Shown here piece by piece: positions 1-64,000 of a stretch of 64,000 bases of DNA; within the stretch, counting starts at the first letter, position 1, and each line of letters opens with the position of its first letter. A program made the translations under genes and the position numbers. Source of the DNA: Branchiostoma floridae. Taxonomy: Eukaryota > Chordata > Leptocardii > Amphioxiformes > Branchiostomatidae. The stretch lies in NCBI RefSeq assembly GCF_000003815.2, contig NC_049987.1:6503781-6567780 (forward strand). The letters are read 5' to 3'. The notes under the pieces are model-generated. The model was not told the origin of the DNA, ran no database searches, and saw only the letters and a program-made list of their open reading frames with translations.

Positions 1-145
1 TGTTTACTGTAACAACCTGCAGGTGACCGCGGATGACCTCCAATAGAACGCCCGTTCTGTTCGATTACGTCATTTGGAACACGATTCGTGTTCTAAATCC
101 CCACATAGAAGTCTGGAAATTTTGGGGCCAAATTTTACCATCGTG
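1..145 (+). mobile_element. Right end of an inverted-repeat element (copy of 40196-40359)
   Basis: Bases 1-145 closely match 40196-40359, the right end of the 988-bp element in gene C. Both begin TGTTTACTGTAACAACCTGC and end with the terminal ...TTTTACCATCGTG. The left part of this copy lies outside the window. It sits in the gene A intron just before the exon at 549. No coding capacity is visible. Confidence 0.6.
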
Positions 146-548
146 GAAATTGAGAGAAAAAGCAGTTCGGGCACTCGTAGAGAAGAAGCTTGTACTAAAC
201 GCCAGCTAACAGGACCCTTCTACAAAGTCAGCAAGTGCAGAGTCCCGTGCCTTATACATACCCTGCTCTACACATGCATTCAGCCCATCAACAATATATA
301 TATATATATATATATAATGCTAAACAGTGGCTCTGCCTCCCAAAACAGCTACACTAGGTGGATGTAGTCTTCAACAAAGAATAGCATTGCAATTTTTCTT
401 TGGCCATTTCTGTCCCACTGCGGCTGTTTTTGACGGAGGTGTTCGAAATAGAACAGGGGGTTCTACCTGGTTCTATTTGTTCGATATGGCATTCGATCGG
501 GATCGATCCATTATTGGTTAAGGGATTCTAATATTAAAAACTCTTCAG
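146..548 (+). other. Gene A intron remainder, with a (TA)n run and an acceptor at 547-548
   Basis: This is intronic sequence before the first visible gene A exon. It contains a short TA repeat near 295-317 and a palindromic AATAGAAC/GTTCTATT stretch near 448-480. The last bases, AAACTCTTCAG, match the end of the equivalent gene B intron (before 21453). No coding exon is seen. Confidence 0.6.
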
Positions 549-2661
549 ATGAAATCCACGAACTGACCGACCAACTTGGCGAGGGCGGCAAGACAGTCCA
601 CGAACTCGAGAAGGCCAAGAAGCGCATGGAGGTAGAGAAGGAGGAACTGCAGACCGCCCTCGAGGAGGCAGAGGGTGCACTGGAAGTAGAGGAGGGCAAA
701 GTTCTGCGTGTCCAGCTCGAGTTGTCTCAGCTGAAGGCTGATATCGACCGCAGGCTGGCCGAGAAGGACGAGGAGTTTGAGAACACACGGTAAGCATTCC
801 TTTTTCGATGGAATTTCTGTCATGATTTATTATAAAGTTCAGGTTAGTCCCTTACACAATAACAAATCATTGATAAAATAGCACAACGAAGGAGGCTGAC
901 ACTTTTATTATAAAATTCGTCATATTTCCTCATCGTCATTGCAGCAAGAATCACCAGAGGGCCTTGGATGCCCTGCAGACTACCCTGGACGTGGAGGCCA
1001 AGGGAAGGAACGAGGCTGTCAGGGCCAAGAAGAAGCTAGAGGGCGATGTGAATGAGGTCGAGGCCGCTCTAGAAAACGCTTCCAAGGCCAACAACGAGGC
1101 CAGGAAGACCATCAACAAGCTCCAGAACCAGATCCAGGAAGTCCAGGCCACAATCGACGACGAACAGAGGGCACGTGAGGAGGCCCGCGAGCATCTCGCC
1201 ATGTCTGAGCGCCGCTCCAACATGCTGACCGCAGAGCTCGAAGAGCTCCGCAATGGCCTTGACCAGGCCGAGAGGGCCCGCAAGATGACCGAGGCCGAGC
1301 TTGTGGAGTCTTCCGACCGCGTTGGCGAGCTGTCTGCACAGAACACCTCCCTGGCCGGCCACAAGAGGAAGCTGGAGGGTGAGATAGGAACCCTGCAGGC
1401 CGAGCTGGATGAGGTTATGTCTGAGCACAGGCAGACCGAGGAGAAGGCAAAGAAGGCCATTTCTGATGTAAGTAAATCTTTGCTCAAAAAGTGATACTCA
1501 TTCTGTGCATTTGTTTACTTTATCTTTATTCTTGTTTACGTCGTGTTATATATATTTTCTCCATTGTGTTTAACATTTCTTTGTTTCTTGAATAGGCCTC
1601 CCGCATTGCCGAGGACCTGCGCCAGGAGCAGGAACACACCGCTCACATCGAGAAGAGTAAGAAGAACATCGAAGCTGCGATCAAGGACCTGCAGAGGAGA
1701 CTGGACGAGGCTGAGGCTATTGCGATGAAGGGTGGCAAGCGCGCACTGCAGAAGCTGGAGGCCAAGGTGTCTATTGTATCTTAGTAACCGTTTATTTTGC
1801 ATATGGGCAATTTCTCTTTGACGAACTCAATATGGAACAGTTTTAAATTTAGGTGATTGAGAGAAATCGCCTTTTGTTTCACTAACACAGGTGCGTGACC
1901 TGGAGTCAGAACTCGACACTGAGCAGAGGCGCCACCAGGAGACCCTGAAGAACCTGAGGAAGAACGAGCGCCGTCTCAAGGAGCTGAGCTTCCAGGCCGA
2001 CGAGGACCGCAAGAAGGAGGAGCGCATGCAGGAGATGGTCGAGAAGCTGCAACTGAAGATCAAGACTTACAAGAGACAAGTGGAGGATGCTGTACGTAAC
2101 CATTTTTTCAACATCATTACAACGCGTATTCTCTACATTTTCTTATACGTGATGTTAGAATTACTTCATTGTAACATATACGGACAAGTGGTGTAAGTGG
2201 TGTAGTAGCAAATGATCAACATCTATTTGATGAATCGTAATACATTTATCAATTTTCGCCATGCATATCCATTTACAGGAGGAGCAGGCCAACGTTAACC
2301 TGGCGAAGTGGCGCAAGACCCAGCACGATCTGGAGGATGCCCAGGAGAGAGCCGAGATGGCCGAGTCCGCCCTGGGCAAGATGCGCGCCCAGCACCGCTC
2401 TGCCTCTGTAAGACATTAGCGAATTGTCCTTCCCGCGCAAAACAGTTGGAATAGTACACTATCATAAAGCAATTATTTCCAGCTGATGCCATTTCTAAGC
2501 GAGAATAGCTGCTACCTCAGTACAATTGGCAGGAGCTAAAATGCTTATTGATTTTAATTCCTTTGAAAAATACTAGGTTTATCATTAAAATGACGAAATG
2601 CTTACGCCCGTCTTTCTACTGACATGTCCGCCTTCTTTCTCTGTTCCAGGGCAAGAAGTAA
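549..2661 (+). CDS. Gene A: striated-muscle myosin heavy chain, 3' part (LMM rod and tail)
   Basis: This is the C-terminal part of a sarcomeric myosin II heavy chain; the 5' exons lie left of the window. Coding exons are 549-789, 945-1467, 1596-1766, 1891-2091, 2279-2407 and 2650-2661 (stop TAA 2659-2661), all with GT..AG borders and continuous frame. They encode 424 full codons of heptad-repeat coiled coil (light meromyosin), starting within the Asp codon of DEIHELTDQ. The conserved blocks [16 protein letters not shown] and EEDLRQEQ-like segments are typical of striated MHC. The rod dimerises and packs into thick filaments. The tail ends HRSAS-GKK. Exon lengths 241, 523, 171 and 201 equal those of gene B, and the proteins differ at only a few positions, so A and B are recent duplicates. 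Family identity is certain; the complete gene cannot be judged. Confidence 0.95.
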
Positions 2662-3300
2662 AGCGTTGACTGACTCCCCCGTCTGTAGAATGTAGAACAC
2701 ACAGTCGACTACAGAGACCCAGTATGGTACATCGGTGCTCTTGATGCCCCCCCTTACCGGCAGCACTCCCGTTCGGGAGCCCCAACGCACGCACTTCTTT
2801 ACTGACACAGCAACCAAGTGGGAGTGAGGCTGGGTGAAGTGGTCATCGATTCTTCCGATGTGAAACTAAACCTTAGATCGCCATGTTTGAACATATATCA
2901 ACACTGAATAAGTCAATTTGTCGCTATATTAAACTTGTCACTGTACGCAATCCAAACTGGCTAACACCCTTGTCATTAAGGTTATTTTTCTACAATATCT
3001 GTTAAGTTCGACATGTGCAGCTCATTAAGTTGATGCAATGACCCCTAATTATAAAGAAAAGCTGACGCAATTTCAGAAACTCACCAAGAATTTAGGACTG
3101 ACGCCGATAAGAACTTGTGCCAGCCCAATATTCGACGCACTCGACATTTTGGACGAGGATGAAATAAGAATATATATTGTATGTGTATCTCTTCCGGGAC
3201 CACTAAGTAGTCTTAGAGATGCTTTTGAAGAATGTATGGTTTGTGACGTGTATGGTTGCTTCGTTGCATTTGATACTGATTAAACTTCTTTGAACAAAAA
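2662..3300 (+). other. Gene A 3' untranslated region
   Basis: The region downstream of the gene A stop holds two blocks that are conserved downstream of gene B. Block 1 (about 2755-2830) contains GGGAGCCCCAACGCACGCAC, like about 24770-24830. Block 2 (about 3168-3298) is nearly identical to about 25172-25303 and carries the ATTAAA signal. An open frame at 3038-3283 lies inside and is judged to be chance. Confidence 0.7.
3279..3284 (+). promoter_or_regulatory. Gene A poly(A) signal ATTAAA
   Basis: ATTAAA lies in TACTGATTAAACTTC, a context shared with the gene B signal at 25282-25287, within a strongly conserved 3'UTR block. The position is about 620 bases after the stop. A further ATTAAA at 2928-2933 is an alternative but is not in a conserved block. 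Confidence 0.6.
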
Positions 3301-3663
3301 GTCAACTTTGTTCGGTACTTTTATATCCGTTTCATATTTAATCATAATGCTTATTATAAGTAAAAGGATAATGAAATCCTACATCTGTGGCTAGTGCATC
3401 CTGCAACTTAAGAAATTCATAGAAGTCCAATGATATCGTTATCGATAATTGGCAGAAATGATTGACATAAAAGCAAAGTGCTAGTCCAGAGCTAAGACCT
3501 AAGTTATCCCCTGAGCCGCTTTGGTCTGTAATGAGCTCGAGAGAAGCTGACAGCGGGGAGCCAGTCGGATCTACGATCTCATCTTTATACCCAAACTAAC
3601 GACCAATTACGCTACTGCTATGCAATAAATGTAGGAATTTACCAGTTAATGATATCCAGTTGT

Positions 3664-3740
3664 GTGGCGTCGATGGTTTAGTGGTTAGGCTAGCACACAC
3701 CGGTACGATTGCTGGTAGCAACTGACTTAACGGGGCATTA
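3664..3740 (+). mobile_element. tRNA-derived SINE-like fragment
   Basis: GATGGTTTAGTGGTTAGGCT resembles a tRNA A box. About 30 bases on, GGTACGATTGC is a degraded B box. This spacing and sequence are typical of tRNA-derived SINE heads. No full tRNA cloverleaf is supported, so it is not called a tRNA gene. Confidence 0.35.
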
Positions 3741-3991
3741 TTCTTTCGATAAAGGCGACACAACGTCCCTTACCCTATCGAGATGACTTTGATACTTTAT
3801 TGAAGAAAATCCATTAGTGTTCGGCCTGAGGACAAATAACTCATCTTCTTGGACTTCTTAACATCACAGTTATGCAGACAATAGAATATAAATGGAGAAA
3901 TAACGTGACTCCGCCTTGCAATACCGCGTCGCAAAACAACATAAACATGCCCATGAAGCTATAGAACAACCGGTATCTTAACCCATCCTTT

Positions 3992-4086
3992 TAAAGTAGC
4001 CCTCTGTGATGTTTTACATTTCCATTAGAGACAGAGAACGTCTCAGCCACTAATGGAAATGTAAAACATCACAGAGGGCTACTTTA
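3992..4086. mobile_element. Foldback element, 36-bp perfect inverted repeat
   Basis: Arms 3992-4027 and 4051-4086 are perfect reverse complements around a 23-base loop. The outermost bases are TA, as expected for a TA target duplication, and the outer arm reads AAGTAGCCCTCTGTGATG. It has no coding capacity, so it is either a MITE-like insertion or a hairpin. Confidence 0.7.
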
Positions 4087-5214
4087 GTGAGACCGCTGGG
4101 TGACCAGACAGGTCGCTAAACGTTTTGTATGTTTTGTTGTCTGTTACACCTTACTTTTGTACGGTGCATTATATTCGGACTATGAAGTCAATGGCCACGC
4201 AAACCCCATTTTGGGTACACAATGGGTTTTAACGGTCACCGTCTAAGGCTTAGGTACCATTTCCGAAACGGGGCCCGACCGGGATGTTTGTGGAAACGAA
4301 AAATGAAACTGTTTACACAAACTATGCTCCTGACTATTTTATTTAAATTCTGTGTGTGTGTTTTTTTTTTTTGCCTTTTTTATCATATCTGTCGGTTCAG
4401 AAAGCTACCCGGCCGGGTCCCGGGTTGGGAATTGGTACCTAGGCCTTGGGGACCTTACTGACGTCGCTTTAGATCCCGAAATTGCTTGCAGTGTAGCTAC
4501 CGATAATGATGCTGATACGCAGATTAGAGGCTATCGCTAATTTAAAGACTGGACTTAGAGGATCAGTGAGACATGTCCGATGGGAAAAGACCAGAGACAA
4601 CCGATAGCCCTTATCGGTACGTGTGGTCAAGCGGGATATGTGAACAGAGGTAGGTATTAATTAACCAACATAATGAACAAAACTACAAGTACAAGAAGTA
4701 CGAAAAGTCGTAGTTTCCACTCGCGAGTGTTCTACAGGCAACCAAGGAACTAAGTATGATTTAAATTGAGACAAATAGCTGGTAGAAGTGAGTAGTTCTG
4801 TAAAATTACTAAAAAAAAGTTACTGCCGGCCAACCGAAGTGATAACAAATTGATAGGGCGCCGAGACCAAATTTGGTAAACTATGGCATAAATGCTTTCT
4901 ACCCCCATCGCGACTTCGGAACGAAAAAAGACCCGCAACAAACAACCTCCACCAATGGCGTGGCTGTGGCTATATTAGAGTTATTTGCTATGTAAACTTT
5001 AGCATGACAATGACAAGTATCGGTGGGATGTGAGTTTATACTTTCCACAGAAAATGATAAGAGGAAAAGGAACGGAATATTTGCCTCACAAATGTCCCCT
5101 TTTTTATTAGAACCTACTCCGCATTGCACATATATACCTAACTTTTAGCCAGGAGGTGTTATTCAACAAAACAGAATGTCCTTGCTTTTAGTGAGTGACT
5201 CAAGAGTTGGCGAT

Positions 5215-5345
5215 CTAGAACCACATATATAAAACCACATATATATTTATAAAGTACAACCGATCGCTATAATTCATAAGTCTAACAATATAGAACCACA
5301 TCCATATCCACACAGTACAGCGAAGGCTATAATTCATACGTCTAA
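5215..5345 (+). repeat. Degenerate two-copy tandem repeat
   Basis: Two diverged copies share the phrase TAGAACCACAT followed by CTATAATTCATA(A/C)GTCTAACA. Each unit is roughly 70-80 bases. No function is evident. Confidence 0.5.
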
Positions 5346-6638
5346 CATAACATATTTATCAACGCCTTAACAAGAGGCCAACGGCGGTCAGTCACCCATA
5401 TCCTCTCCTGTCCCCAACGGTATTTTGTATATGCGGCCGTAAATCAAAAAGCACTTGTGATATCCAAAAGGCCTCGCTTTGAGAGAAAATGATTTCATTT
5501 TTTTAACAATGAAAACAGGATTAGGATTTAGTTTCAAGTTAAGTCCTGAGTTACAAACTGGGTTATGTGAAATATGCCCTTGTTTCCGGCTTAGGTGCGT
5601 AACTTTTGAATTGACCCTCCTATTCCGTAGTCACGTAAGGTTAAGCTCTAACTTTAACTGTTAGACATATAGACGTTTGTACTCACGGCTTCTAGTCTTG
5701 GCCACGGTGGGGACGATGGTGACCATGACCGTGTTGGTTCTCAAGGCGTCATTGTCCTACAGATCCTGTTCTTCCTGTGACCTGTAGATTATGGGCTGAC
5801 TAACACCGTGCAGCCTGGATCTCGGGGACATCAGCAATCAAAAGCCGTTCCTCTTCTCAAAGGATAGCCTGAAGAGTGCTCTTGTGCGTCCACTGCGACA
5901 AAGGTAGAGACAGTCAGGCTGCAATGGCTTGCCGGCCAGGTTGCGGATCGAGAAGGAATGCCATGCATGAGGATGGGAATCAACAATCTGGAATGTTTTC
6001 TTAATGCGTTCTCCTAGAAAAGCACAGAGGTTATTGACCAAGGCGCCCTACTAATTCAGTAAAAGGACGGGCATTTTTTCGAGCTAAATCAGAATTTGAT
6101 TCCATAAAGTTATATAATAAAGTTCAAGATTTGTTTTACGTATCTAACATTTAAGTCGATTTTAAAGCGCTTCGACACCGGGCATCGCCATCGCTCTTCT
6201 CAGGATATGTCAATCTTCTTTCCACTTAATGCCAGCTTAGAAACAAAAACTGACACAGCATGCAAAAATTTGTCCACTCAACCCGAATCATTCGACATAC
6301 GCATTCTGCCATCCCCAGTTTTCGAAGTCAAAACAAGATAGCCCAAGTCCCATTTTCTAAACTTCCGAAAAGAAATCCCCGACTCCTTGTCGCTGTAAGC
6401 CCTATAAATGAGAGCGTGCTGACATTTTTCCTCTGTAAATACTTAGTTCCACTCACTCCCACCCCCATCCTCGGCTGCCCGTAATGCACCTGTCCGTTAA
6501 ATTAACGTCATGCTCGGCAATCCCTGAAGAGCCAAACCTTGCAACTATCTCCCAACCAATCACAGCTCGCGCTAAAGAAAACCAGCAAATAGACGACCAG
6601 AATTCAACGAATGAGATTACACTTGCTATTTACGCTGA

Positions 6639-6644
6639 TATAAA
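6639..6644 (+). promoter_or_regulatory. Gene B TATA box
   Basis: GATATAAAGG lies 52 bases before a splice donor at 6690/6691. Gene C has a TATA box at exactly the same distance from the donor of its own noncoding exon. The sequence between them is also similar (CATTCCC..., then ACAGC.TT..., then ACCG.AAG at the donor). Transcription probably starts near 6668. This is inferred from sequence only. Confidence 0.7.
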
Positions 6645-6667
6645 GGCGCCCAACCATTCCCACACTA

Positions 6668-6690
6668 TTCCGACAGCTTTTGACCGAAAG
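6668..6690 (+). other. Gene B noncoding first exon (5'UTR)
   Basis: The predicted 5'UTR exon runs from about 30 bases after the TATA box to the donor ACCGAAAG/GTAGAC. The following 5'UTR intron would join one of two acceptors, TGTGCAG at 7221 or CCTGCAG at 7250, just before the ATG at 7279. The exact start is uncertain. Confidence 0.55.
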
Positions 6691-6820
6691 GTAGACGACT
6701 ATCTTGTATTGCTTACTGCTTCTTTTTTGTGCCTGAGTAGATAAGTATTGTATCTTTCGTTGCACGAAGTAGGACGATCATCTCTAATAATGTATTGTCA
6801 AGTTCTGTGATACTTCTATC

Positions 6821-6960
6821 GCATGCCAAAACAGTCGTCTGAGTTAGATCTTGAGGTTTTAGTAAACGCTCGTACCTCTCCCTGCCCCTTCCTTCCATTC
6901 GAGCGGTACGGGGCGTTACTAAAACCCTAAGATCTAACTCAGACCACTGTTTTGGCATGC
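6821..6960. mobile_element. Foldback element in the gene B 5'UTR intron
   Basis: Arms 6821-6877 and 6905-6960 are imperfect reverse complements (outer sequence GCATGCCAAAACAGT) with a loop of about 27 bases. It is probably a MITE or a large hairpin. It would be transcribed within the first intron of gene B. Confidence 0.7.
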
Positions 6961-7278
6961 GGATTGGAGAGGGAGAGGGAATAAGGGGGCAGACACTATT
7001 TGTAGGGAGGCTGTTTGCTTGTAGTCCAGAGGCCAGCTTTACGTTTAGGATAGACGTGCGAAATTTTTGCCCGATCTCAAGGGTTTCCATCCGAAATTAG
7101 GTCAGCACAAATTAGTTTATTTTTAGAATCTGCATTCATCTGTCCCTTCCCGTGGCTCCCATCTCGCATTCCTTACAGGGCCTAGAGCTGTAGCTCATCT
7201 TCTCTCGTCTCTCCTGTGCAGCCCTGTCGGCGTGCCACTCCTTCCTGCAGTAGCAAAGTCTGAGGAACCAGAGCCAAG

Positions 7279-10200
7279 ATGCCGCCCAAGCAAGACAAGA
7301 TATCCGACGACCCTCGGGTCTACATCTACGGTGACACCAAGTTGCTGATAGAGCTCCGCTCCGCACCGTACGATCCCAAGAAGAACGTCTGGATCCCCGA
7401 TGATAAAGAATGCTACATCGCTGTGGAGGTCAAGGAAGAGAAGGGCGACAAGGTTGCGGTCCAGCTTCCCAAGGGCGCCGTAAGTACAAAATTCTCTACG
7501 AGTGTCACTTCGTTAGAATCGTTGCAATTTGAACATTCTTCAAAACCAATTTATTTCTTTTTTAATGTTCTGTAGACCAAGGATGTTCCCAAGGACAAGC
7601 TTGTCATGATGAACCCCTCCAAGTTCGTCTGCTGCGAGGACATGGCCAACATGACCTACCTGAACGACGCCTCTGTGCTGGCGACCCTCAGGGACCGTTA
7701 TGCCAATGGCCTGATCTATGTGAGTAACACATTCACAGTATACTAGTTTCAAAAAATATAGCTGCGTTTTCACAAACTGTTAGATGATGCGACTATTAGT
7801 ATTAGCGAATTCGCCTCGTGTTATTCAATTTATGCATTTGATGGGTGGACCTAAAGTGTTTTGAAAGAGAGTATGGTGTCTGTTAACACAACAACAACAA
7901 AACTGCAAACAACTTGAAACTAGAGAGAAACGGCGAACGCGAACGAGGCAACTTTCAGGTAGCTTTACCTTGAACCAGTTGGTGTGAGCGCAGTGTTTTC
8001 GCGTGTTTTATAGCGTTTGGTGTCTAGTGGTGACTCTGTGACGAAGTGACGCTGACAGAAAGTGCAAAACGCTGGAGAAACACATGCAAGACAAGTAAGA
8101 TCAAATAAATGTCTGGACACGATGTAAGTAGGGTCATGTACGCTAGGTTTGCAAAACCAAGGGTATTCTGGGGGCATCTGTTGTCTTGATGTGTCGTATG
8201 ACATTCAACTGCTTTGTTATGTAAAATGTTGCCGCATATCCTAAGCAACGATTCTGTCACAATTTCGCTGAAAATCCTTAGTGACTGCACCAATAATATC
8301 AGAAAGAGCGAGGAACGCATTGTGGGCTTAATTCGCGGATCCACGCGACCATCTCCAATTATGGCAATGGGGTCAATTGCTGTTGGTACAAGGCGCGGGG
8401 CGCTCGCGTCCTCCTAAACGGGAAAAGACAAACACACGACATTTGGTCACAGCTGCCGGGCACGCGCTCTGGGGCGGCTAGTTCAAAAGGGATACGAACC
8501 TGTCAATCTGACGTCAGCTTTGCGAGAAGCTTTGAGAGGCTTTATTAGTCCATTAGCTGTCATACAAAATTCTAAAAAAAGTGTACACTGCTAATCTTTC
8601 TGAGCTAGCAAAGCAGGAATGCGAAGGGGGGGCGTGAAATTGGGATAGACCACAGGGAAAACATTGCAATGCAAGGAAAGATAAATGATAGGGCGTGACC
8701 AAAATGGACGTACCATTTTTATCGACGTACGAATTTCAGAAAAACTATGACAGAATCGACCGTTGGAAAATGTTGTCCGCAAAGATGGATGTTAGACTAC
8801 ACATGCACTGTTGTCCCAAGAATGACCTCAATTTGCTATATCGTAACTTCAGGTATACATGCGTCCTGGTTAGCCTTCGGCCCGTAGGCATTGTCATATT
8901 GTCTTTTTACCTTCGCCAAGAAGGTTATATTTTGGTTAGAAAATTTTCGGGTGTCCCAATATGTAGGTCAATCTTATATAACTCGAGCAGCTGTGGATGG
9001 AATGTCACGATATTTGGTATTTGAGTTGCGTTTGCGTATACCAAGGTTTTGTACGAAAATGGTACTTCTGTCACTTTCTGTCGTGAGTGCAGCGGGGTGA
9101 GTGTGTGTGTGTATTTGCGTACAAGATAACTTTTGACGCTGTGGATCGTTTTGCATTATATTTGGTAATTATTTAGGGGTTTGGAAAACGACGGTCAAGT
9201 TCGATTATGGGCGTCCTGGCGACAAGTTGCGGTACTGCAGCGGAGCATCGAAGTTGGCGTTAAAGTTATCCTGAAGTGGCAGGTTGAGGATTTTTGGCTA
9301 GTGGATACGTCTTTGGGTAGGGAGTAAGTCGTGTAAGTTTTGGCCCCCTGGCGGCTTGTTTTGAACTGCAGTNNNNNNNNNNNNNNNNNNNNNNNNNNNN
9401 NNNNNNNNNNNNNNNNNNNNNNNNNNNNNNNNNNNNNNNNNNNNNNNNNNNNNNNNNNNNNNNNNNNNNNNNGAAGGGGTTGGTGGATTTGCATTATTTT
9501 TGGTATGTACATACCTTAGGCAATGATCAAAATCCTGAAATGTATTGTATGCAAATCGGGGCTTAATTTACATGATAATTAGAAGAATGTGTAAATCCTT
9601 CAATCGACTTCTTTTCTGGACAGTCAGTGCTCAGTGTCTACTTCACTACATCTGTGCTCCAGACTCGTGTAGTTCATGACATATTTGTGTCAGCAAAATA
9701 TAGATGTTATTGTTGCTAACACATTGTTTATTAGTTCTCACTTTGCAAGTGCCATGTTGTTTGTTTGTGCACTATTGGGAGGTGTTTCTCCATTTTGATG
9801 TGAAGGGGTGTTTTCCCCCTTATTTCGGTGATGCTTATGTGGCAGGGAAAGTGGAAGCTTGGTGGTTTGTGGCCTTTTCATTACCTTCGCCAAGAAGATT
9901 AAACTTTTGGTTAAGGCTTAAGCCATAGTTTTAGGTGAGTCTTTATGTAGATCAACAGTATAACTGGAGAACTGATTGATGGATCTTCATGATACACATG
10001 TACTTGGTATTGAGTAGCGGTCACAAAAACAAGGTTGAGTTTGAAAATGGTTCGCCCGGTATCTTCCGTCGGTACTGCAGCGGGCTCAGTGTGTGCGTGT
10101 GCGGAGAACATAACTTGAGAAGCTATAAAACCTTTAAGTCATTGATAAAGGCATTCTCCATAACAACCCTTGATTGGCGAAGGTATGTGTTTCGTGGAAC

Positions 10201-12348
10201 TGTAGTTTTTTTATGGTCACGATTTTCAACCGGAAAGGGCAACCGATATGCCAGTGCAGAGAACCCGGTGATGGAGGCACGTCCTGTTCCTTTCACTTAA
10301 CATTGCTCGCCCGATAGTTCATTGCAATAAACCGTTTTATTACACAAGAAAAGAAAAATATACATGCAAACGTGCTGTCAATGACAAACGCAAAACATTA
10401 ACTAGAGTTCGGCGACCTCATACCTCCCTGAAATATTGAGTGTTTTTGTCGATTTTATGTTTGTTGATGATGATTTGTATGTAATGATATTCGTGTTATT
10501 TCTACTCTTTGTGTGGATAGTTATCACATGGGCACTATGGTAACATGCAACAGGTGTGGGGAATCTTTATGATGTTTATATTATCACTTTATGATAGTAC
10601 TGGCAACTTGCAAGGTAGAGAGTATGTTTCATAATTCATAACAAATAACTGCGACACATCAGGATACAAACACATCTTCAACACAAGCAATAAGACACAA
10701 AATGTCCATGAACCAATACCTACATAAAGGTTACTGGGACAAGTTTATGCCAGATATATAATAATCCAAGTACATACCAACACAACATCAGCGTAACGCC
10801 ACACGGAGCACGAAATTCCTAACAGCACAAACGAAGTATAACACACCAGGTCCCCAAAGGCACAAGTGGATGAATACAAAGTTAATTATCATGGTATTTA
10901 AAATCGTCCGGGATCGGAAAACAGTTGCTCTAAGGAGTCAACTGTTACATATACCCTAAACAGTTGCCATACGACGTCAACTGTTCAGATAAAGGATTAC
11001 CAAACACACCCAGATAATATATATATAATAAACCAAGTACATCAGCTGCTCTAAGGAGTCAACTGTTACAGATATGCTAAACAGACATAAGATTATAATT
11101 ACAGATACATCATCATCATTACAGATGCGGGGCCCAAAATCTAATCATTAACTTGGATATAAGCTGAAAGCACTATGCCTGTTCCAATATATCGCAGATA
11201 TAGGGGTGATTTCTGATATTATTACATCAATTATAACGACAGATACGGGACCCAAAATTTAATCACTTCCAACTTTCATCACACCCCACCAACACACCAA
11301 GTATGAAACCAATCCATCCAACCGTTCTTGAGTCATCTTGTACACAGACAGACAAACATAACAGAAAATATAACCTCCGTGACATTTCATGAAGGTAACT
11401 ATTGGCTTGACTCCGTTCGTTAACCCATTGATTTCTCAAGCCATAACAGTTCTCTTTCTCCTACAACAGACCTACTCCGGGTTGTTCTGCGTCGTGATCA
11501 ACCCCTTCAGGCGCCTCCCTCTCTACACAGAGGAGGTTGTGGGCATGTACCGTGGCAAGAGGCGTCAGGAAGTGCCGCCTCACTTGTTCTCTGTGGCTGA
11601 CAACGCCTACCAGAACATGCTGATCGGTAAGGTCATTTCGAATTCTTGCCTTTAATCGATTGTTGACGAGAAGCAACATATTCATGAAACAACAACGTTT
11701 TCTTATTCTATCGTTCATTTATTTTATTTATTTATTTGGATTCTCCACACTGGAGGGTATGGCAGAACAGGTGGAGATTTTGACGAGACACGTAACGTAA
11801 ATTGAATTAAATTGACATTTCAAGGTGTTTGTGAAATTAATCTAAGCTGTGTTGGTCCTTTTTCATCCGTACTTAAAATTCCGAGTCAATCTAATGACAT
11901 TCCATTATTTTCCTCTTAATCGTGCAGACCACAAGAACCAGTCTATGTTGATCACGTAAGTATCTATTTACATGTTTGTCGATTTTTAGCCAGTCATCTC
12001 ATATGCTTGAGCAGGGCCCACAAAATCTTACAAAGGACTGGGGAGGGATGCAGCGTTGACATGTATCACTGACCGATAGGTTAGTTTTCGCTGGACACAA
12101 ATATTGGTATTTTGTGATAACATCATACAACACTGTTTGACCACAGCGGCGAGTCTGGTGCTGGTAAGACTGAGAACACGAAGAAGGTTATCTCCTACTT
12201 CGCCCTGGTCGCTGCCATGGGTGGTCCCAAGAAGACCGATGAAGACGAGAAAAAGATCACCCTTGAGGACCAGATCGTGCAGACTAACCCCGTTCTGGAG
12301 TCATTCGGTAACGCCAAGACCGTCAGGAACAACAACTCCTCCCGTTTC
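7279..12348 (+). CDS. Gene B exons 1-5: N-terminal domain, P-loop, loop 1, switch I
   Basis: Exons are 7279-7479, 7576-7719, 11470-11626, 11928-11955 and 12147-12348 (residues 1-244). The first exon encodes the SH3-like domain ([20 protein letters not shown]). The segment [17 protein letters not shown] precedes the P-loop. The 28-nt micro-exon 4 (encoding HKNQSMLI) is conserved in gene C. Exon 5 carries GESGAGKT, a lysine-rich loop 1 ([12 protein letters not shown]) and switch I. In gene C both exon 1 and exon 5 are split by an extra intron. The 3.75-kb intron 7720-11469 contains repeats and the assembly gap. Confidence 0.94.
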
Positions 12349-15300
12349 GTAAGTACATATGTCACCATCAGTGAGGCGATGTCGACCGCCTCCGATCATA
12401 CATCCTTTCTAATTATGTTCTAGCGCATCGTATCACATCACATAGCCATCACATAGCCATAAACAAACGATATGCAGCTGTGTTGGTAGAATACATTATA
12501 GAAATAGCTAAACTTTCTTTCTAACACTGAATTAATATAGGGACTTACCCTAAATTTTCGGTCGAACTCCGTCAACCTTGTTCACAGAATGACCCTTTCT
12601 ATCTCCAGCAGTGACGTCAGGAACACTCCACTTTTGTAGGAGGGGGTCATAAGTATCAGAAAGTCTATGCCGCCCCCCGTCTCTGTTGGAAAGAAAGTTT
12701 AGCTATTTCTAAAACGATATGCAGTCTTGAATTGTGAGGTTGTAACAAAACCACATTTTTCTTACCGGTATGCCTGCTAACGTTTCGGCAGTCAATCAAC
12801 TGTCTCCATTAGAGGGTAATTGTAAATACTGCACTTAACACAAAGTAACGTGGCTGCAATTACGACATCCGAAATATGCGACTGACTTATCTGTTATGTT
12901 CCAGGGTAAATTCATCAGGATCCACTTCAACACCAAGGGCAAGTTGGCTGGTGCCGACATCGAGTCCTGTACGTATACAACTTATAATAAAACATTTAAG
13001 ATTTGGTTTTATCTTTTTCACTCTTTACCTTTGTTAGTAACGCAATACATTTTATCATTATTGTTTGGTATTAATCCACCATTTTATATGAAGTTTGAAA
13101 CCGTCTTGCTTCATCCAGATCTGCTGGAGAAGGTGCGTGTGGTGGAACAGCTGCCTGGTATGGAGCGTGGCTACCATATCTTCTACCAGCTGCTGTCAAA
13201 TGGCTTGAAAGAGGTCACGAGTAAGTATACGTCTATGAACTTTTCAAGAACGTCTTGAAGTGAGTTCGGCACATACGTTGTCCAGTAATGATAGAGGATA
13301 ATGTGAATGTAATAGAAGACGTACCGTGCGATAGATTAGCCTCGCCGAACATATCATATGGGGGGCCATTGAGGCAGCCTATAAACAACGACGATTTCAA
13401 ATCATACATTACAGAAATGTTGATGGTAAATGAAGATGCCCACGAGTACAAGTTCTTGGAAAAGGGTGAGAAGACGATCAAGAACGTGGACGACAAGGAG
13501 GAGATGCAGTTGACCGACGAGGCCTTCGACGTGCTGGGCTTCACACAAGATGAGAAGACGAACATCTACAAGCTGACGGGAGGTCTGTGCCACTTCGGTA
13601 ACATTAAGTTCAAGTCCAAGCCGAGGGAGGAGCAAGCCGAGTGCGATGGCACCGAGTGTAAGTTTCAATTTGAGTATATCATTATTAAAGTCGCAGAGAT
13701 ACATTTTGCTTATGTACTCTTGCTGCTAACCATGAGACTAACTACTCTCGAACTGACAAGAACGACAACTCAAGGGAGCGAGCGCTAGCTAATATTGTTC
13801 ATATTCAATCTCTACTCAGCTGCCGACAAGTTGTGCTACCTGTACGGCCTCAACAGTGGTGAGCTGCAGAAGGGTATTCTCAAGCCCAGGGTAAAGGTCG
13901 GCAACGAGTGGGTGTCAAAGGGCCAAAATTGCAACCAGTGCAGCTATGCCGTCAGCGCCCTGTCTAAGGGTGTGTTCGACAGGATCTTCAAGTTCCTGGT
14001 CAAGCGTTGTAACGACACCTTGGACACCAAGATGAAGAGGGAGAACTTCATTGGTGTACTGGATATTGCCGGCTTCGAGATCTTCGACGTAAATATAATT
14101 TCTTAGATAATGCGACACATTGAACATTTAGGCAAATATGTCTAACATTGATATGACAACCGCAATGGAAAGTACAATAACTGGTTAAAGTCAAGCATGC
14201 TTAGGAGAGAAGTACCAAGAACAAAACATCTTTTTTCTCAGTACTGAAGCTACAACACGTTATAGCAGGTAAACGTTAACAATTAACGGAAGGGCACGTG
14301 TGGTACAAAACAATTAACCAACTTGATGCTGTTTCAATCTTCATAACAATCATATTTTCTCCATAGTTCAACAGCTTTGATCAGCTCTGCATCAACTACA
14401 CCAACGAGAAGCTGCAGCAGTTCTTCAACCACCACATGTTCGTTCAGGAGCAGGAGGAGTACAAGATTGAAGGAATCGAGTGGGAGACCATCGATTTTGG
14501 TATGGACTTGGCCAAGACTCTCGCCCTGATCGAGAAGGTGAATAGAGGACTGATTACCGCACACTTGCACCAATGTGAAATAGATTCCTTGTACATTTGT
14601 GCAAGACAATTTTTTCTTCCGGCTATGTATCTGTGAATGTGACGATTTTTCTCCATTTGAAGCCCCTGGGTATCCTGGCCATTCTGGAGGAGCAGACTAT
14701 GTTCCCCAAGTCCAGCGACAAGACCTTCATCGACAAGCTGAAGGACCAGCACTTGGGCAAGCACACTAGCTTCCTAAAGCCAAAGAAGCCCAAGATCCCC
14801 AAGTACGAGGGTCACTTCGATTTGGCTCACTACGCCGGTAACGTTACCTACAACATCTGCGGCTGGCTGGAGAAGAACAAGGACCCCATGAACGAGACTG
14901 TGATCGGCTGCTTCAAGAGGGCCACAAATGAGCTCCTGAAGGATCTCTATGCAGACTTCATGACTGCAGAGGATCAAGGTTAGTACTGTCTTTCTCTGCA
15001 CGGACAAGTTTGTCAACTTGACGCCACTGATGGCTTTTCTTGACCCCCTCGTGTCTAAGCCTCAACGCAACAGACTCTAGCCTGGGTACCATACCATCGA
15101 GGCGCTCGAGATGCTCTTCGGCACTGTATGGGTGGCTGGCCCGTGCAGTTAATTAGTGCAGGCCGGGGGTTCTTACGGGGTTAGGTTAAATTTCGTCTCG
15201 CTGGCGGCGTAAACTCCGGCTACAAATGCCGGCTACAAGCTTTAGCGCTGAAAATCTCAAAGGGCAGCTAATCAGACAGGCTGACAGATGCAGGTTGGTG

Positions 15301-18300
15301 CCTAAGCACACTGGGCCGGGTATATCACCTCAAAGCCGACCAGCGGAGAATGGTACCCAGTTTAAACTAACGCTACCGTTTTATTAGGATTTTTGTGCGT
15401 AATCATACAATTAAATCCAAGCTCGGCTGATTATGCTGTGGTACAAATACGGCTTCATCTTAAACGTTCGAAATAGCTACTCATGCACATGTTTCTACCC
15501 TCTGTAGCTGTTGCTCAGAAGAAGTCAGGTGGCGGCGGAAAGAAAAAGGGAGGCGCTCTCCAAACCGCCTCTGCAACTCACAGGGTAAAAACAATTTACA
15601 CGTGAATTTCAAAACTGTACAAGGTAACAGTAAGCAAACTCGTGCCAGATACGAATCGATTCTTTGAAACTAACACAGTCCTAAACTTCTCTGACATCTT
15701 CTTTATTCTCTGTCTGTATATAGGACCAACTGTCTAGGCTGATGGCCACTCTGCACACCACATACCCGCACTTCGTGCGTTGTCTGATCCCCAATGAGTT
15801 GAAGACGGCTGGTCTCTTGGACGCCCCGTTGGTTTTGCACCAGCTGACTTGTAACGGTGTACTCGAGGGTATCCGTATCTGTCAGAAGGGCTTCCCCAAC
15901 AAGATGGTCTTCAAGTAAGACTTCTTTGATGATTCTGCCTTGCTACGGCATGTGTACATGTGTTCAATTTTACGGAACAGATTTGGCATGAATGCAACTC
16001 AAAAAGCAGAGGCATCATAATTTGTCGTCATTAACATGCATTGGCATAATACCGGCAGTAAGACTTGTACCGGCAGATCAAAAATAATGGCATTTAAAGA
16101 GATCTACACATACAACAATAGTCACTTCTGAGGTATGCACACTTCAGACATCTAGGTGTCCAATACATCATTTACAAAGCATCGATACCAATGCATTCGA
16201 AGACAACAAGGCCAAAAGTTTCCAGTATCTTTTTCGGGACAGGCAGCTCGTCGTGGGACGAACACACTGTCATATTCATTGCCAGATTTGTAGATCATAA
16301 TTACACATGCTCACGGCACAAGACGAACATGATTCAACAGCAATTTTGAATTTCTGTTGGTGACCTACCACTCGTGTAAAAGTGTGAAGAACCGTTGCAT
16401 TATCGCCCGGATCTACGGCTGAATGGGCAAAATTGAACGTACGCCGACATTTTCCCGCCATTTTTATATCTACACTAGGCAGTAAAGTGTAACGTCATAG
16501 CGGTTGTGACGGACAAAAGTTAAATGAAAATTCTTGACAGTATACGTCCGTTTTCTCATGACATTTTATATGCTCATGCAGGTTTATGTTTTATGCAATT
16601 ACTAACAGAAAAGGAAGGAACATCAGAGGATATATAAAGGTACATAGCGGCAGTAATTGTGCCGTGTTTCTTCCTGCCGGTATTTTTACCCCCTCCCAAC
16701 CACGCGCCCGTTCGCCGTGTAATTCAGCGGCGTGTTACAATTACAGTATTACGCTTTTAGCAGGACAAGAGTGGCAGAAAAGTTACACAGAAGTGACAAG
16801 GGTAAGCTATAACAGCAACATGTAACTGGAGAAAATGATGCGTTGACAATTTGTCAAATCAGTATGGCTAGAGAAATCGTCGTAAACGTGCCGGTATTAT
16901 GATAATAGATGTTAATATGAGATAATATGAGATAAAATATTTGCCTTCTTCAACAGGGAGTTCAGGCAGCGCTACAAACCCGTGGACCCGGTCATGGCCA
17001 AGGAGATTGAGGACGACCGTGAGTGCTGTGTCAAGCTTCTCAGTAAATCCGGCCTTCCTAACGATGGCTACGGTGTCGGCAAGACCAAGATTTTCTTCAA
17101 GGCCGGCCAAGTGGCCACGCTTGAGGACATCCGTGACGCCAAGCTGGCTGTCATCATCACTGTCATCCAGCAGCGCATCAGAGGCAAACTGCAACGTGCT
17201 GCGTATGAGTGCCTCAAGGTGCAGAGGTACTGTATCAAATCTCTCATTACCACAATAGCTCTGGTCAGATATCTACACAGAATGTTAGTAAGCTTACTAA
17301 AAATGCATGTTGACGCACGTTCTCTTTTGTGAGATATAAAAATATATCACTGTTAGAAGTCAAACAGATAAGTTTATATTTTCAACATCAACTATTATCA
17401 AGTTTTGTAACAGAAATCGTTCTCCGATCGCAGGGCTGCCCTGAAGATGCTGCAGCGCAATGTCCGTAACTGGATCAGCCTGCGCACCTGGGAGTGGTGG
17501 AAGCTGTTCTGCACCATCAAGCCTCTGCTGTCTCAGTCCCAAGGAGAAGAAGAGCTCCGCGCTAAGGAGGAGGAGCTTACCGAGGTGAAGGAGGGCGTCG
17601 AGAAGGAGGATACCATGATGGCCGAGATCCAGCAGAAGCTGACCGTGGTCGAGCAGGAGAAGAATGAACTCGCCAGTCAACTGTCTGAAGTAAGTATTGA
17701 GAAATGTTACCATCAATTGCTGTGCAGTCGGTACTAGAGCTCTAGCTGGGGATATGATAAGGAGTAGAAACTTTAGGATGAGAAACAATGTACATTTCTT
17801 GGTGATTGGTATTTCAGCTAATTCATACTCTTCTGAATTCAATTGACAGGAACAAACCAACACGGGTGATATCGCCGAAAAGGCCGAGAACCTCATCAAG
17901 AACAAGGCGGACATGGAGCAGAAGATTATTGACTACAAGGAACTTCTGCAGGAGGAAGAGTCTAAGAACTCCGAGCTCAGCGCCGCTAAGCGCAAGGTAC
18001 GTTTCATTCCTTGTGTGTTTAGTCCCACGAAATGCATGGGGTATAGTAAGCATTCCAGATATTACAACCAGCAAACACTTTCATTCAATTAGACAACAGT
18101 GAAGATAACTGAAAACGGGTTCGTGTCGTTAAAACAGGTCGAGGGAGAGGTGGACAACCTCAAGAAGGACCTGGAGGAGCTGGAGAAGACTCTACAGAAG
18201 GTGGAGAAGGAGACACGCGGTGTGGAGAACAGTGTTCGCACCACCTCTGAGGAGCTGGCAGCCCAGGAGGACCAGATCGCCAAGCTGTCCAAGGAGAAGG

Positions 18301-21300
18301 CTAAGCTGGAACAGCTCAATGCCGTACGTATGCTTACTTGCCAAAGAACGATTATGGGGGATCACATATTGCTGCAATTTTGTACGTCATAATGGTTCAA
18401 GATTACACCCACGTTTCTCATGGGACATCCGCCAATACTCATTATTCATATCATATCCCTACAGACAACCTTGGAAGACCTGCAGAAGGAGGAGGACAAG
18501 GTCAACAACCTCAGCAAGCTCAAGGCCAAGCTCGAACAGAACTTGGATGACGTACGTAATGCTCTACATCTAATATTCATACTTTGCTAAAGGCTGATCA
18601 ATTCCTTTCAGAATGAAGAGCTAAAACTAGAGTTCGGCGACCTCATACCTTTATGAAATATTTAGAGCTTTTGTAAATTTTATGCAGATGACTTCCACAT
18701 TTTCATGATTTATGCATGGTGATGTTCATCATTGACTAACATACATATGTCACAAGTATAAAATTCCCATCATTAATCATTAGGAGGTTTTGCAATTGTC
18801 GCATATATTGTGCAAATCAGTTTATTCATATTTGGTATGTGCTTATGTTCCATCTATTATAATTTACATGAGTTACATTTATGGTCCAGTTATTGAAAAC
18901 AATGTAATTATGCAATTTCCATATTAATCATGCAAATTAAGTCCTCATTTGCGTTACATGTAAATCATTATGAACAGCTTCGCCTAAGCTACCTGCATGC
19001 TTAAAGTGATGTCACGCCTTTCCTTTGTGCAGTTATCGTCTTTGGAATGTCTTGACAAAAACGCCCCTGCAGTTTCAAAGTTACATGTCAGGGGGCTGAA
19101 ACTTCCTCCACTCTGCCATAACGCTAGAAGATATCTACCACCCAAATGTCATGACCATATCATGTCCGGGACAAGACATTAAAAAACCGCTATGATTATT
19201 CACATTAATTATGCAATTGTCCTCCTATTTTGCCTAATTACATTATTTCATTTTGTACAATATTGTATAAGGTACCTACATACCAAAAATCATGAAAATC
19301 CGCTGTTCCCTTCTTGAGTTATCCTCTTCGGAAGTTTTTGACAAAAATGTCCTTGCTATCCCAAAACAAGCCGCTAGGGGGCCCAAACTAATGTCACTTC
19401 TTCCTGAGCACAAGAGCCATATAACACCCAAAATTCGGGACCATATATTGTTCAGAACACGAGATAGCAAAACCGGAAGTTGCGCTGCAGTACCAAGGGA
19501 AGCCGGGCCCAAAATCCAACCATTTCCAGCTTTCATCACACCCCACCAACACACCAAGTATGAAACCAATCCATGCAGCCGTTCTTGAGTTATCTTGTAC
19601 ACACACAGACAGACAAACGCTAGTGAAAGTATAACCTCCATGACATTTTATGGAGGTGATAATGAGCCCATTCTTTTTGCACCTTCTTCCTCATCTTTAA
19701 ATCTTTTTAACGCTTTCTTTTCCCCATATCTAGCTGGAGGAGAACCTGGATCGCGAGAAGAAGGCGCGTGCCGAAGCCGAGAGGCTGAAGAGGAAGCTTG
19801 AGGGTGACCTGAAGGCCGCACAGGAGACTTTGGGAGGTCTGGAGAACGAGAAGGCCGACCTGGAGGAGCGCATCAAGAAGTATGAAATTATTTTTTGCTC
19901 TCTATAGTTCTAAACTATCAAAGAGTAAGAAAACACACATATAGACAAAATAAATTAAAGACGGGTTTATAGTTCATCCCGAGATTTTAAAATCTTCACT
20001 CATATCTCTTGCTGCTTCCGACAGGAAGGAGTTTGAGATCAAGGGCCTTGAGGCTAAGCTGGAGGACGAGCAGGGTCTTGTAACCTCTCTGCAGAAGAAG
20101 ATCAAGGAACTGCAGGGCCGCACCGACGAGCTTGAGCAGGAGCTCGAGTCCGAGAGGAATGCCCGTGCCAAGGTCGATAAGCAGAGGGCTGACCTGGCTC
20201 GTGAGCTCGAGGATCTGGGAGACCGTCTGGAAGAGGCCGGTGGTGCCACCGCCGCCCAGGCTGAGGTCAACAAGAAGCGCGAAATTGAGCTACAGAAACT
20301 TCGCCGCGAGCTGGAGGAGTCCAACATGCAGCATGAGGCCACCGTCGCTGCCCTCAGGAAGAAGCTGACCGACGCTAGCTCTGAGCTGGGCGAGCAGGTA
20401 GAGAACCTGCAGCGCGTCAAGGCCAAGCTGGAGAAGGAGAAGACCACCCTCAAGATGGAGGTCGATGACCTGGCCACCAACGTCGAGGCCATCACCAAGG
20501 GCAAGCTGAACGTGGAGAAGGCAAATCGCGCTCTCGAGGAGCAGATTGCCGAGTCCAACGTCAAGATCGAGGAGTCCGGCAGGCAGATCCAGGAACTTAC
20601 ATCCCTGAAATCCCGTCTGGAGACAGAAAACTCCGAGATCGCCCGCCAGCTCGAGGAGTCCGAGAGCCAGTGCAGCCAGTTGGGCCGTGCCAAGAGCATG
20701 CTCAACCAGCAGCTCGAGGAGCTGAAGCGCCAGCTTGAGGAGGAGACCAAGACCAAGAACCACCTGTCTCACCAGCTGCGTGCTGCCCAGCATGACTGCG
20801 ACACTCTGAAGGTTCAGCTGGAAGAGGAGCAGGAAGGCAAGGCCGAGATCCAGCGTGCCCTGTCCAAGGCTAACACAGAGGTCACTGCCTGGCGTGCAAA
20901 GTACGAATCCGACGCCATTCAGCGCGCCGAGGAGCTGGAAGATGCCAAGAAGAAGCTGGCTTCCCGTCTGCAGGACGCTGAGGAACAGGTCGAGGCTGCC
21001 AATGCCAAGTGCAGCTCTCTGGAGAAGGCCAAGAACAGGCTCGCCGGTGAGGTCGAGGACCTCATGATCGACGTTGAGCGGGCCAACGCTGCAGCAGCTC
21101 AGCTGGAGAAGAAGCAGCGTCTGGTCGACAAACAGATTGGCGAGTGGAAGACCAAGTGCGAGGAGATCAGTGCCGAACTGGAGACCTCTACCAAGGAGGC
21201 TCGTGCCTATGCCAACGAGCTGTACAAGCTGAAGGGACAGTATGAGGAGACTCTGGAGACCCTGGAATCGCTCAAGAAGGAGAACAAGGCTCTACATGGT

Positions 21301-24300
21301 AAACAGAATTTTTGTTGCTAGCTTGTTTTTTTTTTACAATTTGATGATAGCTTCCTGTTATTATTATATAAGCCGTGATTATTACTACATAAAATATTAC
21401 TTGACAACTTATAATCCATAGTAAAGGTATTCTATTATTTCAAACTCTTCAGATGAAATCCACGAACTGACCGACCAACTTGGCGAGGGCGGCAAGACAG
21501 TCCACGAACTCGAGAAGGCCAAGAAGCGCATGGAGGTAGAGAAGGAGGAACTGCAGACCGCCCTCGAGGAGGCAGAGGGTGCACTGGAAGTAGAGGAGGG
21601 CAAGGTTCTGCGTGTCCAGCTCGAGTTGTCTCAGCTCAAGGCTGATATCGACCGCAGGCTGGCCGAGAAGGACGAGGAGTTCGAGAACACGCGGTAAGCA
21701 TCCCTTTTTCGACGAAATTTCTGTCATGGTTTACTATAAAATTCAGAGTAGTCCCTTGTACAATTACGAATCATTGATGAAATAGCGCACCAAAGGAAAC
21801 TGGCACTTTAATTACAAAATTCGTCATATTTCTTCATCGTCATTGCAGCAAGAACCACCAGAGGGCTTTGGATGCCCTGCAGACCACCCTGGACGTGGAG
21901 GCCAAGGGAAGGAACGAGGCTGTCAGGGCTAAGAAGAAGCTGGAGGCCGATGTGAATGAGGTCGAAGCCGCTCTAGAAAACGCTACCAAGGCCAACAACG
22001 AGGCAAGGAAGACCATCAACAAACTCCAGAACCAGATCCAGGAAGTCCAGGCTACGATTGATGACGAACAGAGGGCACGTGAGGAGGCCCGCGAGCATCT
22101 CGCCATGTCTGAGCGCCGCTCAAACATGCTGACCGCAGAACTCGAAGAGCTCCGGAACGGCCTTGACCAGGCAGAGAGGTCCCGCAAGATGACCGAGGCC
22201 GAGCTTGTGGAGTCTTCCGACCGCGTCGGCGAGCTGTCTGCACAGAACTCATCTCTGGCCGGCCACAAGAGGAAGCTGGAGGGCGAGATAGGAACCCTGC
22301 AAGCTGAGCTGGACGAGGTTATGTCTGAGCACAGGCAGACCGAAGAGAAGGCAAAGAAGGCCATCGGCGATGTATGTAGTTCTTTGTTCCACGCACCATT
22401 TTGTGAGATTCACTTTCTGTACTTTTTCTGATAACAACGGTACTACGTCAGTTTACGTTATGAATGTCTCACACTGATTCCTTTGCACAGGCCTCCCGCA
22501 TTGCTGAGGACCTGCGCCAGGAGCAGGAACACACTGCCCACATCGAGAAGACCAAGAAGAACCTGGAAGCCTCCATCAAGGACCTCCAGAGGAGACTGGA
22601 CGAGGCCGAGGCTGTCGCCATGAAGGGTGGCAAGCGTCAGCTGCAGAAGCTGGAGGCTAGGGTAAGGAAATTTGATCTTTGTCTCGACCTTCTCGAAGAA
22701 TTACTACGTTTTTTTTATACTAGAGCCCTTGTTCTTATTTAAATGGTGTATCATGGAATTTATTTTTCGGACTACATGTGCGCGACCTTTAAGCCTAACT
22801 TGACGCTGAGCAGAGGCGCCACCAGGAGACTGTGTAACAGCTTAACAAATTGACTGAGATCGCTTTTAACGTTCACAGGTGCGTGACCTGGAGTCAGAAC
22901 TCGACACTGAGCAGAGGCGCCACCAGGAGACCCTGAAGAACCTGAGGAAGAACGAGCGCCGTCTTAAGGAGCTGAGCTTCCAGGCCGACGAGGACCGCAA
23001 GAAGGAGGAGCGCATGCAGGAGATGGTCGAGAAGCTGCAACTGAAGATCAAGTCTTACAAGAGACAAGTAGAGGAGGCTGTACGTAGTCTGATAATGCAT
23101 TATTTCTATTTGACACAAATGTACTACGAGAGTAACTGTATGTGTATGAACGAAAACTATGCTACGCCTTTGCTTCACTTTCAGATCCCCGAGGTAATAA
23201 TTGCCGTAACTACCTCTAATGTTTACACAATTGGTATGCATCACAGGAGGAGCAGGCTAACATTAACCTGGCGAAGTGGCGCAAGACCCAGCACGATCTG
23301 GAGGATGCCCAGGAGAGGGCCGAGACGGCCGAGTCCGCCCTTGGCAAGATGCGTGCCCAGCACCGCTCCGCTCCATCCAAGGTGAGTTCATAGAGTTTAG
23401 TTGCCCTTCATTTTAATAGCATTCATAATTGACCCAATGGTACATTATAAAGTCATTTAGCGGATCATTCAGGGTATCTAAGAACAGGTGGTTGATATTC
23501 GCACATGCCTATTAAAATGTCAGAGATGTCAGAGATGTTATAAAGTATTAATGGGACAAAGTACATGTAATCATGTTTAACATAACAATCATATGAAAAA
23601 GTATGCATATCATTTTGGATTTTTCTTGTGATATCATTTCCGTCGACCTTATGCTTTCAGTCAATTGCGTAACCTCGTATCGTATACATACCTACAATAT
23701 TTAATCACCTTTCTCTTACAGTGGAGGACTAACAAAACTTGACCACAATTGACAACACATAACTTTTACTTATCATTTTTCCACTCTTAAAACTACAAAA
23801 TCACATCGATCCATCTCACTGTACTGCGTCCAGCCTGCTCCTGTCTTCTTTTTATCTATCTAAAACAAGCTGAAACTGTCAAAAACATACAACGCGTACG
23901 TTCACATCGCTATGATAGTTTCTTCTATTTGTTTCCATCCGTACCCTAACCAACAATCATCCTCTTCGATAGAAATAGAGTGATTCGGGTCTTGTTAATC
24001 TAATGGTCATATACACCTTTCCGTCGCATGCCATGCCGCCTACATTCCTTGTTCCATAAAACCAAGTCACCATAAATGGCAACAAGCCTCTTTCTAATAT
24101 ATGGACCGTTCTATTGTCGCTGATGTCCTATTTGTTGCTTCTATTACAGCAATAAACCCCTTTCGACGCACCTTGCTGGTTGAAAAGAGTAAGTTACCAT
24201 TTCGCATCCACCACAACCGTGGATACTGTAGATTGTAGAAAGATAGCATCAATCCTTTTTCCCTCAAGACTTAAGAAAGAGGAGACATTCCGCATTCTTG

Positions 24301-24660
24301 CACTTATGTCGCTTTGAACCTTGCACGAAACTAATTCTTCATACGCTTACTATGATCAAACATGGGCATAAATCTAATCATAATTTCTAAAAGTATATTT
24401 ACACATTGATATGTAAAGAAAATAATATTTGGCTTTCCATTCTCATCACTTATGCTCATACAATTGCCATTTCATGTAAAATTGTTCATGCATATCTGAG
24501 TAATCATAATATACTTTTACTTGTAATGTTAAAACATGTCTGTTTTCTGAACTGATAACTAGATACAAATACGACTAATAAGCTTGCTAATCTCAATTGC
24601 GGACTTATGATCTCAACCCCTTTTCTAATAAGTCTTCGTTCTTTTTTACAGGGAAAGTAA
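7279..24660 (+). CDS. Gene B: complete striated-muscle myosin heavy chain (1936 aa)
   Basis: This is a complete myosin II heavy chain, an actin-activated ATPase that dimerises through its rod and drives thick-filament contraction. Twenty-six coding exons with GT..AG borders join without a frame break to 5811 nt (1936 residues plus stop), the usual sarcomeric length. The order is SH3-like N-terminus, P-loop GESGAGKT (178-185), switch I NNNSSRF (238-244), switch [11 protein letters not shown] (462-470), glycine/lysine loop 2 (about 637-648), SH2/SH1 cysteine helix, converter, IQ lever, and rod from about residue 840. The start at 7279 has a good Kozak context (AAG-ATG) and matches the family N-terminus. 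The short tail and the VISYFA segment after the P-loop favour a striated rather than smooth or nonmuscle type. Exons are detailed in the sub-entries. Gene A is its near-identical neighbour. Confidence 0.96.
8908..10120 (+). repeat. Two copies of a CCTTCGCCAAGAAG-headed dispersed repeat
   Basis: Copies begin near 8908 and 9891 with ACCTTCGCCAAGAAG followed by an AT-rich ...TTTTGGTTA. Further on, both contain TTGGTATTGAG/TTTGAGTTG-like segments, a GGTACTGCAGCGG phrase and GTGTGTGTGT or GTGTGCGTGTGCG. The element is interrupted by the N gap, so its boundaries are unclear. It is a noncoding dispersed repeat of unknown class. Confidence 0.5.
9373..9472. other. Assembly gap (100 N)
   Basis: There are exactly 100 N, the conventional placeholder for a gap of unknown size. 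It lies inside gene B intron 2 within repeat sequence and does not touch any exon. Confidence 0.99.
10400..11398 (+). mobile_element. Dispersed element, ~1 kb, copy 1 (gene B intron 2)
   Basis: It begins ACTAGAGTTCGGCGACCTCA and ends with TATAACCTCC.TGACATTT.ATG.AGGT, the same two ends as 18626-19660. Near the 3' end both copies share ACACCAAGTATGAAACCAAT and a CACAGACAGACAAAC phrase. No protein-coding frame is convincing, so it is probably a nonautonomous transposable element. Confidence 0.65.
11738..11762 (-). mobile_element. Truncated retroposon 3' end (copy 1)
   Basis: Read on the minus strand, CCTCCAGTGTGGAGAATCC is followed by an AAATAAATAAATAAAATAAA-like tail, as expected for the 3' end of a SINE or LINE. 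The same core with a similar A/T tail occurs at 61240-61263. Confidence 0.45.
12501..12709. mobile_element. Short inverted-repeat element, 209 bp
   Basis: The terminal inverted repeats are 21 bp, GAAATAGCTAAACTTTCTTTC, at 12501-12521 and its reverse complement at 12689-12709. TA dinucleotides flank both ends. The size, noncoding content and TA flanks fit a MITE inserted in the gene B intron after exon 5. Confidence 0.7.
12905..14978 (+). CDS. Gene B exons 6-11: upper/lower 50K motor, switch II and relay
   Basis: Exons are 12905-12968, 13119-13220, 13415-13657, 13820-14088, 14367-14537 and 14663-14978 (residues 245-633). The landmarks in order are [60 protein letters not shown] (switch II), [20 protein letters not shown] (relay), and [20 protein letters not shown]. 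All borders are GT..AG; two donors are weak (GTAAAT at 14089, GTGAAT at 14538). No frameshift or missing catalytic motif is seen. Confidence 0.94.
15082..15360. mobile_element. Short element with CTGGGTACCAT termini
   Basis: CTGGGTACCAT at 15082 is mirrored by ATGGTACCCAG ending at 15360. The 279-bp interior is GC-rich and noncoding, unlike the surrounding AT-rich intron of gene B (14979-15507). Confidence 0.5.
15508..17689 (+). CDS. Gene B exons 12-15: loop 2, actin interface, converter, IQ lever arm
   Basis: Exons are 15508-15584, 15724-15914, 16957-17226 and 17434-17689 (residues 633-897). Loop 2 is rich in Gly and Lys ([12 protein letters not shown]). [11 protein letters not shown] and [17 protein letters not shown] follow; both reactive cysteines (SH2, SH1) are present, but the residue after SH1 is Gln where gene C has the usual Arg. 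[10 protein letters not shown] marks the end of the converter. [10 protein letters not shown] and LQRNVRNW are the two light-chain binding (IQ) segments. [14 protein letters not shown] marks the head-rod junction. Confidence 0.93.
15915..16956 (+). other. Gene B intron 13 (~1.0 kb)
   Basis: No exon is supported. Several CCGGCAG/CTGCCGG phrases occur near 16050-16080 and 16640-16690, suggesting a degraded repeat. Nothing else is recognised. Confidence 0.5.
17850..21298 (+). CDS. Gene B exons 16-20: subfragment-2 and proximal LMM rod
   Basis: Exons are 17850-17996, 18138-18323, 18465-18551, 19734-19879 and 20025-21298 (residues 898-1511). This is continuous heptad-repeat coiled coil without proline. 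Exon 20 is unusually long (1274 nt); the same stretch is spread over seven exons in gene C with the identical total length. The intron 18552-19733 is enlarged by a dispersed repeat of about 1 kb. High GC at third positions creates long antisense open frames here, which are not genes. Confidence 0.95.
18626..19660 (+). mobile_element. Dispersed element, ~1 kb, copy 2 (gene B intron 18)
   Basis: This is the same family as 10400-11398: head ACTAGAGTTCGGCGACCTCA, tail TATAACCTCCATGACATTTT then ATGGAGGT. The tail itself forms a small hairpin (ACCTCCATGAC...TATGGAGGT). The open frames on both strands inside it are not supported as genes. Confidence 0.65.
21453..24660 (+). CDS. Gene B exons 21-26: distal LMM, assembly region and tail
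   Basis: Exons are 21453-21693, 21849-22371, 22491-22661, 22879-23079, 23247-23381 and 24652-24660 (residues 1511-1936). The first four are equal in length to gene A exons. Exon 22 (523 nt) equals the sum of three exons in gene C and three in gene D. This distal rod contains the family's filament-assembly region. The tail reads HRSAPSK and then GK-stop from the last exon, which aligns with the GKK-stop exon of gene A and precedes a homologous 3'UTR. A second possible last exon (23722-23742) is listed separately. Confidence 0.92.
22802..22830 (+). repeat. Intronic copy of the neighbouring exon's 5' part
   Basis: GACGCTGAGCAGAGGCGCCA and the following CCAGGAGAC nearly duplicate bases of the next exon at about 22907-22935. 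The copy lies in the intron directly upstream of that exon (22662-22878) and is not flanked by usable splice sites. Confidence 0.7.
23722..23742 (+). CDS. Gene B possible alternative last exon (WRTNKT-stop)
   Basis: A strong acceptor (CACCTTTCTCTTACAG) at 23721 opens in phase 0 onto TGG AGG ACT AAC AAA ACT TGA. Spliced to the exon ending at 23381, it would give a tail ending SK-WRTNKT instead of SK-GK. An AATAAA at 24151-24156 could terminate this isoform. Gene A has no visible equivalent. The call is based on splice signals only. Confidence 0.4.
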   Translation, partial: WRTNKT

Positions 24661-25303
24661 ATTGGTGACGGATCGCTTCAACTTCAGAGTACAGAAAAAA
24701 ATTTTAGCTAATTTCGAAACGCAGTACGACTCCGTGGAATTCTTTGACTTTCTCTTAGGCGCTGCTTCCCCTTCAGGAGCCCCCAACGCACGCACATTTC
24801 TACAGACACAGCGACTGAGTGGGAATGACGCTTAATGAGGTTTTCAAAGAAAAACATGGCAGGCGAATGCAGCAAGTGGTCAATTTACAATCAACTACTG
24901 TATTAAAACTGGATTTAGTCAATCGCAATCTTACAGTGAACTATGCACAAAAAAGAATACGAACCTAGCACGATTGTAACGTTACACGTCTTTGTCTGTC
25001 TTTGTGGTACATGTTGAGTAGGAATCCAAACCTAAGATATGTAAACGTCCCGAACTGTAAAAAAATAAAAAGATGTCGGAATTTTCAACTGCAAAAACTT
25101 TGGGACGGACAGTGGCGGCGAAATTTGGTACCCGAAGTATCCTGACCCTCGAAATAACACTGAGGGAAATGAGTGTATATTGTATGTGTATCTCTTCCGG
25201 GACCAGTTAGTAGTCTTAGAGATGCGTTTGAGATATGTATGGTTTGTGACGTGTATGGTTGCTTCGTTGCATTTGATACTGATTAAACTTCTTTGAACAA
25301 AAT
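24661..25303 (+). other. Gene B 3' untranslated region
   Basis: This follows the GK-stop exon. It contains the block CAGGAGCCCCCAACGCACGCAC-like sequence near 24774-24830 and the final block near 25172-25303, both shared with gene A. The middle part differs from gene A. Confidence 0.7.
25282..25287 (+). promoter_or_regulatory. Gene B poly(A) signal ATTAAA
   Basis: ATTAAA in GATACTGATTAAACTTC matches the gene A context at 3279-3284 base for base. It lies about 620 bases after the stop. An AATAAA at 25064-25069 is an additional candidate. Confidence 0.6.
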
Positions 25304-25603
25304 CCGATTTCGACTTTCTCTTCTTAGTTTATACTTAAGCAGTTTTTATGGTGGATACATATATATGATATCGGTCAAGTATGGTCCTGACATTTCCTGT
25401 GGCTGGGCCTGATCATGAGCGTAGTGGTAATTAAGATAGTAATTTCCTACTTAAGTTATGGCGCCTCCCTTACGTATACTGTCTATAACACTGCGCATCA
25501 AAATAAGTCCATTTTGACAACATAAAAGTAGGAAAAAAAGAGGCATGCCGGCAAATAAACATAATGACAAAAGAAAAGCTCAATGAATATGTAAATCTCT
25601 GCA

Positions 25604-25609
25604 TTTATT
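25604..25609 (-). promoter_or_regulatory. Gene C poly(A) signal AATAAA
   Basis: TTTATT on the plus strand reads AATAAA in the direction of gene C, about 340 bases beyond its stop at 25947. It faces the gene B signal at 25282 only about 320 bases away, so the two genes converge. Confidence 0.55.
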
Positions 25610-25946
25610 TATAAGTTTGTTTGAGATGACGGTGTCAACAGAAATACAAAGCAAATCGAATTGAATAAACAGTTACATATCTAACACCGTTCGCTATCAA
25701 AGCGACAGTTATACAGCAACACGGTCGACCACACACTCCCAACTCTCATATCAATCAAAATTGTTAAAAGAACAACACCGTATCTCAACAACGGTGATTT
25801 ATCTGTCCTTGTACATTGTTATGTATCTTCGATTGTAGATGTTTTGTTTTGCTTGTTTTTACTTATTTACGTCCGTCGTTCCTGGGTCGTTTACGAGTCG
25901 TTCATGAGGAGTGAAGATGAGAGAAAGTACTTCCAAATGTGCTCCT

Positions 25947-28900
25947 CTACTCGTCCTGCTTGGACTGTTCAGATACAGAGAAGAAAGAACAGAAGATACA
26001 GTGAGAAAAAAGAAGAGAATAGGAAAGAAGGAAAAAATGAAATGAGATCGAAATGACAGCAAGAAACAGTCCTTCGTAACAAATTTCTTTCCTGTCAGTA
26101 TGTTGTTGGCTTAATCGCAAGTGCTAGCCCCTTGTACTAACCACCGGTCACTCAGGCAGCCCCTAGCTCTATGCCCCAACGCAAAGTCAAAGGGATACAG
26201 CCAAACCTTTACACTTAACTACCTCTACGTATGTACGCTCCATTTGCAAAATGAAACCACTTTTGATAGTCCTTAAGATAAAAATCCCCTGGGTGGTCGT
26301 CTTGGTCAGTATGAGTCTTTTTTACAAGCAGAGAAATAAAGCATGTCTCCTTACCTTCTTGGTTCCCGCTGCGGGGTTCCCGCTGTGGTACTTGGCCCTC
26401 AGCTTGGCAAGGGCGCTCTCGGCGATGTCGGCGCGCTCCTCGGCATCCTCCAACTGGTGCTGCACCTTACGGAACTTAGCCAGGTTCACGTTGGCGTTCT
26501 CTTCCTGTGAGGTGCGAGGTAAATCTCTTGGTCATGAGCATTGGTACAGAGTAAAAGACAAGACCAGAGCAAGTCAGCCTTCGGTAAAAAAAAACAGCAA
26601 TAACTTCTGCAAGAACGCAAGTATAGAGCAAGTAAGACCCAAACCACTAAGTGATTCTCGGGTGATGGGGAAGTAAATTATATGAACACCACAACACAAG
26701 AAAAAAAGGCAACACCTAACTAAGAGGATGACTATACGGTGGACGATTATCAGACAAGGTACTTCCTTGGACGTACGATACTTCCTTTAAGGGTCGAAAG
26801 ATTATCTTACCGATTCCTCGGACTGCCTCTTGTACGTCTTGATCTTGATCTGCAGTTTCTCCACCAGCTCCTGGAGACGTTCCTGGTTCTTACGGTCCTC
26901 GTCCGACTGGAAGGTCATCTCCTTGAGACGGCGCTCGTTCTTCCTCAGGTTCTTCAGGGTCTCCTGGTGGCGCCTCTGCTCGGCGTCGAGCTCTGCCTCC
27001 AGGTCGTGGTTCTGCATTTAGGAACAATGTGGTTAATAGACGCCCTCTTGTGGTTTAATCGCGTACTTCAACCAGCATAGTTCAAGTGCCGCACCAAATA
27101 GTGACTAAGTGCTTGAAATACCAACTGGCACCACTGTGGTTTGTGCGTCATGGGTCAAATGAGGTAACGGTGACCTGACAATAGCCTTGGTTGCCATATG
27201 CTAGATAGTTTAATGAATACCCCCTCCCCTAACCACCTAACTAAAATGGCACCCAAGCTAAGATGTCAGTACTACTGCAGCCTACGTGTTGACATAGGTT
27301 CATGTGCTCAGGAGCCTGCTTGACTGGTTAGTAACTACTGAAAGAAAAAGACCCGAGTACAGATCGCCTACCGTTGCAGCTAAATTTCCAAGCTGAGACC
27401 TGAAGGTCATTGCGTTCAGATTTTAAAGGACTCCAATGTCAGACACTAATAGCTTGTCATCGAAACCGTATCTGTTTCTGATGGTGATGCCCCGAAAGTA
27501 GTTGTGTCGGAACAGTGTCAGAAGTTCAAAGTCACAGATGCCGATCACATGACGCTCCTGGCATATGGTCAGGGACGCACAATGCACAACCGCTTCAAGC
27601 GCCCCATTACGAAACACAACAAATTTGCAGTTATATGTACTCTCCAAGCAGAGGTTGGTGGGGAAAATCGTGACCTTTTCCTTCCATCCGTATTTTTGCG
27701 ATCGTTGGTGGGAAAGCCGATCGGAAAAAAACGGATGAAAGGAAAAGGTCACGATTTTTCCCACCAACCTCTGCTTGGAGAGTAGTTATACTGCTGGGGC
27801 TAGTTATATTTTTGTATGCAATGACCTTATCACACGTTTGCAACTAAGCCGTTTAGTTCAAAAAGTTAGAACAGCTTTGTAACAGTTTCAAAGTACATAC
27901 CAATGCGTAAGGACAACTACTTTATCCCTAACAATTGGATTTTTTTGTTTGTTTTTTAAGTCAGCATCCCTATCAGAAATCTTAGGTACTGGCTGTTTCG
28001 TGTTCTTTCGTAATAATCTCTCATCACCTTAGTCTCGAGCTTCTGCAGGTGACGCTTCCCGCCCTTCAGAGCGATGGTCTCAGCTTCGTCCAGACGACGC
28101 TGGAAGTCCCGGATGTTCTCCTCCAGGTTCTTCTTGACCTTCTCTAGATGGGTGACCTTGTCGGACTCCTGCCTCAACTCATCCGCCATGCGGCTGGCCT
28201 GTGAACAACCGGCAACATTCAGCCTCTATAGTATACCAAAATTGGCTGCCAGGGGATATTGCTTTTTTTCAGTCCTAAAGTCCTAATGTCCTAGTGCCGA
28301 CATATCAAGAAGTTACTAAAAGGATTCGTCGATAAAGGTTGGACATATAGGTAATAACATACATCAAAAGGCAGTTACTCAAGCAATTGGATATGATTTA
28401 ATTATTGATTTACTAAACAGATTCCTTTGTAGGTGTTTCACTCACATCAGCGATGGCCTTCTTGGCCTTCTCCTCGGTCTGCCTGGCGTCGTTCTGGGTC
28501 TCCTCCAGCTCATTCCCCATCTGCTGCAGCTCGCCCTCCAGCTTCCGCTTGTGGGCCGACAGGGCAGCGTTCTGGGTACTCAGTTCATTCAGCCTGGGTA
28601 TTGGGAAGACATGCTTAGTTAAGGATTCTTCATTCTTGGCCTGTTGTGGATTAGACTTAGGTGAGCCAAAGAACAAGATCTCGAACGTCCGACGTCCGTG
28701 AGCATACGCACAAATTATGCTCATCACTAATTCTTATCACATTTTGTGTGTTTTGTTGTCCTTTATATGATAAATACTTTAGATTTCCGCAAAAACAACC
28801 AGGCGTCGGTGTGGAAATCTTATGTGTGGGACTGTGGGTCCATACCTCTCGGTGGCCTCCATGACTTCCGCCTCGCAGATCTTGCGGTTCCTCTCGGCGA

Positions 28901-30140
28901 TCTCCATCTGCGCGCGCAGCTCGTTCAGCTCGGAGGTGTACATGTTAACGCGGCGCTCAGCCGTGCTGCAGCGCTCACGGAGCTCCTCCTTTGCCCTCTG
29001 CTCGTCATCAAGCTGGACCTGAGGATCAACAAGGACAATGATCTTATTCCATATTCATGTTGAGAACGGCTAAAAGCAATGCTCAATGACTAAAAACCGC
29101 TCGTCGTAAATTTGGATCTAAAGATGAACAAATATCCGGATGATTTATTTTGTTTCTTAAATTACCTCTTCAGCAAGATTCTGGGGAACTGCACGGCGAC
29201 AAATTAATTAATGGGTATCTTTACAACATACAGAGCAGCTTTTACAGAGCTATGGCTCATAAGATGTTGCGTGTAATAGATATTGCATTTGAGAACAAGC
29301 TTGGTGTAACTACCGGCCAACATTTTCATGCATCTCCTCCGCGCTACCGTACCTGCATCTCCTGCAGCTGGTTGGTGTACTTGGCCAGTAGTTTTCTAGC
29401 CTCAGAGTTGGCCTTGTTCGCCGTGTCCAACTGGACCTCCACCTCGTTCAGGTCCGACTCGATCTTCTTCTTCTGGCGGATGGCTTCAGCGCGACCCTTG
29501 CTCTCCACCTCCAGGGAGGTCGTCAGGCTCTCGATAGATCTTGCGTGGTTTTTGCTATGCGTTGATGAAATAGAAACGTCAATTATTTGTCAGGAGCGGC
29601 CATGGATCATGACAGTGAAAAACAAGAACGACGTAAAATGATTACATGCACACAGAGAACATACATCAGCTTTACATTTTATCTATGTAGTAGCCGGCTA
29701 ATTCTGTTATCGATTTAGGAAAACGGAAAGTGATGAAGAATAGTATGGTAGTGCTCTCAAGTTATGACAAGTCAAAGTTATTATATGATTGTAATGAAGT
29801 AGCAAACAGTTGGGTGCAAGTCCAGTATCATTAGTCCAGTTTCATAAGAAACAGCAACGAGCTCTGATGCAGAAAAGTCTGTCCTTGAACTCGACCTACC
29901 GTGTGGTCTCGAACTCCTCCTCCTTCTCTGCTAGTCTCCGGTCGATGTCGGACTTGACCTGAGAGAGCTCCAGGTTCAGGCGGAGGACCTTGCCCTCCTC
30001 CACCTCCAGCGCGCCTTCGGCCTCCTCTAGAGCAGTGTGCATCTCCTCCTTCTCCACTTCAATTCGCTTCTTGGTCTTCTCCATCTCGTGCACCTGCTTG
30101 GTCGCCTCGGAGAGGTGGTCACTTATGTCATGGACCTCGT
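25947..30140 (-). CDS. Gene C exons 35-42: distal LMM, assembly region and tail
   Basis: The exons are 30140-29900, 29554-29353, 29018-28846, 28593-28446, 28198-28028, 27011-26811, 26504-26355 and 25964-25947 (residues 1506-1939). Exons 36-38 total 523 nt, matching the single exon in A and B. The exon at 27011 begins NHDLEAELD where A, B and D have VRDLE. The tail reads [10 protein letters not shown], then SKQDE-stop from an 18-nt final exon. The acceptor of this exon has a clear pyrimidine tract (TTCTTTCTTCTCTGTATC) and keeps the frame. The final exon is the least certain part. Confidence 0.88.
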
Positions 30141-33100
30141 CTGTAAAGAAGGTAATCGGTTAAGCGCCGGATCCCTGCCCATGCTTTGTTCTCACATTAA
30201 AGCAGACATCCATCACTTCATAAACATAATGTTCGGACATGTGCAACTAACAGACAACATATTCAATATCAAACTACTTTCTCATGTGAAGCATAACTTT
30301 TCATATGAAAAAAAATGACAAGCGGTGTCTGAACCTGAAAGCGCCTTATTCTCCTTCTTCAGCTCCTCCAGTGCTCCGAAGGACTCCTCGTAGGCCGTCT
30401 TGAGTTTCATGAGCTCGTTGTTGAGGGTCCTGTTCTCCTTGGTGAGTTCTTCCATCTCGACCCCCATCTCCTCGCACTTGACCCTCCAGTCGGACACGAT
30501 CTTGTCGAACATGCGCTGCTTCTTCTCCAGCTGGGCCGCGATGCTGTTTGCCTTCTCAACGTCAATCATCAAGTCCTCGTTCTCAGCAGCCAGTCTGTTC
30601 AGAAAGAGATATATGAGATGAAGAGGGGAGGAGAGATGAACGAGAGAGATAGTTCTATCATTCAGGTGGATTGAATTATCCATTGATCAATCATAAGGTT
30701 CTCACTCTCTACAAAGAGAGAGGAAGAAAGGGAGAATATCATTTTTATTCGAATATAAAGATTCTAAGTGAAACTACTTAGAAAGCAAAAAGCCAGCCCA
30801 CTTACTCTTAAAAGTCACTCTTATCATGATCTCTAAAATGAAAGAAAATGAAAAGAGTTTACAAAGTCCCTACCTGTTCTTGGTCTTTTCCAAGCTGCTG
30901 CATCTGGAGTTGGAGATCTCCACCTTTTCTTCAGCTTCCTGAAGACGCTGTGCCAGTCTCTTCTTGGCCTCCTCCAGTTCTTCTGTCCTCTGGATGGCGT
31001 CAGTCTCGTACTTGGTCCTCCAGGCGGCGACTTCTGTGTGCGCCTTAGACAGAGCTCGCTGCATCTCAGACTTGGCCTCCTGCTCCTCCTCCAGCTGCTC
31101 GCGGTAGGTGTCACAGTCGTGCTGGGAGGCGCGCAGCTGGTGAGACAGGTGGTTCTTGGCCTTGGTCTCCTCCTCAAGCTGGCGCTTCAGCTCCTCAATC
31201 TGTTGCATCAGCATGCTCTTGGTTCTACATACGTCGGGGAACACAGGTTTGTGGTTTGTTGACGAATCTTGTTTCCTTTTTCCAAGGCGCTTTCATCAAA
31301 TTTCAAATCAATTTATTGATCGCACGTTTGTTTGAACCTTAATCTATGCATGGGACGCTCACGAATGCAAGTAGACAATGACACGAATGCAACGATAAGG
31401 AGAGAGAAAAACTACCTGCTGAGCTGGTTGGACTGGCTCTCGGCCTCCTCCAGGTTGCGCACGACATCATTGTGTTCGGCCAGCATGCGGCTCTTCATGG
31501 CCGAGAACTCCTGTAGCTGTCTGCTCTGCTCGTCAACTTTGATATTGGCCTCGTTCAGGTTTTCCTCCAGGTTACGGTTCAACTTCTCAAAGTTCACCTG
31601 TAGAAAAGATTATACATACTCAGTATGACGTGGATGAAGCTTAAGGTGCTGCACCATCCAAATTAATGATATTCACATAATGCGCCATCCAAATTAATGA
31701 TATTCACATTCTAGATAATAGTAATTACTGGATGAATGTGAATGTGAGTTCCGCTTTTACCCAGTGGCAGCTACCGATTGGACAGTTATACTATTAGATA
31801 TATAGTTGATACGAAGTATATTTGGAGTATTTTTAACAAAAAAAATTCTTGCACCCTAGATCCTGTACAATGACAGGGACATTGTTGGGAAAGGTATAAA
31901 TATCGTACATATCTTTGGATATTCTGTGTACCTTTGGATATTCATACATATCCCTGGATATTCATATCTCCTAAGGATACTATGACATAAATGGTTGGAC
32001 TGATATTTGGAGCGTAAACAGGTCTAAATGACATGTTTTCGTAAACAATGGTAATAATAACAACAAAAGCACCTTCTGCTTGGTGATCTGCTCCAAGTTG
32101 CCCGACATGTCGTCGACCTCCAGACGCAGGGTGTTCTTGTCCTTCTCGAGTTTGGCCTTGGCGCGTTGCAGGTTCTCGATCTGTTGACTCATCTCCGTGT
32201 AGCTGTCGCCGGCCTTCTTCCGCATGGCCGCCAGCTGGCCCTCGTGCGCGATCTTAGCCTCCTCGAAGTCTTGGCGGATCTTCACCAGCTCAACTTCACG
32301 CTTCTTGCTCAGCTCAACCTGGAGGGTGAACAAATTTTTTTAAATATTTGTGAGTCATTTCTTTTTTTTCGAATTGTGACATTTGTGGGTTACTTTTGAA
32401 TAAAGCTAACTCCTTCTTTCATATGCATACGCAAACTTGATCACATCAGTTATGAATAATTAACATGTCATGTCATTTTTATCAATATCTGTGGGTCATT
32501 TCTAGCATGTTTTACATTTGTGGGTTACTTTTGAACAATGCTAACAATTTCTTTTTCGTCATATGGATACACAGACATCATTTTACCGTAAAAGTAAGTC
32601 ATTTATACCTCCAGTAACTTTCGCGTTGCTATACCAATGATGTATATTTAGGTTCACCTGGGCAATTGTCTGTCCAGTACTCTCTTCCAAACGGTCACCG
32701 AGGTCGTCCAACTCTCGCGAGATGTCATTGCGAGACTTCTCCACCTGACAGCAGAAAAACGCGAATATATTAGTGACAACACCAATTGCAATGATGCAAA
32801 CCAGATGATGTAATGGATCCGGGACAAGACTTCAACAAAATGACTTACCTATTGAGTTAAAACAACTTCCTGCATTCGCAACAACAAGTAAATCAACATT
32901 ACGGCAACATTACCTTGGCCCTGGCGTTTCTCTCATTTTCCAGTTCCTCTTCCAGCTCTTCTGTGCGGCCCTGAAAAAGAAAGATTGACAGCATCCTCTA
33001 TTACTCAAATTGCTCTGTCCTTTTATCATTAGTAACTTAAATCTATAACTTAAACCCGAGAGCATCGAAACACTGAAAATCCTTATCATTAATTCGAACA

Positions 33101-36100
33101 TTCACAAGATATGACGTATCTGTGTCAGAGTGTGATTTCTTGAACCGTTCAGCGATAACGCCGTACCGTGAGCTCTTTGATCTTCTTCTGCAGCTGTGCC
33201 ACCATACTCAACTCGTCCTCCAGCCTGTTCTGAACGGCGCTAAGCTCGAAGTCGCGTCTGTGGAAAACATAACAAGGGCAGCGTCAAGCACATTCATTAT
33301 AAACAGTGGTAGAAGTTTGTGAATATGGTAAGTCATTATCTATCATTTTATGTTAAAAGTATTGTATTCTAACAGTTAATATGGATAGTGCATAGCGGGC
33401 AAAGTTCTATTGAATCGTACTTCGATAGTTTCCCTTTTGTCTTGAAGAGACAATAGTGATGTATGTGTCTTCACAACAAACCAAGGTCCAACAAACAAAA
33501 CTTCCTGGCACGTTTGACCAATTGCTGATGACACGTATCTTCAAGGTCACGGGTTAATAAGATCACGTATCCGTAACTCTCGCGAGTTTACGTTCTGAAG
33601 TGCTTGGTCATCAGTATTGATGCTGAATAAGGCGAGAGTAGTCGTTGAAAATTTGATCCGTGTGTACTTTTGAGTTAAAACAAAGTTTAGCATTGTACTA
33701 CAAAGTTCCACGTACTTCTTGAGCTTCTCCTCGTGCTCCACCTTGAGCCTCTCCAGCTCCCCAAGGCTGTCCAGAGCCTGCTTCAGGTCCGCCTCCAGCT
33801 TCTTCTTCGCCCGCTCGGCGTCAGAGCGGACTTTCTTCTCAGCATCCAGCATGTCTTGCAGCTGAGGAGACATGCCATTTGTTTAATTATGTAAGACACT
33901 CACTCCAAACAAACAAATCAGTATGTATAACTGTTGGGATGAGCATATTGGTTAAAATCTATTAGATATCAATTTGCCTCATTTTTGACGTAATTAGCCT
34001 CTTTTGCCCTTACATGAAAAAAACGCAAAGCGAAATACGGTGTGTCTCACCCTAAATTGTGTAAAGCTCGTTACATTGCTTCTAACAAGACATTATATAC
34101 ATTGGTGCAAATAATTATGTACACATAATACATCAAATGGAAAGCGTAGCTACGTGGCTTCACGACTTCCTAAGACGTACCTCTTCGATCTGCTGCTCTA
34201 GCTTGACCTTGAGCTTGTTCAAGTGGTTGGTCTTGTCTTCCTCCGACTGAAGGTCATCCAGGGTTTGCTGAAACACGGAAGGAAGAAGTCAGCTTACACA
34301 AGGTGGCATCTTATCATTCAATAAACAGATTTAACCTGTCTTTTATTCTAATGTTAACAGTACATTCTGCGCATCTTAGGATGGAATACTCTAAATTTGA
34401 GATGATACAATGTATAGCATGTACACCATAGGTACTGCCGACGAGCAAATCTAAAAGCTACGGCACTCTACATACGAATAACATGAAGCTGTTCTGTGAA
34501 GAAAATATAGTTTACTCTCTGTGATACACAGACTCCACATTCAATATCAATATCTATACTCACCGCTTGGATTTCCTCGAGTTTCTTCTTCTCGCGGGTC
34601 AGACGCTTGATGGTGTTGTCCATGTCAGCTAACTCTTCGCCCATCACGCGAACCTTAATATCGAAAGCGGATGATTAGTTGTTTGCGATCTTGTATCCAT
34701 TTTCATTTCAATCCAGCTAAGACATTAAATCTTTGCCGTTCATACGATTGCAATTCAAAAGTATAAAACAGCCGTTCCTCTCAACAACTGAGAAAACCCA
34801 TTTGTCCTTTGTCAAATTTTTGTTTCATTTCCTGATGGCTGTCTTACCTTGTCTTCCACAGCGCGCTTGTCCTTCTCCGAGCGGGCGAGGTTCCTCTCGA
34901 GATCTTCGACATCCTTCTTCAGCTCGCTCACCTACAAAGAAGACATTGCAGTGATGGGGGTAAGATTCTATTAGTACTAATAAATGCGATAAAACTATAT
35001 ACTGCTATACCGTGCTGTACATCATTGGCGCAACTTGAAGTTGAAGAAACGTCCATATGTGGAAATCAAAAGCAGGTCAATCACGTGTTGGACAAAAAGT
35101 GAAGAAAGTAATAGCAGACGGATAGTTCCAACTAGGGTGAAAAGCACCTTTTATATTTGCAATAGTCTCCAAGCAGACCCCACGGTGCCTTAGAAATAGT
35201 ATCAAAGCTGGCAAGGCACCAGGTGCCCGTTTGACTCCCTTAGCTGGCTATCTCCCTTTGGCCGGCTATTCTCCTTTGCCAGCTTTAATACTATTTCTAA
35301 GGCACCGTAGGGTCTGCTTGGAGACTATTTGCAAGAGCTACACACTGCAATATTCATGTACCTCCTTCTCTGTGTTTCCGCCTCGTTTGACTCTCTGGAT
35401 AGTGCCCTTATTGCTATATCCTCAAATCAAATTGTGTCAACTAAGGATCGGCTGAAATTGCCTAGATTTCGTCATGCAGGTCAATAGGACAGCCTAGTCG
35501 CAGCCGGGAATGTCCAAACGCCATTGACACGTTGGTCACACAGAACATAGCCTCTATATACCTCGTTCTCGAGCTTGCGGCGAGTGTGGTTCAGCTGTTG
35601 GTTGTTCTCCTCTGCCTCCTCCAGATTCTCCTTGATCTCCTCCAGCTGTGCGTCCAGGTCCGCCTTACTCTTGATCAGCATGGCGTTACGCTCCTCCGAG
35701 TCGGACACCACGTCTTGCTCCTGTGTTTACAAATAACACCATCGTCTTTTAAAATCTTACCCTTATTTTCACATCATGATACGAACATTTCTATTCAGGG
35801 TAGGAAAAATTTTCAAGGAAACATTCAAACATGTGTTCTTGCACGTTTCTTACAAAAACACGTATCATCATTAAAGTTGGCGTATGGCCCTTATCCGTTC
35901 ATTCGAGTCGTTTCAATTATTGCAAGTACAAAAACACGTATCATCATTAAAGTTGGCGTGTGGCCCTTATCCGTTCATTCGAGTCGTTTCAATTATTGCA
36001 AGAAAACGTACGGCTTGCAACTGGATGACGAGATCATTCTTCTCATTGGTGAGGGCGTTCAGCTTCTGCTCCAGCTCTTTGCGCAGTTTCTCCTCCTTCT

Positions 36101-39100
36101 CCGCCTTCTCCACGATCACCTCAAGCTCCTCCAACTTCTTCTTCATCTCCTCCTCTGCGCGTGCGCCCTGCAGCATGGGCTTGATCTGCGCATGACATAG
36201 GGAAACAGCGAGGAAGAAATGTGATGAATTCAGCCACGTTCATTTAAAAGGTAATGAATGGGAGTGATTACGGGTTGTTGCTTTTTTCAAATCCATAATG
36301 ACAATGCGCCCATGGTTAAAAAGGCATAGCCTGAAACTCTCCGGTGTACTCTACTAGTAGCGTATTCAAACTTGCAAGCGTAGTTTTAAGTTTAAGCACA
36401 AGTGCATTCACACTCGCAAACGCACCTTAGTGTACAGCTTCCACCACATCCAGTTGCGCAGACCGAGCCATTTGCGGATGTTACGCTGCAGGCAGAGCAT
36501 AGCTTCCCTGGACGCAATAGAAACAGTTAAACGATTAATCATAATATTCTGTTATCATGGGCTATGTCATTCTTTCATGTGAACTACAGTTTTGGTTTGT
36601 TTTTGTTTTTGTTTTTGAGTGTAGAAAAATAGTATTATCTAAAATGATGAATTCATACATGTATTAGGGCCGGATATGTTTTGATGTTTTTTGCTAAGCA
36701 GTGAACCATTCTACTTCAGCGCCGCACCACTGTGCAGATGTCAGCATACCTCTGTTCGACCATGATGACGAACTTGCTCCTCATGTGCCTGCCCCGAGCA
36801 CGTGCCTGGATGTTCTTGATGATTTGACTCAAGCGTTCGTCTCGAACGTCTGTTGAGTGAGAGACAGCGAAGAGAAGACGTTAGGTACTACAGTGTTCTC
36901 ATTGATTCTCCCGGCGAAAACTTCAATGGATATTTTGACTTAATTTGAATTGCAACAATAAGGTGGGGTATGCGGCAATTCGTATCGTTCACCAAACATT
37001 ACAAAGCATACAACAGTGAAATTATACAATACAGTAAATAACTAGATACAATCACATGCATCTTCAACAAGAGGAAAAGTAAAAATTCACAAACAGTAAA
37101 AAGTACAGATGTTGATTCGCCTTGTTTATAGCATAAGTTGAGAGAATGGACAAGACAGAAGAGATGGGATTGCGTGGAAAACTCGAATCTGCATGTAGTT
37201 ACCCATTGCATGTTGTTCTCTTAGATCCAAATTGTTTTCTTTCCAAATCGTTTCTTTCAACAAGAAAAAACAACGCATAGAATTGTCGATGCCCAACATG
37301 TTTTCAACCATTCGTACCTTCCAGGAAACCCAAAGTACCGGCCTTGAAGAACACCTTGGTGTGGCCGATGGCGTAACGCGCCTTCTCCAGGTTGATGGAC
37401 TCCAGGATAATCCTGGCCGCTTCCTTAGCCTCCATGAAGGCAGAGGTCGACACGGCCGGAGCCAAGATCTGGTATCTACAAGGGCAATGGCACATGCACA
37501 ATTAAGACAAAACAATACTAGTATTGCAATGCCACGATGGCAAGCTAATGATGTCACAAACGAACATGAGGCCGCCCATGCACCCAATAGAATAATGTAC
37601 ATATTGTCGCAAGCACAGTGACAACGTACCGTTGCTTGAACTCAGCATACGGAGTTCTGTTAGGGAAACCCTTCCTACAGATTCTGATGCCCTCAAGTAC
37701 ACCGTTACACGTCAGCTGGTGCATCACCAACACCGAGTCGATCACGCCTGCCGCCTTCTTCTCGTTGGGGATGATGCAGCGCACGAAGTGGGGGAAAGTG
37801 TTCTTCAGAGTAGTCATCAGTTTGTTCAGCGATTCCTGTTGCGAGAGAAAATATTTTCAAATCAATCACTTGCAAATTCATCAATAGATAAACTGCTGGT
37901 GTCGCGTGTGTGTATGTGCGTGGTCATGTGCCTTAAGTGATTGGTCAATCAAAATTGACAGTACGTTCCACTGGAAACTCGATGAGATTTCTGTTATTTT
38001 CTTTGTATGTAGTTTGGTACCTACCCGGTGCACGGAGGACACAGTCTGGAAAGCCGAACTCTTCTTACTCTTCTTTCCACCACCGCCTTTGCCTGTATGC
38101 AAATGTATGATAATTAGACTTGTTTAATGCATGCTGCTGTTCTTAACTGTTTTCCTATTAAGTCATCCATAAGATCTATACACAAAACGCTTCATATTAC
38201 TCGGATCCTCCGCCTGCGGAAAGGGACTCAAAGTCATCGATAGCTGAAGAAAACAAGTCCGTGATAGCTAGTGCGATGACTGCGAATAACAGTGTGAAAT
38301 TAAGTCAACGGGAATATTTCAACATCTTCAGTGTTAGGGCCATTTATGTCGGACCGTTGCGAGGTTTGGGGAGACTAGACTCACCGGCAGATTCCGCGGT
38401 GGTGAAGTCCTCGAAGAGCAGCACCATGAGCGGCATGTTCGACTTCTGGAAGCACTGCACCACCGTCTCGTTGATTGGATCTTTGTTCTTCTCCAGCCAG
38501 TTGTTCACATTGTACGGCACCTGACAGTAACACCAATAATTTCTTTATTCGCTTTTTAAGACAAAGACAATGTCAACGTGGCACTGCACTCATCTACAGT
38601 TCTACATACCAAGAACAAAATAAACGTTGAGCAATAATGATAACAATAACAATATGGAAAAATGAACATAGCGTATCCTATCCTCCTAAGTCATGAGGTG
38701 ACGTTTATATCTGCTTGATGAATGTGTGATGCGTCAACAAAGTAAATTTGCGCCAGTAGTAAAATGTATTAAGAACACCATCCTTAAATTCTTTATTTAG
38801 ATTACCGCCGTCATTCAGGGTTCATTGATTAAATTGATTAAAAAAAACACAAACAGCTATTGAGAGATATTCACAAGATGGGAAGTTGTGTTTGAGTACA
38901 AATGGTAGCAATCATACCGTTCCGGCGTAGTGAGCCAGGGCGAAGTGAGCCTCGTACTTGGACTTGGACGGCTTCGGCTTCTGGAAGTTCGGGGACTTGC
39001 CCAGGTGGTTGTCGTACAACTTGGACATGAAGGACTTGTCCGTAGCCTTGGGGAACATGCACTCCTCCTCCAGGATTGACAGGATGCCCAAGGGCTGAAA

Positions 39101-42100
39101 GTATATGAAAAACCGTTTATCATGGACCGTTTACATTCTATTTATACCATATCATATCATGTTGTACAAACGGATTCGCCAAGCAATGTATCGTTCAGGA
39201 GCTTCGATTCTTTTAGTAGTTAAGTAGTAAATCACTTTGTAATGCCCTCATTACATCAATGAGGCTTTCATGTAAAAAGAGTCCAGTAATGGACTGTTAC
39301 ACCAAATGCTGTTCATCATTTCTATTATGTATCGTCAAACCTTTCTAAAAATTGTTGTCAAGCACTATTTTCACGATGGTAAAATTTGGCCCAAAAGTTT
39401 CCATTCGAACGTGGAGTATCGGGTTACCGGGGCTCCCGCGCGGTCCCCGCGGAGGGCTGACGGTGACTGAAACATCTTCTACAAGATCGTGATAGTTAGA
39501 AAAGCAACCTCTCACACGTATCTCGTCGAGATTAAATGAAAATTGGCAGTGTGTACACGTCAAATCTTACCGTGTACGTGTGCTGCACAGTTTTGTTTCA
39601 ATGTTTTCTGAAATATGCCTAGTTGGTTGATTTAGAAAGGGTGTTTGGTGCACTAAAAAACAAATACCATATTTAGATCGGTCCTAAATTTGACTGAAAA
39701 TCCAAATTTTTTATATCATATGAGTAATGATTGTAAGATCAAATTTTCTGTCTTAGGAATTTTTCAACTTGAACTTAGAACTATTTTTACAGCCAAGATC
39801 AGGTCGAAAAATCATGTTTTTTACACTCAAAGACTCGTAATTCAAAATTGCCTCCATATTCCAAAAATCCCTAAGACACAAACCTGGAGATATTAGTTGT
39901 CGACAATTTAAGTCCTCAAAGAGTTGATTTGCACGCGTTTTGTAAGTGATTTAAATACCATGTTTGGCCGTATGTCGAGTTACACTGTAGGGACATGGAG
40001 TAATTGATACCGCCGTAAATAAGTGTTGTGATATTCAAGGTCACCAATAATGACGCCAGCAGCTTTGTTACATGTCACATATTCCAAACTTGGCGGCAGC
40101 AAAACTAAGCTTGCCAGATAACGTTTTATATTTGCGAAAATGTTATTTTTTCTTCTGACGCACGGCACCCAGGAAAACAAGGGTGTTTTCTGCGTGTTTA
40201 CTGTAACAACCTGCGGATGACCAAGGGTGACCTCTGATAGAACGCCCGTTCTGTTCGATCTCGTCAGCGTTCTGTTCTATTACGTCAGATAGAACATGAT
40301 TCGTGTTCTAAATCCCCAAATAGAAGTCTGGAAATTTTGGGGCCAATTTTACCATCGTGTTTCGACACTGCGTTCTCGTGACAGCATCTACGATGAGAAA
40401 AGATCTTCCAAAATAACACATGCAATCCTAGACTATGTTTCTTACCTTTTCAATGAGAGCGATACAAGCCTCCAAGTCCATACCGAAATCAATGAACTCC
40501 CATTCAATGCCTTCCTTCTTGTACTCCTCCTGCTCCAGCACGAACATGTGATGGTTGAAGAACTGCTGCAGCTTCTCGTTGGTGAAGTTGATGCAGAGCT
40601 GCTCAAACGTGTTGAACTGGGTAGCAAGAATAGGACAAAGTATTACTTTGAGGGGCATTCACTAATTAACCAATATCATAACATAAAACCGCACAATTTC
40701 ATTTCGTTGGTTCCCGAGAAAAAAGACGTGATCCGATTACAACATGAGATTTGGGGAAAGTTTTATTTCGTTCAGTTTAAGGCGTGACGACATCCAGATG
40801 CAAGTTTTTCTCCCTATTAATCTAGTCCACGGTCACTGACATGAATTGGTGTGGCAAAGCCTGCATTGTTGGAAAGTTACGGACGGCACTGCTAGGCAAA
40901 CTCAACAAAGAGGGTCCCGACAAAGACTGAAAAGTAAGTCGAAAATTTGTTTGGCTGCTGATTTCTTTGTGCGTTAAGAAGTTAGACTAATGTGTTGGAT
41001 ACGCACATCGAAGATCTCGAAGCCAGCGATGTCCAGCACACCGATGAAGTAGGATCTCTGCAGGGGGGACATCAGGGTCTTGTTCAGGCGCTTGATCTGC
41101 CAGAAGAACAACCTAGGGAAAAGGAAAGATATGTCATTTGTCCGCATCCCTCAGGGCGATATGTGATACATGGCTGAATGAGTTGGTGAGTCAGCCAGTG
41201 AGCCAGTGAGTGAGTGAATGAGAGTGAGCAAGCGACTGAATGGATGGATGGATTGATAGACTGATGAATGGATGGGTGGATATGGATGGATGGGTTGATA
41301 GGTGGATAAATACATTGGTGGATTGATGGAATATCAAATGTAATGTCAGATAAAAAGTTAACAGTTTTGTACCTGTTGTAGATGGCCTTGGCCAAAGCAC
41401 CCACAGCGTAGGTGCACTGGTCGGAGTTCTGTCCCTTGGTGACGTACTCGTTGCCGACCTTCACTCTAGGCTTCAACAGGCCTTTCTGCAGCTCAGAGCT
41501 CGGCACGCCGAAAAGATGGGCGGTCTTCTCCGAAGCTGAATAAAGACAGTAAGAGGGTCAACAAATACGTAAGTGGTTCAACGTTTTCACCCCTACTTGT
41601 AGCTGAGATGTGGCGGGTCGCCCAAAATACCCTATCCAGCTAGCCAACCATGCATCAAGTTGGTGTACAAGTTGAGAACAGTTTCCTCAGGCGAAAAGAG
41701 TTTGTCTGCCGGGCTTTGGCAGTCAATCAATTGCCACGATTCCCCACCAGATTCTGTTCTGAATAGCGAGTGTAAATTTGACAAATGCTTAGCCGATATT
41801 ATGGGCTCTGATGTACTGGAGTGTTTTAGTAAGACCTGCTAACTAACTGAATGACCGTACAGTGACCAAATGCTGTCACTGTCACTAAACTTCATTTTAG
41901 GAATATAATTCAGATGTGAATTATGACCACTAGTGTTACGGACGTAAAACATAGAAGAAATCCGTTCCCTATCAATGAAATTCGTTGAGCGATCTGTCAA
42001 ATAATTGGTGGGTCAGCGATTGCAGCGCGGTCAGTCTCTAGTGGAAAATTGGTGAAAGCCATAACTATGGGTAGAGCGCAAACACGTCCCTCACCCTCCG

Positions 42101-45100
42101 TGCCGTCGCACTCGGCCTGCTCCTCGCGCGGCCTCTGCTTGAACTTCATGTTGCCGAAGTGCATGATGCCGGCCGTCAGACGGTACACGTTGAACTTCTC
42201 TTCTTGCGTGAAGCCCAGCACGTCATACGCCTCGTCGGTCAGCTTCATCTCCTCCATGTCGTCCATGGTCGGAATAGTGGTTTCACCCTGCGATTGAAAC
42301 ATGTGAGATACTCCATTTGTTTCCCTTTTGTGCAGGCATAGGACATTCCATTATGTTATTATATGTTGAAGCCCCCCCCCCCCCCCGGATTTTTAAAACC
42401 GCCAACAGACGAAATGCATTCCCTGGACAAATACATAAATAGAGTAAAATGAAATGTCACATAGGGCAGTGCGGTAGGTATGCGAAAAAGTCACTCAGGG
42501 CGGTAGTTTCACCCTACGATACAAACAAGTCCCTTGTTCCTTTTCTGCAACAGATAAGCTCCTATGACATACGTTGCACGACAGTAAATTTGCAACATTT
42601 TTAGAAGGCGGATGTGCCGTGCAGATTTCAATTGTTTTGTGACGGAAATTCCGTCATCCCCTTAAGGCAAATCAGTTTAGAAAATATCGTATAGCGTTTC
42701 TACAGAACAAAAAAAACGATAGTTACAGATAAGGAAACGAACTTACGATAGCCAAGAACTTGAACTCCTTTGCTCCATGACCAGCAAGAAGAAGTTGCTC
42801 TGTGTGTTAAATCAGAATTGACATGAATTGACCAAGTTGCAAAAGGCTGTATGCGTTACAACACATATTAACCAATAAGGCGATACCGATTCATTTACAT
42901 GGTTTTCTGTCATTTTATGAAGAGTTAGCAAAAGGAAAACAGACGAAAGAGACTGGAATCTGACCATATTCCGAAACTGTGCACCAAGGCAAAAACTTTC
43001 GCTTTAGAATTTGTATGATTTTCTTCGGAATTCTTCGGTCCCCGCACCCCCGTAGGAAGGCCTGATGGGGTTCATGATTCAACCGCTTGCTCGCGTGTAC
43101 TCACCCAGGTTCTGCGGGAAGGCCTGGGACAGCAGCTGATAGAAAACGTGGTACCCACGCTCCGCGGGAAGCTGCGAGATCACACGGGACTTCTCCAGTA
43201 GATCTGACAAGGACCACGGGAGCAAAATTATTTGGACGATCTTTTCATAACACCTGACGCAACGTGTACGTTATACACATGAATGGCGCCCATTCATGCA
43301 AAAGTAGACAAATACATAAAAGACGGGTGTTGCTATTAGAAACAAATCATTCTAGCCCCATCCTTTTGTCCTTTTGTATGAATATATTAGAGGTTTACGT
43401 GTGTTAGTCTTTATCTTGTAGCAAGTAGAATTGTTATATTTAGTTGATTTTTCTATTTGGTAATTTCGTGCGAAAGTCGGTGTACGGTGTATGAAGTTTC
43501 TATGTAATAATAATAATGTTGTTACTCACAGCCCTCAATGTCGGCACCGGCCAGCTTTCCGTTGGATCCGAAGTGGATACGGATAAATTTACCCTGTGAA
43601 GAGACACAGACTCATCAGGCACGTGATAGCAACCTAGCTACTTCATCAGTCATCTTAGAAAGAGACGCCCCAGAGGACATCGCAGAACATGGAGGGAGGA
43701 CCCAGAGCGTCAAATACGAGCATACAATATACTGTTGAAAACAAGTTATTCCTATCTCTGGAACATTGATAACTCTAGAATAGACGTGGTCAAAGGATTA
43801 CCAAAGAAAACGTTTGGTTTACTTACGAAACGGGAGGAGTTGTTGTTCCTGGTGGTCTTGGCGTTACCGAAGGCCTCGAGGACAGGGTTGGTCTGCACGA
43901 CCTGATCCTCAAGGGTCGCCTGCGTGGAACAGACACAAACACATGACGTGTTATAGCCGCCACGTTGGTCGGTTAAACAAGAAAGACTCACACCTTCAGT
44001 GTACAAACTCATAATTGCTGACACAAGATGTAATAAATGCGGAGATGTGATAACATTCACAAGTTCAAATTCGTCTGACATCCATTATGTCGGATAATAT
44101 TTACGCCATAGCCACATGAGTCCCAAACCAAGGTGTTTTTCTCACTACCCTATGGGAAAATGCGTAACGATTAGAAGACAAAATCGTCGGTGTTTTAAAC
44201 AACCTTGCGTATGCATCAGAACACTGTACCTTCTTTTTCCCTCCTTCCTCGTCCTTCTTGGGACCGCCCAGGGCAGCGACCAGGGCGAAGTAGGAGATAA
44301 CCTTCTTCGTGTTCTCAGTCTTACCGGCACCAGACTCGCCGCTGCACGAACATATTGCACGAACGTTTAACACTTAAAATGCATTTTGCTACCGATGCAA
44401 CTTTAACCTGAGACAACTCAGATCTGGCAAAGCAGGGATCTCGCCAGAAAATACGAGTACGCTGGTCCAGGGGTAAAAACTGCTAAGTCCACATGGTCCA
44501 AACCATTGTTGCATTTCACAAGTACAATGGAGACTTTTTCCATTACATCTCACCTGTAATTGCATTCCAGCGAAATTATTTTCAGTAGAATTTCTAAAAC
44601 AAAAGCTTATTTTTTTTCATTATGAGCTTATTATTGCATGATGGGATCACCACACTTACCGTAAACTGAGACGAAAACTAGCAGTAGCATGCCAATCTAT
44701 AAAACATAGGTAACTAATTAATAGTACTAGATGGTATTTTCGTCTGTGTCCATCAGATGAAGTGGCCGTTACCAAACAAAAGGTAGAAATCACACAAAAG
44801 AAAATAAAACCGAACTTACGTGATCAACATGGACTGGTTCTCGTGCTCTGTAAATGGTAAAAAAGTGAGAGCGTAGTGTATAACGTTACCATTGCATTCC
44901 ATGTAACATCTAGAATCTGCCAGAGAGCCAAAATCAAAGTTGTCATTTGTTTTTCGAACAACTGCCCACATTGGGACTATCACATTCCGTCCACAACGTT
45001 TCCAGTTACAGTATGCTGTCTACAACCAAGCATGTTACCCACAATACATAAAGACATACAACTTCGACAGCACATCATCATCGCACTGCCCATGCGCATT

Positions 45101-47183
45101 TCAAACCATGAAATAGCTTATTACGCTAAAGGTCGGCTATACCTGTTTAACTATTCATATTCGATTGCCTACCTTGCAGCATGTTGCTGTAGGCACAGTC
45201 AGCCACGGCGAACAGATGAGGAGGCATCTCAGTCTTCCTCTTGCCCTTGTATTGGCTCACCACCCAGTCCGTGTAGATGGGCAGCCGCTGGTACGGGTTG
45301 ATCACCACGCAGAACAGGCCAGAGTACGTCTGGGATGGAAAGAATAGTGTGTTATCTTACTGTGGTTTTACTGTACAGTTACTGTAAATCGGCAGCCGTT
45401 TTACTGTACCTCACCTCACCGGTCTCACCTATCCCTTGCTGTACAGTTACTGTAAATCGGCAGCCGCTCGTACCGGTTTATCATCGCGCAGAACAGGTCA
45501 TAATATATTTGGATGGGAAAATGCACGGCTATGCAACATCAACTTGCTGTTTCTCGGTTTGATAAAGAAAAAAAACCTGGGCGATCAGCATGAAAACGGT
45601 ATCATGAAAACAGAGCTGTAAATACACAGTTTTCGTCTGTGGATATGGTCTGTTTTCATCTTGATTTCTCGTTTAACTTTTCCTTTTTTCATCTTTTTTA
45701 TCTACTTCATTTCACCAGGTTTTTTATGCCATGTCCACAAATGCAGTTAATCCCAAAGAAACAAACAAATCCACCTACGTAGATCATGGTGTTGTAATAG
45801 CGCTCTCTCAGGTTGTTCAACACGGACGACTCGTTCAGGTACGTCATGTTGGCCATGTCCTCCATGAGATTGAACTTGGGCGGGTTCATCTGCTGCGTCT
45901 GCTCGTTTTTCACGGTCACGGTCTATGTCAGCACACAAAAGGCATACGTCATCAGTGACACACAAGTGGCACACAATATTTTACGTCATGGAAAGCGTCA
46001 TCAATGAATGTCTATTTGTTATTCGCAGTTGTCTCACAAGATCAATGGTGGAGCTTTGTAATTCATTGTAAGCACACGCAAGAATTATACGTCATAAACG
46101 GAATATGTCATCCGCTAAGTAGTACACACAAATGGCATGCGTCATCAATAACGTGATATTGTCAGCTACAGCCCGACATGACGTCAGTCACTGTATGTAC
46201 ACACAAAACCGTAACACGTCATCACTAACAGAGTTATTCTTTCACAACCCAAACAACACTGGCAAAACTATTAAACTATCCGCTGTACCCGTCTTGATGC
46301 CCTTATTCATCCCCAGCCCTAATCCGAGTTGTTAATAGATAATGACTTTCAGTCGTTGGCATATGCGTCATTTGAAGATCTCTAATCGTAGTTCCCAGTT
46401 GAAATTATCTACTATAACGGAGATGACCTGACCTTCCCGTTGGCCGTCTTGACCGTGACCATGTCGTCTTTGATGGACTGGATCTCCGCCCTGACGAACA
46501 CCTCTTCCGGATCCGGAACGAAGCACGCCTTCTTCGGATCGAAGGGCTCATTGCGAATCTGTAAGTAAAGAAAGTTTATGAAAGCACCAAGGAATGACTA
46601 ATAAAGAGTTCATGACCCACCCCAAGGATGGGGGTATGGGTGTATATGGGGTAATAAGCCTGGTCATTTGCTATCTGGTATCTGGTAGGCATCCTTCCAT
46701 CTTTCCAGATGATGGCAGCACTCTCTCCTTGCTATAACCACCGAATAAATCTACCGAAGGAGCGAAGCTTGATAGAAATTGCTAGAAATTCAGCGTCATA
46801 GCCGATATGAAATGGGGACTACTGATTGGTCGACGTCGTCTGGCTATATGATAATTATACTTAAAGCACACTTCAATAGCGTTTATAGTTAGCTTTTTAA
46901 TTATAGAAAAAACGTATGGCAATGGAACACACTACTAGTACAGTGGACTAGCCATACACCCCTACTGTAGTGCGTATACAAATGTTTGGCGGCAAGTTAA
47001 AGGAACGTAGATTGACACCGCCCCTATGCAATAATAAGAAGTATTACAACATAAATCGATCATTGGATTATATATATTTGATTGCAAAAAAGAAGAGTGC
47101 AGCCAGGAAGTCCATACCTTGAGCATCTTATCTTCATCTCCCCACAGATATATGTAGGACGGATCGGAGCTTAAGTTGGCCAT
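25947..47183 (-). CDS. Gene C: complete striated-muscle myosin heavy chain (1939 aa)
   Basis: This is a complete myosin II heavy chain on the minus strand. Forty-two coding exons, all with GT..AG borders, join in frame to 5820 nt (1939 residues plus stop). The start ATG at 47183 has a strong Kozak context (ACC-ATG-G). Landmarks are P-loop GESGAGKT (175-182), switch I NNNSSRF (236-242), switch [11 protein letters not shown], loop 2 [28 protein letters not shown] with SH2 and SH1 cysteines, [10 protein letters not shown] at the converter end, then IQ segments and about 1100 residues of coiled coil. The protein acts as the motor of muscle thick filaments. It is clearly diverged from B over the whole length and has 16 more coding introns than B. 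Exons are detailed in the sub-entries. Confidence 0.96.
27638..27784. mobile_element. Foldback element (TCTCCAAGCAGA family), copy 1
   Basis: Arms of about 53 bp (27638-27690 and 27732-27784) are near-perfect reverse complements. The ends read TAC-TCTCCAAGCAGAGG and its mirror. It lies in the gene C intron between exons 39 and 40. Elements at 35163 and 51377 share the same terminal TCTCCAAGCAGA. Confidence 0.75.
30335..35720 (-). CDS. Gene C exons 23-34: subfragment-2 and proximal LMM rod
   Basis: The exons are 35720-35562, 34931-34848, 34653-34564, 34267-34181, 33861-33716, 33257-33167, 32970-32914, 32744-32658, 32318-32073, 31597-31416, 31224-30874 and 30594-30335 (residues 893-1506). The last seven total 1274 nt, identical to the single exon 20 of B. 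The sequence is uninterrupted heptad coiled coil ([17 protein letters not shown] at the start). The boundary after LENE lies four codons later than the equivalent one in B. Confidence 0.94.
31160..31162. other. No separate gene in gene C rod introns
   Basis: This is a marker entry. Introns between 28199 and 35561 were read on both strands. Apart from the simple repeats listed (31637-31710, 31880-31980), no additional coding exon, tRNA or RNA gene was recognised. Antisense frames over exons result from codon bias. Confidence 0.4.
31637..31985. repeat. Short tandem repeats in a gene C intron
   Basis: CCATCCAAATTAATGATATT followed by CACAT is repeated at about 31655-31679 and 31683-31708. From 31905 to 31980, phrases like CTTTGGATATTC and CCTGGATATTCATA repeat. 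These are AT-rich intronic repeats with no evident role. Confidence 0.55.
35163..35327. mobile_element. Foldback element (TCTCCAAGCAGA family), copy 2
   Basis: Arms 35163-35215 and 35277-35327 are reverse complements. The ends are TAGTCTCCAAGCAGACC and its mirror, with TA at the extremes. The inner arm sequence AGTATCAAAGCTGGCAAGG resembles that of the 51377 copy (AGTATCAAAAGCTGACAAAGG-like), so these two are close relatives. Confidence 0.75.
35852..36003 (+). repeat. 76-bp tandem duplication in a gene C intron
   Basis: Two nearly identical 76-bp units start ACAAAAACACGTATCATCAT at 35852 and 35928. The second unit ends within a few bases of the splice donor of exon 22 (36012). Only one or two differences separate the copies, so the duplication is recent. 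Confidence 0.85.
36012..38092 (-). CDS. Gene C exons 17-22: loop 2, actin interface, converter, lever arm
   Basis: The exons are 38092-38025, 37835-37630, 37475-37318, 36849-36750, 36507-36426 and 36185-36012 (residues 630-892). Loop 2 is [16 protein letters not shown], three residues shorter than in B. It is followed by [16 protein letters not shown], then [17 protein letters not shown] (canonical SH2/SH1) and [23 protein letters not shown] and LQRNIRKW are the light-chain binding segments. [14 protein letters not shown] marks the head-rod junction. 82+174 nt equals the single 256-nt exon of B. Confidence 0.94.
38385..43593 (-). CDS. Gene C exons 8-16: 50K motor, switch II, relay
   Basis: The exons are 43593-43530, 43203-43105, 42799-42747, 42287-42095, 41535-41373, 41112-41007, 40616-40446, 39094-38918 and 38520-38385 (residues 243-630). 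They read [92 protein letters not shown], then [20 protein letters not shown] and [20 protein letters not shown]. Summed lengths match gene B closely, and 163+106 equals B's single 269-nt exon. Introns here hold simple repeats and the 988-bp element. Confidence 0.94.
39372..40359. mobile_element. 988-bp element with ~30-bp terminal inverted repeats
   Basis: The left end CACGATGGTAAAATTTGGCC and the right end ...GGCCAATTTTACCATCGTG are inverted copies. The interior contains no transposase-like frame, so it is probably a nonautonomous DNA transposon. It fills most of the gene C intron 39095-40445. Its right end recurs at 1-145 in gene A. The target duplication is unclear (TTT on both sides). 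Confidence 0.65.
41165..41335 (+). repeat. Low-complexity GAGT/GATG-rich stretch
   Basis: Degenerate runs of GAGTGAGT change into GGATGGATGGAT and GATTGATGG within the gene C intron 41113-41372. This is a simple-sequence repeat and makes spurious antisense Ile/His/Pro/Ser-rich frames. Confidence 0.8.
42372..42387 (+). repeat. Homopolymer C run
   Basis: About 16 consecutive C lie in the gene C intron 42288-42746. Comparable G runs occur near 51111-51121 and 61698-61711. Lengths may be unreliable in the assembly. Confidence 0.8.
43827..47183 (-). CDS. Gene C exons 1-7: N-terminal domain, P-loop, loop 1, switch I
   Basis: In transcript order the exons are 47183-47118, 46558-46433, 45922-45779, 45329-45173, 44847-44820, 44341-44230 and 43919-43827 (residues 1-242). 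The first exon encodes [34 protein letters not shown] and [11 protein letters not shown] follow, then [17 protein letters not shown]. Loop 1 ([13 protein letters not shown]) is split from the following ATLEDQ by an intron that gene B lacks. The 28-nt micro-exon (44820-44847) is shared with B. All phases are consistent. Confidence 0.94.
45455..45520 (-). repeat. Degenerate copy of gene C exon 4's 5' part
   Basis: TCGGCAGCCGCT.GTAC.GGTT...CGCAGAACAGG followed by GGATGGGAAA matches 45280-45341, the 5' part of exon 4 (45173-45329) plus its acceptor. The copy lies in the upstream intron. Its acceptor dinucleotide is mutated (CT to TT on the plus strand). A shorter fragment (CGGCAGCCGT) lies near 45391. 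Confidence 0.75.
45925..46230 (+). repeat. Degenerate intronic repeat with ACGTCATCA cores
   Basis: The phrases ACACAAAAGGCATACGTCATCA, ACACAAATGGCATGCGTCATCA and ACACAAAACC...ACACGTCATCA recur with shorter TACGTCATGG pieces between them. It fills much of the gene C intron 45923-46432. Function unknown. Confidence 0.5.
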
Positions 47184-47291
47184 GGTTGGAGGATTGCTCC
47201 TGGCGGTCACTGGTCAAAGAAACAGATTCCCGGAGAGACTGGATGGCAACGGAAATAGATTCCCGGAAGGAAACACTGCACAGCCCTGGAC
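47184..47291 (-). other. Gene C 5'UTR part of the start-codon exon
   Basis: An acceptor TTTCCTGCGCAG at 47293-47292 precedes about 108 bases of 5'UTR before the ATG at 47183. A second AG (GCTGTGCAG, near 47276) is an alternative. It would be joined to the noncoding exon near 50421-50442. Confidence 0.5.
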
Positions 47292-50200
47292 CTGCGCAGG
47301 AAAGTTGTTGAAACAATGCCGTTAAGAACTGATAATCATACAAATAAACAAAATTATTCTGATACTTCATGCTTGCTTGTTTAGGATAGTTGTTAATACC
47401 CAACGAAGGAAGATCTGTTCAAATATCTTACGTCATTATCTAACTGCGATATACTGTAAAAACTCTGTAAGTTCGTCTTCATATGTTTTAAGAAGAGAGA
47501 AGAGGCATGTAAACGATAATATAAGTATAGCTTTTTGTTTACTCCATTTGTACCAAACTGACTGCATTCAGCCCCAATGGGGCATGAATATGCAATAAAC
47601 TTCATTGTCATTATAATAAGCATATAAGAATTCTCGAATTCTAATTTCTAGACGGGCCATGAATTTTCATTCTTCCATGGTGAGGTTATAATTATCCTGA
47701 TTCTGGTACACCGCGCAAAATTAAGCTCATTTTCCCGGAACGAAGGGGTGCAGAGCCACAGTGTGCAGAGCCACCGTGCGGAATTTCGTAGTACTACACA
47801 CAAACGCGCGCGCTAATCAGACAAGTGACGGGAAGGCTTGCCGCTCTTGTTTTCCTACCCAACCATTGTCACACATCCCAGTCACACCGTCAGTGTCCAA
47901 AGTATCGAGGTACGTTTGAGTTACCCTTACCATGCTCGCTAAAGCTGTCTGTTTCGTGCCCCGGTGCTTGACTTTAGCCCAAGGACGTTGCTTTAGCCCA
48001 AGTAAAGTAAGCTACTTTCTCTGAGAAGGGGGAGGGGGTAAAATATGCACAAGCAAAATGATGCGAGTATAAAACAATAATTAGCACCTGACGTCTTTAC
48101 TGTTACGATATGATTAAAGATAACTAAGTAAACAATTCCTCGATTTGTATAAGGGCTCCCCTATTGGAAATACAGCGAAGCCTCCCTGACGCGGCCTGGT
48201 GTTGATTATGCCAAGAGCACCAAAGTTCGCGCCCAGGGATACAAGGTTCCCTAGGGGTTTGGCGAGTGCTTGGTTGGATCTCCTATATTCACATTTTTCA
48301 GCACTTTGACAATCCAGGCGGTTTGAGAAATATGTTTCCCTGTCTATTTATTGTCTAAAAAAAACTGCACAGTTTTTCTAGCCCACTATCAAGCTTTTTT
48401 TAGCCATTTCAGCCCCGAACGAAAGCATAAAAACTCCATTCACACCCGCCCTGTGCAAGATTTCCCGCGCAAATTGCAAAACAACAACAATGGCAAAGAA
48501 ATCAGCCTTCTCTGTATGATACATCGACAACACTACCTCTAGGTACGTAATATAATCATCTGAATCGACGGAGCATACTGTACAGAGTACCGTTAAATGT
48601 AAAGAGGAGAAATGGGAATTTTGGGCTATTCAGTAGCTATGATGATCTGTATGATGTGAAAGTGCCAGGCGTACAGCCTTCGAAACGTACCCTCACTGCT
48701 ACTGATGTACATGACCCTACATCATGCATGCTTGTCCGCAATGCCACGGTTTGTGCCACTCCTCGCCACACACTGGAACGTTTGCGGATCGCCCTGAAGT
48801 TCGCGTTTGGCGATCTGAGAAGCCCTGTTGGTGTGATTGGGCCGTTCCAAAAAATAAATGTGGGGGGTGGGTTGAAGAGGTCGGATTTTACCGAGGGGGG
48901 GTCAAGCAAATCTTGGATACGGATTTCGTTTGAACGGGGGGGTCGAGATAGGTCTGGATATGGGTTTTTCTACAAAAAAGTCAAGAAAATCTGGATTTAG
49001 ATACTTCTACTCCTATCTTAGTTACAGTACTGTAAGGGCAAGGTTCTAGGATGAAAATTATGAGGGGGTAAGGTTATTCAGATGAAATAAAAGGGGTATA
49101 AGAGGCATTTGGGACTTGGATGAAATAAAGGGGGGGTCGGAGCTCTCGGATGAAATTAGAGGGGGGTCGAGGCACTCGGATGAAATTCAAAGGGGGGGTC
49201 AGGCTCTCGGATGAAATCCAAAGGGGGGTTGAAGCAATTGGAAAATCCGACCTCTTCAACCCCCCCTCCACATTTATTTTTCACCACAGCCGGTCGCGAG
49301 GTCGGAATCCATGTTGGTCGTGGTGTGACATTCCACCGGCCGGCGCGCCACTTCCGGTATACCATATGGAAGGGTACGTCATATCCGGGACATCATATGG
49401 TTAACCTACGTCATGACCTTTAATAGGCGCCATCAAGGGGCGTGCCCTCTAGCGAATTAATAGCTCAATTTAAGCTCTTCTTTGACCAAGAGAAGCATCG
49501 CCTAAACAGGTCAACTTCGGTACCAAATATATACTGACAAGGGGAGCATTAATAACTGGGATTACCAAGAATTAAAGTGGAGAAATTTGCTCAATTGCTA
49601 GCGCGGTTCGAAGGTCGTGAGCTCGAAACACTCGGAATCAATATCGCATACTTTTAACGGGTGATGAACTAAATTCTGTGTCTGTATCTATATAGCCGGT
49701 ATACCCGGCCTCTGGCATAGCACACCGTACATGTATAAAGATGTCTCGGTGACAAAAGTGCGAAGCAACAAGGTCAAAGTTGTCGGCTAACGCTTTAAAG
49801 TTCTTCTGGCGAGTTAGCCTAGCGCACTTACCACCTAACGCGCCCTGTGGGTCCCTAATGCTTCTCAACGCGTAATTGCAGCCCCCTCCCTTCGGCTGAC
49901 GCCCCATCCCCGCAGCGCTTTCCCACAATAATGTATCTCTTTTCCTCCCAAACCATGTTTAACACCACAAGTATTTCACAATATCACGTGCGAAATGATT
50001 CGGTAGTAAGTGTACCTCTTATCTCTGTCTCACTAAAGTGATACAGTGTGATGTGACAAAACCATGCATTTGAGAGAAAGAAGCTGGTTTCACATTCGTT
50101 TGTACTATAACGAGGATCGCCAAAGCGTAATTGACAATGAATACCAACGTTTCATCCTACAATTCCATGGGGTGAAAAAAATACATTGACAGGAAAGATG

Positions 50201-50420
50201 TCCTCTGATCATAGTTAACCATGATTGTAGATTGATGGAAATTGTTCCGACACATGAAATACATGTATATTTATGATCATTTACGATCATAAGGAGGGCT
50301 ATATTCGGCTAGCCAAAATTTCAACCCTCGTAAAAAGTTCAAATATCTACTATGAAATTTAAGTTTAACTTTTAGCCAGTGTACAAAAACGTGTATATAA
50401 AATGGGTAGATCCGACTTAC
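47292..50420 (-). other. Gene C 5'UTR intron (predicted, 3.1 kb)
   Basis: No coding exon of gene C or of any other gene is supported here. It contains the G-rich foldback element at 48850-49281 and otherwise unrecognised AT-rich sequence. Several open frames at 48600-49400 belong to the element and show no homology to known domains. Confidence 0.5.
48850..49281. mobile_element. Foldback element with G-run internal repeats
   Basis: Arms 48850-48888 and 49244-49281 are inverted copies (ATAAATGTGG.GGGG then GGTTGAAGAGGTCGGATTTT). Between them, GGATGAAAT followed by GGGGGG-containing spacers repeats at least five times (49079-49230). The element is noncoding; the G runs could form quadruplexes on one strand. 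Confidence 0.7.
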
Positions 50421-50443
50421 CTTACGGTTGCAACGCTGTACGG
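50421..50443 (-). other. Gene C noncoding first exon (5'UTR)
   Basis: The predicted exon ends with the donor AACCGTAAG/GTAAGT (50421/50420). It resembles the first exon of gene B in sequence (CATTCCC, ACAGCGTT, ACCG.AAG) and lies at an identical distance from its TATA box. The start position is estimated. Confidence 0.55.
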
Positions 50444-50464
50444 GGAATGCCGGGACCCCCTCTC

Positions 50465-50472
50465 TTTTTATA
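50465..50472 (-). promoter_or_regulatory. Gene C TATA box
   Basis: TTTTTATA on the plus strand is TATAAAAA for gene C, in the context CCGGTATAAAAAGAGAGG. From its first base to the last base of noncoding exon 1 is 52 bases, as in gene B. A TATTTATGG motif about 35 bases upstream is MEF2-like but weak. Confidence 0.7.
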
Positions 50473-52721
50473 CCGGCATAAAGAGTGCAAAGATTCCATA
50501 AATACGTCTTCTTCTTCTCATGGTAGCACCGGCCATGTTTAGCGGACAAGATGAATTTCCACTTTTCGAAATTCTTTTTTCTCTCGGCATTTTCTCGTCC
50601 GCAAAAGGCGGGTGGAATTAGGGAGCGAGACATACACGGAGGGTAGCGGCTAACAATAGAAAGGAGCCCGAGCACGCCGCCCTGAGCGCCGCCAGTAACC
50701 CAATATTCCTGGAAAAAATCTCTTCAGGCTTTCGTAGGTGTAACAAAGTTTCATTCGTTTTGAGCAGGCAAAACTTTCTATTCATTACATCCATATGACG
50801 TATTGAAATACCCAATTTTAATCTCTTCATCGCTATAAGCATTTAATGCCAAGTATGCCAGACGTATACGGCCATACGGTTGCTACAAGAAACTGTCACC
50901 GGTGTTGAACAGTTTTCATTTTGTCTCATTTACTTGGAATCGTTTTGTGACAAATGATTGAACGAGACGAGACTAGTTCGATTTACTTTGTCTGTTTTGC
51001 TGTTGAAGTCCACTCGTAATATTTTCTAATTGGAACTGAAATAACTGGGGAGAAGACTAGATTTCTTTACGAGCAAAGAAGCTCTTCTTGTATGATGTGT
51101 GTGTGGGGAGAGGGGGGGGGGGCAAATATGTTTTGTAGGTATCGTTGAACGTTGAAGTTCGTTGAACCAGTCAGACGTATGTAAAAATTCTAGAAAAGCA
51201 TGGGTCTTGGTCACAATTTCACCTACAGTACTATGTATGAGACCTTCGACGTGTGTTTTCTTTTATAATACGGTTGTAACAATGAATGTTGAAACAGGGA
51301 ATCGAAGTCCTTCTGAGACCACCCACCCCCCTCCTCGACAATTTCTCTTTTGTATCGAGGGGGGAGGGAGGGTTTATCTCCAAGCAGAACCTACGGTAGT
51401 ACAAGACAGTATCAAAAGCTGACAAAGGAGTGTAGCCGGCCTAGGAGTGTCAGCTTTTGATACTATCGTATGCTACCGTAAGATATTATGCTACCCTGCC
51501 TGGAGATAAGGATGGGTGGGTCACTTAACATGTCGCAAACAGATATTTTAAGCTTATCTTCTCTCAATGACTGAAGGAGAAAGGCACCGATTTCAAGTGA
51601 ACGAAAGTCCTCTATATCATATATTGACTCTCCTATCTAAACAGTGCATAATTGGACTCGGCCAACAATTTTCCCATGCTTGTATCGAGGCAGGGTCACT
51701 GTCCATGTCGCGGACCACTGATGCCCGGAGCAGCTGGACTACCCTTTTGCACACCACGCCACCCCGGTCCTGCCCCATACGGGACCTCCCATATACGCAC
51801 GGCAGGCGGGCAGTTTTCCCATGTCCGAAAACTCTCCATTTAGCACCAACAAAAATCGATACAACCTTCATCGTTGTGAAGCCAGATGAACTATATTTAC
51901 CCCATGTCCTTCATCTACCTATTAACCTGCTTATGTAATTCACTTAGCTCTTCGCAAAAGTAAAAGAATAAGGGTTCAGAAGAGGTCAAAATTTGTTATT
52001 TTGACTGACTTTTCCACTTTGACTCTGACGATAAAACAATATACGATATCAGGTGTACCACCGTGTTTCATATTGCGTTCGACACTTTTCAAATTAACCG
52101 CAACTATAATTTTGTTTTCCTCACACACGACTCATTTCCATTAAGGCAGTACTATGCTCCAGAAGGGAATGTTATTTTCCAATAGATTATGTATTAATTA
52201 ACACATAATCAGCCGGGTTTTAACAGAATTTCACTTGTGGTGTGTTTGTCCAACAATATGACACCCATGCAGATCCTACCCATGTACTTCGAGGTCTGAT
52301 GTCTATCGGAATATAACACCCTCTTATGAAGTTTAGGACTCCTTTAATGATACTTTTGAATTTGAGGTCATCTTTAAAGCTTATCCCTCCCTTTTAGTTT
52401 AAGAAATTTGATATTAGCGATCTATGTCCATGGGTTTCCGATTACGTTCATGCCCAAAGTGTACACTGCGGTTCCTTTCCCTTCTCTATATTCTATTTCC
52501 CTAAAATGTGTTTTACCCGACTGTACATATGTCGCTCTGGATATTCCAACATCATATAATACAGTTTGCACATTGTGCAATTATTATATAAATTAGAACT
52601 GTTGCTGTATATTGTCATTAACTCAATGTGTAAGATATTGATATTTCTTTGCACGTTTCCTTCTCTGTTTTTACCAAGTGTATTCAACACAGTAGACGTA
52701 GGATATTCACACAATGAAAGC
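50473..52721. other. Intergenic region between gene D 3' end and gene C promoter
   Basis: There is no supported gene in about 2.2 kb. It holds the foldback element 51377-51506, a G run near 51111, and a small palindrome near 52184-52210 (GATTATGT...ACATAATC). The open frame at 51567-51938 has an almost equally long antisense partner and no recognisable motif, so it is not called. Confidence 0.55.
51377..51506. mobile_element. Foldback element (TCTCCAAGCAGA family), copy 3
   Basis: The left arm starts TCTCCAAGCAGAACCTACGG and the right end mirrors TCTCCAGGCAGGGTAGC. Inner arms CAAAAGCTGACA.../...TGTCAGCTTTTG pair closely. TA bases flank both ends. It lies in the C-D intergenic region. Confidence 0.7.
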
Positions 52722-52727
52722 TTTATT
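52722..52727 (-). promoter_or_regulatory. Gene D poly(A) signal AATAAA
   Basis: TTTATT on the plus strand reads AATAAA for gene D, about 255 bases after its stop codon at 52980. It is the first clear signal downstream of the stop. Confidence 0.55.
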
Positions 52728-52979
52728 CATTTCTTCCAGTGCTGAGATAATAAAGTCCTAAGATATGAAATCAAAGAAATCACAAAGCACCAAGATAAAA
52801 CGGGAAATTGAGACGTTTGCGGAACGAATGCTACATGGCCATATCGGTCGCTCTAGCGAAATTCTTCAGCTTAAAGGCACTGGCTTCCAAATCCGTGAAT
52901 CCAGAGGGCGCTTATAGTTTCGTGTGTATGTCGACTTCCTTTTCCGTTGGTCCATTTCCGTTCAGACTTCGACCAGCCT

Positions 52980-55900
52980 CTAGGACTCCTCAAATGGCTT
53001 CTGCAATGGAGGGTCGGTATAGAAAAGAGAATAGGTAGGAAATACTGATGAATAGATTCATCAGGCTGGCAAACGTAAAAAAAACATTCCTTGCAACCAA
53101 GTTCAAGTTTTTCTTACATGGCAAGCTTTTATCTGGCACAGGACTGAAATGACTGGAGTTACTTCTCGCGGCTAGATAGACTACAGAAACGTTCGCAGGT
53201 AAGACGAGTGTGGTTGTGTACAGGAGAATTTTTCCTCGTACTAGTTCTATATGTATGAAAATTTACACACTTAGTTGTAGAACTAATGTTATTGTCACCT
53301 TTTGTGACGAAGAGTCCCTTCATCAGAAAGAAAGCGTTATAACTTGACTTGCTTTTCTGTTCGGATGAATGTATTCTCTGAATTCGTTTTAAAAGCTTCG
53401 GTCTAGAGTTAGCCATAAGCTGGTGAGAATTCTGTTGATAAGTATGCTTTGTATTTTTATCTGTGGGTACGTTGAAAATGGGGGATTTTTTACAAGACAT
53501 TATGCTTTCTACATGTGTACCTTAGGAACCTTGGTGCCGCTGGTGTGTGCGGACTGTCCGGCCTGGAACTTGGTGCGCAGCTTGGCCAGGGCGCTTTCAG
53601 AGATCTCCGCGCGCTCAGACGCGTCCTCCAACTCGTGCACCGTCTTCCGGTACTTCGCCAAGTTCACGTTAGCCATCTCCTCCTAAACAGGATATGACGT
53701 GCGGTAAAACGTTAGCCATCTCTTCCTAAACAGGATATGACGTCGGGTAAAACGTTAGCCATCTCCTCCTAAACAGGACATGGCGTCAAGTACAACGTTA
53801 GCCATCTCCTCCTAAACAGGACATGACGTCAGGTACAGGCTCCTAATTCAACAGGATTTGACATCATGCGTAAAGTTAGCCAACTTCTCAATTAACAATA
53901 CATGACGTCGGTTAAAACGTTATCCGTCTGTCCCATAAATATATGACATCAGAAAGAACGTTAGCCATCTCGTAAACAGGGTGTGACATTTGAAACCCCC
54001 TACGAAAGATGACTCATAGACCTCTTTTACCTTTTTGAATACCGTATGATTTCAACTTACCGATTCCTCAGACTGCCTCTTGTACGTCTTGATCTTCAAC
54101 TGCAGTTTCTCCACCAACTCCTGGAGACGTTCCTGGTTCTTACGGTCCTCGTCTGACTGGAAGGTCATCTCCTTAAGACGGCGCTCGTTCTTCCTCAGGT
54201 TCTTCAGGGTCTCCTGGTGGCGCCTCTGCTCAGCGTCCAGCTCTGCCTCCAGGTCACGCACCTGGGTTGGAAGAGAACTTTGAGTAACATCTCGCTAGAG
54301 TGATATACTCCCCAGTTTGGACACGTACGTGCGCGTTGCCCTGTAAGTGTTTATATGTCACGACCCCTCATCACTTGAGTTTCCGAACAAAATTTTATAA
54401 CTATTCTAAACTTATTCTGAAGGCAAATTCTGAACTAATCCTAATTAAGACTAATTCTGAACTAATTCTTTGCAGACGAGCCAAGAATAATAACGCATCT
54501 GTATTGTACTCAAGCATCTAGATTAATTTTGGAACCAGTCAGACGTTTGCAGGTAGCATCCACTACCTTTCGTTGGTGACTTGGAAGACAAGACTAATAG
54601 GGCCGATATACTCACTCTGAACAAAACACAATTCTTGTCGATAAGTGTACCCCAGCTTCTGTAGGTGTACTGCCTTACCCTAGTCTCCAGTTTCTGCAGG
54701 TGGCGTTTCCCGGCCTTCAACGCGATCGTCTCCGCCTCGTCCAGGCGGCGCTGGAAGTCTCGGAGATTCTCCTCAAGATTCTTCTTCACCTTCTCAAGAT
54801 GAGCGTTCTTGTCTTGTTCCTGACGGAGGTCGTCAGCCATGCGCGCGGCCTATTACAGATAAACAGAGGAGCGGTAATCAGCGATGGCAGACTTCACCCC
54901 TTACTACAGCAAGCGCCCTCTAGCAGAACATACAAGAACTGCATTGCAGAAACACTCGTACGTGCACACACACGCACACACAGACACACACACACACATA
55001 CACACACACACACACACGTAATAACTTAGAATTCCTCATTCCATAAACTTTTGCACGTCCTTTCTTTCATTTGTCGACAGTACTAAACCAAACTCTGCTT
55101 CCATGACCTCCATGACAATGGAGACTCACCTCCGAGATGGCTTTCTTGGCCTTCTCCTCCATGTCCCTGGCCTGGCTGGAAAGCTCCTCCAGCTCGTTCT
55201 GCAGCTGCTGAATCTCGCTGTCTGACTTCCTTTTGGCCGTGATGAGCGCCGAGTTCTGCGTGCTGAGCTCCCCCACCCGGTCCATCGCCTCGTGCGCGTC
55301 CGCCTCCGCGATCTGGGGGCAAAGGTTTAGGGCATTACGTCGAATATCCCATACCTCCTCGAAACATTCAGAGTTTCTGTGTCAATTGTGAATTACTTTT
55401 CCATTCATTATTGAAAATTTGTTTTTAACTCTATCTATGCATCCTGCCAGCCTGTGGTATCATCTATGAATCCGGGCCAATCCAATCTTCCCATCCTGCC
55501 AATTAGCCTGATTAAATCTCGCTTATAGCAGCCCACCAAACATCCGCCGGCCCCCGCGGGGAGGTGCCAGTTACAGCCATGGACAGCGGAGTTTGAGTTG
55601 ACTACCTGTCAATCACCAACTGCACCGGTACCATCTTCCTCTTCACACCCTGTCACTTTACAATATTCAAATACAACCGCACACACACCGAGACAAGCGG
55701 TAGTAAACTGTGGATCAAAGTTATAAACCTTTCTGTTCCGCTCGACCATTCCCTGCACTCTCCTGTCCTCTGCAATACTCAAATAACTCAGGAGACACAT
55801 TAAGAAAAAAAAAACGGCAATGTTGACAAATGATTTGAACTTGAACCTTTCTGTTCCGCTCGGCCAGCTCCAGCGCCATCCTGGTCTCGTTCAGCTCCTG

Positions 55901-57004
55901 CTGCAGCATGTTGCAGCGTCTCTCTAGTGACGACAGCGACTCGCGCATCTCCTCGCGCATGCGCTGCTCGTCGTCGATGATCACCTGCATCTCACGGACC
56001 TTTGCAGGAAGAAGAGAAAAACGTAAAACCGAACTAACATGCGTTTTTCAGCGTGGCTATGTGGCAGAATCGACCGCAAGACAGTTGTCGATTGTAGGAC
56101 AAATTCACCACTATCCTACTTAGAGGTGTGTAACATTGACCATATGTTGTGAAGTTTTACTCGATATTGGTATATTTTCAGTTTTTGTTCCTCCAATTCT
56201 ACTGTGCACACCATGCCGACGAATATTTACTATTTGTGCCACCTAAAAAAGAGGTAAGTCTTACGTTTCATCTTCCTATGTGTCCCATATGATTCCTCAA
56301 AGCCCTTACCTGGTTTTGATACTTAGCCAGCTGCTTCCTAGCCTCGGCGTTCGCCTTGTTGGCGGCGTCCAGCTGCACCTCGACTTCGTTCAGGTCTGCC
56401 TCTATCTTCTTCTTGGCGCGGACGGCCTCGGCGCGACCCTTAGCCTCCACTTCAAGTGTGGACTGAAGACTTTCGATGGCCCTCTGGTGGTTCTTTCTGC
56501 TCACGATGCATTGCAAATGGAGAATTGCTTAACCCATTTGTTTTGGTGGCTAAGGCCCTATGTCAAAGTTATCACGAACACCCATTGTGCCTTCCTTACT
56601 ATTCTTCTTGAGTAAATGTCCCCAGATTTAAAATTCCCAGTGATAATGTCCAAATATCCCTCTAGATCTCACACTCTACTTCCATTCGTGCTCTCATATT
56701 GAATTTTCAAAGTAGCCAACTGTTGAACTCTTGTGGTCCCTTTATTTTCTGTCAGAAACGTACCTTGACGTCTCGAACTCCTCCTCCTTCTCTGCGAGTC
56801 GCCTGTCGATGTCTGCCTTGAGCTGAGAGAGTTCCAGGTTGGTGCGGAGAACCTTCGCCTCCTCCACCTCCAGCGCGCCCTCAGCCTCCTCCAGAGCCGT
56901 CCTCAGGTCCTCCATCTCCGCAGACATCTGGCGCTTCTGCTTCTCCAGCTCGTGCACGTTCTTAGCGTGCTCCGCAAGGAGGTCGTTCACGTCGTGAAGA
57001 TCAT
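52980..57004 (-). CDS. Gene D exons d14-d21: distal LMM, assembly region and tail
   Basis: The exons are 57004-56764, 56496-56310, 55999-55847, 55312-55130, 54849-54679, 54261-54061, 53682-53521 and 53000-52980. The 187+153+183 nt exons total 523, as in the other genes, but both internal boundaries are displaced relative to C. The tail reads [12 protein letters not shown], then KPFEES-stop. The 21-nt last exon is inferred from an in-phase acceptor with a long pyrimidine tract (TTCTCTTTTCTATACC...TTGCAG), so it is less certain than the rest. Confidence 0.88.
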
Positions 57005-60000
57005 CTTAAAGATAGTAGAATAGTTAGCGATATATTTTATATTTTACTCAAAAACAATTTGGTGCTCCTAAGACTGGAAAGGCTTGACATAAGCAAGAAA
57101 GCTATGAAAACCGTAACGTAATACGTTGTATACGTTTTGCCATATTGATATCTACATTTCATCCTTTTTAGGACAGAAGACTTTAGGCTAACATACGAAA
57201 AAAACGTAATACAAAGTATGCTCTATAATTATACTTTTCCATAACGATTCCGTACGAGCGATTATTTTGGGACCTTGCGACAGACTTTGCAAAACGACTC
57301 ACCGCTGAGTTGCTTGTTTTCTTTCTTAAGTTCCTCCAGCGCGCCTAGTGCGTCTTCGTGAGCCGTCTTGAGACGCATGTTCTCCGCCATGTAGATCCTG
57401 ATCTCCTTCTTCGAGTCCTCCAGCTCCAAGTTGACCTCTTCGCACTTCGTCCGCCACTAAACACGACAACAGAGGTTTTGAAGCCCATGTCACACAGTCA
57501 GGACCTTTTCACGATATCCCACCACTTTCCATCTTAAATTCGTATTCTAGTTCCAGTTCACTGACATCATTTTTCTGCAACTTTGATTCGGCAAAAATTA
57601 GGTCGGCTGGGGCAAACGACGTTTAAAGACTAGTAGGCAACAGTACCGACCAATTTCAATTACAGATGGCCTTGCTCCCAACCATGGTCTGGCTTCACCA
57701 GTACATAGTCTTCAGATGAAGTAAATGTTTACAGAATAAGCACTAATGATTGGTTGATTGGCTGGTTGGTTGATTTATTGATTAATTGATTGATCGATCG
57801 ATTGATTGATTGACTGACTGGCTGACAGTAGATCCTACCTCTGCGATGATCCTGTCAACCATACGCTGTTTCTTCTCGAGGTGGGCCGCCACGCTGTTGG
57901 CTTTCTCCAGTTCTATCATCATGTCCTCCACCTCCGCAGCGAGCCTGTAATAAACTTTTGACTTTGAGCAATTCTTGCCTAAGACATTGTAATGCCTTTA
58001 TCTTTTCTGTCTACTGTCTTCATAATCATTACCATCCGCATACTCATTATCCTCATCATCTGCTGTATCCCACCATTTAATGACTACCAGGATCCAAGGC
58101 AAAAGTAAGCACAAGCCAGTTTTGTGCTCCCTATTGAAATGCTCAGCTCAACTTCCCACAATTTGAGGGATATGAGTACAAACCTGTTCTTCGTCTTTTC
58201 TAGACTACTACACTTGGAGTTTGATATCTCGACTCTTTCCTCCATCTCCTGAAGACGAGTAGCCAGCTTCTTCTTCGCCTCCTCCAGCTCCTCAGTCCTC
58301 TGGATGGCGTCCGTCTCGTACTTGGAGCGCCAGGTGGCCACCTCGGTGTGCGCCTTGGAGAGGGACCGCTGCATTTCAGACTTGCCCTCCTGCTCCTCCT
58401 CCAGCTGCTCGCGGTAGGTGTCGCAGTCGTGCTGGGCCGCTCGTAGCTACGTAGATAGAAACGGAATATCGGTTTTGAAGTCAGGGTTTGAGACCAGAGG
58501 CCGATGCCAGAGCTAGATACGTGATGGAAAGCCTGTTGTTATGGCCACGCACGAAGACTTGAATTTCTATGTCTGTTTCTATCTATCCACGAAGTTCCAA
58601 AGAAAGAGATAGCACATAAGAACCAGTTTATCAAACCAGGCTTTTCAAACCCGAGGCTGATGATAGCTACAGAATTGGATAAAAATCAATTGTCATCTCC
58701 TTCCCTCCACTGACTTCTTGGGAATAAGGTAAATAAGTTCCTTAATCATATGTGTATTTACCTGATGGTTCATGTGGTTTTTGGCTTTGATCTCCTCTTC
58801 CAGTTGGCGCTTCAGTTCTTCAATTTGCTGTAGCAGCATGCTCTTGGTCCTGACAAAACACAATATCACACAGTGTTGTACTCCTACCTTTACTTTGTTT
58901 ACTTTCATTGCCTTCTAGCAGCCAACAGGTCTGGCCAGCACATTTACTTTACATGTCGACCCTTTGTCCACTGGCTACTACATGAGCACTTAAAACTATC
59001 TTATACCGATGACAATGTTGGTCAAAAATATCATTGAACTCTCCAACCGAACCGCCCTACCTGCTGAGCTGGTTGCACTGCGTCTCCGATTCCTCCAGGT
59101 GCCGCACGGCGTCGCTGTTCTCGGATAGCAGGCGGGACTTGAGCGCGGACACCTCCTGCATCTGGCGGGCCAGCTCGTCCGCGCGGATGTTCGCCTCGTT
59201 CATCCCCTCCTCGAGCTGACGACACCGCTTCTCAAGGTTCACCTGTGGTGAAAGATACTCAAAATAAGCCATTTCCTTTCCATAGGTTGCTACAAGATCT
59301 AGTTAGGTTATCGCGTTTCTATAGAGATATTATGTTACCTGTTTTCACACCTTTTGTTCTGTGACTTGCTTCATGTTCCCGGAAATCACGTACCTTTTGT
59401 TTGGTGACCAGCTCCATGTTCCCGGAAATGACGTACCTTTAATTTGTTTGGTGAGCTGGTACCGTTACCGGTGACCTGCTCCATGTTCCCGGATATGACG
59501 TACCTTTTGTTTGGTGACTTGCTCCATGTTCCCGGACATGTCGTCTACCTCGATGCGGAGGGAGTTCTTTTCCTTCTCCAGCTTGGCCTTGACGCGCTGT
59601 AAGTTCTCGATCAGCGTGTTCATCTCGGCCACCTGCTCCGTGTGCTTCTTCCGCGTCGCCGCCACGTTGTTGTCCGCCTGGGCAACGGTAAACACATGTA
59701 CAGGTCGTAAGTCGTAGATAAAGCTGATTAGAAAATACATTCATATAATCAATCCTTTTAGTTGATATATTTTGCCCATTCGACACAGAATGATAGAAGT
59801 TCCGAGAAAGTGTTTGTTTAGTGCAGTGTAACTTAACAAGGCTGATTAATTTACGTGCTATAGCAAACTTTTTTTGCTGCACAATCATCCTTCAATCTAA
59901 CTACGCTGCAATAACACTTACTACCGCGTGGACCTCTTACAACTGTAGTACCAATTACCGCCGCATGGATCTCCTCCAGCTGTAATTCCACTTACCGCCG

Positions 60001-62729
60001 CATGGACCTCCTCCAGCTCCCTGCGGAGCTTGATGATTTCGGTCTCCTGCCGTTTGGCCACCTCTGCTTGCTGCTGGGTCGCGCCGCTGTGCTCCTCCAG
60101 ACGGTCTCCGATGTCGTCCAGCTCTCGCTGCATGTCGTGCCGGGCCTTCTCCGCACGCGCACGCGCGTTGCGCTCGCTTTCAAGCTCCTCCTCCAGCTCT
60201 TCGATGCGCCCCTGGAAAGAGATCAAGATTCTTATTATAACGATCACATTAATTATTGTGATTAACAATAAGCCAGTAGACAAAACACCCAACTGATCAA
60301 GGATTGTATCCCCTGTCCTTCCTTAGACACTATAGTCTCCTTTAATTGCATGGACATCAGGTGCTTACATTGACATCATGCCCTTGCATGGGCAGCATGT
60401 AAGGACAGATACACACGTAAACATATAAGAATTATCACCTGTTGTTCTTTTATCTTCTTCTGCAGTTGCGCCACGAGGCTCTGCTCGTCCTCCAGTCTCG
60501 TCTGGACGGCATTCAGCTCGAAGTCACGTCTGTTTGTAAGAAAAACGTATGTCAGTTTTCATGCGCGAAGCGCGTTTTAGTTATTCGTTGTAACGAAACA
60601 GACACATTACCACAGCTCATGCTTAAAAAATGTAGCCCAAATAGGTATCATTATCTGTAGCAGAGGCAGCGGTCATTCCGTCTTCACGATGGTATCTCTG
60701 GTACTTTCGAAATCCCTGTTTGTGGAAAAAAGGATTTCATGACCTACTAACCCGATGAGACTATCTACTGAGTAGTTATCGGAACATCATATTGCAATAT
60801 ATTGATGCACCACATACTTCTTGAGTTTCTCCTCCAGCTCGACTTTAGCCCTCTCCGTTTCCCCCAGGGTGTCCAGCGTCTGACGCAGGTCGGCCTCCAG
60901 CTTCTTCTTGGTGCGTTCCAAGTCCAGTTTGACCTTCTTCTCGGTGTCCACCAGGCTCTCCAACTGTGAAAAATGTCAGATTTATGCATATAGCTGTTTA
61001 TCTCTGTTTTTCGTCCTATTTCAGTGCTCACTGAACTACTACAGTACTAGAGTACTATATAGAGCATTGTCACCTATACATTTGTATTAGTAACTGGCTA
61101 TGTGGCTCATACTCGCTGCAGCACATTATAGGAAAAATCATTGATAACCCCACAGTACATGTTTTCCTACTAATTACATAGTGATTTTCAGGTGGAGTTC
61201 GAACATTTGGGTAGTTTTTTATTTATTTTTTATTTATTAGGATTCTCCACACTGGAGGGTATGTCAGGTGTCAAAAGACACCTTTTCGAAGCCGCCATAC
61301 GGTTGTTACGTTAAGTTGTTTATACAAACTCCCATGCCAATCTGTACTTCTTTATGTTCTGAACATCATACAGGTGGTGGAAACGAAACTGATGACATTT
61401 CTCACCTCGTCAATCTGCTGCTCTAACTTGACCTTGTTCTTGGTGAGGTGGTTGACCTTGTCTTCCTCAGATTGGAGGTCATCGAGGGTTTGCTGAAAGG
61501 TAAATCAAGTTGAAGCTTAAGACATAAGAATTAGTCCAGAAGAACCTACACTGACACATTCTATCGAAAACAACACCATACAGTCATGTTTTCAAGTCAA
61601 AGGTGAAGTCGCGTCTCAATGTTACAATCCAGTACAGTGAAACCCAAGTGCAAATCATTCAAGTGGCTCACGGCCTTGTTTGTTCTTTTTTTTTTTTGGG
61701 GGGGGGGGGGGACTACAAACCGCTGGTTGCAATCGTAATCGGCAGAGATGTAGATGTTTCTCACCGCTTGCAGCTCCTCGAGTTTCTTCTTGTCTCGTGC
61801 GAGCCTCTTCATGTTCTCCTCGGCTTCCACCAGCTCGTCCGACATGGCCCGCACACGGTTCTCCACAGCCCGCTTGTCCTTCTCAGACCTGATAACGAAA
61901 GGCAAACGCAAAAATTATATCAGTTTGTTTCTATATTCATGACAGACTCAAATCGGTCTGTGAGTGACTTTTCATAGACATAGTCACAAAATAGTAGACT
62001 AAGTGCTGCCCAAAGTGTCACTAGACACGGGGAAAATCAGTCACAAAATATAACAAATATCTTGCAGGCGAATACCAGCCGATACCTAGCGAGGTTGCGT
62101 TCCAGGTCTTCAACGTCTTTCTTGAGTTCGCTGCACTCCGTCTCAAGTTTCCGTTTCTTGCCGTTAAGGGTGGCGACGGCCTCCGATTCCTCCTCCAGAT
62201 TCTCTTTGATCTCCTCCAGCTGCGCCTCCAGGTCCGCTTTGCCCTTGATCAGCATGGCATTGCGCTCCTCCGAGTCGGAGACGACATCTTGCTCCTGAGG
62301 AATGAGATCTCGATCTCTTCATTTTACAATTTGAAAAAATAATGTGTGCTGCAATTGCATATTTCGACCTTTCAGTCATCCTTTTTATTTGTCTATTGAA
62401 AAACGTACGAGACACAATGATGGTAGCTCAGAGCAGTTCAGTTCATCCTCTGAGAGGAAGCCATAGGATTTCCACAATTTTTTGTCCAGCATGTTGGCCA
62501 GATTCTAGTAAATTGCAGATATCACCTGGATTTTAAGACGAAACCCAGCCCTTACCGCTTGCAGCTGGACGACCAGGTCGTTCTTCTCTTGAGTGAGAGT
62601 CACGCACTTCTCCTGCAGCTCTTTGCGAAGCCGCTCCTCATTGGCCAGTCGCTCCTCGATGTCCTTCATCTCCGACAGCTTCCTCTGCAGTTCCTCCTCC
62701 TGGCGGGCGCCCTGGAGTAGCGGCTTGAT
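52980..62729 (-). CDS. Gene D: striated-muscle myosin heavy chain, 3' part (rod and tail)
   Basis: This is the rod of a fourth myosin II heavy chain. Twenty-one exons on the minus strand join in frame to 3333 nt (1110 residues plus stop), starting [14 protein letters not shown] just after the lever arm. Motor and IQ exons must lie right of 64000. Summed lengths equal gene C over the aligned rod (333, 390, 351, 260, 241 and 523 nt blocks), and the total differs only by a five-residue longer tail. Proteins C and D are closer to each other than to A and B (for example [17 protein letters not shown] is shared), and both lie on the minus strand. Several intron positions differ from C, and four introns carry tandem copies of exon edges. 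No frameshift or internal stop is seen, so the gene looks functional. Confidence 0.94.
53668..53990 (-). repeat. Minisatellite built from a gene D exon 5' edge and its acceptor
   Basis: The exon 53682-53521 begins GAGGAGATGGCTAACG after CCTGTTTAG. That junction is repeated upstream in the intron: a unit of about 50 bases (TGTTTAG/GAGGAGATGGCTAACG plus about 27 intron bases with GACGTCAT) recurs about seven times between the exon and 53990. Copies nearest the exon are almost perfect and distal ones decay. At least three upstream copies keep an AG acceptor. Confidence 0.85.
54961..55018 (+). repeat. (CA)n microsatellite
   Basis: An interrupted CA repeat of about 55 bases in the gene D intron 54850-55129. 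Confidence 0.9.
55728..55867 (-). repeat. Intronic copy of a gene D exon 3' edge with its donor
   Basis: AACCTTTCTGTTCCGCTCG occurs at the donor edge of exon 55999-55847 and again at about 55726-55744 in the downstream intron. The sequence beyond it (CTCTGCAATACTCAAATAAC) has a second diverged copy near 55660-55680, giving a degenerate array with a period of about 110 bases. Confidence 0.7.
57303..62729 (-). CDS. Gene D exons d1-d13 (in window): subfragment-2 and proximal LMM
   Basis: The exons are 62729-62556, 62294-62086, 61888-61765, 61492-61406, 60963-60818, 60529-60439, 60211-59996, 59677-59504, 59242-59061, 58849-58762, 58446-58184, 57944-57839 and 57456-57303. Introns after EEVHAA (59996), NHMNHQ (58762) and RIIAE (57839) are absent at the same place in gene C. 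C introns inside the 216-nt exon are absent here. The sequence is coiled coil throughout. The donor at 58184 is GTTTGT, which is weak. Confidence 0.93.
57740..57838 (+). repeat. GATT-rich simple repeat beside a gene D donor
   Basis: ATTGATTGATCGATCGATTG-type repeats run from about 57747 to 57825, ending close to the donor of exon 57944-57839. Simple sequence; no role evident. Confidence 0.75.
59349..59535 (-). repeat. Tandem copies of a gene D exon 3' edge and donor
   Basis: The end of exon 59677-59504 (GAACATGGAGCAAGTCACCA, then AACAAAAG/GTACGT) is repeated three more times in the following intron, at about 59350-59393, 59394-59436 and 59437-59503. The unit is 42-67 bases and each copy contains CCGGGAACATG and a GTACGT or GTACGT-like donor. 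The copy adjacent to the exon carries extra inserted bases. Confidence 0.85.
59915..60018 (-). repeat. Tandem copies of the 216-nt gene D exon's donor edge
   Basis: GCTGGAGGAGGTCCATGCGG CG/GTAAGT at the 3' edge of exon 60211-59996 is followed in the intron by two further copies (about 59958-59980 and 59921-59943), each ending in GTAA. The period is about 37 bases: roughly 22 from the exon and 15 from the intron. This intron position is private to gene D. Confidence 0.8.
61240..61263 (-). mobile_element. Truncated retroposon 3' end (copy 2)
   Basis: GGATTCTCCACACTGGAGGG plus TATG is identical to 11738-11761 and is also preceded on the plus strand by TTTATTTATT-type sequence. On the minus strand this reads as a retroposon 3' terminus with an A/T-rich tail. 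Confidence 0.45.
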
Positions 62730-62996
62730 CTGAGGAGTACACAAGAAATTTATGGTGATCAAGAGCTGTATCGTTAACCCAGCCATCTGAAGCTCCTTCT
62801 AACCATAACCCTAGCCCTAACCATAGTTGTTAGCTTCCAATAACCCTCTAGCTCCAATCCTGACCCCAAAAAAATATATGTCTTTGTGATCCGATTCTTT
62901 ATCGTTAGCCCAGGTCCTAACTTCTGCAGCTCCCTCGAAGCAACCAGTCAACCTCCAGATCTTATGGGCCCGATTCTGCCACCCATGTCCAGTATC

Positions 62997-63265
62997 AGGG
63001 TGAAATGCCCGAAGTTGTCCTAAGTTAAGTTAGATGTCAGAAGTTGTCCAAAGTTGTCCAAAGTTGTCCGTAGTTGTCCGAAGTTATGACGTCACGCTAA
63101 CCATGACGTCATCCTAACTTTGGACAGTCAGCCGGGGGTGTACGTAGTTGTCCGAAGTTGTCCGAAGTTATGACGTCACCATAACCATGACGTCATCTTA
63201 ACTTTGGACAGTCAGCTGGGGGGTGTACGGAGTTGTCCGAAGTTGTCCGAAGTTATGACGTCATT
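62997..63265. repeat. Left satellite arm, ~84-bp unit with TGACGTCA
   Basis: About three degenerate units contain AGTTGTCCGAAGTTATGACG, then TGACGTCATC.TAACTTTGGA. Each full unit has two TGACGTCA or near-identical palindromes. The sequence is related to the reverse complement of the right array (63464-64000). Confidence 0.8.
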
Positions 63266-63463
63266 ATAATTATTGTGTGCATTGTTCAAACGAACGTTAA
63301 GAGGAGAAATAAAAGACAAAAAGACTTGAAATAAATGAATTTTTTACAATGCATGAACATTGATTTTGTGCTGATTAATGTGCATCTATATTTTATTCAT
63401 ATATATGCGTGAGTGGTGTGTATCTTATTTACACATATATACGTTTTTACTATATATTAATTA

Positions 63464-64000
63464 ACTTAGGACAACTTCGCACACTTGTTGACCTACCCTG
63501 CCCACTGTCCAAAGTTAGATGACGTCACGTAACTTTGCACAACTTAGGACAACTTCGCACACTTGTTGACCTACCCTGCCCACTGTCCAAAGTTAGATGA
63601 CTTCACGTAACTTTGCACAACTTAGGACAACTTCGCACACTTGTTGACCTACCCTGCCCACTGTCCAAAGTTAGATGACGTCACGTAACTTTGCACAACT
63701 TAGGACAACTTCGCACACTTGTTGACCTACCCTGCCCACTGTCCAAAGTTAGATGACGTCACGTAACTTTGCACAACTTAGGACAACTTCGCACACTTGT
63801 TGACCTACCCTGCCTCCTGTCCAAAATTAGATGACGTCACGTAACTTTGCACAACTTAGGACAACTTCGCACACTTGTTGACCTACCCTGCCCACTGTCC
63901 AAAGTTAGATGACGTCACGTAACTTTGCACAACTTAGGACAACTTCGCACACTTGTTGACCTACCCTGCCCACTGTCCGAAGTTAGATGACGTCACGTAA
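63464..64000. repeat. Right satellite array, 78-bp tandem unit
   Basis: The phrase ACACTTGTTGACCTACCCTG recurs exactly every 78 bases (63481, 63559, 63637 and onward), about seven nearly identical units running off the window edge. Each unit contains GATGACGTCACGTAACTTTG; one unit carries CTTCA in place of CGTCA. The high identity indicates recent amplification. Confidence 0.95.

Follow-up and report, generated by a model that had tools for sequence, protein, structure and literature searches.

A 43-bp tandem duplication across the last coding intron-exon junction of an amphioxus myosin heavy chain gene probably persists as a tolerated passenger

What becomes of an intron when its own splice acceptor and the start of the following exon are repeated in tandem just upstream of the genuine site? 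Such an intron, the last one in the coding region, occurs in a muscle myosin heavy chain gene of Branchiostoma floridae, a species reported to have 12 or more clustered genes of this family (PMC3869912). We analyzed this intron within a 64-kb window (the whole stretch of DNA studied), in which four genes for muscle myosin heavy chains are partly represented: A, whose rod end lies in the window, and B on the plus strand, and C and D on the minus strand. By spliced alignment of the rods, we obtained 52 introns that could be used (19 in D, 19 in C, 10 in B, and 4 in A), and the resulting model of gene D, the gene with the repeated acceptor, runs from 62732 down to 53512 and includes no head. An Rfam scan of the 64 kb at gathering thresholds returned 0 matches.

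The last coding exon of gene D encodes a myosin C terminus. When compared with proteins of known structure, it matched myosins at their C termini in 10 of the 11 listed sequences; the top listed row was v31Bagel8, for which no individual stretch passed. The last 293 residues of gene D, joined across the intron, aligned with Myosin-4 over 275 residues on each side with no net gap across the joint. The joined rod scored 561 to 576 bits with Myosin-7 and Myosin-4 versus 460 to 497 bits with other myosins, and its affinity is mixed in that one rod segment and the last exon scored best with myosins other than these two.

Most of the last coding intron consists of an array of eight units, U0 to U7, of which U0 is the genuine exon edge (Table 1). 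Tandem Repeats Finder reported the array at 53666-53835 with a period of 43, 4.0 copies, 91% matches, and a score of 277. Anchored on the genuine acceptor, the unit comprises 26 intron bases ending in TTTAG and 17 exon bases (GAGGAGATGGCTAACGT), so that the original prediction was right that an acceptor and an exon start are repeated together, although it had put the unit at ~50 bases with 16 from the exon. An exon-edge probe scored 72 against its own intron, whereas the maximum of 1,000 dinucleotide shuffles was 28. Four 43-mers (U0 to U3) span 53666-53837, and U1 to U3, with acceptors at -43, -86, and -129, retain TTTAG/GARGAGATGGCTAACGT; four decayed units (U4 to U7), of which all but U4 retain an exon part, occupy 53838-54000, so the copies extend to about 54000 rather than ending at 53990 as first proposed. 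Each of U5 to U7 exceeded all 300 base shuffles. U4, which scored 6.0 versus a shuffle maximum of 7.0 and is not above chance alone, was assigned as a unit because of its place in the series, and with it the predicted count of about seven copies upstream of the real exon becomes seven plus the genuine edge. The near copies align closely with U0 in exact register with the junction, and the acceptor is kept in register in three of the seven upstream copies.

Table 1. Coordinates of the last coding intron of gene D, its repeat units, and the other boundary duplications in the gene (/ marks the splice junction)
Feature	Positions	Strand	Description
Exon preceding last coding intron	54061..54261	-	VRDLEAELD...KRQSEES; spliced alignment
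Last coding intron	53683..54060	-	378 bp, phase 0; donor GTAAGT at 54060; genuine acceptor AG 53684-53683; spliced alignment
Last coding exon	53512..53682	-	57 codons, ends KVHM, then stop codon; C-terminal myosin match
U0, genuine exon edge	53666..53708	-	26 intron + 17 exon bases
U1	53709..53751	-	Intact acceptor at -43 (AG 53727-53726); 40/43 identical to U0
U2	53752..53794	-	Intact acceptor at -86 (AG 53770-53769); 37/43 vs U0
U3	53795..53837	-	Intact acceptor at -129 (AG 53813-53812); 39/43 vs U0
U4	53838..53872	-	Decayed, exon part lost (ATTAG/GAGCC); 26/47 alignment columns vs U0
U5	53873..53916	-	Decayed; 34/45 alignment columns vs U0
U6	53917..53957	-	Decayed; 31/46 alignment columns vs U0
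U7	53958..54000	-	Decayed, acceptor AG lost (TTTACGAG); 32/48 alignment columns vs U0
CTAAC, candidate branch point of genuine acceptor	53711..53715	-	29 nt from intron end, in exon-derived part of U1; putative role
Single extra copy of exon end + GTT of donor 55846	55726..55748	-	22/23 bases
Third boundary array	59349..59503	-	Copies of exon end + donor 59503
Second boundary array	59905..60018	-	37-bp units, 3.1 copies, spanning exon end + donor at 59995
Diverged copy of acceptor edge 60530	60707..60739	-	Score 24, at threshold

The array is not conserved among the paralogues, since the introns of A, B, and C at the same place have no detectable similarity to that of D (best local scores of 18 for D-C, 14 for D-B, and 16 for D-A). 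The exon just before the array is 188/201 nucleotides identical between D (54061-54261) and C (26811-27011), next to 3' introns that align no better than the D-C score just given; such a pattern is what gene conversion or strong constraint would give. The rod of gene B contains a single very long exon (20025-21298) where C and D carry many introns, which looks like intron loss in B. Separately, a palindrome, TGACGTCA, occurs 15 times in the window, once (53824) inside U3 and 11 times in 63041-64000, where it is carried by large minisatellites (units of ~78 to 84 bp) that lie upstream of the first rod exon in the gene D model.

The upstream acceptors are comparable in strength to the genuine one. 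Using an acceptor matrix built from the other 51 modelled introns, we obtained scores of 5.9 for the genuine site (6 of the 52 introns score lower), 4.7 for -43, 4.4 for -86, and 6.3 for -129, the last slightly outscoring the genuine acceptor. Several intact acceptors had been predicted; scoreable sites are indeed kept, and "several" amounts to three. Their use would nevertheless be costly to the protein. Among the 18 AGs examined, which include the genuine one and end beyond the first 40 intron bases, the conserved myosin end is reached only from the genuine acceptor, and 17/17 upstream AGs lead to a stop within 30 codons. Because 43 leaves a remainder of 1, the next copy is entered in the frame GGC TAA, and each of the three intact upstream acceptors accordingly yields 18 residues and then a stop. 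Of the proposal that an upstream acceptor would insert residues or shift the frame, the frame change thus holds, whereas a tolerated peptide insertion is unavailable from the present sequence, since every upstream AG examined runs into a stop.

It is from protein conservation only that we infer the choice of splice site at this intron. Predicted folding does not make a convincing cause for that choice: in the one fold computed, the genuine AG was the most open (unpaired probability of 0.49 versus 0.07, 0.33, and 0.31 for the copies), but its pyrimidine tract (openness of 0.43 versus 0.42, 0.30, and 0.35) barely exceeded that of the nearest copy. Exon definition, by which the spliceosome favors the site beside the true exon, would be the likely means by which it ignores the array.

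Given these features, we consider it most likely, with a probability of roughly 85%, that the array is a mirage, i.e., a 43-bp tandem duplication straddling a splice junction, that it is a tolerated passenger, and that splicing uses the exon-nearest acceptor. The minisatellite would have arisen when a 43-bp stretch across the intron-exon junction was duplicated in tandem, and selection on the myosin rod, by holding the exon side, would have confined the copies to the intron. The units nearest the exon would be young or homogenized, and the distal units would be decaying. Since each alternative examined truncates the protein, exon 54061 would be joined nearly always to 53683, and near-exclusive use of that site is what would make the array a passenger.

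The phenomenon itself is not new, and the gene D array is a further case of a kind already described in amphioxus. Mirages, tandem duplications of exon-intron boundaries, have been reported in the globin genes BflGb6 and BflGb9 and, as cited in the same paper, in Adh3, the kind having been named in a 2002 publication by the date given there (PMC3087553). In the globins, many but not all copies keep AG or GT and the units differ in similarity, and RT-PCR of these genes suggested regular splicing, with length instability also noted (PMC3087553). Gene D is like them in that its unit spans an exon-intron boundary and in that only some copies keep the signal, namely, the acceptors of U1 to U3 and two exact donor copies at intron 59503. 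It is unlike them in being a myosin heavy chain gene, in carrying three strong and two weak boundary duplications within one gene, and in having units of 43 and 37 bp, compared with 150 to 160 bp in the globins and 10 to 72 bp in Adh3 (PMC3087553). Tandem repeats of splice-site regions are also described in lancelet PGBD5, with units of 60 and 108 bp as opposed to 43 and 37 bp here, in a paper that cites mirages in troponin C, which like gene D is a muscle gene (PMC3902484). Amphioxus VCBP3 is similar in that exons are copied, completely or in part, in the introns adjoining them, and some of these copies have canonical splice sites; it differs in that they are given as data not shown, without mention of repeat units (PMC2632668). 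We found no mirage in a myosin gene in the literature searched, a weak negative given that subscription papers lay mostly outside its coverage.

Boundary duplication recurs within gene D, at five places in all: three strong (53683, 59503, and 59995) and two weaker (55846 and 60530). Intron 59503 contains exact donor copies (AAG/GTACGT) at +67 and +110 and a weaker one (AAG/GTGTGA) at +153, and all three read into a stop. We placed these cases in a census of 104 junctions in the rod regions of A to D (52 introns, one doubtful A intron having been dropped), counting strictly those copies that lie in the junction's own intron, match at least 6 bases on each side, and score at least 24. Junction-spanning copies were present at 5/104 junctions (four in D and one in C) compared to 1/2,024 mismatched probe-intron tests, the latter run on the interiors of introns, which are a little shorter than the true targets; at a score of at least 36, the counts were 3/104 and 0/2,024. 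The copy at 55846 falls outside the strict count because only three intron bases are shared. When the reach was widened to 400 bp on both sides at a score of 24, 7/104 junctions matched. Two of these seven, gene B junctions 18323 and 18551, matched one another because consecutive exon ends and their donors are alike, and they were not counted among the five. Rough models of the head regions of B and C (15 introns each) contained one acceptor copy.

Several smaller observations belong with this census. Introns of gene C hold diverged copies of the acceptor edges at 29019 (score of 26, at 29099-29131) and, in the rough head model, 42288 (score of 31, at 42503-42530). Intron 55313-55846 of gene D has a very weak donor (GTTCAA, score of 2.6, second weakest of 52), lies at a position with no intron in the C and B models, and has its exon end copied once 118 bp inside. 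The 37-bp donor unit at 59905-60018 also contains a 16-base GT...AG stretch beside a 21-base (seven-codon) exon-like piece, which is probably a coincidence.

Special targeting of junctions is not supported by these data, since in gene D, junctions and sampled intron positions are locally duplicated about equally often: 3/38 junctions versus 84/1,101 positions at a score of 36 and 102/1,101 at a score of 30, although the sampled positions probably represent largely the same arrays. Stretches of 329, 202, and 114 bp were also given random positions that included no more than 45 exonic bases; of these allowed placements, 58%, 41%, and 29%, respectively, crossed a junction, and the chance of all three doing so was about 7%, a figure that is suggestive at most. 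In the rod of gene C, the two arrays with units of at least 30 bp (31650 and 35851) are purely intronic; at 35851-36002, a 76-bp unit occurs twice in nearly identical form (98% matches), the first copy beginning 9 bp inside the donor of intron 36011..35721. The placement control suggests that boundary arrays do not require any particular connection with splice sites, and tandem duplication in a short-intron gene combined with selection on exons could be enough to explain them.

Whether the array is purely a passenger can be questioned from the branch-point-like motif within its unit. The acceptors at 0, -43, and -86 each have a CTAAC 29 nt upstream, contributed by the exon-derived part of the preceding unit, where it encodes Ala-Asn of EEMANV; the acceptor at -129 has a CTGAC at 17 nt and no CTAAC at 29 nt. 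Since the motif comes from the preceding unit, each duplication may have given the next acceptor a branch point. The 43-bp unit might then be a self-sufficient 3' splice-site module, and the genuine acceptor might have depended on the repeat since the first duplication. If so, the array would no longer be a passenger, and losing it would weaken the intron. The branch-point consensus CTRAY is enriched 15 to 50 nt from acceptors (17/52 introns versus 57/490 control stretches), but exact CTAAC shows no clear enrichment in the same interval (2/52 introns versus 10/490 control stretches), and we regard a self-sufficient module as doubtful.

It is unlikely that the array instead works as a regulated switch, in which upstream acceptors used at some rate would produce a myosin heavy chain with about 18 residues in place of its last 57. 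The end of the myosin rod is important for filament assembly, and such a replacement would be expected to alter it. Three intact acceptors with scores comparable to that of the genuine site, each with a branch-point candidate, are consistent with a switch, and since the stop would lie within the last coding exon, the message might escape nonsense-mediated decay, provided that no later intron lies in the 3' untranslated region. Against these points stand the lack of any similar sequence in the same introns of A, B, and C and the decay of the outer copies.

The array might alternatively represent a step toward intron gain, with the exon fragment in a copy becoming a micro-exon and the units between becoming a new intron, but this seems very unlikely. 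Intron gain was proposed by the authors of the amphioxus globin study (PMC3087553). In a potato RdRp gene, a duplication became an intron; as in gene D, the duplicated segment extends over a 3' intron-exon boundary and includes a putative branch site together with a pyrimidine tract and an acceptor (PMC4974935). The donor used for splicing in potato comes from a formerly exonic segment (PMC4974935), whereas the gene D array has only weak donors and gives no indication of a new intron. Human internal tandem repeats similarly include ~30-bp minisatellites of about four copies, some at exon-intron boundaries, and differ in that they are reported to form novel introns (PMC2812944), with no sign of any in gene D. 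Within the array, the intact exon copies each start with GARGAGATGGCTAAC followed by GT (15 in-frame bases), and the best GTs score 3.2 and 2.8, both just above the weakest genuine donor (2.3). However, the GTs that immediately follow the intact exon copies score only -1.1 to -1.7 versus a median of 8.3 for the 52 genuine donors, and a search of the array for AGGT found none. Nor are duplications in excess at unshared introns: by gene models compared by eye, two of the five in gene D lie in introns absent from C (59995 and 55846) and three in shared ones (59503, 60530, and 53683). The earlier suggestion of a route to new introns thus finds little support at this array, which offers acceptors but hardly new exons at present.

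An assembly artefact, in which one edge was falsely expanded in tandem, is highly improbable: the window does contain 100 N, and repeats are prone to misassembly, one globin mirage having been described as wrongly assembled in the draft genome (PMC3087553), but the units carry distinct substitutions and have decayed to differing degrees, and independent boundary arrays exist elsewhere in gene D.

With the passenger reading as the most likely one, the array should be harmless as long as the original splice site stays in use, and a muscle motor gene joins the short list of loci with boundary minisatellites. Duplicating splice sites is an experimental approach to site choice. Gene D, in which one intron has a series of near-identical acceptors and other introns have series of identical or similar donors, amounts to a natural experiment of this type. 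Since an intact protein comes only from the exon-nearest of the acceptors examined, RNA from this locus would directly show how accurately the spliceosome chooses among near-equal sites. The value of the locus lies in this dense natural test of splice-site choice.
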